Below, one piece after another: positions 1 to 60,249 of a stretch of 60,249 nucleotides of DNA. Each line of letters begins with the position of its first letter. Position 1 is the first letter of the stretch. Under the pieces are notes generated by a model. That model saw only the letters and a list, made by a program, of their open reading frames with translations, searched no databases and was not told the DNA's origin. Source of the DNA: an uncultured Pelagibacteraceae bacterium (lineage in GTDB: Bacteria > Pseudomonadota > Alphaproteobacteria > Pelagibacterales > Pelagibacteraceae); the NCBI GenBank assembly GCA_902538525.1, contig CACBFA010000001.1, positions 1-60,249 of the forward strand, given 5' to 3'. The position numbers were made by a program, and so were the translations under genes.

Positions 1-1
1 A

Positions 2-235
2 TCTGTTTACGACTCTCAATCCGATTTTGCTATAAGTATGAAGCTTGTTGTAAAAAATAAGATTGATGAAGGTAAAGAAGAAGATGAAATATATGATTAT
101 TTAAAAAATAAATATGGAGAATGGATTGTCTATGAACCGGAATTAAACCAAAATACATTTTTACTATGGTCAATACCTTTGATTTTGTTCGTTTTTGGTG
201 GTCTTTTAATTATTAGAAAAGTATCTATAAAGTAA
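2..235 (+). CDS. ccmH: Cytochrome c maturation protein CcmH, C-terminal part (cut by window start)
   Basis: The frame is open from base 2, so this is the 3' part of a longer gene. The segment DSQSDFAISMK followed by IDEGKEEDEIYDYLKNKYGEW matches the conserved region just after the CxxC motif of CcmH/CycL; the CxxC itself lies outside the window. A single membrane segment (about FLLWSIPLILFVFGGLLII) follows, then a short positively charged tail, as expected for the membrane anchor. CcmH is a periplasmic-facing thiol oxidoreductase that reduces apocytochrome c cysteines before haem attachment. The internal ATG at 38 is not the real start, because the family homology continues upstream of it. 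Confidence 0.85.
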   Translation, partial: SVYDSQSDFAISMKLVVKNKIDEGKEEDEIYDYLKNKYGEWIVYEPELNQNTFLLWSIPLILFVFGGLLIIRKVSIK

Positions 236-250
236 CATGTATTTTTAAAT

Positions 251-736
251 ATGAAAATTTTAATTAAAACTTTAATAATTTCATTTTTTACCATCTCTAT
301 TTGTAATGCAGAAAATAAATGGAGCTTTTACACTGGCATGTTTGATTTCAGCGACGATGGTAAGAGAGCAAATCTTTTTGGTGCTGAGTATATAAATTTT
401 AATGCTAGCAAAGATATTTTCTTAGGAAATGTTCAGCCTGTGACAGGTGCGATGATAACAGCTGATGATGCAGTATATATTTATACAGGTTATCAATTAA
501 ATCAAAAATCTAATTCAACTACCTTCTCTCCTAGTTTTGCAGTTGGGTATTACGATGAAGGCGATGGCAAGGACTTAGGTCACGAAATTGAATTTAAGAC
601 ACAAATACAGATATTATTTAATATTTCATCAAATTCAGAAATTGGTATTTCTTATAATCATATATCTAATGCAAGTTTAGGAGATAAAAATCCTGGGGCA
701 AATAGTTATATGTTTAATTTTACAAAAAAATTTTAA
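251..736 (+). CDS. PagL-like acyloxyacyl hydrolase (lipid A 3-O-deacylase family), outer membrane
   Basis: The 161-residue protein starts with a signal peptide (residues 1-20, ending CNA) and ends with an aromatic outer-membrane terminus (FNFTKKF). The C-terminal motif YNHISNA...NPGAN is the signature of the PagL family. H137 and S139 correspond to the catalytic His and Ser of Pseudomonas PagL, which removes the 3-O-acyl chain from lipid A. The third catalytic position, 14 residues after the His and Glu in the Pseudomonas enzyme, is Asn151 here, so activity is not certain. It begins 15 bases after ccmH and is followed 8 bases later by the broken dehydrogenase. The length is typical of a small eight-stranded barrel. 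Confidence 0.7.
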   Translation: MKILIKTLIISFFTISICNAENKWSFYTGMFDFSDDGKRANLFGAEYINFNASKDIFLGNVQPVTGAMITADDAVYIYTGYQLNQKSNSTTFSPSFAVGYYDEGDGKDLGHEIEFKTQIQILFNISSNSEIGISYNHISNASLGDKNPGANSYMFNFTKKF

Positions 737-852
737 CTTAAGATATGAGATTAAAAGATTGTCATAACTTTTATGACTTTAGAAAGCTTGCAAAACAAAA
801 GCTTCCATCTCCAATATTTCATTATATTGATGGGGCTGCAGATGATGAAATA

Positions 853-914
853 ACCTATGCAAGAAATAGTCTTCCTCCATGATTTGATACCATTATACCT
901 ATGCAAGAAATAGT
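853..914 (+). repeat. 18-bp direct duplication flanking a short insert
   Basis: ACCTATGCAAGAAATAGT occurs at 853-870 and again at 897-914, 44 bases apart. The bases between them (871-896) have no counterpart in the neighbouring paralogue. The duplication plus insert breaks the reading frame of the first lldD-like gene. Confidence 0.95.
869..899 (-). repeat. 31-base exact inverted copy of 1605-1635
   Basis: Bases 869-899 are the exact reverse complement of bases 1605-1635 of the same gene, the region encoding the SNHGGR active-site motif. The outermost 2 bases (GT) and 3 bases (ACC) belong both to the copy and to the flanking 18-bp direct repeat, so they look like microhomology at the two junctions. 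The corresponding region of the second paralogue (around 2760-2790) differs, so the donor is this gene copy. Confidence 0.95.
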
Positions 915-1939
915 AGTGCATTTAATGACGTTGATTTAGTTCCAAATGTTTTAAGAGGTGTTGAAAATGTGGACTTATCGACAACTATTTTTGGAAAAAA
1001 ACTTGATTTACCTTTTTATTGTTCCCCAACTGCTTTGCAGAGGCTATTTCACTACGAAGGAGAAAGAGCGGTTGGAAAAGCTGCCAAGAAGTTTAACACG
1101 ATGTTTGGTGTCTCGGCATTAGCTACAGTTAGTGTTGAGGAAATTTCATCTTTAATAGACACTCCAAAAATGTTTCAATTTTATTTCCATAAAGACAGAG
1201 GATTAAATGACTCTTGTTTAGAACGAGCAAAAGCAGCAAAATTTGATGTGATGGCTTTAACTGTTGATACGATAACAGGAGGAAATCGTGAAAGAGATTT
1301 AAGAACTGGATTTACATCACCTCCAAAATTAACACTTTCGAGTTTATTTAGTTTTGCCACAAAACCAATGTGGGGGATAAATTATTTAACCAAAGGAAAG
1401 TTTGAACTACCACATCTTCAAGATTTTGTTAAAGAGGGCACTGATACAAATACTTCAATTGGTAATTATTTTTCTACAATGTTAGATCAATCTATGAACT
1501 GGGACGATGCTGAAAAATTGTGCTCTCAGTGGGGTGGCCATTTTGCGCTTAAGGGAGTTATGAGTGTTGAAGATGCTAAAAGAGCAGTTGATATTGGATG
1601 CACTGGTATAATGGTATCAAATCATGGAGGAAGACAGCTTGATGGATCTAGATCGCCCTTCGATCAATTAGCTGAAATTGTTGATGCAGTTGGTGATAAG
1701 TTGGATGTTATTTGTGAAGGTGGATTTCAAAGAGGAACTCATATGTTAAAAGCTTTATCGATGGGTGCAAAAGCATGTGCTGGTGGAAGATTATATCTTT
1801 ATGCTTTAGCTGCAGCAGGTCAAGAAGGTGTTGAGAGAGCACTTAACTTATATAAAACTGAATTAGTAAGAGATATGAAGTTAATGGGCTGCACAAAGAT
1901 CAGCGATCTTAATCGAAATAATTTAAGATTCCGAAATGC

Positions 1940-3091
1940 ATGAGCTTAAAGAATTGTTATAATTTTGAGGATTTTAGAAAGCTAGCCAAAAAAAAACTAC
2001 CAGCCCCAATTTTTCATTACATTGATGGTGGCGCAGATGATGAAACTACTTTAAAGAGAAATACAAATTCATTCGATGATTGTGATTTAGTCCCTAATAT
2101 TCTTAGAAGTGTAGGAGAACCAGATTTATCAACAACAGTTTTTGGCAGAAAAATTGATATGCCAATTTTTTTATCACCTACTGCTATGCAAAGCTTATAT
2201 CATCCTGATGGAGATAAAGCTTCAGCTAGGGCTGCAGAAAAATTTGGTACCATGTATAGCATGTCAACTATGGCTTCATTTTCCATTGAAGAAATTGCTA
2301 ACATTTCAAGTGGGCCTAAATTATTTCAACTTTACATTCATAGAGATAAATCATTTACAGATGATTTGATTGATAGGTGTAAAAGAGCAAACTTTGATGG
2401 CCTGTGTTTAACAGTTGATACAATTGTTGCAGGAAATAGAGAAAGAGATCACAGAACTGGATTTACAACTCCTCCTAAATTTACTTTAGAAAGTATAATG
2501 AATTTTGCAATGAGGCCAGGATGGTTATTTAGATATTTTACAAACAAAAAATTTGAACTAGCTAATATTAAACACAAAACTGATAAAGGAACTAATATTA
2601 CAAAATCTGTAATTGATTATGTTAATGAACAGTATGATCCAAAAATGAATTGGGTTGACGCCGAATATTGTATAAAGAAATGGGATGGACCTTTTGCCTT
2701 AAAGGGTGTGATGTCAGTTGAGGATGCAAAGCGAGCAGTTGATATTGGTTGTACAGCGATAATAATTTCTAATCATGGAGGAAGACAGCTTGACGGATCT
2801 AGAACTCCATTTGATCAACTAAAGGCTATTTCAGATGCTGTGGGTGACAAGGTTGAGATAATTTTAGATGGAGGTGTTAGACGGGGCACTCATGTTCTCA
2901 AGGCTTTAGCTGCAGGTGCAACTGCTTGCAGTTTTGGTAAAGCTTTTTTGTTTAGTTTAGGAGCGGGTGGACAGCAAGGAGTAGAGAGGCTGCTTCAAAA
3001 TATGCACGATGAAATTAGAAGAGATATGATCCTTATGGGCTGCAAAAGTGTAAAAGAGTTAGATAGATCAAAGATAATTTACCGTAATTAA
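1940..3091 (+). CDS. lldD: FMN-dependent L-2-hydroxyacid dehydrogenase (L-lactate dehydrogenase/glycolate oxidase family)
   Basis: The 383-residue protein has the whole family motif set: FHYIDGGAD (Tyr27), FQLYIHRD (Tyr132), LTVDTIVAGNRERD, LKGVMS (Lys255), SNHGGRQLDG (His279 and Arg282) and DGGVRRGTHVLKALAAGA (Asp310, Arg314). Enzymes of this family oxidise L-lactate, glycolate, mandelate or related L-2-hydroxyacids to 2-oxoacids with FMN. The sequence alone does not fix the substrate or electron acceptor. Lactate is the usual annotation, and the enzyme probably sits on the cytoplasmic face of the membrane. The ATG overlaps the stop of the broken upstream paralogue by ATGA, which suggests translational coupling. 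This is the intact member of the tandem pair. Confidence 0.85.
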   Translation: MSLKNCYNFEDFRKLAKKKLPAPIFHYIDGGADDETTLKRNTNSFDDCDLVPNILRSVGEPDLSTTVFGRKIDMPIFLSPTAMQSLYHPDGDKASARAAEKFGTMYSMSTMASFSIEEIANISSGPKLFQLYIHRDKSFTDDLIDRCKRANFDGLCLTVDTIVAGNRERDHRTGFTTPPKFTLESIMNFAMRPGWLFRYFTNKKFELANIKHKTDKGTNITKSVIDYVNEQYDPKMNWVDAEYCIKKWDGPFALKGVMSVEDAKRAVDIGCTAIIISNHGGRQLDGSRTPFDQLKAISDAVGDKVEIILDGGVRRGTHVLKALAAGATACSFGKAFLFSLGAGGQQGVERLLQNMHDEIRRDMILMGCKSVKELDRSKIIYRN

Positions 3092-3180
3092 ATATTTTTT
3101 ATAAATAAATTTTATTATTATTTTCACACTAAATAAATAGACATGAAGTTGCTTTTCAGTTAGTTTGTCGACGAAAAATT

Positions 3181-4350
3181 ATGATTGAACTATCAAAAGC
3201 TTTAGAACGTTTAGGAACTGAAAGTGCATTTTCTGTTTTAGCAGAGGCAAAAAAATTAGAAGCACAAGGAAAACCTATGATCCATTTAGGTCTAGGTCAG
3301 CCTGATTTTAAAACTCCGAAACATGTAGTTGAAGCTGCAAAAAAAGCATTAGATGATGGACACCACGGTTATGTATTATCGAATGGTATTCCAGAATGTC
3401 GTGAAGCTGTAGCAAGATGGGTAAAAAGACTTTACAGTACAGATATTGATCCAAATAGAGTTTTAATAATGCCAGGTGGTAAACCAACAATGTATTATGC
3501 AATCACTTGTTTTGGTGAACCGGGCGCTGAAATAATTCATCCAACGCCAGCCTTTCCTATTTATGAATCAATGATTAACTACTCTGGAGCAAAAGCTGTT
3601 CCTTATGACTTAACTGAGGATAAAGATTTAAAATTTGATCCAGATAAACTTTTATCTTTAATAACTGATAAAACTAGACTTTTAATTTTAATAAACCCTA
3701 ATAACCCAACTGGAAGTTTTGTTGAAAAACCTGCGATAGATTACTTAGCAAAAGAATTAGAAAAACATCCTCATGTAACAATTTTAAGTGATGAAATTTA
3801 TAGTAGACAAGTTTTTGACTATAAAGAAATGCCAACTTTTTTTAATTACCCAAACTTAAGAGATAGATTAATTGTTCTTGAGGGTTGGAGTAAAGCATAT
3901 TCTATGACTGGATGGAGGCTTGGATGGAGTTTTTGGCCAGAACATTTAGTTGAGCATGTAAACAAACTTTTGATTAATAGTGTATCATGTGTAAATGCTG
4001 CAGCTCAATATGCAGGTATTGCTGCATTGGATGGTCCAGAGGATTCAATCAAAGATATGCTTGATAAGTTTACACTAAGAAGAAATTTAATTCATAAAGG
4101 ATTAAATGATTTACCAGGAGTTGAGTGTAGTTTGCCGGGAGGAGCTTTTTATGCTTTTCCAAATATAAAAGGTACTGGTATGAATGGATCTGAGTTTTGC
4201 AAAAAAGCAATGCATGAAGCTGGAGTTGCAATTGTTCCTGGCACTGCGTTTGGTAAAACTTGTAATGATTATGTTAGATTTAGTTTTGCCGCATCTAGAG
4301 ATAATATAATGCAAGCCTTGGAAAACATAGGCAAGATGCTTTCTAAATAA
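3181..4350 (+). CDS. PLP-dependent class I/II aminotransferase (aspartate aminotransferase-like)
   Basis: The 389-residue protein has a fold-type I aminotransferase layout: GLGQPDF near the N-terminus (residues 37-43), INPNNPTG (171-178), DEIYS (204-208), the PLP lysine in EGWSKAYSMTGWRLGW (Lys238) and the following Arg246 that binds substrate carboxylate. The length is typical. It probably moves an amino group between an amino acid and a 2-oxo acid in the cytoplasm. Its position between lactate/glycolate-type dehydrogenases and a 2-oxoacid reductase suggests that its partner oxoacid is one of their products, such as pyruvate or glyoxylate; this is inference. The gap before it (3092-3180) is AT-rich, with no promoter or terminator I would trust. 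Confidence 0.8.
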   Translation: MIELSKALERLGTESAFSVLAEAKKLEAQGKPMIHLGLGQPDFKTPKHVVEAAKKALDDGHHGYVLSNGIPECREAVARWVKRLYSTDIDPNRVLIMPGGKPTMYYAITCFGEPGAEIIHPTPAFPIYESMINYSGAKAVPYDLTEDKDLKFDPDKLLSLITDKTRLLILINPNNPTGSFVEKPAIDYLAKELEKHPHVTILSDEIYSRQVFDYKEMPTFFNYPNLRDRLIVLEGWSKAYSMTGWRLGWSFWPEHLVEHVNKLLINSVSCVNAAAQYAGIAALDGPEDSIKDMLDKFTLRRNLIHKGLNDLPGVECSLPGGAFYAFPNIKGTGMNGSEFCKKAMHEAGVAIVPGTAFGKTCNDYVRFSFAASRDNIMQALENIGKMLSK

Positions 4351-4387
4351 ACTGTATTTTTAACTAATATTTTTGTATTATTAACTA

Positions 4388-5761
4388 ATGAATGAAACTG
4401 TCCAAGCAGAATTAAAAAAGATATTTAACGGAAGATTTTCCACATCTGAATCTACTCGTGCAAATTATGCAAGAGGAGAAGATACTTATAATCCAATATT
4501 ATCGAAGGCAGTTGTATTTCCAGAAACTAATGAAGAGGTTTCAAAAATCCTAAAAATTTGTAACGAGCACAAAATTCCCGTCGTCCCGTTTGGAACCGGC
4601 ACCTCACTTGAAGGTCATGTTGTTGGAAATCAAAATGGTATTACAATTTCTCTAGAAAAAATGAATAAAGTCTTAAGCGTAAACGCTGAGGATTTTGATT
4701 GCAGAGTACAAGCAAATGTAACAAGAAAGCAATTAAATGAATACTTAAGAGAAGATGGTGTATTTTTTCCAATAGACCCTGGTGCAGACGCTGCACTAGG
4801 TGGAATGGCATCTACTTCAGCTTCAGGAACAATGGCAGTTAAATATGGAACAATGAGAACCGTTATTTCTGGTTTAACAGTTGTTTTACCAAATGGAGAC
4901 ATAATCAAAACCGGTGCAAGAACTAAAAAAACTTCTGCGGGATATAATTTAACTAATTTGTTTATTGGATCTGAGGGAACTTTAGGAATTATTACAGAAG
5001 TTCAATTAAGATTATCACCAATACCTGAGAGCATAATGAGTGCAGTTTGCTATTTTTCAGATTTAGACTCAGCAGTAAAGACCGCGCAAGAAGTTATTCA
5101 GTATGGTGTTCCAATTGCAAGAATTGAAATGTTAAACAAAGATCAAATGGAAATTAGCATCAAATATTCAAAGTTAGAAAACATCAAAGCATCACCAACT
5201 TTATTCTTTGAATTTCATGGTAGTGAGCTAACAAATAACGAGTCTATAAAAATTGTAGAAGAATTATCAAAAAATAATGGTGGAAGTGATTTTCAATGGG
5301 CATCTTCTCCCGAAGAACAAAAAATACTATGGAAAGCAAGGCATGATGTTTATTATTCAGTAAAAGCTTTAGGTCATGATATGAAAGTGTATTCCACAGA
5401 TGTTTGCGTACCAATTTCAAAGTTAGTTGAGTGTATTTCATGGGCAGAAAAAGAAGTTAAAAAGTTAGGTTTAACTGCACCAATGGTTGGTCATGTTGGA
5501 GATGGAAATTTTCACTCTATAATATTATATGATCCCGATGATGAGGAAAAACAAAAAAAAATTAGACAGTATAGTGACGATCTAATTAACAAAGCTTTAG
5601 AGTTAGAGGGAACAATTACAGGAGAACATGGTATTGGTCTTCAAAAGAAACATTACCTGTTAAGAGAGCATCCAGATAATTTGCCAGTGATGAAAGCTAT
5701 CAAAAGAAGTATCGATGTAAACAACATCATGAATCCTGGAAAGGTTTTTGATCTAAATTAA
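4388..5761 (+). CDS. FAD-linked D-lactate dehydrogenase/glycolate oxidase GlcD-like flavoprotein
   Basis: The 457-residue protein has an N-terminal PCMH-type FAD-binding domain (VVPFGTGTSLEGHV, DPGADAALGGMASTSASG, GYNLTNLFIGSEGTLGIITE) and the C-terminal FAD-oxidase domain (MVGHVGDGNFHS, TGEHGIGLQKKHYL, NNIMNPGKVF). This is the D-LDH/GlcD family, which oxidises D-2-hydroxyacids. No glcE or glcF neighbour is present, so it is more like the stand-alone D-lactate dehydrogenase (cytochrome) type than a subunit of three-part glycolate oxidase. It stands 37 bases after the aminotransferase and 12 bases before the D-2-hydroxyacid dehydrogenase, so a shared transcript is likely. The cluster thus has oxidases for both enantiomers. 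Confidence 0.8.
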   Translation: MNETVQAELKKIFNGRFSTSESTRANYARGEDTYNPILSKAVVFPETNEEVSKILKICNEHKIPVVPFGTGTSLEGHVVGNQNGITISLEKMNKVLSVNAEDFDCRVQANVTRKQLNEYLREDGVFFPIDPGADAALGGMASTSASGTMAVKYGTMRTVISGLTVVLPNGDIIKTGARTKKTSAGYNLTNLFIGSEGTLGIITEVQLRLSPIPESIMSAVCYFSDLDSAVKTAQEVIQYGVPIARIEMLNKDQMEISIKYSKLENIKASPTLFFEFHGSELTNNESIKIVEELSKNNGGSDFQWASSPEEQKILWKARHDVYYSVKALGHDMKVYSTDVCVPISKLVECISWAEKEVKKLGLTAPMVGHVGDGNFHSIILYDPDDEEKQKKIRQYSDDLINKALELEGTITGEHGIGLQKKHYLLREHPDNLPVMKAIKRSIDVNNIMNPGKVFDLN

Positions 5762-5773
5762 TCTAAAAATAAA

Positions 5774-6727
5774 ATGAAAAAAATTTTAATCACAAGGAGA
5801 CTTTTAAGATCTTGTGAGGATAAAGCTAAAGAAATATTTAATGCTAATTTTAATTTAAATGATGAACTTTACTCTCAAAAGAAGTTAATAGAGATGAGTG
5901 CAGGCTGCGATGGCATTTTATCAGCTCTAACAGATAAGCTCGATGCAGAAACAATTAATCAATTACCTGATAGTGTTAAAATTATTTCAAATTTTGCTGT
6001 AGGTTTTGGAAATATAGATTTAGAAGCTGCAAAGAAAAGAGGTATTGCAGTTACAAACACGCCAGACGTTTTAACAGATGCTACAGCAGAAATTGGGGTT
6101 TTGTTGATATTAGGTGCATGCAGAAGAGCATCTGAAGGAATTGAAAAAGCTAAAGAAGGTGGTTGGGTCTGGTCAGCAGATATGTTGATTGGTAAACAAT
6201 TAACAGGCACAAGACTTGGAATACTTGGCATGGGGAGAATTGGTCAAAAAATAGCGAAAATAGCTAAATCTTTAGGCATGATAATTCATTATCACAATCG
6301 TTCAAAATTAATCGAAGAAAAAGAACAAGGCGCAACTTACCACGATAACTTAAATGATTTGATGAAAGTCTCTGATGTCCTTTCGGTATGTTGTCCTGCA
6401 TCTAAAGAGACAATAAATTTAATCAATAAAGATACACTAGAACTGTTACCAAAAGGTGCAGTTGTGACCAATGTTGCAAGAGGAGATATTATTGAAGATG
6501 AAGCTTTAATAGATGCTTTGGAAAGAAGAAAAGTTTATGCAGTTGGGCTAGATGTATACAAAAATGAACCAAATTTAAATCCAGGATACCTTAAACACAA
6601 AAGTGCTTTTATTCTTCCTCATTTGGGTAGCGCAACTAAAGAAACTAGAACCGCAATGGCTAATCTAGCTATAGATAATATTGATGAGTTTTTTAAAACA
6701 GGCGGATGCAAAAACAAAGTTAATTAA
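5774..6727 (+). CDS. D-isomer-specific 2-hydroxyacid dehydrogenase (glyoxylate/hydroxypyruvate reductase-like)
   Basis: The 317-residue protein has the NAD(P)-binding motif LGMGRIG (residues 151-157) inside the split catalytic domain. The catalytic triad positions are NVARGD (Arg236), KNEP (Glu265) and PHLGSAT (His283). The family reduces 2-oxoacids such as glyoxylate or hydroxypyruvate to D-2-hydroxyacids in the cytoplasm. The motif VGFGNIDLEAAKKRGI is typical of the GyaR/GRHPR branch. It lies 12 bases downstream of the flavoprotein and ends the hydroxyacid gene group. Whether it works as a reductase feeding the oxidases, or as part of glyoxylate disposal, cannot be read from the sequence. 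Confidence 0.82.
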   Translation: MKKILITRRLLRSCEDKAKEIFNANFNLNDELYSQKKLIEMSAGCDGILSALTDKLDAETINQLPDSVKIISNFAVGFGNIDLEAAKKRGIAVTNTPDVLTDATAEIGVLLILGACRRASEGIEKAKEGGWVWSADMLIGKQLTGTRLGILGMGRIGQKIAKIAKSLGMIIHYHNRSKLIEEKEQGATYHDNLNDLMKVSDVLSVCCPASKETINLINKDTLELLPKGAVVTNVARGDIIEDEALIDALERRKVYAVGLDVYKNEPNLNPGYLKHKSAFILPHLGSATKETRTAMANLAIDNIDEFFKTGGCKNKVN

Positions 6728-6795
6728 CAATCTCAAGTTGTAATTGGTAATTAAAATTATTCTAACTTTCTAGACATATTTTTTATTTCAATTTA

Positions 6796-6820
6796 AAATT
6801 TATTTATAAAAAATAAATTT
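6796..6820 (+). promoter_or_regulatory. AT-only inverted repeat just upstream of the alcohol dehydrogenase ribosome binding site
   Basis: Ten-base arms (6796-6805 and 6811-6820) are separated by five bases and sit directly before AGAGAGGA (6821-6828) and the ATG at 6834. In so AT-rich a genome this may be chance. If formed in RNA it would be a weak hairpin abutting the Shine-Dalgarno sequence. Confidence 0.3.
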
Positions 6821-6833
6821 AGAGAGGAAAATA

Positions 6834-7895
6834 ATGAAAGCACAGGTTTTACATAAGTACGACCCAGAAATGAAAGAGGGAACTTGGGTCACAAATCAAG
6901 AAATGCCTGATCCAAAAATAGAAAAGGCATCTGATGTAATAGTTAAAATTGGTGCAGCTGGTGTTTGTAGAACTGATCTACACATAATTGAAGGAGTTTG
7001 GAAACATATTCAAGATCCAGATGGAAAACTACTTCCTTGTGTTATGGGTCATGAAAATGCTGGTTGGATAGAAGATGTTGGAAAAGATGTTACAGAATTT
7101 AAAAAGGGAGATCCAGTAATTTTGCACCCTCTTATATCTGGAACTGATGGGACGTGTCTTGACTGTAGACGAGGTAACGATATGCACGCCGCCGCTGGAG
7201 CTTTCCCGGGGTTAAGTATTAAAGAAGGTGGATATTCAGAACTTTTAAAAACAAGTGTGAGAAATTTAATTAAATTGCCAACAGTATTGGCACCTAAAGA
7301 TGTTGCTCCATTTTCTGATGCTGGTTTAACAGCTTATAGAGTTGTGAAAAAAGCTACTAGACATTTACTTCCTGGTCAAAGTTGTACAATCATAGGTGCA
7401 GGAGGTTTAGGACATATTGCTATTCAATGTTTAAAAGCAATGTGTGCAGCAGATATAATTATTGTAGAGAAATCAGAAAAAGCTCTTAAACATGCAATGG
7501 AGTTGGGCGGAGACCACGGAGTTTTGATTGATGGAAACGAAATTGAAAAAGTTCAAGAGTTAACTAAGGGAAAAGGTTCTGAGGCTGTAATAGATTTTGT
7601 TGGTGAAAAAGGATCGACTGCAATGGGAATTCAAATGACTTCAAATGGGGGCTTTTATTATATTGTGGGTTATGGAGAGGAGATCAAATCTTTAGCCGTA
7701 GATTTAATAATATCTGAAAAAACAATAGTCGGAAATTTAGTAGGAACGTGGTCTGAATTATATGAACTGATGGAATTAGCTGATAGAGGAAAAGTCAAGC
7801 TATCTATGCAGGAATATAAATTAGATGATGCTAACAAAGCGCTACATGATCTTAATGATGGAAAAGTCAAAGGTCGTGCAGTGTTAGTTCCATAA
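6834..7895 (+). CDS. Zinc-dependent NAD(P) alcohol dehydrogenase (MDR family)
   Basis: The 353-residue medium-chain dehydrogenase has catalytic zinc ligands in GVCRTDLH (Cys45) and MGHENAGWIEDVG (His73, Glu74) and the nucleotide site IIGAGGLGHIAIQ. The lobe that normally carries four structural-zinc cysteines keeps only two (Cys108 and Cys111, with Asp105 and His118 nearby), so that site may be altered or lost. It is preceded by a good ribosome binding site (AGAGAGGA) and followed 24 bases later by the ABC binding-protein gene. That suggests it oxidises the imported alcohol or polyol, or an early metabolite of it. The true substrate is unknown. Confidence 0.8.
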   Translation: MKAQVLHKYDPEMKEGTWVTNQEMPDPKIEKASDVIVKIGAAGVCRTDLHIIEGVWKHIQDPDGKLLPCVMGHENAGWIEDVGKDVTEFKKGDPVILHPLISGTDGTCLDCRRGNDMHAAAGAFPGLSIKEGGYSELLKTSVRNLIKLPTVLAPKDVAPFSDAGLTAYRVVKKATRHLLPGQSCTIIGAGGLGHIAIQCLKAMCAADIIIVEKSEKALKHAMELGGDHGVLIDGNEIEKVQELTKGKGSEAVIDFVGEKGSTAMGIQMTSNGGFYYIVGYGEEIKSLAVDLIISEKTIVGNLVGTWSELYELMELADRGKVKLSMQEYKLDDANKALHDLNDGKVKGRAVLVP

Positions 7896-7919
7896 TTAAC
7901 AACAAAGAGAGGAAAAAAG

Positions 7920-9455
7920 ATGAAGACAATAAAAACTTGCGTAACCGCTCTAATATCAGCTTTGTTGGTATTTAGTCCTGTTGCGTATGCTGATAAGTGG
8001 AGTGATCAGTTTCCACATATCAAAGCAACTGGGGATATTCCTGGTGATTGTTCTTACGAGTCTATGTCTAAGAAAAACTATAAAGGCAAGACGCTTAAGA
8101 TTAATACGCATGCTGTACCAGTTATGGGAGAGCCAACAGCTCTACATGCTGAGCAGTTCGCTAAACTTACTGGAGCAAAAGTTGATGTTACTCATACACC
8201 AGCAGGTGACTTATATGCGAAAGCAATGGTACCATTTCAAGCTGGACAAGCTCCATATGACATCGTTTTTGGATTTTCAAACTTCATTAACGATTGGAGA
8301 AGATACTTAGAGCCAGTTCCAAAGAAATACGTTGAGATGAAACAAATGAAAGACGTTACTCCATCTCACATCGGTGTAGCATCTTGGGATGGTGTTATGT
8401 ATCAGTTTCCTGTTGATGGAGACAGACATTATCTAAAATATAGAAAAGATGTAATTGATAATCCTGAGTACCAAAAACAATATAAGGAAGCTACTGGTAA
8501 AGAACTAAGAGTTCCTCAAACTTGGAAAGAGTATGGAGAAATGGCAGCTTACTTTAATAATTGGGACTGGGATGGAGATGGCGAGAAAGAATACGGATCT
8601 GCTGAAGTAATGAAAAAAGACGATCTAATGTATGCTGCTTTCTATTCAAGATCTGCTGCTTACTCAAAAAATCCTAAAACACCTGGTGGTTTTTTCTTTG
8701 ATTTAGAAACTATGAAACCACTTATTAACAATCCAGGTTTTGTTGAAGCTTTAACTGACTGGGTTGAGGCAACTAAATATGTTCCTCCAGGAGGAATAAA
8801 TTTTGGTTTAGGTGATGAAATTGGATCATTTGGTGGAGGACAAACTTTGTTTAGTTTTTCATGGGATGATGCATTTGTTGCTGCTATGCAACCAGATAGT
8901 CCAATAAACAATAAAGTTGGTGCTGCACAGTTACCAGGAGCAATGAAAGTTTGGAATAGAAAAACTAACTCTTGGGATGAAGGCTTTAACCAAGCTCCTT
9001 TCTTCGTATGGGGATGGGCAGTTGGAGTAGCTAAGAAAAGTAAAGAGAAAGAAATGGCTTTCGATTACCTATGTTTCTTTGCTAACGAAGCTAACCACCA
9101 AGCAGATATTGGAATTGGTAGATTTGGTGTAAACCCATTTAGAAATGATGACTTTAAAGTTGATGTATGGACACAAATTGGTTGGGATAAAGATATTGCT
9201 CAATCATATGTTGATACTCTTGCACAAATGGAACAAAGTAAAAATAGAGTATTTCCATTAAGAGTTCCTGGAACTTTTGAGTTTAATGCTGCATTGGCTA
9301 CTGCTGCTGCAAAAGCATTAGCTGGTCAATTATCTCCACAAGCTGCTTTAGACGAAGCTGCTAAACAGTGGGAAGATATACTTAACAGAGTAGGAAAAGA
9401 TAACGTAAGAAAAGCCTATGCTGTTGGTGTAGCAATGGAAGATAATAAGCAATAA
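7920..9455 (+). CDS. ABC transporter extracellular solute-binding protein, family 1 (sugar/polyol type)
   Basis: The 511-residue protein has a signal peptide (residues 1-24, ending AYADK) followed by a family 1 binding-protein fold: TLKINTHAVPVMGEPTALH, the middle segment YDIVFGFSNFIND, WDGVMYQFPVDGD, and a C-terminal part rich in aromatic residues that usually line sugar sites. It would capture the substrate in the periplasm for the downstream permeases. It is longer than most maltose-type binding proteins. The two-ATPase gene order resembles the GlpSTPQV glycerol importers of rhizobia, but this protein does not obviously match GlpV, so the substrate stays open. A strong purine-rich ribosome binding site precedes the ATG, and a hairpin follows the stop. 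Confidence 0.85.
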   Translation: MKTIKTCVTALISALLVFSPVAYADKWSDQFPHIKATGDIPGDCSYESMSKKNYKGKTLKINTHAVPVMGEPTALHAEQFAKLTGAKVDVTHTPAGDLYAKAMVPFQAGQAPYDIVFGFSNFINDWRRYLEPVPKKYVEMKQMKDVTPSHIGVASWDGVMYQFPVDGDRHYLKYRKDVIDNPEYQKQYKEATGKELRVPQTWKEYGEMAAYFNNWDWDGDGEKEYGSAEVMKKDDLMYAAFYSRSAAYSKNPKTPGGFFFDLETMKPLINNPGFVEALTDWVEATKYVPPGGINFGLGDEIGSFGGGQTLFSFSWDDAFVAAMQPDSPINNKVGAAQLPGAMKVWNRKTNSWDEGFNQAPFFVWGWAVGVAKKSKEKEMAFDYLCFFANEANHQADIGIGRFGVNPFRNDDFKVDVWTQIGWDKDIAQSYVDTLAQMEQSKNRVFPLRVPGTFEFNAALATAAAKALAGQLSPQAALDEAAKQWEDILNRVGKDNVRKAYAVGVAMEDNKQ

Positions 9456-9467
9456 TTTTGTAAAACT

Positions 9468-9495
9468 TGTGGCCGTTTTTTAACGGCCACATTTT
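9468..9495 (+). terminator. Hairpin with short U run between binding-protein and permease genes
   Basis: Ten-base perfect arms (9468-9477 and 9482-9491, core GTGGCCGTT/AACGGCCAC) enclose a four-T loop and are followed by TTTT. This is GC-rich for the region. It sits 13 bases after the binding-protein stop and 23 bases before the first permease start. It probably stops or thins transcription, or protects the upstream mRNA 3' end, so that more binding protein than permease is made. Confidence 0.8.
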
Positions 9496-9517
9496 AAAAT
9501 AATCCAAAAAAAAAATT

Positions 9518-10384
9518 ATGAATTTTAAACACAAGTTTGTTTTTTTATTCCCAGGATTGTTTGTACTTATTGGAATTTTAATTTTTCCAATTATTTTTAC
9601 TATTAGATTAAGTCTTTCTGGATGGAATAGTTATACACCAGAAATGAACTTCATAGGCATTACGAATTACATAAGGTTATTTACTGATGACCCGAGGTTT
9701 TGGGAGTCTTTTTTTAGGCTAAGTTTTTTATCAGTAACTACAGTTATTCTTCAATATGTTATTGGATTTGCTTTAGCGATGATGGTTTGGAGAGAAATAA
9801 AATTTAAAAGATTTTTTAGAGTAATTTTTCTAGTACCAATGATGACAACTCCAGTAATAATGACAGTTATTTGGAGAACATTTTTTCATGAGTCACTAGG
9901 TCCTGTAAATGATTTGTTAGGTGGATTAGGAGTAAAACCTATTTTATGGTTGAGTGATCCAGTTATTGCAAAGTTTACTGTAATAATTGTTGAGGTTTGG
10001 CAATGGACACCGTTTATGTTTTTACTGTTACTAGCTGGACTTTTGTCACTTCCAAAAGAACCCTTTTTGGCAGCCGCTATAGATGGAGCAAGTCCATTTA
10101 GAAAATTTGTTTATGTAACTTTTCCTTTGATGGCTCCAATATCAATTGGAGCAATAATAATAAGACTTATCGAAGCTTCAAAAATAATGGATACAGTATT
10201 TGTTTTGACTTCTGGAGGACCAGGTACTGCAACTGAGACGTCAAGTTTTTATATTTATATTAAAGGATTGAGAGAATTTCAGATGGGTTATGCAGCAACC
10301 TTATCTTTCACTTATCTTGTCATAATGATTATCAGTTTAACGATAATAGCTAAAGTTTTAACCAAATTAATGATCAAAGAATAA
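9518..10384 (+). CDS. ABC transporter permease, MalF/UgpA type
   Basis: The 288-residue membrane protein has about six hydrophobic segments and the EAA-type loop FLAAAIDGASPFRKFVYVTFP that contacts the ATPase. It is the first of two permeases of the carbohydrate uptake family 1 importer. It follows the hairpin after the binding-protein gene and ends 2 bases before the second permease, so the two are translated from one mRNA. The length is normal for the family. Confidence 0.88.
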   Translation: MNFKHKFVFLFPGLFVLIGILIFPIIFTIRLSLSGWNSYTPEMNFIGITNYIRLFTDDPRFWESFFRLSFLSVTTVILQYVIGFALAMMVWREIKFKRFFRVIFLVPMMTTPVIMTVIWRTFFHESLGPVNDLLGGLGVKPILWLSDPVIAKFTVIIVEVWQWTPFMFLLLLAGLLSLPKEPFLAAAIDGASPFRKFVYVTFPLMAPISIGAIIIRLIEASKIMDTVFVLTSGGPGTATETSSFYIYIKGLREFQMGYAATLSFTYLVIMIISLTIIAKVLTKLMIKE

Positions 10385-10386
10385 CT

Positions 10387-11235
10387 ATGAGCAAACTTTA
10401 CACTTTTCTTAAATATTTCTTTATTACATTTTGGACTGTATTTGTTGTTGCGCCATTTCTGTGGGCTGTATCAACATCTTTTAAAGACTTCCAATCTGTA
10501 AATAGTAAAGTAACTTATATTCCTTGGTTAGATTTCGAACCAACATTGGAGGGTTGGAGAGTTTTAATTAAGTCCCCTGCGAAAGGTGGAGTAGATATTG
10601 TTGAGCCTTATTTTAATAGTATTTTTGTAACCTGTACTGCTAGTTTAATAAGTATTGTTCTTGGTACTCTTGCTGCTTATGCACTATCAAGATTTACCTT
10701 TAAAGCCGGATTTGTAAGAAACAATGATATTACTTTTTTCTTCATTTCACAAAGAATCATGCCTCCAATTGTATTATCAATTCCTTTCTTTATTTTTCTA
10801 AGCACAATAGGATTGCTTGATAGTTTATTAGGTCTAGTGGTCGTGTATATCGTTTTATTGATGCCAATTGCTGTTTGGATCATGGTAGATTTTTTTAATA
10901 GAGTTCCAAAAGAATTAGATGAGACTGCATTAATTGATGGGTGTAATCCCTATCAAGCTTTCTATAAAGTTGTTTTACCAAATTCAATACCTGGTTTAAT
11001 TGTTGCAGGAATGTTTTGTATTATTTTTGGATGGATAGATTTCTTTTTTGCATTTATTTTAACATTTACTGAAGTACAATTGTTGCCTGTAAAAGTCGTT
11101 GCACTTAATTCATCAATAACACCATGGTGGAGCCTATCGGCATCTGCTTTGGTTTCAGTTGCACCATTAATAATCGTTGCATTTATAGTTGAGAGATATT
11201 TATCAAAAGGAAATTTATCAGGAGCATTAAAATAA
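10387..11235 (+). CDS. ABC transporter permease, MalG/UgpE type
   Basis: The 282-residue membrane protein has about six membrane segments and the EAA loop ELDETALIDGCNPYQAFYKVVLP. It pairs with the preceding permease to form the channel. Its stop codon overlaps the ATG of the first ATPase gene by one base (TAATG), which indicates coupled translation. It ends ...SGALK, common in this permease family. Confidence 0.88.
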   Translation: MSKLYTFLKYFFITFWTVFVVAPFLWAVSTSFKDFQSVNSKVTYIPWLDFEPTLEGWRVLIKSPAKGGVDIVEPYFNSIFVTCTASLISIVLGTLAAYALSRFTFKAGFVRNNDITFFFISQRIMPPIVLSIPFFIFLSTIGLLDSLLGLVVVYIVLLMPIAVWIMVDFFNRVPKELDETALIDGCNPYQAFYKVVLPNSIPGLIVAGMFCIIFGWIDFFFAFILTFTEVQLLPVKVVALNSSITPWWSLSASALVSVAPLIIVAFIVERYLSKGNLSGALK

Positions 11236-12314
11236 TGAATTTAATTGGAGAGAAAATTTCTTATAAACCTGATGAGCAATTTCATTTAAACGATGTCTCG
11301 TTTAATTTTAAAAAAGGTAATTTGTATACCATTTTAGGCAGAACTTTATCTGGCAAGACGACTCTTTTAAAAACAATTGCAGGATTATTAAATCCAGATC
11401 AAGGCTCAATTTCTTTTGAGGAAAAAGACTTTATTAAGATACCAGTTTGGGAAAGAAATGTTGCTATGGTCTATCAACAATTTATTAATTATCCTCATTT
11501 AAATGTTTATGAAAATATAACTTTTCCATTAGAACAAAGAAAATTAAGTCCTGAGCAAATAAAAAAAGATGTAGATGAAGCTCTAAAAACTGTTGGATTA
11601 GTTGGATTTGAAAATAGAAAAATTCAGGAATTATCTGGCGGACAACAACAAAGGGTTGCACTTGCAAGATCACTTGCAAAAAAAGCAAAAATTTTGTTGC
11701 TAGACGAACCGTTAGTTAATTTAGATTACAAACTTAGAGAACAATTAAGAGAGGAATTTAAAAGAATTTTCTCAGAAGGACTTTCCCAAGATACAATTTT
11801 AATTTACTCAACAACAGATCCTCAAGAAGTAATGGAACTTAATGGAGAAGTAATTGTTTTAGATGAAGGGAGAGTATTACAAAAAGGGCCTGCCAAAGAG
11901 ATTTTTGAAAATCCATCTAATTTAAAAGTTGCAGAAATATCAAATGATCCACCAATGAATGTCCTGAAGGGTTCAAAAAATTCAAAAAATCTGAACTTTG
12001 AGAATATTTCTTTAGAAATTCCAAATCATTTTAAGAATTTAGAAGATAAAGATTATAATTTTGGAATTAGAGCTTCAGAAATAAAACTTGATGAAAATGG
12101 TGAACAATTCGAGATAGAATTAGCAGAGATTAGTGGTTCAGAAACATTGCTTCACTTAAAAAGAGGAAATTCAAAAATAATTGCTTTAATCGAGGAAGTA
12201 ATGAATTTTAAAATTCATGAGAAAGTAAAAATAAATTTTAATGCAAATAAGTTTTATGCTTTTTCAGAAGATGAAAAATTAGTTTCATCGCCATATGGAG
12301 GAACAAATGGCTAA
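11235..12314 (+). CDS. ABC transporter ATP-binding protein (GlpS-like), lacking the H-loop histidine
   Basis: The 359-residue ATPase has a C-terminal regulatory domain as in MalK/UgpC. The Walker A site is GRTLSGKT (residues 35-42), unusual in wording but fitting GxxxxGKT. The Q-loop region reads AMVYQQFINYP, the signature is canonical LSGGQ (133-137), and Walker B is ILLLDEP. The switch histidine is missing: the segment reads STTD (192-195) where VTHD is expected. Sequence wording and gene order resemble GlpS of the rhizobial GlpSTPQV glycerol importer. With the next gene it probably forms a heterodimer on the cytoplasmic side of the permeases. Confidence 0.85.
   Translation: MNLIGEKISYKPDEQFHLNDVSFNFKKGNLYTILGRTLSGKTTLLKTIAGLLNPDQGSISFEEKDFIKIPVWERNVAMVYQQFINYPHLNVYENITFPLEQRKLSPEQIKKDVDEALKTVGLVGFENRKIQELSGGQQQRVALARSLAKKAKILLLDEPLVNLDYKLREQLREEFKRIFSEGLSQDTILIYSTTDPQEVMELNGEVIVLDEGRVLQKGPAKEIFENPSNLKVAEISNDPPMNVLKGSKNSKNLNFENISLEIPNHFKNLEDKDYNFGIRASEIKLDENGEQFEIELAEISGSETLLHLKRGNSKIIALIEEVMNFKIHEKVKINFNANKFYAFSEDEKLVSSPYGGTNG
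12297..12301 (+). promoter_or_regulatory. Ribosome binding site that fixes the start of the second ATPase gene
   Basis: GGAGG lies 5 bases before the ATG at 12307. The in-frame ATG at 12295 lies too far upstream to use it. The protein read from 12307 begins MAKIDL, like GlpT-type ATPases, so 12307 is the better start. Confidence 0.75.
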
Positions 12315-13380
12315 AATTGATTTATCCAATATTTCTCATACTTATAATCCTTTAGATCCAAAACCAACATATGCTCTTAATCCGTTTTCAATGACTTGGG
12401 AAAATGGCAAGCGGTACGCAATTTTGGGACCCTCTGGGTGTGGAAAAACCACAATGTTAAACATTGTTTCTGGATTAGTGAGGCCATCCAAAGGTGAAAT
12501 ATTATTCGATGAAACACCTGTGACCGATTTAAAAACAGAAGATAGAAATATTGCCCAAGTTTTCCAATTCCCAGTAATTTACAATACAATGACTGTTTAT
12601 GATAATTTAGCGTTTCCTCTAAGATGTAGGGAATTTACAAAAGAAAAAATTGAAGAAAGAGTAAAAGCAGTTTCAGATACTTTAAACTTATCTTCATTTT
12701 TAAACTCACCAGCAAGAAAATTAACGGCTGATCAAAAACAACTTATCTCTTTAGGTAGAGGGTTGGTTCGAGAAGACGTTGCAGCTGTTTTAATGGACGA
12801 ACCTCTTACGGTTATAGACCCAGATTTAAAATTTCGACTTCGAAGAAACTTAAAAGAAATCAATGAACAATATAAAACAACATTGGTTTATGTAACTCAT
12901 GATCAAAACGAAGCTATGACTTTTGCCGAAAATATAATTGTTATGGATCAAGGTGAAATCGTGCAAGTTGGATTGCCAAAAGATTTATTTGAAAAACCTA
13001 AAACAACTTTTGTCGGTTATTTTATTGGTTCTCCTGCGATGAATATTTTTCATTCAACTGTTTCTTCTGATCATGAAGTAAAAATTAATGATACTACAAT
13101 TAAGACAAATTCAAATTTAGGAAATTTAAAAGATAAAAATGTTAAACTGGGTATTAGATCCGAGTTCATAGAATTGGCTGAAAAAGAAAAAAGTAATACA
13201 GTTAAAATTAAACTTACAAGAGTTGAGGACTTTGGTAATTTTAAGCTCCTTACAGGAAAAATGGGTGATTTAGTGATTAAGTCAAAAGTAGAAAGAGAAA
13301 AACCCATTCCAGATGGAGAATTAAATTTATATTTTCCACCAGAGAAATGTTGCGTTTATTCTGACGAAAAATTAGTTTAA
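12307..13380 (+). CDS. ABC transporter ATP-binding protein (GlpT-like), with degenerate signature motif
   Basis: The 357-residue ATPase starts at the ATG served by GGAGG at 12297 and overlaps the end of the previous gene by 8 bases. Walker A is canonical GPSGCGKT (residues 41-48), Walker B is VLMDEP, and the H-loop is intact (VTHD, His198). The ABC signature reads LTADQ (139-143) instead of LSGGQ. This complements the previous ATPase, which keeps the signature but lacks the switch His. A heterodimer would therefore have one consensus and one defective ATP site. A C-terminal TOBE-like domain follows. The wording is close to GlpT ATPases of glycerol importers; the true substrate is not established. 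Confidence 0.85.
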   Translation: MAKIDLSNISHTYNPLDPKPTYALNPFSMTWENGKRYAILGPSGCGKTTMLNIVSGLVRPSKGEILFDETPVTDLKTEDRNIAQVFQFPVIYNTMTVYDNLAFPLRCREFTKEKIEERVKAVSDTLNLSSFLNSPARKLTADQKQLISLGRGLVREDVAAVLMDEPLTVIDPDLKFRLRRNLKEINEQYKTTLVYVTHDQNEAMTFAENIIVMDQGEIVQVGLPKDLFEKPKTTFVGYFIGSPAMNIFHSTVSSDHEVKINDTTIKTNSNLGNLKDKNVKLGIRSEFIELAEKEKSNTVKIKLTRVEDFGNFKLLTGKMGDLVIKSKVEREKPIPDGELNLYFPPEKCCVYSDEKLV

Positions 13381-13387
13381 GAGATAA

Positions 13388-14686
13388 ATGAAACTCCTAA
13401 ATTTATCAGCACAACAACTTTTAAAAAAACTTAAAAATAAACAATTAACATCCGTTGAACTTTGTAAAGCATATATCAATCAAAAAAAAAAATATGATAA
13501 GAATATTCAAGCTTGGGAATATTTTAATGAAAAAAAACTCCTAAGTGATGCAAAAAAATCTGATAATCAGAGAAAAAAATTAAAATCTTTAGGGGTTTTG
13601 CATGGTCTACCAGTAGCACTTAAAGATATTATCTCAACATCTGAAATGCCAACAAAATATGGTGCAAGAATAAATTTAAAAAAAAAGAATAATTCAGATG
13701 CTAAAATTGTTGAGCTCTTAAAAAAGGCTGGAGCAATAATTATGGGCAAAACTGTAACTTGTGAATTAGCTTTCTTATCGCCATCAAAAACCAAAAATCC
13801 ACATGATTATTCAAGAACACCAGGAGGTTCATCTAGTGGTTCTGCAGCTGTTATTGCATCTGATATGGCACCATTATCAATTGGAACTCAAACGGGTGGA
13901 TCTGTAATCAGGCCAGCCTCTTATTGTGGAGTTGTTGGTTATAAACCTACCTATGGATTAATTTCTAGAAATGGTATTTTGCAAACATCATATAATTTAG
14001 ATCAAGTCGGAGTATTTGGAAAAACAATTAGTGATGTAGCACTATTATCGAAAGTTTTGTTTGCTAGAGACGATGCAGATGAAACAACAACAAATATTAA
14101 TTTTCTTAATAAAAAAATTAAAATAAAAAAATCAAAATTTGTTTTTTATAAAACCAAACGCTGGAGAAATGTTGACAGTATTTCAAAAAAATCATTTAAC
14201 AAATTTATTTTAAATAATAAAAAAATAGTAAAGGTTGAAACTGCTCCTAAATATTTTGAAGATATGATTGATTGTCATACAATTATATATGAGACAGAGA
14301 TGGCTCAAAATTTCCATCATTATTACAAAACTTCAAAAGGAAAACTTTCTATAGAAATTAAGAGAGCAATTATTAACGGACTAAAACATTCGGCAAAAGA
14401 TTATGCTTTAGCTTTAGATGCGATGAGAACATACTCAAAAAACTTAGATAGTATATTTGAAAGGTTTGATGCAATTATAACGCCAAGTAGTTGTGGAATT
14501 GCTGATAAAGGATTTAAGACAACTGGGAGTCCAGAATTTAATAAGATTTGGTCTCTTGCACATGTGCCCTGCATTTCACTGCCAATTTTAAAAGGCGAAA
14601 AAAATTTGCCTTTAGGAGTTCAAATTATAGGCAAACAATTTGAAGATCTAAGCATGTTAAACCATGCCAAAATATTCAATAATTAA
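13388..14686 (+). CDS. Amidase signature family hydrolase
   Basis: The 432-residue protein has the Ser-cis-Ser-Lys site of the amidase signature family: Lys79 in LPVALKD, Ser148 in PGGSSSGSAA and nucleophile Ser172 in TGGSVIRPA. Members hydrolyse carboxamides, ureas or aryl amides, and GatA belongs to the same family. No gatB or gatC lies nearby, so this is not likely to be the tRNA amidotransferase subunit. It starts 7 bases after the second ATPase gene, so its substrate may come in through the ABC importer or be unrelated but co-transcribed. No signal peptide, so cytoplasmic. Confidence 0.8.
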   Translation: MKLLNLSAQQLLKKLKNKQLTSVELCKAYINQKKKYDKNIQAWEYFNEKKLLSDAKKSDNQRKKLKSLGVLHGLPVALKDIISTSEMPTKYGARINLKKKNNSDAKIVELLKKAGAIIMGKTVTCELAFLSPSKTKNPHDYSRTPGGSSSGSAAVIASDMAPLSIGTQTGGSVIRPASYCGVVGYKPTYGLISRNGILQTSYNLDQVGVFGKTISDVALLSKVLFARDDADETTTNINFLNKKIKIKKSKFVFYKTKRWRNVDSISKKSFNKFILNNKKIVKVETAPKYFEDMIDCHTIIYETEMAQNFHHYYKTSKGKLSIEIKRAIINGLKHSAKDYALALDAMRTYSKNLDSIFERFDAIITPSSCGIADKGFKTTGSPEFNKIWSLAHVPCISLPILKGEKNLPLGVQIIGKQFEDLSMLNHAKIFNN

Positions 14687-14703
14687 AGATAATTCATAAA
14701 CAT

Positions 14704-14722
14704 TTACAATCATAGATTGTAA
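14704..14722. promoter_or_regulatory. Perfect inverted repeat upstream of the TRAP operon (possible operator)
   Basis: TTACAATC-ATA-GATTGTAA has eight-base arms around a three-base spacer. It is in the 126-base gap between the amidase and the TRAP binding protein, about 90 bases before the start codon. The symmetry suits a dimeric regulator, but no regulator gene is adjacent. Confidence 0.4.
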
Positions 14723-14724
14723 TT

Positions 14725-14747
14725 AAGTGAAAAATCCTCACTTTTTT
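14725..14747 (+). terminator. Rho-independent terminator-like hairpin after the amidase gene
   Basis: AAGTGA (14725-14730) and TCACTT (14738-14743) can pair around seven bases and run into a T tract to 14747. The stem is short, so the call is moderate. It would end the ABC-amidase transcript before the TRAP operon. Confidence 0.5.
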
Positions 14748-14812
14748 AAAATGACTCTAAGAAACATATATGCTTTAAATGCGTCAGTTAATTAACTTAA
14801 AGAGGAGAAATA

Positions 14813-15943
14813 ATGATTAAAGAAAAAAAACTATTGAAGGGTAAAACTCCTTCAAGACGTAAATTCTTTAAGGCTGCTGCTGCGACTGGTGTTGCTGCTG
14901 TTGCTGCATCATCTTTAGCTGCTCCAGCCGTTGCCAAAGAAAGAATTGAAGCTTCTATGGTAGCTACATGGGGAAGAGATTTCCCAGGTTTAGGAACTGG
15001 TGCGCAAAGATTTGCTCAAAGAATTACAGACATGAGTGATGGAAGAATTCAAGTCACTTACTATGCAGCAAACGAGAGGGTTAAAGCGTTTGACTCATTT
15101 GATGAAGTTGCTTCAGGTAACTCGCAAATGTATCACGCTGCTGACTACTACTGGGTTAAAAAAGATCCAGCTTGGGGTTACTTTACAGCTGTACCTTTCG
15201 GTTTCACTTACACTGAAATGAACGCATGGATTAGATTTGCTGGTGGTCAACAATTATGGGATGAACTATCAGACAAATTCGGTCTAAAAAACTTTATGTG
15301 TGGAAGCACAGGAGTTCAAATGGGTGGATGGTTTAACAAGAAAATTAGAAGCCCTAATGACTTCAAAGGTCTTAAAATGCGTATGCCTGGATTAGGTGGA
15401 CAAGTTATCGGTAAACTTGGAGGATCTCCAGTTTCACTTCCTGGTGGACAAATTTACGAAAACCTTGTTTCTGGTGCAATTGATGCAACAGAGTGGGTAG
15501 GTCCATGGAATGATGAAGCTATGAAATTCCAAGAAGCTGCTAAATACTACTACTATCCTGGAATGCACGAGCCAGGATCTATGTTAGCATGTGGTACTAA
15601 CAAATCTTGGTTTACAAGCTTATCAAAATCAGATCAGCTATTAATTGAAGCTGCAGCTGCGATGGAAAATGACGTTATGATGTCAGAGTACAACGCTAAA
15701 AATGGTGCTGCGCTTGCAAGATTAATAAACGATCATGGTGTTAAACTAGAGAAGTTTAGCGACAAAGTTTATGATGGTTTTGCTAAAGCTGCTAATGAAG
15801 TATTTGAGGAAACAAGAGCAAGCAGTGGTCTCGCTGAGAGAATCCACTCTAGTTTCTTACAGGCCAGAAAAGACATTGGTTCTTGGACCAACTTGTCTGA
15901 CTCACCTTACATTTCTCAAAGAAACAGAGCATTAGGAATGTAA
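14813..15943 (+). CDS. TRAP transporter substrate-binding protein, DctP family (2-oxoacid/TakP-like)
   Basis: The 376-residue periplasmic protein carries a twin-arginine signal (SRRKFF, Arg15-Arg16, then an Ala-rich stretch to about residue 42). The family features GLKMRMPGLGG, the substrate-arginine region, and ATEWVGPWND...YYYYPGMHEPG resemble the TakP-type binding proteins, which take 2-oxo monocarboxylates with a cation. That would fit the 2-oxo/2-hydroxyacid enzymes earlier in the window, but the ligand is inferred. The gene is preceded by a strong ribosome binding site (AGAGGAGA) and followed by a GC-rich terminator hairpin. That is consistent with a much higher level of binding protein than of permease. 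Confidence 0.85.
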   Translation: MIKEKKLLKGKTPSRRKFFKAAAATGVAAVAASSLAAPAVAKERIEASMVATWGRDFPGLGTGAQRFAQRITDMSDGRIQVTYYAANERVKAFDSFDEVASGNSQMYHAADYYWVKKDPAWGYFTAVPFGFTYTEMNAWIRFAGGQQLWDELSDKFGLKNFMCGSTGVQMGGWFNKKIRSPNDFKGLKMRMPGLGGQVIGKLGGSPVSLPGGQIYENLVSGAIDATEWVGPWNDEAMKFQEAAKYYYYPGMHEPGSMLACGTNKSWFTSLSKSDQLLIEAAAAMENDVMMSEYNAKNGAALARLINDHGVKLEKFSDKVYDGFAKAANEVFEETRASSGLAERIHSSFLQARKDIGSWTNLSDSPYISQRNRALGM

Positions 15944-15963
15944 TCTAACTAAATTTAGTTATT

Positions 15964-15993
15964 AAAGGGCCCTTAATTGGGCCCTTTTTTTTT
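15964..15993 (+). terminator. Strong terminator hairpin between TRAP binding protein and permease genes
   Basis: Arms AAAGGGCCC (15964-15972) and GGGCCCTTT (15979-15987) flank a six-base loop, and the T run continues to 15993. The next gene of the same transporter starts 38 bases later, so this is a partial terminator or mRNA-stabilising element inside an operon rather than an operon end. Confidence 0.88.
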
Positions 15994-16031
15994 AAACAAA
16001 AACGAGTATTACTTAGGTATTTTAAAATACT

Positions 16032-17021
16032 ATGGTGACAAAAAATTCAAATCTTTCTCTATATCTTAGAATAATCAGTTATTCAGTTTTAGCTTTTACT
16101 TTAGCATTTCTTATTAATAATGTTTTAACAGTTTGGAGTGATTGGCCAGGAATAAAAAAAATTTTTTCGCATCATGAGATGTTTGGATATAAGAAAAAAG
16201 CTCTAGAGGGATCTGATTTAAATTATGGTTATATGCAAATTGGATTGTATTTGATTTGTATTGCTGCAGTCGTTTTTTATGTTTTTAAAACATATAGCCA
16301 AACTTTGGAGCAAGATTCAAAAATTTTATCAAGATTTTCAGCATATCTTGTTAGATCATCATTTTGGGCAGTATTTTTAGTTGGCGTAGCTGACTTTGTT
16401 ATATCTTTTATGGTTGTTGAAAGATTATGGGAAGCAATCTTCAGTCCTGAAGTAAAAGCATTGATGGTTAAAGCCCCAGTCAGAATTACTTATATTCACT
16501 TTCCAATAATATTAATTTCTTTCGTGATTGGATATTTTACGAAATCAGTTGGCTTTATTTGGCTAGCAGTATTGGTTGTAGTAAGTGAATTCGTAATCGT
16601 ATTATCAAGATTTATATTTTCATACGAACAAGCATTTCAAGGGGATCTAGTTAGATTTTGGTATGCTGCACTTTATTTGTTTGCTAGTGCATACGCCTTA
16701 ATTCATGAAGGGCACGTAAGAGTTGATGTACTCTATTCTTCTTTTAGTGAAAAAAAGAAGGCATGGACAAATATGGTTGGATCGGCAGTTCTAGGAGTAC
16801 CACTTACATTAATAGTTATATTTTTAGGTCTTAACGGAAAAGCCAGCATAATAAATGGTCCTGTTGTAGCTTTTGAAGTTACGCAACAAGGATCTAATGG
16901 TCTTTATCTTTTATATTTGATGGCTGTTTATCTAGCTGTTTTTGCTGTTACGATGTTAATTCAATTTACTAGTTATTTTATGGAAAGTAGTCACAAAATT
17001 TTAAAAGGTGTCAAAAATTAA
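16032..17021 (+). CDS. TRAP transporter small membrane subunit (DctQ-like), enlarged
   Basis: The 329-residue membrane protein has about seven to eight hydrophobic segments. The DctQ signature is in the second half (FASAYALIHEGHVRVDVLYSS), followed by two more membrane segments. Ordinary DctQ proteins have about 160-200 residues and four membrane helices, so this one carries an extra N-terminal membrane block of roughly 160 residues. The mannitol/chloroaromatic-type TRAP subgroup is known for long small subunits. It ends 3 bases before the large permease gene. Confidence 0.8.
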   Translation: MVTKNSNLSLYLRIISYSVLAFTLAFLINNVLTVWSDWPGIKKIFSHHEMFGYKKKALEGSDLNYGYMQIGLYLICIAAVVFYVFKTYSQTLEQDSKILSRFSAYLVRSSFWAVFLVGVADFVISFMVVERLWEAIFSPEVKALMVKAPVRITYIHFPIILISFVIGYFTKSVGFIWLAVLVVVSEFVIVLSRFIFSYEQAFQGDLVRFWYAALYLFASAYALIHEGHVRVDVLYSSFSEKKKAWTNMVGSAVLGVPLTLIVIFLGLNGKASIINGPVVAFEVTQQGSNGLYLLYLMAVYLAVFAVTMLIQFTSYFMESSHKILKGVKN

Positions 17022-17024
17022 ATT

Positions 17025-19688
17025 ATGGAAACATTCTTTTTAGCTGTTCTAGTTGTGATAATGATTGTTGCTCTTGCATCGGGTTACCCGGTTGCTTTTG
17101 CACTTCCTGGTTCAGCTATAATTGCAATTGGTTTAGCTGCATTTTTTGGCTACATCTTCGAGGGAGACTCCAGTGCCTTTTTTGCTGTAGATGGACCCAT
17201 AGAATGGCTCGTTGCTGGTATTACAAATTTTAGGAGTAATTACTGGGATGTAGAGACAGATACTTTGATAGCAATTCCTTTATTTATATTCATGGGAATT
17301 ATGCTTCAAAAATCAAAAATTGCTGAAGACTTATTAATAACAATGGGCCAATTATTTGGACCAATTCCAGGTGGTTTAGGAATTTCAGTTATATTTGTTG
17401 GAGCTCTATTAGCAGCAACGACTGGTATCGTTGGAGCAACTGTAATTGCGATGGGACTAATTTCGTTACCAACAATGTTAAATAACAAGTATGACAGACA
17501 ACTTGCTAGTGGAATAGTTTGTTCATCAGGAACATTAGGTCAAATTATTCCTCCATCAATTGTTTTAATTATTATTGCTGACCAGTTGGCAAGTGCATCT
17601 GATGTTGCAAACAACTTAAGACAAAATGATTATAAAGCCTTAACTGGTGAATTTAATATGCCAGGTGAATTTAGAGTAGGTTCATCAAGTGCAGGTGATA
17701 TGTTCTTAGGAGCACTTTTACCAGGTCTTGTTTTAGTTGCTCTTTATATGATCTATGTGTTTATTTTTGCTAGAATAAAGAAAGGTGTTGCACCACCAGT
17801 TCCATTTAAAGGAAATTTTGATTTAAAATTTTGGTTAAGAGTAGTTGTAATTATCATACCACCACTTGCATTAATATTCGCTGTATTAGGTTCAATTTTA
17901 ATGGGTATTGCTACTGTAAACCAAGCAGGTTCAATTGGAGCAATTGGTGCCACTTTGATGGCTGGTTATAGATTATATGAAGGAAAGAAAAGTGCTTTCT
18001 ATCCTTTAATTTTAATTATTGGATCTCTAATTCCAATTACATTCTTTGCATCAAATTATGAATTAAATGTAAAAAATTTGGAGGAAAGAGATTTAAGTGC
18101 AATCTTTATAACCGCTTTCTTTGTGGTCATACTTGTATATGGAATAGGTTGGAGTTTTTGGAGAACCTTTAAAACAGAAAATGTTTTAAAAGAAGTTGTA
18201 ACAGAAACTTGTGTGACTACTTCAATGGTATTTATTATCCTTTTAGGAGCAGCAATGCTTACTTCAGGATTTAGAGCTTTTGGGGGAGAAGAATTAGTAA
18301 GAGACTTTTTACAAGATTTACCGGGTGGTTTTTGGACACAATTTGTTGTTGTGATGATTGTAATTTTCTTGCTAGGATTTTTCTTAGACTTTATTGAAAT
18401 TGCAGTTGTTGTTGTCCCAATAATTGCACCAATATTATTAGCTGAAACAGGGGCTAACGTCACAGCCGTTTGGTTGGGAGTTATGATTGGTGTTAACTTG
18501 CAGACTTCCTTCTTAACGCCGCCATTTGGATTTGCACTCTTTTATTTGAAAGGTGTAGCTCCTAAAATTGTTAAAACACTTGATATTTGGAAAGGTGTTG
18601 TGCCTTTTATAATTCTTCAGCTTATAGGATTGGGAATAGTCGGTGCATACCCTAGCTTAGTAAATTATCTACCAAATAGAGTATATTTAACTTCGAATGT
18701 TGCTCCTCCACCAATGAATCCTAAATTACAGTACTGTTTGCAAGAGTACAAATTTGCAAGATTTGATTCAAACGGTGAGACAATTAAAAATGCAATATTA
18801 AAATTCCAATCTGAGGCTCCAACTAATCTGCCAGATGATAAAATGGAAATTTTAGAAGATCATTTTGATAGTGCACTAGGAACTTTTGCTCTAGTCGATA
18901 AATTAAAAAAAGTTGAGGTCGAATACAATGCATATGCTGTTGATTATAGGGATCTGCATTTCACTGTTAGAAAGAAGCAAAAGAAAATACTTAAATTAAA
19001 TAAAAAAATAGAAAAATATAAAGCAGAGATTAGAAATTTAGATGATGACGAATTAGATGAGAAAAACAAAATAGAATTAAGAATTGAGGATGTAAAACTT
19101 GAAATTGAGGAAATTCAAAACTCAATTCCAGATACTTGGCAAGCTAAGAATTCAGAATTCGACAAAATAAATAAAGCTAAAAATACAACAACAAAAAGAT
19201 ATAGAAAGAATGTAGATGAAGCCTACGATCTACTTGATCAGTTCGCAATGTTCATAAACGATGGAGTAAAACTTCAAGAAGTATCAAAAGATATTAAACA
19301 GTTAGATTATTTTATAGCTATGGAAAGCAATACAAAAGTATATGAAAGATCAGTTACAATTATGGATGGATTGTTTGACAAGTTGAGTGAGATCTCTGGA
19401 ATGGATGAATTTTTAAATAGTGTAGATGATTTATTATCAATGGTAGACTCAGACGAACTTGATCCAATGGCGATTAGAACAAAATCAAAAGAAGTTGTTG
19501 AGTTATTCAATAAAGAAGTTAGCTGGAGAGCAAATGCTAAAGAAAACTTAATGCCAAAACTTGAGGAATATAATAATGCAATCAAAGAAACAATTGGACT
19601 AAGGTTGCAGTCTAAACTAACAAAAGAGCAAGCTATCTATGTATCTAAATGTAATTCAATACATAGAGATATTTCACTAAATTTTTAA
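17025..19688 (+). CDS. TRAP transporter large permease (DctM-like) with long C-terminal coiled-coil extension
   Basis: The 887-residue protein has residues 1 to about 540 as the multi-helix DctM transport domain (for example LIAIPLFIFMGIMLQKS, GTLGQIIPPSIVLIIIADQ, TSFLTPPFGFALFYLKG). Ordinary DctM has about 430 residues. After the last membrane helix comes a hydrophilic extension of about 345 residues. Residues near 630-702 are rich in Lys, Glu, Leu and Ile in a coiled-coil pattern (KKILKLNKKIEKYKAEIRNL), and the remainder is predicted mostly helical. I do not recognise the extension. The gene ends in a 4-base tail-to-tail overlap with the convergent ketopantoate reductase-like gene. Confidence 0.85.
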   Translation: METFFLAVLVVIMIVALASGYPVAFALPGSAIIAIGLAAFFGYIFEGDSSAFFAVDGPIEWLVAGITNFRSNYWDVETDTLIAIPLFIFMGIMLQKSKIAEDLLITMGQLFGPIPGGLGISVIFVGALLAATTGIVGATVIAMGLISLPTMLNNKYDRQLASGIVCSSGTLGQIIPPSIVLIIIADQLASASDVANNLRQNDYKALTGEFNMPGEFRVGSSSAGDMFLGALLPGLVLVALYMIYVFIFARIKKGVAPPVPFKGNFDLKFWLRVVVIIIPPLALIFAVLGSILMGIATVNQAGSIGAIGATLMAGYRLYEGKKSAFYPLILIIGSLIPITFFASNYELNVKNLEERDLSAIFITAFFVVILVYGIGWSFWRTFKTENVLKEVVTETCVTTSMVFIILLGAAMLTSGFRAFGGEELVRDFLQDLPGGFWTQFVVVMIVIFLLGFFLDFIEIAVVVVPIIAPILLAETGANVTAVWLGVMIGVNLQTSFLTPPFGFALFYLKGVAPKIVKTLDIWKGVVPFIILQLIGLGIVGAYPSLVNYLPNRVYLTSNVAPPPMNPKLQYCLQEYKFARFDSNGETIKNAILKFQSEAPTNLPDDKMEILEDHFDSALGTFALVDKLKKVEVEYNAYAVDYRDLHFTVRKKQKKILKLNKKIEKYKAEIRNLDDDELDEKNKIELRIEDVKLEIEEIQNSIPDTWQAKNSEFDKINKAKNTTTKRYRKNVDEAYDLLDQFAMFINDGVKLQEVSKDIKQLDYFIAMESNTKVYERSVTIMDGLFDKLSEISGMDEFLNSVDDLLSMVDSDELDPMAIRTKSKEVVELFNKEVSWRANAKENLMPKLEEYNNAIKETIGLRLQSKLTKEQAIYVSKCNSIHRDISLNF

Positions 19689-20704
19689 ACTGTTAATTTA
19701 TCAATTAATTCTGATCTTGTATAAAGACCCAAGTCTTCTGCCTTGGACTTTAATTTTTCATTAATCTCTTTTAATTTTGGAACATTTAAATCAAGCTTAT
19801 TTGCAATTTCTATAATTGAACCAATTATTGGATCTATTTCTAGTGGTTTGCCAGCATTTAAATCTTGAGCGGTCGAAGGTCTATGTCCTATAATTGAGAC
19901 TCCACCCTTAATTCGATCCTCAATTGATATATTGAATTTAACTCCGATTTTTTCTCCAACTTGTTGGCACTCCTGCATTAAAACTTTTATTAAATTGTAA
20001 GTTTCAGGATCATTACCCATTTCATCCATAGTTTTATTTGTTAGAGCACTTACTGGGTTGAATGAACAATTCCCCCATAGTTTCACCCAAATTTCGTCTC
20101 TTAAATTTTTCTTCTGAGGAGCTTTTAAACCGCCTTCTATGAATAAACTTGAAATTATTTTTAGTCTTTCTGATCTGGTTCCATCTGGTTCACCTAAAGA
20201 AAATCGTTCACCATTACCATTATGTTTAATAACACCTGGCTCTAATATCTGACAAGCTGGATAAACTACGCAACCAATTGCTCTTTCAGGTCCTAGAGTT
20301 TGCCATATTTTTCCACCTGGATCCACACTTTCAACTATTTGATTGTCTAATTTGGTACCCGTATTAGCTTTATGAAAGTACCACCAAGGCAATCCATTAA
20401 TGGCGCATATAATTGAAGTTTTTTTACCCATAATTGGTTTTAAGCTTTCTGAAATTTTACTAATAGCGTTAGCTTTTACAGAAATAATTATGAAATCTTG
20501 TTCATCCAAATCTTTAGGATTGTCTGTTACATCAAATTTAAAATTAACTTTATTATCATCTCTTATAAAAGTTAATCCATTTTGCTCTATTGCTTTTTTA
20601 TGTTCTCCTCTAGCAATTAAAGAGACTTGTGCGTTTGTTTTTTTTAAACTTGTAGCAATAAATCCACCAATAGACCCAGCTCCAAATATACAAATTTTAG
20701 TCAT
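19685..20704 (-). CDS. 2-dehydropantoate 2-reductase family (ApbA/PanE-like)
   Basis: The 339-residue protein has the N-terminal nucleotide motif ICIFGAGSIGG and the family lysine/asparagine region in the middle (VKLWGNCSFNPVSALT). The family reduces ketopantoate to pantoate with NADPH for coenzyme A synthesis. Many paralogues act on other 2-oxoacids, and this one is somewhat long with an atypical insert (GLPWWYFHKAN), so a different substrate is possible. The start overlaps the stop of the upstream AMP-binding ligase by one base (TAATG on the minus strand), so the two are coupled. Confidence 0.75.
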   Translation of the reverse strand: MTKICIFGAGSIGGFIATSLKKTNAQVSLIARGEHKKAIEQNGLTFIRDDNKVNFKFDVTDNPKDLDEQDFIIISVKANAISKISESLKPIMGKKTSIICAINGLPWWYFHKANTGTKLDNQIVESVDPGGKIWQTLGPERAIGCVVYPACQILEPGVIKHNGNGERFSLGEPDGTRSERLKIISSLFIEGGLKAPQKKNLRDEIWVKLWGNCSFNPVSALTNKTMDEMGNDPETYNLIKVLMQECQQVGEKIGVKFNISIEDRIKGGVSIIGHRPSTAQDLNAGKPLEIDPIIGSIIEIANKLDLNVPKLKEINEKLKSKAEDLGLYTRSELIDKLTV

Positions 20705-22212
20705 TAGTTCACTAATCCAAACTTTTTAGCTAAAGTATTTCTTTGTAGTTTACCTGTTGCACCTTTAGGAATTTCATTTACAAAAAATATTTTCTTTGGA
20801 ATTTTAAATTTTGCAAGTTTTTCATTTGCATACATTTTTATATCATCTTCAGTACACTTCATGCCCTCTTTTATGATTATTGCGGTAGCTATATCTTCCC
20901 CAAGCATTTTATCTTCATATCCAAAGCAAACAGCTTGCTCAATATTTGGATGATCCATAAGAATGTTATCGACTTCTAAAGGTGAAATCTTTTCACCACC
21001 TTTATTAATTATTTCCTTCAATCTTCCTGAGATTTTTAGATAACCATCTTTATCAAAATATCCCTGATCTCCTGTTCTAAACCAACCATTTGAAAAGCTA
21101 TTTTTATTTGCATCTGGATTATTTTCATATCCGGAAGTAACATTTTCACCCCTAATGCAAACTTCTCCCTCTTCTCCTTGATTTAAAATCTTGTTATTAG
21201 TATCCATAATACAAACTTCTGGCCCAGCAGGAATTCCTACAAAGCCAGGTTTTTGGGACTTAGGCGGTAAAGGATTTGAGGTCATTTGATGAGTAGCTTC
21301 CGTCATCCCATATGCTTCTATTACTGGACAATTAAATACCTCATTTAGTTTTTCAAATACAGCTGGAGGTAGAGATGCTGATGATGATCTTAAAAATCTA
21401 AGATTTAATTGTTTAGCAGTTTCTAGATTTTTATCTGCTCTCATCAATATTGCTTGATGCATTGTTGGTACTCCAGAATACCAAGTTATTTTCTCTCTTT
21501 TTGCATTATCTAAAAATTTTAATGCATTAAATCCACTACTTGCACATACAGATGCCCCTACCTTCATAGAGGCTGCAAGAACTGCAATTAAGCCATGTAT
21601 ATGAAATAATGGCATAATATTTAGACAATGATCTTTATCAGTTAAATTAAGACTTTTGGAGATATTATCTGCTGAAGAAAAAATATTTTTATTTGTTAAT
21701 GGAACAATCTTAGGTCTTGATGTAGTGCCCGAAGTATGCAGCACAAGAGCTTCATGATCTTCGCCTGGCAAAACATAATCACTGCTTTTTTCAAAAAGAT
21801 TGAAATCTCCGCTTAAAGTATTTCCGTCTGATTTTATTTCGCAAACAGGAATTTTTAATTTATTTGCAACTTCTACTACTGGATTTTTAGAATTTTTCTC
21901 TACAATCACTATCTTTGGTTTTAAATCCTCTAGGTAAAATTCGAATTCTTCAGATTTATAGTTAGGGTTTAAAGGTGCAGCAGACATGTAGCTTGAAATC
22001 GCCAAAAAACTAGTTGCCATGTAAGGACCGTTTGGCAAAACTATTGCTGCACGATCTTTATTATTAATACCATTACCTGATAATTGTTTTGAAATTCTTT
22101 CTATTAATGATTTTAAATCAACAAATTTTAGTGGAGAACTACTTTCAGATGTTATTGCAATTAGATTATCATTTTGTGTTTCTATAATATTTCTAACAAT
22201 TCTAGAGTTCAT
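20704..22212 (-). CDS. AMP-forming acyl-CoA synthetase, oxalyl-CoA synthetase (AAE3/Pcs60)-like
   Basis: The 502-residue adenylate-forming ligase has ATP-site motif LHTSGTTSRPKIVPLT, EAYGMTEATHQMTSNPLPP, GWFRTGDQGYFDKDGYLKISGR and the C-terminal lysine motif KGATGKLQRN. The stretch around MTEATHQM with NPLPP and the GEVCIRGENVTSGYENNP segment is close to plant and yeast oxalate-CoA ligases (AAE3, Pcs60). Oxalate is thus the best guess, but other short dicarboxylic or hydroxy acids cannot be ruled out. No oxalyl-CoA decarboxylase or formyl-CoA transferase is in the window. It is coupled to the reductase downstream and starts 5 bases after the GGT-family gene. Confidence 0.75.
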   Translation of the reverse strand: MNSRIVRNIIETQNDNLIAITSESSSPLKFVDLKSLIERISKQLSGNGINNKDRAAIVLPNGPYMATSFLAISSYMSAAPLNPNYKSEEFEFYLEDLKPKIVIVEKNSKNPVVEVANKLKIPVCEIKSDGNTLSGDFNLFEKSSDYVLPGEDHEALVLHTSGTTSRPKIVPLTNKNIFSSADNISKSLNLTDKDHCLNIMPLFHIHGLIAVLAASMKVGASVCASSGFNALKFLDNAKREKITWYSGVPTMHQAILMRADKNLETAKQLNLRFLRSSSASLPPAVFEKLNEVFNCPVIEAYGMTEATHQMTSNPLPPKSQKPGFVGIPAGPEVCIMDTNNKILNQGEEGEVCIRGENVTSGYENNPDANKNSFSNGWFRTGDQGYFDKDGYLKISGRLKEIINKGGEKISPLEVDNILMDHPNIEQAVCFGYEDKMLGEDIATAIIIKEGMKCTEDDIKMYANEKLAKFKIPKKIFFVNEIPKGATGKLQRNTLAKKFGLVN

Positions 22213-22217
22213 TTAAA

Positions 22218-23801
22218 TTAATAACCTTTTGCGTATCCATCTTTTCTTGGATCTGAACCGCCAACTAAATTTCCTTTTTCTCTATCTATTTGAATTGCTT
22301 GTCCACCTCCATGAGTACCATCTATATACTCAACATTATGACCGACTTCTTTTAAATTATTAAAAATTTTTTCATCAATACTTTTCTCTAATTTATAAAT
22401 GTTATTGAAATGGAAAGCTCTAGGAAATGAAATGGCTTGCTGAGGAGTTAAGTTATAATCAATAATGCTATTTAAAACATGAACTTGTCCTACAGGTTGA
22501 TATTGTCCTCCCATTACTCCATAAGATAATTCACATTCTCCTTTGTTGTTCATAACTATTCCAGGAATTATGGTATGAAGCGGTCTTTTTAATCCTTGAA
22601 TACAATTAGGATGACCTTCCTCAACTCTAAAATTAGTTCCTCTATTGTGAAGAACCACTCCAGATTTATCACCTGTTATTCCAGATCCAAAAGCATAGCA
22701 AACAGAATTTATAATTGAAACTACATTTAAATCTCTGTCTACCACGCTTAAATAAACTGTTTCAGGATGGTTTGGAATATTTAGATCTCCTACATCTGCA
22801 CAGCCATTAATAGATATATTTTTTGAAATATTATCTATGTTTTGTTCACTTAATATTTTTTTCAAATCTAAATCTACAAATTCTGGATCACCAATATTTT
22901 CTTCCTTAAGTTTATAAGCCTGCTTTGTAACTTCTGCTTCAAGATGGAACCTTTCAAATGAATTCACATCATATTTTTCAATACCTAACTTTTCTAATAA
23001 TTTCATCATTACTAAGACTGTTATTCCAGGGCCACTCGGAGGACATTGATGAATGATAATATCTCTATATCTATCTGATAAAGTCTCTGATTTAATAGTT
23101 TTTTGCTTATGGAAATCTTCAATTGTATGTAAGCCCCCAAACTCTTTTAAAGTTTTAACTAAATCTTCAGCAATTGATCCTTCATAAAATTCTTTAACTC
23201 CATTTTTTGAAATTTTTTCGAGAGTCTCTCCAAGTGCAGGATTTTTATTTACCTCATTAAATTGATAACTCTTACCATTATTTAGCATATGTTTTCTAGA
23301 ATATGGGTTATCGTTTAATTTATTAAATACGTTGCTCCAGGCGTTAGCAACAACTTTAGTCACTTTAAAACCATTCTTTGCAATATCTATACCTTTGTGA
23401 AACAACTCCTCAAAATCGAGTTTTCCAAAATCATTATGAATTGAATTCCAAGCATCTAATGCACCAGGAATAGTTACTGCGTGAGGACTTGTTAAACCGA
23501 TTTTATCTATATTCTTTTCCTTGAAATAATCAAAATTTGCTTTTGCTGGAGCAATACCTGATCCGTTATATGAAACAGGGTCTTTACCATTCATTTTTAT
23601 TATTGCAAAACAATCTCCACCTATACTTGTGGCATTAGGCTCTGCAACAGAGAGAACAACAGAAGCTGCAATAGCTGCATCCACTGCATTTCCACCTTTT
23701 TGCAATATTCTAAGAGCTTCTTCTGTAGCTATTGGATGTGATGTTGCGGCCATACCATTTGAAGAAATGGCATCTTTATCTTTTGTTGAATGATTATTCA
23801 T
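22218..23801 (-). CDS. Gamma-glutamyltransferase family protein (Ntn hydrolase)
   Basis: The 527-residue protein has the N-terminal family signature (SHPIATEEALRILQKGGNAVDAAIA), the predicted autocatalytic cleavage site with nucleophile Thr348 in PETVYLSVVD, and the C-terminal YGVMGGQYQPVGQVHVL and THGGGQAI motifs. There is no signal peptide, so it is probably cytoplasmic, unlike classical periplasmic GGT. The family hydrolyses gamma-glutamyl bonds or related amides. Cytoplasmic paralogues have varied substrates, so glutathione is not assured. It heads a three-gene minus-strand group and lies only 30 bases from the divergent MFS gene. Confidence 0.8.
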   Translation of the reverse strand: MNNHSTKDKDAISSNGMAATSHPIATEEALRILQKGGNAVDAAIAASVVLSVAEPNATSIGGDCFAIIKMNGKDPVSYNGSGIAPAKANFDYFKEKNIDKIGLTSPHAVTIPGALDAWNSIHNDFGKLDFEELFHKGIDIAKNGFKVTKVVANAWSNVFNKLNDNPYSRKHMLNNGKSYQFNEVNKNPALGETLEKISKNGVKEFYEGSIAEDLVKTLKEFGGLHTIEDFHKQKTIKSETLSDRYRDIIIHQCPPSGPGITVLVMMKLLEKLGIEKYDVNSFERFHLEAEVTKQAYKLKEENIGDPEFVDLDLKKILSEQNIDNISKNISINGCADVGDLNIPNHPETVYLSVVDRDLNVVSIINSVCYAFGSGITGDKSGVVLHNRGTNFRVEEGHPNCIQGLKRPLHTIIPGIVMNNKGECELSYGVMGGQYQPVGQVHVLNSIIDYNLTPQQAISFPRAFHFNNIYKLEKSIDEKIFNNLKEVGHNVEYIDGTHGGGQAIQIDREKGNLVGGSDPRKDGYAKGY

Positions 23802-23831
23802 AATAGAACTGTAATTTCATAAAAAATATAA

Positions 23832-25040
23832 ATGATCAATAAAATAAATAAAAGTATTCTAATTTTTTCTGTATTTGCCTTTGGCTTTTTTATATCAAAT
23901 TTACTGAGATCAATTACCGCAACATTAACACCTGCTCTTTCAACTGAATTCAATTTAAGTGCCGCAAATCTTGGACTTTTAGCTGGAGGATATTTTCTAG
24001 GGTTTTCGCTCATGCAAATTCCTACTGGTATGTTATTAGATAGATTTGGTCCAAAAAAAGTTATCGGATATTTATTAATCATTGCTCTTATTGGAACTAT
24101 TTCATTTGCTTTTGCTAAAAGTTTTGCAGGTTTATTAATTTCTAGAATTTTCATTGGTGTAGGTGTTGCTGCTTGTTTAATGGGTCCTTTAACTGGTTAC
24201 AGAGTATGGTTTGAAGAAAAATATCAACAACGTGCAAATTCATGGATGTTGATGGTTGCAAATTTTGGATTTGTTGCATCAACTCTACCAGTTCAAATTT
24301 TATTACCAATAATTGGTTGGCGATCTATTTTTTTAATTATAGCCTCTTTAATTTTGATAAGCATAATATTAATATCAATTTTAATACCTTCGTGGGAAAC
24401 TAAGAGGGATGAAGACCAAAATAATAATCTTCAAAATCTTTCCCACATATGGAAAAATAAATTCTTTATTAGCTTAGTACCGCTTGCATTTTTTAATTAT
24501 GGAGGTGTTCAAGCAATACAAACATTGTGGGCTGGCCCATGGATGCTAAATGTGACGGGTTATGATGCAATACAAAGTGCGACAGGTTTATTTTGGATAA
24601 ATGTAACTATGCTTTTTTCTTTTTTAATATGGGGATATTTTTTGCCAAAACTATCTTCCAAGGGAATTGACAGTATGAGAATTGTAAAATTTACACTTCC
24701 TGTAAGTTATATAATTTTATTTTTAATAGTCATAATGGGAGACAAAGCTGGTGCAACGATGTTTACTCTTTATATTTTATCATCAATAGTAATTTCTTTA
24801 ACCCAACCAGCAATAGCATTAAATTTTCCTACTAAATTAGCAGGAAAATCTTTAACTTCATTCAATGTATTTTTATTTTCTGGTACTTTTTTTGTACAAT
24901 GGATAATTGGTTTAATAATAGATTTTTCCAGAAATTTAGGTGCTACTATTACAATGAGCTATCAAATTTCTTTTTCAATTTTTTTGTTTTTATGCATTTT
25001 AAGTTACTTATTTTTTTTAATTTTAAATAAAAATGAATAA
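23832..25040 (+). CDS. Major facilitator superfamily transporter
   Basis: The 402-residue protein has about 12 hydrophobic segments in two halves. The loop 2-3 motif of MFS is visible in MLLDRFGPKKVIGY, and the cytoplasmic central loop is at about residues 185-205 (ETKRDEDQNNNLQ). It starts 30 bases from the divergent GGT-family gene and overlaps the next gene by 8 bases, so it is probably co-expressed with the EamA transporter. The substrate cannot be named; a carboxylate or a product handled by the divergent GGT/ligase genes is possible. Confidence 0.8.
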   Translation: MINKINKSILIFSVFAFGFFISNLLRSITATLTPALSTEFNLSAANLGLLAGGYFLGFSLMQIPTGMLLDRFGPKKVIGYLLIIALIGTISFAFAKSFAGLLISRIFIGVGVAACLMGPLTGYRVWFEEKYQQRANSWMLMVANFGFVASTLPVQILLPIIGWRSIFLIIASLILISIILISILIPSWETKRDEDQNNNLQNLSHIWKNKFFISLVPLAFFNYGGVQAIQTLWAGPWMLNVTGYDAIQSATGLFWINVTMLFSFLIWGYFLPKLSSKGIDSMRIVKFTLPVSYIILFLIVIMGDKAGATMFTLYILSSIVISLTQPAIALNFPTKLAGKSLTSFNVFLFSGTFFVQWIIGLIIDFSRNLGATITMSYQISFSIFLFLCILSYLFFLILNKNE

Positions 25041-25935
25041 AAATTTTATCGGATATTTTCTACTATTATTTCAGCCACTTTTTATGGCTAGTAACTTAAT
25101 TGTAGCAAGAGGTGGTGTTGATGATGTTCCTCCCATATCTTTATCTTTTTGGAGATGGTTTATTTTTTTCATTATTTTATTTGTCCTAAATTATAAGTAT
25201 TTAGTTGAAAATTTTCAGACTATTAAAAAAGAGAGTAAAAGAAGTTTTTTTCTAGGTTTGATGGGATGTGGTGTTTGTGGAATATTTCCATATATGGCTG
25301 GTTCATCTACAACCATTGTTAATATGGGAATTCTTTATACTTCTTCACCAATATTTATAATTTTAATCTCATATTTTCTTTTTAAAGATAAGATAAATAT
25401 TTTTCAATTTGTTGGTTTACTTTTTTGTCTAGTTGGAGTGTTTGCTGTAATTTTAAAGGGCGATATCAATTTACTTCTTGAATTAAAATTTGCTTCTGGA
25501 GATTTTTGGATGTTAGGAGCAGCATTAGGCTGGGCGATTTATACAGTTATGCTTTTTCAATGGAATTCAGAACTTAATTTTTTTCCAAGGCTAACAATTA
25601 TATCTTTCTTTGGTTTTTTATCTATTTTGCCTTTTTATTTTATAGAGCATATTTATTTTGAAAAAACTTTATTCAATGAAGAATTTTATTATTGGATTTT
25701 GTTTGCAGCAATTTCTCCAGGTATAATCGCTTTCTCACTATACACATTAACTATTAAATACTTAGGACCATCAACAACCGGTTTCACACTATACCTCTAC
25801 ACAATTTATGGAGCTTTTTATGGAATAATATTTTTTTCTGAGATTTTAGAGAATTATCATTTAATAGGTACCATATTTGTATTTTTTGGTATTTATTTGG
25901 TAAGAAGAAAAAGTAAAAATGAAATTAAAGCCTAA
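25033..25935 (+). CDS. EamA/DMT superfamily transporter
   Basis: The 300-residue membrane protein has about ten hydrophobic segments forming two EamA repeats (first half ends near KDKINIFQFVGLLFCLVGVF, second near ILENYHLIGTIFVFFGIYLV). Members mostly export amino acids or metabolites. It overlaps the preceding MFS gene by 8 bases and the following hydrolase gene by 17 bases. Confidence 0.8.
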   Translation: MNKNFIGYFLLLFQPLFMASNLIVARGGVDDVPPISLSFWRWFIFFIILFVLNYKYLVENFQTIKKESKRSFFLGLMGCGVCGIFPYMAGSSTTIVNMGILYTSSPIFIILISYFLFKDKINIFQFVGLLFCLVGVFAVILKGDINLLLELKFASGDFWMLGAALGWAIYTVMLFQWNSELNFFPRLTIISFFGFLSILPFYFIEHIYFEKTLFNEEFYYWILFAAISPGIIAFSLYTLTIKYLGPSTTGFTLYLYTIYGAFYGIIFFSEILENYHLIGTIFVFFGIYLVRRKSKNEIKA

Positions 25936-26731
25936 AATGTTATTTGCAAAAATTCTGTTTTATATTTTTATTATTTACTTTGGAGTTTCTCTAATAGTTT
26001 ATTTTTATCAAAGAAAATTATTATACCATCCTGGTGAAAATAATTATTTAGATGAAGGACCTCTATCTCACAAAATCGAAAAAGTAAGTATTCAATCTGA
26101 TAATGATCTAGTTGGATGGTATTACAAAAAAAATAATAACTTTAAAACCTTGCTTTTTTTTCACGGAAATGCTGGAAAATTAGATAATAGAATTTATAAA
26201 CTAAATGAGTTTGCAGATTTAGATTTAAACTATTTAATCTTTGCATATAGAGGCTTTAGTGGAAATAAAGGCAAACCAACTGAAATTGGACTTTATAAAG
26301 ATGCAATTAAAGCCAAAGAATGGCTTAATCAAAACAATATAGAAGATAAAGATATTGTTCTCTATGGAGAATCTCTTGGCACTGCTGTAGCAATAGAGAC
26401 CGCAAGTAACAATTTATTTGCAGGTATAATATTAGAGTCCCCTTTTACATCCATGGAGATTCTGGCGCAAAAATATTACCCATATCTTCCTGCAAAAATT
26501 ATTTTAAAAGATAAATACAAATCTATTGAAAAAATTAACAAAATAAAGTTTCCCATGCATGTGATGCATGGAAAAAAGGATAATATTGTACCATTCTATA
26601 TGGGTGAAGAAATATTTAATAAATATGGTGGTGTTAAGTCAAATTATTTTAATGACAATGACGACCATATGATGGAATTTAATAAAAATTTAATTCAATC
26701 AATCGACAATTTTATAAAAAGTTTAAATTAA
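25919..26731 (+). CDS. Membrane-anchored alpha/beta hydrolase (serine aminopeptidase/BEM46-like)
   Basis: The 270-residue protein has an N-terminal membrane segment (about residues 9-29) and an alpha/beta hydrolase domain: FFHGNAGK (oxyanion region), the nucleophile elbow LYGESLG (Ser152), the acid in HGKKDNIVPF and the His in NDDHMMEF. The BEM46-like group contains hydrolases of unknown substrate anchored to the inner membrane. It overlaps the transporter gene upstream by 17 bases. Confidence 0.78.
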   Translation: MKLKPKMLFAKILFYIFIIYFGVSLIVYFYQRKLLYHPGENNYLDEGPLSHKIEKVSIQSDNDLVGWYYKKNNNFKTLLFFHGNAGKLDNRIYKLNEFADLDLNYLIFAYRGFSGNKGKPTEIGLYKDAIKAKEWLNQNNIEDKDIVLYGESLGTAVAIETASNNLFAGIILESPFTSMEILAQKYYPYLPAKIILKDKYKSIEKINKIKFPMHVMHGKKDNIVPFYMGEEIFNKYGGVKSNYFNDNDDHMMEFNKNLIQSIDNFIKSLN

Positions 26732-26779
26732 GACATAATTTAAACAAATCCACATCACTTTTAAATTCTAATTTTAGAT

Positions 26780-27343
26780 ATGTTTAAATTCCCTTTATTA
26801 CTTTTTTTATTAATATTGCCAACAAAACTTAGCTCAGAAATAAATAATGAGTACTATGATAACAATTATTTTCATATTGGAAAAATGAACTCTTACAATA
26901 GTGAGTTCACTCTATATTTTAAAACACGGAAGAAAGCTATTTTAGCAAAGGGAGAATTTTCTAATTATATTAATGATTTTCCACAGGACTTATACTTATA
27001 TGATAAAAATTTAAATAAAGATTACCCTTTAATTTCATATGACTGGTTTCCAAAAAAAGTTAAAAAAATATCAAAAAAATATAATTACCCACTTTTCCCA
27101 GAGGATTTTGCTTACTATTTATTAAATGACAACAACACTTTAATTTTGATAAGTGCAAAAAAAAATTTTAATGAAAATTTAAAATACGACATAAAAAATA
27201 ATAAGCTAGAAATTGCTAAGACTTCTGGAAAATTAAATTTTATTATCTCTTCTTATGCTGAAAACTGTGGTTATAAATCTCTAAAAAATAATTTTGAGTG
27301 CAATATCTATAAACCTTTAATTTCTAAAAATTTGCTTAATTAA
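26780..27343 (+). CDS. Hypothetical secreted protein
   Basis: The 187-residue protein has a hydrophobic N-terminus that reads as a signal peptide (MFKFPLLLFLLILPTKLSS). The remainder is rich in Asn, Lys, Tyr and Phe, with no motif I recognise. Two cysteines near the C-terminus (ENCGYK and FECNIY) could form one disulfide in the periplasm. The codon pattern matches its neighbours. The stop region overlaps the convergent ftsY gene by 8 bases. Function unknown. Confidence 0.6.
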   Translation: MFKFPLLLFLLILPTKLSSEINNEYYDNNYFHIGKMNSYNSEFTLYFKTRKKAILAKGEFSNYINDFPQDLYLYDKNLNKDYPLISYDWFPKKVKKISKKYNYPLFPEDFAYYLLNDNNTLILISAKKNFNENLKYDIKNNKLEIAKTSGKLNFIISSYAENCGYKSLKNNFECNIYKPLISKNLLN

Positions 27344-28253
27344 CTTGGGTAAAAGCATTTGCAAACTTCTCAGCTTCAAATATTTGTAAGTCATCCTCTT
27401 TTTCTCCAAGTCCGAGACCAACAATAGGTACTTTATATTTCTTTGAAATCGCAATCAATATTCCGCCTTTTGCAGTTCCATCAAGTTTTGTCATTATGAT
27501 GCCTGTAATTGGAAGTAATTTATTAAATTGTTCGAGTTGATTAATTATGTTTTGTCCCGACGTTGCATCTAAAACTAAAATAACCTCGTGAGGTGCTGTT
27601 TCATCACTTTTTTTAATTACATTTCCTATTTTTTTTAATTCATCCATTAAATTCTTTTTATTTTGCAATCTTCCTGCCGTGTCTACTATTACTTGATTTA
27701 TGTTTTGATTTTGAGCTATTTCCATTGCTTTAAAAGCAACTGAAGCCGGATCTGAACCAGGATCTGATTTTACAATTTTAGCATCAACCCTGTTAGCCCA
27801 TTCTTCTAATTGATCAATAGCAGCTGCTCTAAATGTATCGCATGCTGAAAAAAGAACTTTATTATTATTTTGTATAAATATTTTTCCTAATTTTCCAATA
27901 GTAGTTGTCTTACCAACTCCATTAACACCTGAAACTAATATTATATTTGTCTTTTCCTTTTTTAAAAAAAAATCTTTTTTTTCTAGGGGTGTCATTAGTT
28001 CTAAAATATAATTATTAAGTATTTCGAAAACTTCCTTGATTGGATCATTTTTAGGATCAATCTTTTTTTGAGCAATTATAGATTTTATCTCTGATGCTGC
28101 ATCTATGCCCACATCTGAGCCAATCAAGAATTCTTCTATTTTATCAAGAGTTGCATCGTCAATTTCTTTCTTAACTATTATTTCTTTAAGGCCTGATGCT
28201 ATATTGCTTGCACTTCTTTTAAATCCGATTTTAAATTTTTCAAAAATACCCAT
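27336..28253 (-). CDS. ftsY: Signal recognition particle receptor FtsY
   Basis: The 305-residue SRP-type GTPase has a short N-domain followed by the G-domain: P-loop GVNGVGKTTT, DTFRAAA, DTAGRLQNK and TKLDGTAKGG. It docks the Ffh-RNA-ribosome complex at the membrane. The acidic, membrane-binding A-domain of E. coli FtsY is absent; only a short basic amphipathic N-terminus (MGIFEKFKIGFKR) precedes the NG domain, as in other reduced alphaproteobacteria. The start overlaps the dapF stop by one base. Its partner ffh lies 1 kb away on the other strand. Confidence 0.95.
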   Translation of the reverse strand: MGIFEKFKIGFKRSASNIASGLKEIIVKKEIDDATLDKIEEFLIGSDVGIDAASEIKSIIAQKKIDPKNDPIKEVFEILNNYILELMTPLEKKDFFLKKEKTNIILVSGVNGVGKTTTIGKLGKIFIQNNNKVLFSACDTFRAAAIDQLEEWANRVDAKIVKSDPGSDPASVAFKAMEIAQNQNINQVIVDTAGRLQNKKNLMDELKKIGNVIKKSDETAPHEVILVLDATSGQNIINQLEQFNKLLPITGIIMTKLDGTAKGGILIAISKKYKVPIVGLGLGEKEDDLQIFEAEKFANAFTQVN

Positions 28254-29077
28254 TATATTTTGATATTAATCTTTTCAATTTCAGATACAGGACCTCTCAT
28301 TTTTATATTTAATTCATTGTCAATTTGAATATTTAAAATTCCTGTTGAAAATTCTATTTTTGAATTACTGTTTTGTAGTTGATTTAAATTAGCTGCGACT
28401 GCTGTTGCACATGCTGCAGTCCCGCAAGCTTTTGTTAAACCTGCACCCCTCTCCCAAACTTTAATTTTGTAATGTTGATCACTAATTTTCTGAGCTATTG
28501 TGACATTGCATTTCTCAGGGAAAACTTCATGATTTTCTATTAATGGTCCATATTTTTTTAAATTTATTTTTTCTATATCCTCGCAAAAATATATTACATG
28601 AGGGTTACCAACATTCACTGCAATACCACCATTAATTTTATTTCCGTCAATATCAATCATACCAAGTGATAGATTTTTAGTATCAAGATTTTTACTTAAA
28701 GGAATTTTGTTCCACTCTAAATTTGGAGTTCCAATTATTGTTTCAACATCTTTATTATTAAGAACTTTAGATTTTAATATTTTTGAGGATACCGAAATTT
28801 CAATTTCTTTTTTATTTTTTTCAATACTTAGTAAATAAGCAACACATCTAGTTCCATTTCCACATGCATCTGAGCGGCTTCCATCCGAGTTAAAAAAAGC
28901 AACACCAGCATCAGCTTTTTGACTTTTGTTTATGTAGATCAACTGATCGCACCCTATGAAATCTCTGTCACAAATTTTTAAGATTTGGTCATTTGATAAG
29001 TTTAAACTATTTATTCTCTGATCAATAATAACAAAGTCGTTACCTAATCCATCCATTTTAAATGCTTCAAATTCCAT
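28253..29077 (-). CDS. dapF: Diaminopimelate epimerase
   Basis: The 274-residue protein has the two catalytic cysteines in typical settings: DACGNGTRC (Cys72) and KACGTAAC (Cys218). It interconverts LL- and meso-diaminopimelate for lysine and peptidoglycan synthesis in the cytoplasm. The start MEFEAFKMDGLGNDF matches the family N-terminus. It is transcribed away from ffh and coupled to ftsY by a one-base overlap. Confidence 0.95.
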   Translation of the reverse strand: MEFEAFKMDGLGNDFVIIDQRINSLNLSNDQILKICDRDFIGCDQLIYINKSQKADAGVAFFNSDGSRSDACGNGTRCVAYLLSIEKNKKEIEISVSSKILKSKVLNNKDVETIIGTPNLEWNKIPLSKNLDTKNLSLGMIDIDGNKINGGIAVNVGNPHVIYFCEDIEKINLKKYGPLIENHEVFPEKCNVTIAQKISDQHYKIKVWERGAGLTKACGTAACATAVAANLNQLQNSNSKIEFSTGILNIQIDNELNIKMRGPVSEIEKINIKI

Positions 29078-29100
29078 ATAAATAATACTTAACTTATTTA

Positions 29101-29126
29101 TTGACTTTTTGAACCTCTAATATAAT
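29101..29126 (+). promoter_or_regulatory. Candidate promoter for the ffh leader/small RNA
   Basis: TTGACT (29101-29106) and TATAAT (29121-29126) are present but only 14 bases apart. Using TAATTT (29123-29128) as the -10 gives 16 bases. Either would start RNA near 29131-29135, right at the beginning of the GC-rich foldable segment. Confidence 0.5.
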
Positions 29127-29131
29127 TTACG

Positions 29132-29231
29132 CGCACTTCCGCAAAATACAGCAATTTGCGGTGTCTTTGGAAACAAAGAGATCGACACCAGTCAGCGAGG
29201 GTTCGCCCACTGGTGCGATACTTGCTGTGCG
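29132..29231 (+). ncRNA. Candidate structured RNA or leader directly upstream of ffh
   Basis: These 100 bases contain 53 G or C, far above the surrounding AT-rich DNA. They can form CGCAC/GTGCG at the ends (29132-29136 with 29227-29231); a hairpin CCGCAAA/TTTGCGG (29139-29145 with 29155-29161); TGTC/GACA (29162-29165 with 29184-29187) topped by TTTG-GAAA-CAAA (29166-29177); and CACCAGT/ACTGGTG (29186-29192 with 29209-29215) topped by GGG-TTCG-CCC. The loop bases ACAGCAA (29148-29154) also match TTGCTGT (29222-29228), giving a possible pseudoknot or switch. It ends 5 bases before the ffh ATG. The position suggests SRP RNA or an ffh control element, but the conserved domain IV of bacterial 4.5S RNA (CAGG, GGAAG and AGCAGC pieces) is not visible. 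Confidence 0.6.
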
Positions 29232-29236
29232 AAATT

Positions 29237-30595
29237 ATGTTTGAAAATTTAACTAATAAATTTGAAGAAATTTTTTCTTCATTAAAAAAAGCTCCTTCTC
29301 TTGATGAAAAGCAAGTTGACGAGGGTTTAAAAGGTATAAGGTTGGCTTTGTTAGAAGCCGATGTTTCATTAGACGTAGTTAAGGAGTTTATTAGTAGAGT
29401 TAAGCCTAAAGCGCTAGGTCAGGAAATTATAAGATCAACTTCTCCCGGGGATATGGTTGTAAAAATCGTTTATGACGAAATAGTATCTTTTTTAGGTGAT
29501 AAGAATTCTGAAATCTCCCTTAATGCTGTCCCTCCAGTTCCAATCATGTTAGTTGGATTGCAAGGTTCAGGAAAAACCACAACAACCTCAAAATTAGCAA
29601 AATTTTTAGAAAAAAATAATAAGAAAAAAGTAATGATGGCTAGTTTAGACGTTTACAGACCTGCCGCGCAAGAGCAATTGAGAATTTTGGGTGAACAAAA
29701 TAATATTGAAACTTTGCCAATTATAGAGGGCCAGCTTCCAGCTGATATTTGTAGAAGAGCTTTAAGTGCTGCAAATTTAAATGGTTGTGAAGTAGTTTTA
29801 TTTGATACCGCTGGAAGAACACAAATAGATTTTCAAATGATGAATGAAATCAAACAAATTGAAACTATTATTAATCCTGCAGAAACTATACTAGTAGCAG
29901 ATTCTCTAACAGGTCAAGTTGCTGCTAATGTAGCCAAGGAATTTAAAAATACAGTAAATTTGAGCGGTATTATACTTACAAGAGCAGATGGAGATGGAAG
30001 AGGTGGAGCAGCATTGAGTATGAAATATGTTGCTGAAGTACCCATAAAGTTTCTTGGTGTTGGAGAAAAAATTGAGAATTTTGAAGTTTTCCATCCTGAT
30101 CGAATTGCAAATAGAATTTTGGGAATGGGAGATATCGTTTCCTTAGTTGAAAAAGCTTCAGAAGATTTAGATCAAGAAAATTTAAAGAAAACAGAAGAGA
30201 AACTTAAAAAAGGTCAATTCTCGATGGAAGATTATCTTTCTCAATTACGTCAAATGAAAAAGATGGGTGGAATAGAAGGCATAATGTCATTTCTCCCTGG
30301 AGTTTCAAAAATTAAATCACAAATGGACCAATCAGGAATAGATGAAAAAATTATAACTCAAAATGAAGCTGTTATTTTATCAATGACAAAGCAAGAAAGA
30401 GAAAATCCTAAAATTATAAATGGATCAAGAAAAAAAAGAATTGCTAATGGCTCAGGTACAGACATTGCCACTATCAATAAGTTGTTAAAACAATTTAAGA
30501 TGATGTCAGAAATGATGAAAAAAATGTCTAAAGGAAACATGAAAGGAATGGCGGATAAAGGGATCCCGCCTGAACTATTTAATCAATTAAAATAA
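29237..30595 (+). CDS. ffh: Signal recognition particle protein Ffh
   Basis: The 452-residue protein has an N-domain, then a G-domain with P-loop GLQGSGKTTT, DVYRPAAQEQL, DTAGRTQID, TRADGDGRGGAAL, and a methionine-rich C-terminal M-domain (LRQMKKMGG, FKMMSEMMKKMSKGNMKG) that holds signal peptides and SRP RNA. The start was put at 29237 (MFENLTNKFEEIF), the usual Ffh N-terminus. The frame stays open upstream to 29156, but those 27 codons lie in the structured GC-rich segment and have no Ffh character. It starts a long plus-strand gene run and is followed 14 bases later by rpsP. Confidence 0.96.
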   Translation: MFENLTNKFEEIFSSLKKAPSLDEKQVDEGLKGIRLALLEADVSLDVVKEFISRVKPKALGQEIIRSTSPGDMVVKIVYDEIVSFLGDKNSEISLNAVPPVPIMLVGLQGSGKTTTTSKLAKFLEKNNKKKVMMASLDVYRPAAQEQLRILGEQNNIETLPIIEGQLPADICRRALSAANLNGCEVVLFDTAGRTQIDFQMMNEIKQIETIINPAETILVADSLTGQVAANVAKEFKNTVNLSGIILTRADGDGRGGAALSMKYVAEVPIKFLGVGEKIENFEVFHPDRIANRILGMGDIVSLVEKASEDLDQENLKKTEEKLKKGQFSMEDYLSQLRQMKKMGGIEGIMSFLPGVSKIKSQMDQSGIDEKIITQNEAVILSMTKQERENPKIINGSRKKRIANGSGTDIATINKLLKQFKMMSEMMKKMSKGNMKGMADKGIPPELFNQLK

Positions 30596-30609
30596 AGGAG
30601 ATATAAGTA

Positions 30610-31056
30610 ATGTTAAAAATGAGACTATCAATGGGAGGTACTAAAAAAAGGCCAGTATATAAAATTGTTGTGGCTGATAGTAGATTTCCAAGAGACGGAA
30701 GGTTTATAGAAAAATTAGGTTTTTATAATCCGTTATTACCAAAGGATAAAAAGGAAAGAATTGGCTTAGATTCTGAGCGAATTAAATATTGGTTAGGTCA
30801 AGGAGCTCAGCCAACAACAAGAGTTGCAAGGTTATTGGGAGAAAACGATATAATGCCAATGCCTGAAAAAGGAAACAATCCTCAAAAAGCAATTCCTAAA
30901 AAAGATAGAAAAAAAGCTGACGAAGGTGGAGAAGCGAAACCAGAAGGAGATGCATCTAAACCAGCAGAAGCACCTAAGGAAGAAGCTAAGCCAGCAGAAG
31001 CACCTAAGGAAGAAGCTAAACCAGCAGAAGCATCTAAGGAAGAAGAAAAAAAATAA
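30610..31056 (+). CDS. rpsP: 30S ribosomal protein S16 with a repetitive C-terminal tail
   Basis: The core (residues 1 to about 85) is ordinary S16: [35 protein letters not shown], and [12 protein letters not shown]. The protein reaches 148 residues because of a Lys/Glu/Pro/Ala-rich tail containing three near-identical ten-residue repeats ([10 protein letters not shown] type). S16 normally ends near residue 80-90. AAAGGAG at 30594-30600 serves the start at 30610. The stop overlaps trmD by one base (TAATG). No rimM gene lies between rpsP and trmD. Confidence 0.95.
30961..31053 (+). repeat. Three tandem 30-bp units in the rpsP tail
   Basis: Units at 30961-30990 and 30991-31020 are identical except for the last base. 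A third, diverged unit follows from 31021. Each unit encodes [10 protein letters not shown]. The near identity at DNA level points to recent expansion or ongoing slippage. Confidence 0.9.
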
Positions 31057-31751
31057 TGTTAGAAGCTCGTATATTCACACTCTATCCAGATTTTTTTCCA
31101 GGTTATTTAGGTCAAGGTATTTTTGGTAAAGCACTATCAGAGAATAAATGGAAAATAGATACTGTGGATATAAGAGAGTATGCATTTGATAAACATAAAA
31201 CTGTTGATGACACTCCCTATGGAGGAGGTGAAGGTATGTTAATGAAAGCAGATGTATTAGCAAAATCAATAGATAAGAATGTTAAAGATGGTGAAAAGAT
31301 TATTTATCTAAGTCCGAAGGGTAAGTTGTTCAATCATCAATTAGCAAAACAACTATCTCAAGAAAAAACAATAAATATAATTTGTGGACACTTTGAAGGA
31401 GTTGATGAAAGATTATTAAAAACAAGAAATATTGAGGAAGTAAGTATAGGAGACTTTGTTTTATCTGGAGGTGAAGGAGCTTCATTTGTAATTCTTGATG
31501 CAATTTTAAGATTTATTCCTGGTATTCTTGGCAATACAAATTCAGCTAAAGAAGAAAGTTTTGAAAACGGACTTTTAGAGTATCCTCAATTTACAAAACC
31601 TCAAATATGGGAGGAAAAAAGTGTTCCAGATGTGCTATTATCAGGCGATCACGCCAAAATTAAAGACTGGCGTTTATCTCAATCTGAGGCTATAACACGC
31701 GACCGAAGACCAGATTTGTGGCAATTATATAAAAAGGCTAAAGAGAATTAA
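31056..31751 (+). CDS. trmD: tRNA (guanine37-N1)-methyltransferase TrmD
   Basis: The 231-residue SPOUT methyltransferase has the N-terminal [12 protein letters not shown], the conserved [14 protein letters not shown], the knot segment [14 protein letters not shown], and [12 protein letters not shown]. It methylates G37 of tRNAs reading CNN codons to prevent frameshifting. It is coupled to rpsP by a one-base overlap and followed by rplS after one base, the usual order apart from the absent rimM. Confidence 0.95.
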
Positions 31752-31752
31752 A

Positions 31753-32334
31753 ATGAAGACAATTGAAGAAATTAATCAATCTAAAGTAAAAAAAATTATT
31801 TCTGAGAGAAAGCATCCAGAATTTTTCCCAGGGGACATTGTTAAAGTTGGAGTTAGAATAACTGAGGGAAAAAGAGATCGGATTCAATATTTTGAAGGTG
31901 TGTGTATTGCAAAAAAAAATAGAGATATCAATTCTTCTTTTACTGTAAGAAAAATTTCTTTTGGTGAGGGTGTGGAAAGAACATTTGCTTTATATAGTCC
32001 GATTGTAGATACAATTAAAGTTGTAAGGTCAGGAAAAGTTAGAAGAGCCAAGTTATATTATTTAAGAGATAGAACAGGTAAATCTGCAAGAATTGCAGAA
32101 AAAATTAAAAAGAAAATAGGTATAGATGTTGAAACTAAGATTCACGAAGTAACAGAAGAAAATGTTATGCCTGATACAGAACAAAAAACAGCAGATAGCC
32201 AACAAGATTCCAATAAAGATGCTCCAAAAGTAGAAGCAAAAAAACCAGAAGAAAAAAAAGAAACTAAAGAAGAAACCCCATCAGTAGAAAAAAAAACTGA
32301 TGAAAAAAAAGAAAATCCTGAAGTAAAAAAATAA
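31753..32334 (+). CDS. rplS: 50S ribosomal protein L19 with a charged C-terminal extension
   Basis: Residues 1 to about 120 are normal L19 ([54 protein letters not shown]). The protein continues to 193 residues with a low-complexity Lys/Glu/Asp/Pro tail (EEKKETKEE-type text), where L19 usually ends near residue 115-130. S16 in the same operon has a similar tail. It sits one base after trmD and 9 bases before leuC. Confidence 0.95.
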
Positions 32335-32343
32335 TTTTTTACA

Positions 32344-33747
32344 ATGCCTCAAACTATATACGATAAAATATGGAATGATCACCTTGTTCATCAACAAGAG
32401 GATGGGACTTCACTTTTATTTGTTGATAGACATTTAATTCATGAAGTTACTAGTCCACAAGCATTTGAAGGTTTAAGAAATTCTAATAGAAAAGTTAGAC
32501 AACCTTCTTTAACTTTAGCAGTAGCAGATCACAATGTTCCAACAACGGATAGATCAGTACCTATTACTGACAAAGATTCAAAAATACAAATCGAGACACT
32601 AGAAAAAAACTGTGCAGAATTCGGAATAAATCTTTTCGGAATGAACGATAAAAGACAAGGAATAGTTCATATTATTGGTCCAGAACAGGGATTTACACAA
32701 CCAGGAACGATTATTGTTTGTGGTGATAGTCACACTGCTACGCACGGAGCATTTGGTGCATTAGCATTCGGAATTGGAACTTCGGAAGTGGAACATGTCT
32801 TGGCAACACAGACTTTAGTTCAAAAAAAATCAAAAAATTTTAGAATAAACGTTAATGGATCTCTTCCTGTTGGAGTAACATCTAAGGATGTAATATTACA
32901 AATAATTGGAAAAATTGGTACAGCTGGTGGAACTGGCTATGTAATTGAATATGCTGGAAACTTAATTTCGAATTTAAGTGTCGAACAAAGAATGACTATT
33001 TGCAATATGACAATTGAAGGTGGAGCAAGGGCTGGATTAATAGAGCCAGATGAAAAAGTTTTTAATTATTTAAAAGGTAAACCAATGTCTCCAAAGAATT
33101 CAAATTGGGACAAAGCATTAGAATATTGGAGTAAATTAAAGTCTGATGGTGATGCAGTATTTGACAAAGAAATCAGTCTTGAGGGCAAAGATATTAAACC
33201 AATGGTAACTTGGGGAACTTCGCCTCAGGATGTAGTAGATATTGATGGAATTGTTCCTGATCCTGAAAATGAGCTAAATGAAGACAGAAAAAATTCTATT
33301 AATAGATCATTAAAATATATGGGTTTAAAGCCGAAAACTAAAATAAAAGATATTAGAATTGATAAAGTTTTTATTGGAAGTTGCACAAATGGAAGAATCG
33401 AAGATCTAAGAGAAGCTGCGAAAATCTTAAAAGATAAAAAAATTGCTTCTCATGTAAATGCAATGATAGTTCCTGGTTCAGGATTAGTAAAACAACAAGC
33501 AGAGCAAGAAGGTTTAGATGTAATATTTAAAAATTCTGGATTTGAATGGCGTGAGCCAGGTTGTTCAATGTGTTTAGCTATGAATGCAGATAAGTTGAAG
33601 CCAGAAGAAAGATGTGCATCAACATCAAATAGAAATTTCGAAGGAAGACAAGGACGAGGTGGAAGAACTCATTTAGTTAGTCCAGCTATGGCTGCTGCAG
33701 CTGCTATATCTGGAAATTTAGATGATGTTAGAAAATACAATAGTTAA
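32344..33747 (+). CDS. leuC: 3-isopropylmalate dehydratase, large subunit
   Basis: The 467-residue aconitase-family protein has cluster cysteines in [14 protein letters not shown] and [11 protein letters not shown], plus [31 protein letters not shown]. With LeuD it isomerises 2-isopropylmalate in leucine synthesis using a [4Fe-4S] cluster. It directly abuts leuD with no gap. Confidence 0.96.
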
Positions 33748-34353
33748 ATGAACAAATTCTCAACATTAAAAAGTATTCCTGCATATTTGCCAATTGTAAA
33801 TATTGATACAGATATGATTATTCCAAAGCAATTTTTAAAAACAATAAAAAGAACAGGACTTGGAAAAAATTTATTTTATGAAATGAGATATGACGAAAAA
33901 GGTAAAGTAGTAGATGACTTTATCTTAAATAAATCCCCATATGATAATTCTAAGATTCTAATTGCAGGAAATAATTTCGGATGTGGATCATCTAGAGAAC
34001 ATGCGCCATGGGCACTTTTAGACTTTGGTATCACTTGCGTTATAAGCACTAGTTATGCAGATATATTTTATAATAATTGTTTTAAAAATGGAATATTGCC
34101 TATTAAAGTTAATGATGAACAGATAAAAGAACTTTCTGAATATTCTAAGAGACAAGAAGAAATTGCAATAAATTTACCAGATCAAAAAATAATTTTTGGA
34201 AATAAAGAAATCAAATTTGAATTAGATGAATTTAAAAAAAAATGTTTAATTGAGGGACTAGATGATATTGCCCTGTCTTTGGAAAAGTCTAATAAAATAA
34301 TTTCATTTGAAGAAAAATTAAAATCCGCAAAGCCTTGGATATTTAATGATTAA
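33748..34353 (+). CDS. leuD: 3-isopropylmalate dehydratase, small subunit
   Basis: The 201-residue protein has the aconitase swivel domain motifs [27 protein letters not shown] and FKNGILPI. It partners LeuC. It starts on the base after the leuC stop and overlaps leuB by 8 bases, so the three leucine genes form one translational unit. Confidence 0.96.
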
Positions 34354-35455
34354 AGTCAAAAAAAGAAAATTCTTATTATTACCAGGTGATGGTATTGGTC
34401 CCGAAGTTATTGGTGAAGTTAAAAAAATTATAACTTGGTTAAATGTAAATAAATCTCTTGATTTTGATATGGAAGAAGCTTTAGTTGGTGGAGCATCTTA
34501 CGACAAGCACGGAACACCAATTACAGATGAAGTATTTTATAAATCATTAGAATGTGAAGCAGTCATTTTAGGAGCAGTGGGTGGACCAAAATATGATAAT
34601 TTAGATTTTTCCAAAAGACCTGAGAGAGCTCTTCTTAAGCTAAGAAAAGAATTAAAATTATTTGCAAATTTGAGGCCTGCAATTTGTTTTAAACAATTAG
34701 TTGAGGCATCTACGCTAAAACCTGAAATCGTATCAGGTCTGGACATAATGATTGTTAGAGAATTGACAGGTGGTATTTATTTTGGTGAGCCGAGAGGCAT
34801 CAAGCCAATTGATAATGGTGAACGTAAAGGAATAAACACTCATACTTATACCTCATCAGAAATTAAAAGAGTTGCTAGAGTTGCATTTGATTTAGCAAAG
34901 AAGAGAAATAATAAAGTTACTTCCTGTGAAAAATCGAATGTTATGGAAGCAGGTCAATTATGGAAAGAGGAAGTTCAAAATCTTCACGATAAAGAATTTA
35001 AAGATGTTGAGTTAAATCATATGCTTGCAGATAATTGTGCAATGCAACTTTTGAGAAATCCAAAGCAATTTGATGTAATTGTGACAGATAATTTGTTTGG
35101 TGATATGTTGTCAGATGAAGCATCTATGCTGACGGGATCTTTAGGTTTATTACCTTCAGCTTCTCTAGGTGCAAAAAATAAAGATGGTGAAATGAGAGCA
35201 ATGTATGAGCCTGTTCATGGATCTGCTCCAGACATTGCCGGAAAAGGGATAGCAAATCCAATTGCAACTATCTTGAGTTTTGCAATGGCTTTGAGGTACT
35301 CTCTTGACTTAGATAAAGAAGCTGATGACTTAGAAAAAGCAGTGCAAAATGTACTAGATGATGGGTTAAGAACTAAAGATATTATGTCAAAAGGAACAAA
35401 AGAAACTTCAACTTCTGGTATGGGAGATGCGATTATTGCATATTTGCAAAAATAA
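34346..35455 (+). CDS. leuB: 3-isopropylmalate dehydrogenase
   Basis: The 369-residue protein has the N-terminal [25 protein letters not shown], the NAD and Mg region [26 protein letters not shown], and [18 protein letters not shown]. It oxidises and decarboxylates 3-isopropylmalate to 2-oxoisocaproate. It overlaps leuD by 8 bases and is followed by a 32-base gap before dmdC. Confidence 0.96.
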
Positions 35456-35487
35456 AAAAATTAACTTAATTTGATACTATTAAATTT

Positions 35488-37248
35488 ATGACTGTTTATT
35501 CTGCACCTGTGAAAGATATGATGTTCTTATTTGAACATCTAAAAGATAATAAAAATTATAACGAAATTGAAAAATATAAAGAAGTTACTTCTGATCTAGT
35601 AAAAGATATATTAGAGGAAGCTGCAAAAATTAATGAAGAAATGCTTCTTCCTTTAGCAAAAGTTGGAGATGAAAATCCTTGTGTCTATGAAAATGGAGTA
35701 GTTAGAACACCTCCAGGTTATAAAGAGGCATATTCAAAATTTATCGAAGATGGATGGGTATCTTTAACTTGTGATCCAAAATACGGTGGTCAAGGAATGC
35801 CGAAAACTGTAAGTGCTTTTTTTGATGAAATGCTTTCATCATCAAGTTTATCTTTTAAATTATATAGTGAATTAAGTATAGGTGCATACAATTGTATTTT
35901 GAGTCATGCAACTGAAGAAATTAAAAACACATATCTTCCTAAAATTGTTGAGGGTAAATGGAGTGGGACAATGTGTTTAACAGAACCTCAGTGTGGAACA
36001 GATTTAGGACTAATTAAAACAAAGGCAATTAAAAATGAAAATGGCACTTATAATATAAGTGGACAAAAAATTTTTATTACATCTGGTGATCATGATTTGA
36101 CTGAAAATATTATACACCTTGTTTTAGCAAGAACGCAGGACGCTCCAAAAGGAACGAAAGGGATAAGTTTATTTTTAGTACCAAAATATGAAATTAATGA
36201 AGACGGTTCAATTGGTCCAAGAAATGGAGTCAATACTGTTTCAATTGAATCAAAAATGGGTATTAAAGGTTCACCTGCATGTGTATTAAGTTTTGACGAT
36301 GCCAAAGGTTATATGATCGGACCAGAGAACAAAGGCTTAAATTCTATGTTTACAATGATGAACTTAGAAAGAATCGTTGTCGGCATACAAGGACTAGGTC
36401 TATCTGAAACAGCTTATCAAACTGCTTTAAGTTATTCGAAAGAGAGAAAGCAAGGTAAATCAAATAATAATTCTAATGGAGAAACAGATTTAATCATTAA
36501 GCATGCAGATATAAGAAGAAGTTTATTAAATATGAAGTCTATAATTGAGGGAGAAAGATCTTTATCTTTTTGGATGGCTCAGCAAGTAGATGTAAGCTTA
36601 AGTCATAGTTCGGAGGAAGTAAAAAAAGATGCATCGGATATTGTAGGTCTTATGACGCCTGTAATTAAGTCATTTTTTACAGATATGGGTATGGAAATAA
36701 CCAATGAAGCAATTCAGGTTTTTGGTGGATATGGTTATACAAAAGACCAAGGGATAGAACAATTATTTAGAGATAATAGAATTACACCTATTTATGAAGG
36801 AACTAATTCAGTGCAGGCAATTGATTTTGTATTTAGAAAAATAAGTCAGAAAAAAGTTTTTGATAATTTTATGAAATATGTAGAAACAGAAATTCAAGAT
36901 TGTTCAAAAGTAGATAAATTAAATGAACATGTAAAAAAAATATCTGAATTAAAAAATATATTGTCAGATTTCACTGACTGGATATCTCCTAATGGTAACA
37001 CACCAAAAGACGATATAAGCGCATCATGTAACGATTATTTAAGATTTTTTGGTTATTTTTGTCTTTCATTTATATGGCTAAAGACAATGAGAAAAAGCTA
37101 TGAAAATTTGGAAAATAATAAAGAGTTTTATGAAGATAAATTAAATACAGGAAATTACTATTTTGATAAAATTTTGCCTAGAGCTGAGAGCCATTATAAA
37201 TCTGCTATTTCTGGTAGTAAATATACTATGAGCGCAAAATTTAACTGA
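35488..37248 (+). CDS. dmdC: 3-methylmercaptopropionyl-CoA dehydrogenase (DmdC)
   Basis: The 586-residue acyl-CoA dehydrogenase of the long type has the N-terminal alpha-helical domain, the FAD/substrate segment MCLTEPQCGTDLGLIKTKA, SKMGIKGSPACVLSFDDA, and the catalytic glutamate segment RITPIYEGTNSVQAIDF, followed by the extra C-terminal domain of about 130 residues that marks the DmdC branch. It oxidises MMPA-CoA to methylthioacryloyl-CoA in DMSP demethylation. Its identity rests on its length and its position with dmdB and dmdA. The stop overlaps the dmdB start by one base. Confidence 0.88.
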   Translation: MTVYSAPVKDMMFLFEHLKDNKNYNEIEKYKEVTSDLVKDILEEAAKINEEMLLPLAKVGDENPCVYENGVVRTPPGYKEAYSKFIEDGWVSLTCDPKYGGQGMPKTVSAFFDEMLSSSSLSFKLYSELSIGAYNCILSHATEEIKNTYLPKIVEGKWSGTMCLTEPQCGTDLGLIKTKAIKNENGTYNISGQKIFITSGDHDLTENIIHLVLARTQDAPKGTKGISLFLVPKYEINEDGSIGPRNGVNTVSIESKMGIKGSPACVLSFDDAKGYMIGPENKGLNSMFTMMNLERIVVGIQGLGLSETAYQTALSYSKERKQGKSNNNSNGETDLIIKHADIRRSLLNMKSIIEGERSLSFWMAQQVDVSLSHSSEEVKKDASDIVGLMTPVIKSFFTDMGMEITNEAIQVFGGYGYTKDQGIEQLFRDNRITPIYEGTNSVQAIDFVFRKISQKKVFDNFMKYVETEIQDCSKVDKLNEHVKKISELKNILSDFTDWISPNGNTPKDDISASCNDYLRFFGYFCLSFIWLKTMRKSYENLENNKEFYEDKLNTGNYYFDKILPRAESHYKSAISGSKYTMSAKFN

Positions 37249-38876
37249 TGAACAAATATAATCAGAACTTAGATAAAAATCCTTCAAATTATGTCCCATT
37301 AACGCCGCTAAGCTTTCTAGAAAGAGCGAAAGACATTTATCCAAATTACGAAGCTTTAGTATATGAAACAAAATCTTTTACATGGACGGAAGTATTTAAC
37401 AGGTGTATCAAATTTGCAAGTGCACTAGAGAAAATTGGTATTGTTGAAGGAGATACAGTTTCAGTTATGACCTTTAACACTCCAGAGATTTTCGAGGCAC
37501 ATTATTCTGTTCCTATGACAGGAGCTGTTTTAAATACAATTAATTCAAGACTTGATGCAAAAACTGTTGCTTATATTTTAGAACACAGTGAAGCAAAAGT
37601 ATTAATAATAGATAGGCAATTACATGCTGTTGCAGAAAAGGCTTTATCAACTTTAAAGGACAAACCAATTGTAATTGATGTTCAAGACGATTTTGCAGAT
37701 CAATCCTTATTAAAAAAAATTGGAGATAGAGAATATGAGGAATTTTTAAATACTGGTGATGAAAATTATATTTGGAAAAAACCAAAGGATGAGTGGCAAG
37801 CAATTTCTTTAAGTTATACATCTGGAACAACTGGAAATCCAAAAGGTGTTGTTTATCATCATAGAGGTTCTTATTTAATGTCAACAGGTAGTGCCGTTGC
37901 TTGGAATATGCCAAATAGATTAAATTTTTTAACAGTTGTACCAATGTTCCACTGTAATGGATGGGGGTACCCGTGGACAATACCAATGTTAAATGGAAAA
38001 ACAGTTTGTTTAAGAGCTATTGATGTAAAAAAAATATTTGAATTAATTGAAAAGCATGACATTACCCATTTTGGAGGTGCACCTATTGTACTTAATATGA
38101 TAACAGGTGCATCACAAAATGATATCAAAGAATTAAAAAACAAAGTTTATGTTTTAACTGCTGGAGCACCACCCCCAAGTATAATTTTCAAAAAAATGAA
38201 AGCATTAGGATTTGAGGTAATGCACGTCTATGGTTTAACAGAAACATATGGACATGTTTTACAATGTGCTTGGAATGATGAATGGAATGGTTTTGAAGAA
38301 GATAAAATTAATGAAATTAAAGCAAGGCAAGGTGTGAGATTTCCAAACACAGAAGGAGTGGTTGTTTTAGATCCAGAAACTATGAAACCCGTGCCTAAGG
38401 ATGGAGAAACCATTGGCGAGATAATGATCAAAGGTAATGTTGTTATGAAAGGGTATTTTAAAGACAAACAGGCCACTGAAAAGGCTATGAAAGATGGATG
38501 GTTTCACTCTGGTGATTTGGCAGTTATTTATCCAGATGGATACATCAAGGTTAAAGATAGGTCGAAAGATATAATTATTTCAGGAGGAGAGAATATTTCT
38601 TCTATCGAAATCGAAAACACACTTTCTAAGCACCCAGCTGTTTCAATTGTTGCTGTAGTAGCAAAACCAGATGAGAAATGGGGAGAAGTTCCATGCGCAT
38701 TTATAGAGAAAGTGGCAGATAAAGAGACAAATGAAAAAGAATTAATCGATTTTTGTAGAGAAACTCTAGCAGGGTTCAAAATTCCAAAAAAAATAGACTT
38801 CTGTGAACTTCCAAAAACATCAACAGGCAAAATCCAAAAATTTGAATTAAGAAAAAGAGCTAAGGAACTTACTTAG
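37248..38876 (+). CDS. dmdB: 3-methylmercaptopropionate-CoA ligase (DmdB)
   Basis: The 542-residue AMP-forming ligase has ATP motif SYTSGTTGNPKGVVYHHRG, VYGLTETYG, GWFHSGDLAVIYPDGYIKV, RSKDIIISGGENISS and the C-terminal lysine loop KTSTGKIQKFELR. Medium-chain ligases of this branch include DmdB, which activates MMPA with CoA. Placement between dmdC (one-base overlap) and dmdA (65-base gap) supports the specific assignment. Without the neighbours it would be called a generic fatty-acyl-CoA synthetase. Confidence 0.88.
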   Translation: MNKYNQNLDKNPSNYVPLTPLSFLERAKDIYPNYEALVYETKSFTWTEVFNRCIKFASALEKIGIVEGDTVSVMTFNTPEIFEAHYSVPMTGAVLNTINSRLDAKTVAYILEHSEAKVLIIDRQLHAVAEKALSTLKDKPIVIDVQDDFADQSLLKKIGDREYEEFLNTGDENYIWKKPKDEWQAISLSYTSGTTGNPKGVVYHHRGSYLMSTGSAVAWNMPNRLNFLTVVPMFHCNGWGYPWTIPMLNGKTVCLRAIDVKKIFELIEKHDITHFGGAPIVLNMITGASQNDIKELKNKVYVLTAGAPPPSIIFKKMKALGFEVMHVYGLTETYGHVLQCAWNDEWNGFEEDKINEIKARQGVRFPNTEGVVVLDPETMKPVPKDGETIGEIMIKGNVVMKGYFKDKQATEKAMKDGWFHSGDLAVIYPDGYIKVKDRSKDIIISGGENISSIEIENTLSKHPAVSIVAVVAKPDEKWGEVPCAFIEKVADKETNEKELIDFCRETLAGFKIPKKIDFCELPKTSTGKIQKFELRKRAKELT

Positions 38877-38941
38877 ATTTCTTTCAAATAAACAACTTAC
38901 TTTCTTTACAAATAGATAAAAAGATGACACTAAGCTAAAAA

Positions 38942-40051
38942 ATGAAAAACTTTTCTATTGCAAAATCAAGAAGACTTAGAGGTACGCCTTATACATCAAG
39001 AATTGAAAAACAAGGTGTTACAGCTTACACAATATACAATCATATGTTGCTTCCTGCTGCATTTGGTTCTTTAGAAGACTCATATCATCATTTAAAAGAG
39101 CATGTTCAAGTTTGGGATGTGGCTGCTGAAAGACAAGTAGAGATTACTGGAAAAGATGCTGCAAAATTGGTTCAACTTATGACTTGTAGAGATCTTTCGA
39201 AATCAAAAGATGGAAGATGTTATTATTGTCCAATCATAGATGATAATGCTGGATTAATTAATGATCCAGTTGTTCTAAGATTTAATGAGAATAAATGGTG
39301 GGTTTCTATTGCAGATACGGATGTAATCTTATTTGCAAAAGGATTGGCAATTGGAAATAAATTTGATGTAAATATTATCGAACCCGAAGTTGACATTATG
39401 GCTGTGCAAGGGCCTAAATCTTTTAAATTGATGGAAAAAGTTTTTGGAGAAAAGATAACAAAATTAAAATTTTTTGGTTTTGATTATTTTGATTTTGCTG
39501 GAGCCAAACATTTAATTGCTCAATCAGGATGGTCTAAACAAGGTGGATATGAAATTTATGTAGAGAATAATGCTTCAGGTTTAAAACTATACGATCATCT
39601 ATTTGAAATTGGAGATGAGTTTAATATTAGAGCAGGATGTCCTAATTTAATTGAACGTATCGAAAGTGGATTACTTTCTCAAGGAAACGATATGGACAAT
39701 GGAGACAACCCATACGAATGTGGCTTTGATAAATATATTAATATTGATAGTGATGTTGAATTTTTAGGAAAAGAGAAATTAAAAAAAATAAAGTCTGAGG
39801 GAATTAAAAGAAAACTAATGGGTGTTAAAATTGATACTGATAAAATAAGCGTAACTGGTTCAATGAACTTAACAGATGAAAAAAATAATATAATTGGAGA
39901 ATTAAGATCAGGTTGTTACAATCCAACTTTTAAACAGGTAATTGGTATAGCTATGATAAAAAAACCATATTTTGAAGCAAAGCAAACATTCAAAATTGAT
40001 ATAAATGGTAATAGTTTTAACGGAACAGTTTGCCATTTACCTTTCATTTAG
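38942..40051 (+). CDS. dmdA: Dimethylsulfoniopropionate demethylase (DmdA)
   Basis: The 369-residue GcvT-fold protein is close to the characterised Pelagibacter ubique DmdA, including the N-terminal [48 protein letters not shown], and [15 protein letters not shown]. It transfers a methyl group from DMSP to tetrahydrofolate, giving methylmercaptopropionate and 5-methyl-THF. This is a hallmark of SAR11 and marine Roseobacter and supports the taxonomic call. It has no clear Shine-Dalgarno sequence. The 65-base gap before it is the largest inside the dmd cluster, so it may have its own promoter. Confidence 0.96.
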
Positions 40052-40065
40052 TATAAATCTTTAAA

Positions 40066-41076
40066 ATGACTAATATAGCTATCATCGGTGCAACCGGTAA
40101 TGTTGGAAGAAAGACACTAGAAGTTATAGAAAAAAAGGATATTAAATTTAATAACCTTTTTTTAGTAGCTTCTTCTAATAGTGCTGGAAAAAAAATAAGT
40201 TTTAAGGGCAAAGATTATGAAGTTCATGATCTTGAAAAATACGATTTTTCAAATGCAAATATAACTTTTTTTGCAGCAGGTGGTAAAATTGCAGAACAAT
40301 ATGCAGAAAGTGCAGCAAAATTAACAACTGTAATTGATAATTCCAGTTTTTTTAGAATGGATCCTGACGTTCCACTTATTGTACCTCAAGTGAATGCAGA
40401 AAAAATTAATGAAATGAAAAAAAATATTGTGGCAAATCCTAACTGCTCAACAGCTCAGTTAGTATTAGCTCTTAAACCATTACATGATTTATATAAAATA
40501 AAAAGAGTAATAGTTTCCACCTATCAATCTGTTTCTGGAGGCGGAAAAGCACCTATGGATGAATTGATTGAACAAACTAAATCTTATCTTGATGGAAATT
40601 CTGTTGAATCTAAAAATTTTACTAAACAAATAGCTTTCAATATCATTCCTCACATTGATGTTTTTTCGGATGATGGATACACAAAAGAAGAATTGAAAAT
40701 GACTAATGAAACAAAAAAAATACTGGACAATAATATAGAGCTAACAGCTACGTGCGTTAGAATTCCTGTTCTTGTATCACATTCAGAATCAGTAAATATA
40801 GAGTTTGAAAATCCTTATTCTCTAGAACAAATCAGAGAAGCATTAAATAATGCTGATGGTTGTAGAGTTATAGATAAAAGAGAAAATGGAGGATATAGTA
40901 CACCAATAGAAGCAACTGGTAGTGATGAAACATTTATCTCAAGAATTAGAGATGATAAAACAAAAGAGAATTCAATTAATTTGTGGATCGTTTCAGATAA
41001 CCTATTAAGAGGCGCCGCATTAAATTCTGTTGAAATTGCAGAAACAATAATGAAAGCAAATCAAAATGGAAAATAA
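40066..41076 (+). CDS. asd: Aspartate-semialdehyde dehydrogenase
   Basis: The 336-residue protein has NADP motif IIGATGNVGRKTLEVIE, the nucleophile cysteine in NPNCSTAQLVLAL, and STYQSVSGGGKAPMDEL. It makes aspartate semialdehyde for lysine, threonine and methionine synthesis. It lies 14 bases after dmdA and overlaps sdhC by 11 bases. Confidence 0.95.
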   Translation: MTNIAIIGATGNVGRKTLEVIEKKDIKFNNLFLVASSNSAGKKISFKGKDYEVHDLEKYDFSNANITFFAAGGKIAEQYAESAAKLTTVIDNSSFFRMDPDVPLIVPQVNAEKINEMKKNIVANPNCSTAQLVLALKPLHDLYKIKRVIVSTYQSVSGGGKAPMDELIEQTKSYLDGNSVESKNFTKQIAFNIIPHIDVFSDDGYTKEELKMTNETKKILDNNIELTATCVRIPVLVSHSESVNIEFENPYSLEQIREALNNADGCRVIDKRENGGYSTPIEATGSDETFISRIRDDKTKENSINLWIVSDNLLRGAALNSVEIAETIMKANQNGK

Positions 41077-41446
41077 TCCTTTATCTCCTCATATTCAAAT
41101 TTATAGATGGCATGTTTCATCTTTAGTTTCAATATCTCATAGAATTACAGGAATAATAAATATATTAGCAATAACTTTAATTTGTATCTTTTTTATTTTT
41201 TTTTCATTTAGCGAAGGAAGTCATGAATTTATAAAATTATTCCTCCAATCTATTATTGGGAAATTTTTCATTTTGGGTATTACATGGTCTTTTAGTTTTC
41301 AAATCTTAAGTGAGATAAGACATTTAATTATGGATTTTGGTTATGGATTTGAGTTAAAAACCACAAAAATTACTGGCTTAATTGTAATATTTGGATCTTT
41401 TATATTAACCGTTTCAATTTATTTAATAGGACGAAATTTATTTTAA
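41066..41446 (+). CDS. sdhC: Succinate dehydrogenase cytochrome b556 subunit
   Basis: The 126-residue membrane protein has the family opening PLSPHIQIYRWHVSSLVSISHRITGI (with the SHRITG quinone/haem region), three hydrophobic helices, and the haem-ligand His in ILSEIRHLIMDFGYG. It anchors complex II. It overlaps asd by 11 bases and sdhD by one base. Confidence 0.95.
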   Translation: MENNPLSPHIQIYRWHVSSLVSISHRITGIINILAITLICIFFIFFSFSEGSHEFIKLFLQSIIGKFFILGITWSFSFQILSEIRHLIMDFGYGFELKTTKITGLIVIFGSFILTVSIYLIGRNLF

Positions 41447-41775
41447 TGAGAGCAGTAACAAAAAAATGGGTATTCTTAAAAGTGAGTTCTCTCATATTAG
41501 TACCTTTGATGTTATGGTTTGCTTTAAATTTGGTTAGTATTTATGACAAAAGCTACTTAGAGATATTAACTTTTCTAACTTCTCAACCTTCAAAGTTTAT
41601 ATTTAGTCTTTTTCTTATTTTTGCTTACTTTTTCTCGGCATTAAGCATCAGCGAGGTTTTTGAAGACTATATTAAAGATGAAAAAATCAAAAATGCCGCA
41701 AACAAAGCTTTAAATTTTTTTGCTATAACAATTCCTTTAATTACAATATTTGCGGTATTTAAACTAACTATATGA
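41446..41775 (+). CDS. sdhD: Succinate dehydrogenase hydrophobic membrane anchor subunit
   Basis: The 109-residue protein has three hydrophobic segments and an acidic loop ([13 protein letters not shown]) that matches the SdhD region next to the haem. Sequence conservation is weak, as usual for this subunit, and the operon position is the main support. It overlaps sdhC by one base and sdhA by four (ATGA). Confidence 0.9.
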
Positions 41776-43547
41776 AATCTTATAATATCATAGATCATGA
41801 ATACGATGTCGTTGTCCTTGGTGCTGGAGGTTCTGGCCTAAGAGCTGCAGTTGGCTTAAGTGAAGCTGGATTAAAAACTGCATGCATTTCTAAAGTCTTT
41901 CCAACCAGAAGTCATACATCAGCTGCCCAAGGTGGAATTTCAGCAGCCCTTGGAAACATGGGAGAAGACGATTGGCGTTGGCATATGTACGATACTGTAA
42001 AAGGAGCAGATTGGTTAGGCGATCAAGATAGTATTGAATATTTGTGTAAGGAAGCTCCAAAAGCAGTACTAGAATTAGAAAAGTATGGTGTTCCTTTTAG
42101 TAGAACAGAAGACGGAAAAATCTATCAAAGACCATTTGGAGGAATGACAAAAAATTATGGAAATGGAATTGTACAAAGAACTTGTGCTGCAGCAGACAGA
42201 ACTGGTCATGCAATTCTTCATACATTGTATGGTCAAGCACTTAAACATAATACAGAATTTTTTATTGAATATTTTGCATTAGACTTAATTATGAAAGATG
42301 GGCAATGCAAAGGTTTAATTGCTTGGAATTTAAATGATGGAACAATTCATCGTTTTAGATCTCACATAACAATTATAGCCACAGGGGGATATGGGAAAGT
42401 GTATTACTCAGCAACATCCGCACATACTTGTACTGGTGATGGTAATGCAATGGTATTAAGAGCTGGATTACCTCTTCAAGATATGGAGTTTGTACAATTT
42501 CACCCAACAGGAATATATGGACATGGAACACTTATTTCTGAAGGTGTAAGGGGTGAAGGTGGATATTTGGTAAACTCTAAAGGTGAGAGATTTATGGAGA
42601 GATATGCTCCTAACGCTAAAGATCTTGCATCAAGAGATGTAGTTAGCAGATCAATGTCAATTGAAATCAATGAGGGAAGAGGTGTTGGTAAAGATCAAGA
42701 CCATGTTCATTTATATTTAAGTCATTTAGATAAAAAAGTTATTGAAGAAAGATTGCCAGGCATCACAGAAGCAGCAAGATTATTTGCAAATGTAGATGTA
42801 ACTAAAGAACCAATACCAGTTGTTCCAACTGTTCATTATAATATGGGTGGTATACCAACAAATTATAAAGCTGAAGTTTTAACAGTAAATGGATCTCAAA
42901 AAACAGTCCCAGGCTTGATGGCGATTGGTGAGGCCGCATGCGTATCTGTGCATGGAGCAAATAGATTAGGTTCAAATTCACTAATTGATTTGGTTGTTTT
43001 TGGGAGAGCTGCAGCTAAGAGAGCAGCGGAATTAGTAAAACCTGGTACGCCTCACGAAGAAGTTAGTGAAAGCGAAACTGAAAAATGTCTAAATAGATTT
43101 GATAAACTGAGGTATGCAGAGGGAGATAATGGAACTGCTGAACTTAGACTGGCGATGCAAAAAACAATGCAGTCTAAATGCGCTGTATTTAGAACTGAAA
43201 AGAATCTTAAAGAGGGCGTAGATGAGATCAGAAAAACCTATGACGGCATGGAATCGATTTCTGTTAAAGATAAATCGTTGGTATTCAATACTGATTTAGT
43301 TGAGACTTTAGAATTTGATAATTTAATTAGACAAGCGATAACAACTGTAGATTCTGCATATCACAGAAAAGAAAGCAGAGGAGCTCATGCTCGTGAAGAT
43401 TATCCGAAAAGAAATGATGAAAAATTTATGAAACATACATTATCTTGGTGTGATGGAAAAAATACTAAAATTGAATACAGAGATGTACACACTTCAACAT
43501 TAACAAATGAAGTCCAATATTTTCCTCCACAAGAAAGAGTGTATTAA
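41772..43547 (+). CDS. sdhA: Succinate dehydrogenase flavoprotein subunit
   Basis: The 591-residue protein has the FAD motif [20 protein letters not shown], the FAD-linked His segment [17 protein letters not shown], the substrate region [11 protein letters not shown], and the C-terminal [11 protein letters not shown]. It oxidises succinate to fumarate on the cytoplasmic side of complex II. Its stop overlaps sdhB by one base. Confidence 0.97.
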
Positions 43548-44320
43548 TGGTTCAATTAAATTTACCACAAAACTCAAAAATTAATAAAGGTAAATATTTT
43601 AAAGACAAAACTGGTTCAAAGAATATTAGAAAAGTCAATGTTTATAGATGGGATCCAACCACTGGAGATAACCCAAGGATAGACACATATGAAGTAGATA
43701 TGGACAATTGTCCATCTAAAGTTTTAGATATACTAAATAAAATTAAAAACGAAATTGATCCAACACTTGCATATAGAAGATCTTGTGCGCATGGAGTTTG
43801 TGGTTCATGTGCAATGAATATGGGTGGAAAAAATGGTCTTGCATGTACTAAGCCACATGCAGAAATTAAGGGAGATATAGATATATATCCTTTGCCTCAC
43901 TTAAAAGTAAAAAAAGATTTAATAGGAGACTTAAGTGGACTATATAAACAATACCAATCCATTGAACCTTGGTTAAAAAATAATTCAAAAAGTGAAACAA
44001 CAGAAATTCATCAATCTCCAGAAGATAGAGCTAAACTTGATGGAGCTTATGAATGTATAATGTGCGCTTGTTGTTCTACTTCATGTCCTAGTTATTGGTG
44101 GAACGGTGATAAGTATTTAGGTCCTGCAGTTTTATTACAAGCTTATAGATGGATAATGGATAGCAGAGACGAAGATAGAAAGGAAAGACTTCAAAAGGTT
44201 GCAGATGAACTTAAGCTTTATAGATGCCATACGATTTTGAACTGCACTAACGCATGTCCAAAAGGATTAAATCCAGCAAAAGCTATTGCTGAGATAAAGA
44301 AAATGCTTGCAACCACATAA
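43547..44320 (+). CDS. sdhB: Succinate dehydrogenase iron-sulfur subunit
   Basis: The 257-residue protein has three cluster motifs: [12 protein letters not shown] ([2Fe-2S]), [11 protein letters not shown] ([4Fe-4S]) and [17 protein letters not shown] ([3Fe-4S]). It carries electrons from the flavin to quinone. It is followed 20 bases later by mmsA. Confidence 0.97.
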
Positions 44321-44340
44321 TTACTTATTTAAATACATCC

Positions 44341-46801
<2,461 letters not shown>

Positions 46802-46804
46802 TTA

Positions 46805-47965
46805 ATGAATATTCACGAACACCAAGCAAAGAATATACTTAGAAAATATGGAGCTAAAGTTCCGGATGGAGTTTATGCTCTAGATGTAAATGAATTATTG
46901 GAAAAAGCTAAAAATCTTAAAACTGATAAATATGTGTTGAAAGCACAAATTCATGCTGGAGGCAGAGGTAAAGCTGGTGGAGTTAAAATAGTAAATGATT
47001 TAAAAAGTCTTGAAATAGAGGCAAAATCCTTGCTTGGAAAAAAATTAATCACTCATCAGACAGGACCTAGTGGAAGAATTGTTAAAAGATTATATGTCGA
47101 AGTTTCATCTAACATTGATAAAGAATTTTATTTGTCTTGCGTTGTAGATCGTGCAAGCTCAAAGATAGCTTTTATCTCAAGTGATCAAGGGGGTATGGAT
47201 ATAGAAGAAGTCGCAATCAAATCTCCTGAGAAAATTTTAACAACAAAAGTAGACTTAGATAACGAAATATCTGATGAAAATTGTACTAAAATAATAAGTA
47301 TTTTTAATCTAGATGAAGAAACAAAAGAGCAAGGAATTAGTCTAATCAAGTCCATATACAAATTATTTATAGAAACGGATGCTAATTTAATTGAAATTAA
47401 TCCTTTAATTTTAACAAAAGAAAAAGAGTTGATTTGTTTAGATGCAAAAATGAATTTTGATGGAAATGCTTTATTCAGACATCCAGAACTAATTGAGTTG
47501 AGAGACCTCAATGAAGAAGAAGAAACAGAGATAGAAGCTAGCAAGCATGATTTAGCATATATTAAACTTGATGGAACAATTGGATGCATGGTTAATGGAG
47601 CTGGACTTGCAATGGCAACTATGGACATAATTAAATTATATGGAAAGGAACCAGCAAATTTTTTAGATGTTGGTGGTGGGGCTTCTAAAGAAAAAGTTGC
47701 AGCTGCTTTTAAAATAATTTTATCAGATAAAAATGTTAAAGGAATATTGATTAATATTTTTGGCGGAATAATGAGATGTGATGTTCTTGCCCAAGGTGTT
47801 GTGGATGCTGCAAAAGAAATAAAAATGAATGTTCCTTTAGTTGTAAGATTAGCCGGAACAAATTTTGAAGAGGGAAAAAAAATACTTGATAATTCAGGTC
47901 TTGAGTTAATTTCTGCATCTGATTTATCAGATGCTGCTAAAAAAATTGTAGAGGCTATTAAATAA
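46805..47965 (+). CDS. sucC: Succinyl-CoA synthetase, beta subunit
   Basis: The 386-residue ATP-grasp protein opens [21 protein letters not shown]. It has [45 protein letters not shown], and the C-terminal [17 protein letters not shown]. It makes ATP or GTP from succinyl-CoA with SucD. It directly abuts sucD. A long antisense reading frame over its 3' half is a codon-use shadow. Confidence 0.96.
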
Positions 47966-48841
47966 ATGTCAGTTTTAGTTAATAAAAACACAAAGTTAAT
48001 TTGCCAAGGTTTTACGGGTAGTCACGGAACTTTTCATTCAGAACAAGCAATTAAATATGGAACAAATTTGGTCGGAGGAGTTACACCAAAAAAAGGTGGT
48101 CAAACTCATCTAGATAGACCAGTATTTAATACAGTAAAGGAAGCAGTCGATAAAACTGGTGCCAACGCAACTATGATTTATGTTCCTGCGAAATTTGCAT
48201 CTGCAGCAATCATAGAGGCCATTGAAGCTAACTTAGAATTAATCGTTTGTATCACTGAGGGTATACCAGTTCTTGATATGATTAAGGTCAAAAAAAAGTT
48301 ACTTAATTCGAAATCAAGATTAATCGGTCCCAATTGTCCAGGGATAATTACTCCTGATGAATGCAAGATCGGAATAATGCCAGGAAATATACATAAAAAG
48401 GGTTCTGTTGGTATTGTATCAAGATCCGGAACTTTGACCTACGAGGCTGTCGCACAAACTACTGAGAATGATTTGGGCCAATCAACATGTATAGGTATAG
48501 GTGGTGATCCAATAAATGGCACAAATTTTATTGATTGTTTAGATTTATTTTTAAAAGATGATGAAACTAAATCAATTTTAATGATTGGTGAAATAGGAGG
48601 ATCAGCCGAAGAAGAAGCAGCTGAATTTGTAAAAAATCATGACATAAAAAAACCCATGGTTGGTTTTATTGCAGGAGTTACAGCACCACCGGGTAGAAGA
48701 ATGGGACATGCAGGGGCCATAATATCAGGTGGTAAAGGTGGGGCCAAAGATAAAATCAAAAAAATGGAAGATTGTGGCATAGAAGTAGCCACATCACCTT
48801 CAGAAATTGGAAAAACATTGTTAAATAAATTGTCCAATTGA
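47966..48841 (+). CDS. sucD: Succinyl-CoA synthetase, alpha subunit
   Basis: The 291-residue protein has the CoA-binding [37 protein letters not shown], and the phosphorylated His in [16 protein letters not shown]. It starts on the base after the sucC stop. A 30-base gap separates it from sucA. Confidence 0.96.
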
Positions 48842-48871
48842 AAACAAAATTTAGTATTATAATAAAATAAA

Positions 48872-51769
48872 ATGAGTTCTCCTAAAAATCTGGAATATAA
48901 AAAAACATCATTTCTAAATAAGGCCAATAGTGCATTTATTGATGAAATGTACGTAAAATTTATAAATAAAGATCCATCTCTCTCTGAAAGTTGGATCGAA
49001 TATTTCTCAAGTGTGGATGAGGATATGAAGATATTAGTCGACGAGATAAATGGACCGTCGTGGAAACCTTTTTCAAAAAAAATTAATATTGAGGACGTCG
49101 AGAAAACAGCCAAAGAAAATGAAAAGATTAAAGATAACTCTAGCAAGTTTAATTTCCAAGTAATTGCAAATTCAAACAAAAATTCAATAAGTGCTGTAGC
49201 CTTGATAAGAGCTTATCGCCTAAGAGGGCATCTATTATCAAAATTAGATCCTTTAGAATTGATGAAGTCCGAATATTTAGATGAATTACATCCTGAGTAT
49301 TACGGTTTTAAGAAAGAAGATTATGACAAAGAAATTTTTCTTAACGGAATTATAAATAAAAAAAGTGCAAATATTAAAGAAATACTCAAGTTTTTAAAAA
49401 AAACTTATTGTGGTCCCATAGGTTATGAATATATGCATATTTCAAATCCAACTGAGAGAAAGTGGTTTAGAGATAGGGTTGAAAAAGATGAAAATGCACT
49501 CAAGTTTACAAAAAACGGAAAGCAAGCAATTTTAAATAAATTAATACAAGCCGAGGGCTTCGAAAAATTTTTAAATACAAAATATGTTGGTACTAAAAGA
49601 TTTGGTTTAGATGGTGGAGAAAGTTTAATACCTGCTCTTGAACAAATTATAAAAATTGGAGGACAATCTAAAATAAAAGAAGTTAAAATAGGAATGTCAC
49701 ATAGAGGAAGACTAAATGTTTTAGCAAACGTTTTACAAAAATCTTATAAAAGAATTTTTAATGAATTTGCTGGTGAAATGGATGGATCAGAAGATGGTGC
49801 TGGAGATGTAAAATACCATTTAGGAGCCTCATCTGATAGAGAATTTGATGGAAATCCTGTACACGTAAGTTTAACAGATAATCCTTCACACCTAGAGGCA
49901 GTTAATCCTGTTGTTCTTGGCCAAACTAGAGCTAAACAATTTTTTCACCAAGACAAACAAAGAAATAAAGTTATACCAATATTAATTCATGGTGATGCAG
50001 CATTTGCAGGACAAGGAATAGTAGCAGAGTGCTTTGCAATGTCTGGACTTCCTGGTCATAATACTGGAGGTACAATCCATATTATTGTTAACAACCAAAT
50101 TGGATTTACAACAAGTCCTAGATTTGCGCGATCTTCCCCTTATCCTTCTGACGTAGGTAAAATGGTCGATGCACCAATCATCCATGTTAACGGAGATGAT
50201 CCTGAAGCAGTAGTTTACGCAACAAGAATAGCGACTGAATTTAGATTAAAATTTAATCGCGATGTTGTAATTGATTTAATATGTTACAGAAGATTTGGAC
50301 ATAATGAAGGAGATGAGCCATCTTTCACCCAACCACTTATGTACAAAAAAATTAGATCTCATCCGTCTACGATTAAAATTTATGGTGAAAAGCTTGTAAA
50401 TGAAGGACTTTTTTCGAAACAAGATTTAGATCAACAAATTATTGATTTTAAAAATTTATTAAATGATCAATTTAAGAATGCAAAAGATTATAAACCTAAA
50501 ATTAGATGGTTTGAGGGAACTTGGTCGAGATATAAACCCGAAAAAGGTAAAGATAAAAGAGGTGTAACTGGATCAGATTTGAAAATTTTAAATAATATTT
50601 CTGACAGAATACATGTTTTTCCAACTGATAAAAATATTCATAAAACCATATCAAAAATTATGGAAAATAGAAAAAAAACTATTGATGAAGGCTCAGGTAT
50701 TGATTGGGCAACAGCTGAGTCTTTGGCATTTGGTTCATTATTAGTTGAAGGTTATCCAGTAAGGTTAGTAGGTCAGGATTCCGGTAGAGGAACCTTTAGT
50801 CAAAGACATTCAGTTTTAAGAAATCAAGTTGACAATTCAAGGTACATACCTTTAAACAATATATCTAGTAACCAAAAAAATTTTGAGATTGTAGATAGTT
50901 TTTTATCTGAACTTGCAGTTTTAGGATTTGAATATGGATACAGTTTAGTAGAACCGAATACATTGACTATTTGGGAAGCTCAATTCGGTGATTTTGCAAA
51001 TGGTGCTCAAGTAATCATTGATCAATTTATATCATCTGGTGAAAGAAAGTGGAAACGAGCATCAGGACTGGTTATGTTATTACCTCACGGTTATGAAGGA
51101 CAAGGTCCAGAACACTCCTCTGCAAGGTTAGAGAGATTTCTACAATTATGTGCAAATGATAATTTACAAGTTATGAATTGTACAACACCTGCAAATTATT
51201 TTCATGCTTTAAGAAGACAGATGCACCGTGATTTTAGAAAACCTTTAATCATAATGACACCAAAGTCACTTTTAAGAAATAAATATTGTGTATCAAATCT
51301 GGAAGATTTTAGTAAACAAAATTCTTTCCATAGAGTGCTATGGGATCATGCTAAAGATACTAAGCAAAAAGGGTTTATTAAGTTGAAAGAAGATAAAAAA
51401 ATTAGAAAAGTAATATTATGCTCCGGAAAAGTTTACTTTGATCTTCTTGCGGCAAGAGAGAAACAAAAAATCAACGATGTGATTTTGTATAGAATTGAAC
51501 AACTATATCCCTTCCCTGCAAAAAGTTTGGTTAAAGAACTAAAACCATTTGCAAAAAATGCAAAATTTTATTGGTGCCAAGAGGAACCTAAAAATATGGG
51601 AGCTTGGTTTGCTGTTAGAGATTATATACAATGGACATTAGAGACTATTAAGGCTAAAAACAATGCAATTTCTTACATTGGAAGAAGTCCAGATGCTACA
51701 CCTGCTACAGGTTATGCAAGAAGACATAATTCTGAACAACAAGAAATAATAAATAAAGTATTTGAATAA
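48872..51769 (+). CDS. sucA: 2-oxoglutarate dehydrogenase E1 component
   Basis: The 965-residue thiamine-diphosphate enzyme has the N-terminal SFLNKANSAFIDEMY, the ThDP motif region HGDAAFAGQGIVAECFAMSG...NNQIGFTT, NPSHLEAVNPVVLGQTRAKQ, and LLPHGYEGQGPEHSSARLERFLQL. It decarboxylates 2-oxoglutarate and passes the succinyl group to SucB. It ends directly before sucB with no spacer. Confidence 0.97.
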   Translation: MSSPKNLEYKKTSFLNKANSAFIDEMYVKFINKDPSLSESWIEYFSSVDEDMKILVDEINGPSWKPFSKKINIEDVEKTAKENEKIKDNSSKFNFQVIANSNKNSISAVALIRAYRLRGHLLSKLDPLELMKSEYLDELHPEYYGFKKEDYDKEIFLNGIINKKSANIKEILKFLKKTYCGPIGYEYMHISNPTERKWFRDRVEKDENALKFTKNGKQAILNKLIQAEGFEKFLNTKYVGTKRFGLDGGESLIPALEQIIKIGGQSKIKEVKIGMSHRGRLNVLANVLQKSYKRIFNEFAGEMDGSEDGAGDVKYHLGASSDREFDGNPVHVSLTDNPSHLEAVNPVVLGQTRAKQFFHQDKQRNKVIPILIHGDAAFAGQGIVAECFAMSGLPGHNTGGTIHIIVNNQIGFTTSPRFARSSPYPSDVGKMVDAPIIHVNGDDPEAVVYATRIATEFRLKFNRDVVIDLICYRRFGHNEGDEPSFTQPLMYKKIRSHPSTIKIYGEKLVNEGLFSKQDLDQQIIDFKNLLNDQFKNAKDYKPKIRWFEGTWSRYKPEKGKDKRGVTGSDLKILNNISDRIHVFPTDKNIHKTISKIMENRKKTIDEGSGIDWATAESLAFGSLLVEGYPVRLVGQDSGRGTFSQRHSVLRNQVDNSRYIPLNNISSNQKNFEIVDSFLSELAVLGFEYGYSLVEPNTLTIWEAQFGDFANGAQVIIDQFISSGERKWKRASGLVMLLPHGYEGQGPEHSSARLERFLQLCANDNLQVMNCTTPANYFHALRRQMHRDFRKPLIIMTPKSLLRNKYCVSNLEDFSKQNSFHRVLWDHAKDTKQKGFIKLKEDKKIRKVILCSGKVYFDLLAAREKQKINDVILYRIEQLYPFPAKSLVKELKPFAKNAKFYWCQEEPKNMGAWFAVRDYIQWTLETIKAKNNAISYIGRSPDATPATGYARRHNSEQQEIINKVFE

Positions 51770-53044
51770 ATGAGTGAAAAAATATTAGTTCCAGTTTTGG
51801 GAGAAAGTATTACAGAGGCTACGGTCACTAAATGGTTAAAGAAAAAGGGTGATAACGTAGTTGCTGATGAAGCTGTAGTAGAATTAGAAACTGACAAAGT
51901 AAACTTGGAAGTTCCTGCACCTGCAAGTGGTGTTATATCAGAGATCAACTCAAAAGATGGTGATACAGTTGAAGTTGGAACTGTATTAGGAATGATTTCA
52001 GAAGGTGGTGCTCTTAAAGAAGAAAAGGAAGCTGAGCCGATTAAAGGAAACGTTGAAAAAAATAATGTAATAAATCTAGAAATCGAAAAGAAAAAAGATA
52101 CAAAAAAAACTCAAGAACCTTTATTGCTTGATGAAGAACCATTGGTATTAACCGATGAAGTTGAAGAAACCAAGCCTATTAAACAAAATAAAACACTTTC
52201 TCCTGCTGTAAGAAAAATGGTTGTTGAAAATAAAATTAATTTAGATGAAGTAAAAGGGACAGGTAAAGATGGAAGAATTTTAAAAGGTGATTTAATAAGT
52301 TTAATGGGAGCTAACCCTCAACCTAACGAAAGAAAAATTCAATATGGTGAAGAAGAACGAATTAAAATGTCAAGACTAAGACAAACGATTGCTAAACGTT
52401 TAAAAGAGGCTCAAAATAATGCCGCTATGCTCACAACGTTTAATGAGGTTGATATGTCAAATATAATTTCAATGAGAAAAGATAACCAGGAAGATTTCCA
52501 AAATAATTATGGAATTAAACTTGGCTTCATGTCCTTTTTTGTGAAAGCTTGTATAGTAGGATTAAAATTATTTCCTGCAATAAATGCTGAAGTTGAAAAT
52601 GATGAAATGGTTTACAAAAATTATTATAATGTAAGCTTTGCAGTAGGAACTGAAAAAGGATTAGTAGTTCCAGTATTAAAAAATGCTGATGAAATGTCTT
52701 TTGCAGACATTGAAAAAGACATAAAAGATCTGTCAGACAAAGCAAAAAATGGTAGTCTTACTATAGAAGATCTTCAAGGGGGAACATTTACAATTAGCAA
52801 TGGAGGTGTGTATGGATCAATGTTATCTACTCCTATTTTAAATCCTCCACAATCAGCAGTTCTTGGAATGCATAATATCGTCGAAAGACCTGTTGTTGTT
52901 GATGGTGAGATAAAGGCTAGACCTGTAATGTTTTTAGCATTGTCTTATGATCATAGAATAATTGATGGAAAAGAGTCTGTAAGTTTTTTAAAAACTGTTA
53001 AAGAAAACTTAGAAGATCCAAGAAGGTTATTTTTAAATTTATAA
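51770..53044 (+). CDS. sucB: Dihydrolipoyl succinyltransferase, E2 component
   Basis: The 424-residue protein has an N-terminal lipoyl domain ([17 protein letters not shown], lipoyl lysine about residue 43), a charged linker, an E3-binding domain ([28 protein letters not shown]) and the C-terminal catalytic domain ending [17 protein letters not shown] single lipoyl domain is usual for E2o. It is followed 1 base later by lpd. Confidence 0.97.
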
Positions 53045-53045
53045 T

Positions 53046-54443
53046 ATGTCAGAAAAATTTGATGTTACAGTAATTGGCGGTGGCCCTGGTGGATATGTTT
53101 GTGCAATTAGATTGTCTCAACTTGGACTTAAAACAGCATGCATAGAGTCTAGAGGATCTTTAGGGGGGACATGTTTAAATATTGGATGTATCCCATCAAA
53201 AAGTTTACTTAATTTATCTGAAAAATTTCACAGTGCTAAAAATTTTGAAAAAATTGGAATCGAGACTGGAGAAATAAAACTCAATTTAGATAAAATGATG
53301 AAAAATAAAGACAAAGCTGTAACAGTTTTGACTAAAGGAGTTGAATTTTTATTCAAAAAAAACAAAGTCACTTATTTTAAAGGCAAAGGTTCGTTTGAGA
53401 ACGAGAATTCAATAAAAATTGAAGGCTCTGAAGGCACTAAAATAATTCAAACTGATAAAACAATAATCAGTACAGGATCTGAGCCAGTTTCATTGCCTGG
53501 AGTAGATTTTGATGAAGAGAGAATTCTTTCTTCAACTGGAGCCCTATCTATTCCCAAACTCCCCAATAAAATGATTGTTGTCGGTGGAGGATATATAGGA
53601 TTGGAAATGGGATCAGTTTGGTCAAGACTTGGCACTGAAGTCACAGTCGTTGAATTTTTAGATCACATCACGCCTGGAATGGATCGAGATATTTCAAATG
53701 AATTTATGAAAATATTAAAGAAGCAAGGTATAAAATTCAACCTTAATACTAAAGTTGATAAAATAACTAAAAACTCTAATGGTGTGACAGTTGAGACTTC
53801 ACAAAATGATGGCCAAAAAGTTAAACATGATGTTGATGTTGTTTTAATTTCTGTAGGTAGAAGACCTTATACTAAAAACTTAAATTTAGATAAAGTTGGT
53901 GTAAAGTTAGATGAAAAAGGAAGAGTTAAAGTAAATAAAAATTTTGAAACAAATGTTAAAAATATTTATGCAATAGGTGATGTTATTGATGGCCCAATGT
54001 TAGCTCACAAAGCTGAAGAGGAAGGAATTGCAGTTGCAGAATTATTAGCAGGCCAATCAGGTCATGTTAATTATGATATTATTCCTGGAGTTGTTTATAC
54101 ATCTCCCGAGGTTGCTTATGTTGGCAAAAGCGAGGAGCAATTAAAAAAAGAAAACATAGGTTATAAAATTGGTAAATTTCCTTTTATGGCAAATTCAAGA
54201 GCCAAAGCAATTGATGAGCCAGAGGGTTTTGTAAAAATTTTGGCAGACCAATCAACTGATAAAGTGCTTGGTGTCCATATTATTGGTCCTCATGCAGGAG
54301 AAATGATAGCTGAGATGGCTGTAGCAATGGAATTTGGAGCTAGTTCCGAAGATATTGCAAGAACATGTCACGCACACCCAACCTTTTCTGAAGCTATAAA
54401 AGAGGCAGCATTATCAGTAGATAAAAGACAAATTCACTCTTGA
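53046..54443 (+). CDS. lpd: Dihydrolipoyl dehydrogenase, E3 component
   Basis: The 465-residue protein has the FAD motif VIGGGPGGYVCAIRLSQLGL, redox-active disulfide GGTCLNIGCIPSK, NAD motif VVGGGYIGLEMGSVWSRLG, and the C-terminal catalytic His in HAHPTFSEAIKEAAL. It reoxidises the E2 lipoamide. It ends the 25-kb plus-strand run that began at ffh. Three bases separate it from the convergent methyltransferase gene, with no obvious terminator. Confidence 0.97.
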   Translation: MSEKFDVTVIGGGPGGYVCAIRLSQLGLKTACIESRGSLGGTCLNIGCIPSKSLLNLSEKFHSAKNFEKIGIETGEIKLNLDKMMKNKDKAVTVLTKGVEFLFKKNKVTYFKGKGSFENENSIKIEGSEGTKIIQTDKTIISTGSEPVSLPGVDFDEERILSSTGALSIPKLPNKMIVVGGGYIGLEMGSVWSRLGTEVTVVEFLDHITPGMDRDISNEFMKILKKQGIKFNLNTKVDKITKNSNGVTVETSQNDGQKVKHDVDVVLISVGRRPYTKNLNLDKVGVKLDEKGRVKVNKNFETNVKNIYAIGDVIDGPMLAHKAEEEGIAVAELLAGQSGHVNYDIIPGVVYTSPEVAYVGKSEEQLKKENIGYKIGKFPFMANSRAKAIDEPEGFVKILADQSTDKVLGVHIIGPHAGEMIAEMAVAMEFGASSEDIARTCHAHPTFSEAIKEAALSVDKRQIHS

Positions 54444-54446
54444 TAA

Positions 54447-55091
54447 TTATTTTTCTACATTCAATAAAGCAAATCTTTTAAATTTTTCTTCAAGTTTTAT
54501 TTTTTTATTATTTGCAAAGTCTTTTATTGCTCTTTCAACACTTTCAATTTTTGTAATACCTGCAAAATCATCACAAACAATTTTAGAATTATTTTTCATT
54601 TTATCATAAAGTTTCTGTAAATCACTTAAAACTGTATCGTAACTATGGCCTCCATCTAAAAATACGAAATCAATTTCACTTAAAGGAACTTTTTCTAAAG
54701 TCACCCTTGTGTCTCCTTCTATTAGCTCAATATTTTGTGAAAATTTATTTAAAAATTTTTGAACAGATATCTTTGAATTTAAATTTTCTTTTTTTATGAA
54801 ATTATAATAGATAGTTTTAAGTGGATTCGAAAACTTTTGATTTTCAAGAAATTTAGGTTCGATCTCATCTACATTTGATGTTTTAGTAGATCCAAATAAA
54901 TCTAATCCGTAATATCTAAAATCACTACCAAAATTTGTGTTTAACAATTCACATATATTTCTTGATGTAACACCACAAAAAACACCAATTTCTAATACAT
55001 TTTTTGGCTTATATTCCTCAACTAAACTTAAAAAATTATCCCCATAAGGTTTTTTTAAGCCTGATTTTCTCCAGTAATAATTATATTTCAT
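54447..55091 (-). CDS. Class I SAM-dependent methyltransferase (Methyltransf_24-like)
   Basis: The 214-residue protein has SAM motif I in NVLEIGVFCGVTSRNI, the acidic residue after the second strand (YYGLDLFGS), and IDFVFLDGGHSYDTVLSDLQ, typical of the Methyltransf_24 family found near sugar and polysaccharide genes. No such genes lie nearby and the substrate is unknown. It is the only minus-strand gene between the TCA run and priA. A 51-base AT-rich divergent gap separates its start from priA. Confidence 0.65.
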   Translation of the reverse strand: MKYNYYWRKSGLKKPYGDNFLSLVEEYKPKNVLEIGVFCGVTSRNICELLNTNFGSDFRYYGLDLFGSTKTSNVDEIEPKFLENQKFSNPLKTIYYNFIKKENLNSKISVQKFLNKFSQNIELIEGDTRVTLEKVPLSEIDFVFLDGGHSYDTVLSDLQKLYDKMKNNSKIVCDDFAGITKIESVERAIKDFANNKKIKLEEKFKRFALLNVEK

Positions 55092-55142
55092 TTGATCTAT
55101 TTATATATTTTTAAGATATAAAAAAACTAAAATTAAATATTT

Positions 55143-57098
55143 ATGAAATATCCAGTTTTGTTGCCAAATATATTTGATTATCCTTTTACATATGAAAGCA
55201 ATATTAAATTAAAAGCAGGGGATTATGTAAAAGTTCCATTTGGTAAGAAAAATATTATTGGTGTAATTTGGGATTTTTTTGAAGAAAAGAATAATAAGGA
55301 ATTTAAATTAAAATCTATAATCGAAAAAATTGAAATTGAATCACTAAGTAAAAAGACAATGAATTTTCTAAAGTGGTTTTCTAATTACAATCTTGTGCCC
55401 CTAGGAATGTGTTTAAAACTTCATTTGATTAATGACGAAAATTTAAAAATAAAAAATGACAGCGATCTATTAAAATATGCTCTATCAAGCGAAAAAGAAA
55501 GTTATCAACTTTCTGAAGAGCAAGATAAGGCCTATAAAGATTTATCTAAAAATGATAGAAGTTTTAGAGTTCATTTACTTCAAGGTACAACCGGTTCAGG
55601 AAAAACAATAGTTTATTTTAAAGCTATTGAAAAAATTATAAATATAGGATTGCAAGCTCTAATTTTATTACCAGAAATAGGACTAACAAATGAATTTGAA
55701 AAAAAATTTAAATCTTATTTTGGATTTGAAGCTGCAGTTTGGCATTCAAAAGTCAGCCCAAAAAAAAGAAAAATTATATGGAATGGATTGTCAGCAGGAA
55801 AAATTAAAGTAGTACTCGGAGCAAGATCATCCTTATTTCTGCCATTCAAAAAATTAGGTTTGATAACTGTAGATGAAGAGCACGATCAATCTTATAAACA
55901 AGATGAAGGAATTATCTATAATGCTAGAGATATGGCAATATCAAGAGCTAAACACGAAAATATTCCAATAAATTTAGTAACTGCAGTTCCATCATTAGAA
56001 ACATATGAAAATATTAAAATCAAAAAATATAATTGCTCAAGATTGCTTAATCGATATAAAGGTGCAAATTTACCCAAACACCATGTTATCGATCTTTATC
56101 AAAATCAACTAGCAACCAAAAGTTCTATATCTCTCAAAACTCTTGAAAAAGTAAAAGAACATTTAAATAAAAAAGATCAAGTTCTCTTTTTCATAAATAG
56201 AAGAGGTTTTGCACCCTATGTTTTATGTAAAAAATGTTTAAATGTTTTTACATGCCCAAGGTGTTCTATAAATCTAGTATTTCACAAAAATAAAAAAATT
56301 CTTTTGTGTCATTACTGTGGATATAATTCAAAATTAAATAGAAATTGTAAAAAAGGAAATATTTGTGAGTTTGTATTTAGTGGACCTGGGGTAGAAAAAA
56401 TTGCAGAGGAAGTTAAAAACCTCTTCCCTAATAAAAAAACAATAATTTTTTCTAGTGACACAATGAATAAAGCATCTGGCAAAGATAAATTGAATAAAAT
56501 TATATCTGGTGAAATAGATATTCTTGTAGGCACTCAATTAATATCAAAAGGATTTCACTTTCCAAAATTGAATTGTATTGTTGTATTAGATATTGATTTA
56601 ACTTCCCAAGGACACGATCTTAGAAGCACTGAAAAAAATTTACAACTTTACCATCAGTTATCAGGAAGAGCAGGTAGAACTGGAAAACCAGCTAATATTT
56701 ATTTCCAAACATACAACTTAAAACCAGAAGTTATAAATCAAATTACAAATGAAGATCCTTTTAAATTTTTAGAAAATGAATTAAATTTAAGAAAGAGGAA
56801 TAATTTACCACCCTACGAAAGATTTATTGCTTTAATTTTATCTTCATCAAATGAAAAAAAACTTGATATAGATGCTGTAAAACTTAAAAATATTTTATCA
56901 AAATCTATAGATGCAAAAATTTTAGGACCAGTAAACGCTCCAATATATAGAATTAATCAAAAATTCAGAAATAGACTATTAATAAGGGCAAAAAAAACAT
57001 CTAGTGTTCAGAAAAAATTGAAAGATGTATTGAAAGATTTTCAACTCTCCAAAGGAATGAAACTTTCAGTTGATGTTGACCCTATCAGCTTCAATTAG
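55143..57098 (+). CDS. priA: Primosomal replication restart helicase PriA
   Basis: The 651-residue protein has an N-terminal DNA-binding domain, Walker A TTGSGKTIVYFKAI, DEEH box (TVDEEHDQSYKQ), a zinc-finger insert (CKKCLNVFTCPRCSINLVFH...CHYCGYN) and helicase motif LSGRAGRTGKP. It reloads the replisome at stalled forks. The last zinc ligand pair, usually CPxC, reads NCKKGNIC, a Cys-x5-Cys spacing, and the following family motif GTE is GPGVEKI. It is a bit shorter than E. coli PriA (732 residues). Confidence 0.92.
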   Translation: MKYPVLLPNIFDYPFTYESNIKLKAGDYVKVPFGKKNIIGVIWDFFEEKNNKEFKLKSIIEKIEIESLSKKTMNFLKWFSNYNLVPLGMCLKLHLINDENLKIKNDSDLLKYALSSEKESYQLSEEQDKAYKDLSKNDRSFRVHLLQGTTGSGKTIVYFKAIEKIINIGLQALILLPEIGLTNEFEKKFKSYFGFEAAVWHSKVSPKKRKIIWNGLSAGKIKVVLGARSSLFLPFKKLGLITVDEEHDQSYKQDEGIIYNARDMAISRAKHENIPINLVTAVPSLETYENIKIKKYNCSRLLNRYKGANLPKHHVIDLYQNQLATKSSISLKTLEKVKEHLNKKDQVLFFINRRGFAPYVLCKKCLNVFTCPRCSINLVFHKNKKILLCHYCGYNSKLNRNCKKGNICEFVFSGPGVEKIAEEVKNLFPNKKTIIFSSDTMNKASGKDKLNKIISGEIDILVGTQLISKGFHFPKLNCIVVLDIDLTSQGHDLRSTEKNLQLYHQLSGRAGRTGKPANIYFQTYNLKPEVINQITNEDPFKFLENELNLRKRNNLPPYERFIALILSSSNEKKLDIDAVKLKNILSKSIDAKILGPVNAPIYRINQKFRNRLLIRAKKTSSVQKKLKDVLKDFQLSKGMKLSVDVDPISFN

Positions 57099-57200
57099 CC
57101 CATTAAATCTTACCATTTTTCACAATCTGAGCCTTGAAGACTGATAATTCGTATGTTATCTAAGCGAAATTTTAAACATCTTCACAATTGAGAGTATAAA

Positions 57201-57755
57201 TTGAGCGAAAATAAAATATCAATAACTTCTAACAACAGTTATGCTCAAGCATTATTTGAGCTGGCTAACGAAGATAAATCTCTGGCAAAAATAGAGGAAC
57301 AAGTCGTTGCAATAAGTAATCTCATAAATGAAAGTGAAGAATTTAGATATTTAATCAAAAACCCAACGACAAGCATTGAGGATTTAACTAGAGTTATTGA
57401 AACAATTTCTGAAAAAAACAATTTTGATAATCTTTTAAAAAGATTTCTAGTTTTTTTAATTCAAAAAAGAAGATTTTTTTATTTAGAAAAAGTTTTAAGT
57501 GACTTTATAGAGGTATGTTCGAAAGCTAGAGGTGAAATAAAAGCTGAGCTTTTTTCAGCTAAAGAACTTAATGAAACAGATATTTCTAAAATTAAAGAAG
57601 AGCTATCTCAAAACTTTGGAGCAAAGATACAGTTAAATTATAAATTTGACCCAAGTTTAATTGGTGGCTTAGTATTAAAAGTGGGAAGTACAATGGTAGA
57701 TAATTCTATTAAAAATAAACTGCAACAAATTCAAAAACAAATGATAGAGGCATAA
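57201..57755 (+). CDS. atpH: ATP synthase F1 delta subunit
   Basis: The 184-residue protein has the OSCP/delta features NSYAQALFELA near the N-terminus and the C-terminal FDPSLIGGLVLKVGSTMVDNSIKNKL. It links F1 to the stator. The start is a TTG at 57201: the only nearby upstream ATG in frame (57153) is followed by a stop at 57189. The 102-base gap after priA must hold the operon promoter, but I see no convincing -35/-10 pair. It is followed immediately by atpA. Confidence 0.93.
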   Translation: MSENKISITSNNSYAQALFELANEDKSLAKIEEQVVAISNLINESEEFRYLIKNPTTSIEDLTRVIETISEKNNFDNLLKRFLVFLIQKRRFFYLEKVLSDFIEVCSKARGEIKAELFSAKELNETDISKIKEELSQNFGAKIQLNYKFDPSLIGGLVLKVGSTMVDNSIKNKLQQIQKQMIEA

Positions 57756-59276
57756 ATGGAAATAAATCCTTCAGAAGTAACAAAAATATTAAAAGAGCAG
57801 ATAAAAAAACTTGGCGATAGAGCTGAAGTTTCAGAGGTCGGGCAAGTATTGTCTGTTGGAGATGGAATTGCAAGAATTTATGGCCTGGATAATGTTCAAG
57901 CAGGAGAAATGGTTGAGTTTTCTGATGGCTCTAAAGGAATGGCATTAAACTTAGAGAGTGACAACGTTGGCGTTGTTATATTTGGCGATGATAGAGAAAT
58001 TAAAGAGGGGGATACTGTAAAAAGAACTGGTGCGATTGTTGATGTACCAGTTGGAAAACAACTTTTAGGAAGAGTTGTTGATGGATTAGGAAATCCAATT
58101 GATGGAAAAGGAGCTTTAGATAAAAGTTTAGAAAGAAAAAGAGTTGAAGTTAAAGCTCCGGGTATTATTCCACGACAATCAGTTGGTGAACCAATGCAAA
58201 CAGGTTTAAAAGCAATTGATAGTTTAATTCCTGTTGGAAGAGGGCAAAGAGAACTTATAATCGGAGATCGTCAAACTGGTAAAACTGCAGTAGCTATCGA
58301 TACGATTATCAATCAAAAGAAAATTAATGAGTCAGACGACGAAAGTAAAAAACTTTATTGTATATATGTTGCAATTGGACAAAAAAGATCAACAGTTGCT
58401 CAGATTGTAAAAACTTTAGAGGACGCTGGTGCAATGGAATATACGACTATAGTTTCCGCAACAGCCTCAGACTCTGCGCCTCTTCAGTTTTTAGCTCCTT
58501 ACACAGGATGTACTATGGGAGAATATTTTAGAGATAATGGAATGCATGCTTTAATTATTTACGACGATTTATCAAAGCAAGCAGTCGCATATAGACAAAT
58601 GTCATTATTATTAAGAAGACCACCAGGGCGTGAAGCATACCCAGGGGATGTGTTTTATTTACATAGTAGATTATTAGAAAGAGCTGCCAAATTAAGTGAT
58701 GAAAATGGAGGAGGTTCTTTAACTGCTCTACCAATTATTGAAACACAAGCAGGTGATGTTTCTGCATATATTCCAACAAATGTAATATCTATTACAGATG
58801 GGCAAATATTTTTAGAAACTGAACTATTCAATCAAGGAATAAGACCAGCAGTAAACGTTGGATTATCCGTATCTAGAGTAGGATCGGCTGCACAAACTAA
58901 AGCTATGAAATCTGTGGCTGGATCAATTAAATTAGAGTTAGCTCAATATAGAGAAATGGCAGCTTTTGCTCAATTTGGATCTGATTTAGATGCATCTACA
59001 CAAAAACTTTTAAATAGAGGTTCGAAGTTAACTGAACTTTTAAAACAAGGACAGTATTCTCCCATGACAGTTGCAGAACAAGTTATATCAATTTTCTGTG
59101 GTGTAAAAGGTTATTTGGATGATATTGAACTTAAAGATGTAGCCGACTTTGAAAATAAAGTTCTACAAAAGTGTAAATCTGATAAGCCTGAGATTATGGA
59201 GTCCATAGCAAAAACAGGAAAGATTGAGGAAGACATTGAAAAACAATTAGTAGAATTAATTAAAGGAATTAAATAA
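57756..59276 (+). CDS. atpA: ATP synthase F1 alpha subunit
   Basis: The 506-residue protein has the N-terminal barrel ([21 protein letters not shown]), P-loop GDRQTGKTA, and the arginine finger region [17 protein letters not shown]. It is the non-catalytic nucleotide-binding subunit of F1. It begins on the base after the atpH stop. The order H-A-G-D without F0 genes is the alphaproteobacterial split arrangement. Confidence 0.97.
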
Positions 59277-59282
59277 TTATAA

Positions 59283-60164
59283 ATGCCAAGTTTAGACGAT
59301 CTCAGAAAAAGAATTACGAGTGTTAAATCAACTCAGAAAATAACAAAAGCTATGAAAATGGTAGCTGCAGCTAAGTTGAGAAAAGCACAAGAGAACGCTG
59401 AAAAAGGCAGACCTTATTCTGAAAAAATGAATAATGTAATCTTAAATCTTTCAAAAAGTATAACAGATAAAGAAAATGCTCCTAAGTTATTGGTTGGGAC
59501 AGGTGAAGAGAAAGTTCATTTATGTATTGTACTCACTGCTGATAGAGGTTTATGTGGAGGTTTTAATACTAACATTATTAAAAAATCAAAAAGTTATTTT
59601 GAAAAAATAATATCTGAAAACAAAACTTTAAAGATTATTACTGTTGGATCTAAAGGATATGATCAACTTAAAAGACAGTATAAAAGTTATATTGTAGAGA
59701 ACATTTCTTTCAAAGAGTCAAAAAATATAAATTACTTTGATGCAGATAAAGTAGGAAAAATTATAATTGAAAAATTTGAAAAAAATGAATTTGATGTTTG
59801 CGCAATATTTTACAATAAATTTAAAAATGTAATTACACAAATTCCACAAGAACAACAAATAGTTCCACTTAATGAAGATAAAGATGATAAAGATGAAACT
59901 GGTAATGATAATGACTATGAGTTTGAACCAGATGAAGATGAGATTTTAAGTAATTTATTGCCGAAGAATATTTCAACGCAAATATTTAAAGCAATGTTAG
60001 AGAATTCTGCCAGTGAGCAAGGTTCAAGGATGACAGCAATGGATAACGCAACCAGAAACGCAGGCGAATTGGTTGATAGGCTTACAATTGAGTATAATAG
60101 AAGCCGTCAAGCAGCAATAACAAAAGAGTTAATTGAAATTATATCAGGAGCAGAAAGTTTATAA
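59283..60164 (+). CDS. atpG: ATP synthase F1 gamma subunit
   Basis: The 293-residue protein has the N-terminal helix LRKRITSVKSTQKITKAMKMVAAAKLRKAQ, TADRGLCGGFNTNI, and the C-terminal helix NATRNAGELVDRLTIEYNRSRQAAITKELIEI. It is the rotor shaft. A very acidic stretch (NEDKDDKDETGNDNDYEFEPDEDE) sits before the C-terminal helix, where alphaproteobacterial gammas also have an insert, though usually a shorter one. Confidence 0.96.
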   Translation: MPSLDDLRKRITSVKSTQKITKAMKMVAAAKLRKAQENAEKGRPYSEKMNNVILNLSKSITDKENAPKLLVGTGEEKVHLCIVLTADRGLCGGFNTNIIKKSKSYFEKIISENKTLKIITVGSKGYDQLKRQYKSYIVENISFKESKNINYFDADKVGKIIIEKFEKNEFDVCAIFYNKFKNVITQIPQEQQIVPLNEDKDDKDETGNDNDYEFEPDEDEILSNLLPKNISTQIFKAMLENSASEQGSRMTAMDNATRNAGELVDRLTIEYNRSRQAAITKELIEIISGAESL

Positions 60165-60166
60165 TT

Positions 60167-60249
60167 ATGAGCAAAAAAGGAAATATAACACAAGTAATTG
60201 GTGCAGTCGTTGATGTAAAATTTGATGGAGAACTGCCAGAAATATTAAC
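60167..60249 (+). CDS. atpD: ATP synthase F1 beta subunit, N-terminal fragment (cut by window end)
   Basis: The first 27 codons, reading MSKKGNITQVIGAVVDVKFD..., match the beta-subunit N-terminal barrel. It starts 2 bases after atpG, in the expected order. Confidence 0.93.
   Translation, partial: MSKKGNITQVIGAVVDVKFDGELPEIL

Follow-up and report, generated by a model that had tools for sequence, protein, structure and literature searches.

A three-hairpin RNA of family RF01793 before the SAR11 ffh-rpsP-trmD-rplS genes as a candidate S16-sensing leader

We analyzed a stretch of 60,249 nt of DNA from an uncultured Pelagibacteraceae bacterium, referred to as the window, with a focus on the gap between two divergent gene groups. 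The minus strand carries dapF (28253–29077; Pfam PF01678), a neighbour that is also retained in the SRP-less order described below, and ftsY (27336–28253; SRP54 GTPase and SRP54_N domains, no M domain). On the plus strand the operon order is ffh (29237–30595; SRP54, SRP54_N and SRP_SPB domains), rpsP for ribosomal protein S16, the proposed source of the ligand (30610–31056; PF00886, 100.1 bits), trmD (31056–31751; PF01746) and rplS for ribosomal protein L19 (31753–32334; PF01245). The genes rpsP and trmD (30610–31751) overlap by one base, and rimM, commonly found between the two, is missing. The C-terminus of S16 (about 30850–31056) is a low-complexity repeat (10 protein letters, not shown), and many SAR11 contigs end at about the distance of this repeat from the RNA motif, which suggests that assemblies break there.

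Between dapF and ffh, 53 of the 100 bases at positions 29132–29231 are G or C, compared with 31.8% GC across the window. A preliminary description of this DNA had named the region the strongest GC island; the base count holds, but the maximum is shared in a tie with 7112–7113. This second GC-rich spot (7112–7213, 53 of 100 bases) contains no Rfam match over the cut-off. As had also been described, the region follows a TATAAT (29121–29126) and ends five bases before the ffh ATG at 29237. Together with TTGACT at 29101–29106 the TATAAT makes up a promoter-like element on the plus strand (29101–29126) with a gap of 14 nt, from which we infer a transcription start. A simple sigma-70 promoter scan reported no site upstream of the RNA in the window, because the hexamers are only 14 nt apart. 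Leaving out five loci, we observed TTGAC 25–130 nt upstream of the Rfam match in 150 of 151 loci, compared with 344 of 3020 windows placed at random in these loci. A terminator was looked for in the window and none was found. The 112-nt strand folds with −41.9 kcal/mol (z = −4.28), and none of 200 dinucleotide shuffles was as good.

An Rfam scan of the whole window gave a single match over the cut-off, namely RF01793, ‘ffh sRNA’, at 29171–29223 on the plus strand (58.2 bits, cut-off 35 bits). Like other members of this family, the RNA has a bulged hairpin with two conserved cytosines, which form a C.C mismatch at 29193/29208, and it lies in front of ffh. In its passages on the ffh motif, Meyer 2009 (PMC2704228) describes the motif in the ffh-dapF gap of Pelagibacter and in Rhodobacterales, Sphingomonadales and Rhizobiales, draws it as a single bulged hairpin and leaves the function open. 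The RNA, the site and the conserved cytosines are the same here; unlike the published single hairpin before ffh, the RNA analyzed here has two further hairpins, and in one order it stands before rpsP with no ffh found. Because of the score and this earlier description the RNA is not a new class: it is already known and has been catalogued since 2009. The Rfam search that the preliminary description had proposed therefore led to a known family, and its suggestion of a new riboswitch class falls. RF01793 also appears in a Mesorhizobium list (PMC5596092), and an RNA-seq paper on Bartonella names an ‘ffH leader RNA’ in its list of expressed RNAs (PMC7717549). Within the open-access literature, with subscription journals outside the coverage, the terms ‘ffh motif’ and ‘ffh leader’ occurred only in Meyer 2009 and PMC7717549, and none of the matches listed ties the RF01793 RNA to S16.

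Length and site had first suggested a divergent SRP RNA, since the bacterial small SRP RNA (RF00169) is likewise about 100 nt long, GC-rich and tied to ffh by gene order. This identity of 29132–29231 is rejected: with E values of up to 10 allowed, the SRP families gave no match at 29080–29260, in agreement with the earlier remark that the domain IV motifs are absent, and a normal SRP RNA, for which a check had been proposed, is present in the same genome on another contig (G000:C13:3725-3821; RF00169, 42.2 bits against a cut-off of 40 bits).

RF01793 is widespread in the order of the window (SAR11), where 268 of 297 genomes searched gave a match and 29 showed no motif; all of 30 diverse SAR11 members, picked among genomes already matching, contain it. 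In a class-wide search 106 of 385 genomes matched, 81 of them over the family cut-off, so that the RNA cannot be a universal control of the operon. We took 80 of the 101 non-SAR11 matches of this search with their surroundings for further comparison.

Next, we compared the copies with respect to structure. The hairpin P2 pairs 29139–29145 (CCGCAAA) with 29155–29161 (UUUGCGG), P3 pairs 29162–29169 with 29174–29181 around a GAAA loop, and P4, which is the published ffh motif, pairs 29186–29198 with 29203–29215. The RF01793 model lacks P2 and draws the 3′ strand of P3 unpaired, so both hairpins are proposed here from covariation, while P4 has the Rfam match in addition. A P4 covariance model gave one match in the window (47.6 bits). 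Of the two tetraloops in the preliminary description the GAAA loop was read correctly, but TTCG is not apical, neither in the fold nor in the conserved structure: a GGGU loop is closed there by GCGA paired to UCGC. The SAR11 alignment that had been called for was made from sequence alone with 34 chosen copies (from 49 distinct copies at 62 loci), and it contains compensatory changes in all three hairpins. In P2, 2 of 7 pairs are changed on both sides and 94.1% of cells are paired; for P3 the values are 6 of 8 pairs and 85.9%, with one pair (G.G in the window) unpaired in 20 of 34 copies. Over P2, P3 and P4 together 90.6% of cells are paired, compared with 83.9% in shuffled alignments and 35–46% with partners slid, and 88 cells are changed on both sides compared with 29.2 in the shuffles. 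Two results from SAR11 point the other way, as the 24 further pair types lie below the shuffled mean of 26.4, and 30 of 500 shuffles equal the number of pairs changed on both sides.

The comparison was extended outside SAR11. A covariance model built from the SAR11 copies (R1) finds 88 of 88 non-SAR11 loci with E of at most 2.7e-4, a set made up of 75 of the 80 fetched regions and 13 of the 14 loci from the order of genome G345 discussed below; four of these matches cover P4 only. In other alphaproteobacteria 7 of 7 pairs of P2 (85.5% paired) and 8 of 8 pairs of P3 (88.0% paired) are changed on both sides. Among 83 distinct other copies this applies to 25 of 27 pairs and to 450 cells, compared with 142.8 shuffled and 65–112 slid, in an alignment that was fitted to the structure and is biased towards it. 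For P4, 46 copies in a plain MAFFT alignment gave the same picture (10 of 12 pairs and 93 cells changed on both sides, compared with 27.3 cells shuffled). The C.C mismatch of P4 is present in 34 of 34 SAR11 and 82 of 83 other copies (116 of 117 distinct). It adjoins position 29194/29207, which is A.C in the window and in all 34 SAR11 copies; outside SAR11 we observed A.C in 35 copies, C-G in 16, A.A in 15, G-U in 7, U-A in 6, G-C in 2 and two others. As judged from these alignments, the conserved RNA structure is formed by three covarying hairpins and is larger than the published one.

The preliminary description had further noted a seven-base match between loop and tail, and this match is exact: ACAGCAA in the P2 loop (29148–29154) is complementary to UUGCUGU in the tail (29222–29228). 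The best fold contains no pseudoknot, since such pairings lie outside what the folding program can represent; there the tail is paired with the 5′ end, so that two pairings compete for part of the tail. The longest match of loop and tail has a mean of 3.88 in the 34 SAR11 copies, compared with 3.38 for permuted partners (reached in 0 of 300 permutations). When duplex energy was scored instead, 18 of 300 permutations were as good, and 12 of 300 for 75 non-SAR11 copies; since related sequences are not independent, these statistics are weak. On visual inspection, the second SAR11 family and some genera of the first family have lost this pairing. The complementarity thus exists in the window, but it is restricted to part of the lineage, marginal by energy and poorly conserved, and we rejected the pseudoknot as a general feature. 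A closing stem of the 5′ end with the tail (P1) was not supported by partner permutation (196 and 155 of 300, also 50 of 300), so that it is at most a conserved pairing without covariation; pairing of flank and tail does exceed that of shuffled sequence, with 0 of 200 for each of the two sets. From the sequences compared, pseudoknot and P1 are possible local details outside the conserved core.

To which genes the RNA belongs can be seen from its surroundings. Outside the order of G345 the next gene is ffh in 62 of 62 SAR11 loci and in 75 of 77 other loci, i.e. in 137 of 139, and the remaining two are contig ends. Among loci with at least 1490 nt of sequence, rpsP follows downstream in 59 of 60 SAR11 loci, 72 of 73 others and 9 of 9 from the order of G345 (three duplicates were left out of the next-gene and downstream counts). 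Within 6 kb of the RNA we found trmD in 66 and rplS in 64 of 70 loci. No locus seen separates trmD from rpsP. The gene rplS is detached in genome G613, where it lies inverted at a distance of about 9.4 kb, and it was not found within 19.9 kb of the RNA in G577. Between rpsP and trmD, rimM is missing in the window and in locus L216 and present in L132. One exception is genome G524 (L118/L211), where the ffh match stops near residue 137, no rpsP follows within 19.9 kb and S16 was not found elsewhere in the genome; this is perhaps an assembly fault through a faulty contig join. Hence, as for r-protein leaders in general, a structured RNA lies at the 5′ end of an r-protein operon. The distance from the end of the Rfam match to the start codon is 14–35 nt in SAR11 (to ffh) and reaches 285 nt elsewhere, so that blocking of the ribosome site alone cannot account for all loci.

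A different arrangement was observed in the order of G345, a group of small-genome marine alphaproteobacteria. In 14 of 14 loci of family f51, the only family seen in this order (to which L132 and L192–L205 belong), the RNA stands directly before rpsP without ffh, at 30–37 nt, with the beginning of the protein match as the reference point. For the first four genomes of the order there was no Ffh or FtsY match, whereas most others in the same test had both. In the full set of 18 genomes no SRP54-type GTPase (PF00448) scored over the cut-off, while 14 of 14 controls were positive; a single sub-threshold SRP54 match occurred in G679 (20.5 against 22.7 bits, profile positions 3–43). SRP RNA (RF00169) was likewise found in 0 of 18 genomes and in 11 of 14 controls. 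SecY was detected in 14 of the 18 genomes, and so was RF01793; the four genomes in which RF01793 is missing include one that is 96% complete. For the six genomes with at least 90% completeness the counts are 0 for the SRP54 GTPase, 0 for SRP RNA, 6 for SecY and 5 for RF01793. In P2 and P4 of this order four pairs and 16 cells are changed on both sides, compared with 5.4 cells shuffled (145 of 500 shuffles reach four pairs, 0 of 500 reach 16 cells); P3 is displaced by one base in the plain alignment and was therefore omitted here. As both-side changes continue, the RNA is under selection where no Ffh was found.

A search with TrmD gave as nearest named records three single-cell genomes of ‘uncultured PS1 clade bacterium’ (67, 67 and 56% identity). 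In two of these (L214 and L216) the motif lies just before rpsP and equals the motifs of L199 and L193 over the compared stretch; the third contig begins inside trmD. The order in L216 is dapF (divergent), motif, rpsP, trmD, rplS, which is the SAR11 order minus ftsY and ffh. SRP54 was not found in any of the three PS1 clade records (L214–L216), for which genome completeness is not stated. From these genome searches the whole SRP pathway appears to have been lost in the order of G345. Such a loss is unreported among the literature matches listed, which cover open access, with subscription journals outside the coverage. The arrangement suggests that the RNA tracks the ribosomal operon and not Ffh.

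If Ffh is not needed, the targets shared by all arrangements are S16, TrmD and L19. Taking the three covarying hairpins seen in the sequences together with their position and their persistence before rpsP where Ffh, FtsY and SRP RNA were not detected, the best explanation, which we hold at slightly better than even, would be a 5′ leader of the ffh-rpsP-trmD-rplS mRNA that senses a product of the operon, most likely S16. The RNA is probably regulatory, and its output would be translational. We propose S16 as the ligand rather than TrmD or L19 because rplS can be detached, rimM is variable, rpsP is the nearest gene in the SRP-less order and S16 is a primary 16S-binding protein, a trait common among r-protein regulators. 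Two reviews add to this reasoning. In its account of r-protein operons, a 2024 review (PMC10931766) treats the trmD operon (rpsP-rimM-trmD-rplS) as a rare r-protein operon of unknown regulation, and PMC7247131 includes an S16 leader proposed before rpsP-rimM in Flavobacteria. The flavobacterial leader resembles the present one in lying upstream of rpsP with proposed autoregulation by S16; it belongs to another phylum, and the likeness concerns site and proposed control.

In the proposed mechanism, transcription from the conserved promoter just upstream would produce the leader of the ffh-rpsP-trmD-rplS mRNA, which would fold into P2, P3 and P4 and gauge the supply of a protein made from the operon, most likely S16. 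S16 in excess of free 16S rRNA would bind the leader, probably at the P4 C.C mismatch, and binding would lower expression of the operon; Ffh would be a passenger gene under leader control and not the regulator. Mimicry of rRNA was looked for in E. coli and not found. The full model had no match in E. coli 16S and 23S rRNA, and the P4 model reached at best 9.2 bits (E = 0.84) in the E. coli rrn operon; the only spot that shares letters of the P4 5′ strand is 16S 1400–1419 (5.9 bits, E = 6.8), and both matches are taken as chance. A likeness to the rRNA site is marked for only some r-protein leaders in the relevant part of PMC7247131.

The ligand might instead be TrmD, L19 or some r-protein that is not made from this operon, which we regard as unlikely. 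This would agree with the usual presence of trmD and rplS in the operon and with the remark in PMC7247131, in its treatment of multi-gene leaders, that the ligand is often not the product of the first gene; however, rplS is detached in two genomes, and rpsP is nearest where SRP is missing. RimM is also an unlikely ligand, given its varying presence between rpsP and trmD. Lower still we place repression of ffh by Ffh or SRP RNA bound to the leader, although ffh is the next gene in nearly all loci outside the SRP-less order and P4 presumably has a short GUCAG and mismatches in common with SRP domain IV of 4.5S RNA. The A in GUCAG varies outside SAR11, and 14 of 18 genomes keep the RNA beside rpsP with neither an SRP54 GTPase over the cut-off nor an SRP RNA in any of the 18. 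Meyer 2009 (PMC2704228), which also considered such control, sees in its passages on the motif no resemblance to the Ffh-bound part of 4.5S RNA. The preliminary description had thus recognized what looks like a conserved, covarying cis-leader, but control by Ffh or SRP RNA is argued against by the order in which the RNA is kept before rpsP and neither Ffh nor FtsY nor SRP RNA was detected.

A small-molecule riboswitch or another sensor that is not protein-controlled seems very improbable: the compact three-hairpin RNA with a conserved mismatch near the start codon in SAR11 would suit it, but conservation is concentrated in one helix, few unpaired bases are invariant, and the genes concern ribosomes and secretion and form no pathway. 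Marginally less credible again is a structured 5′ UTR that stabilizes the mRNA or exposes the start site, or else an sRNA processed to stand alone (Rfam types RF01793 as ‘Gene; sRNA’). In its favour, Meyer 2009 mentions a metatranscriptome transcript in its motif section and the Bartonella list contains the expressed RNA; against it, a C.C mismatch kept in nearly all distinct copies exceeds what stability needs. A leader retained for mRNA stability would otherwise give the same picture as an S16 leader.

The RNA therefore belongs to a known but unexplained family and lies before an essential operon of an ocean bacterium; what is new is the three-hairpin structure and the evidence for the rpsP operon rather than Ffh. 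In the widest reading, to which we give a little less than an even chance, RF01793 would be misnamed and would be an S16-controlled three-hairpin leader across much of the Alphaproteobacteria that couples production of the SRP protein to that of ribosomes; in addition, Ffh, FtsY and SRP RNA would have been lost, but the leader kept, in an order of free-living marine alphaproteobacteria. To our knowledge, SRP is widely held to be near-universal, and an order in which no SRP component was detected is surprising in its own right. Since 2009 the RNA would then have been named after a gene to which it probably does not respond. If the proposal is true, the control of the trmD operon would be solved in alphaproteobacteria, and the capacity for secretion, through Ffh, would be tied to ribosome supply.
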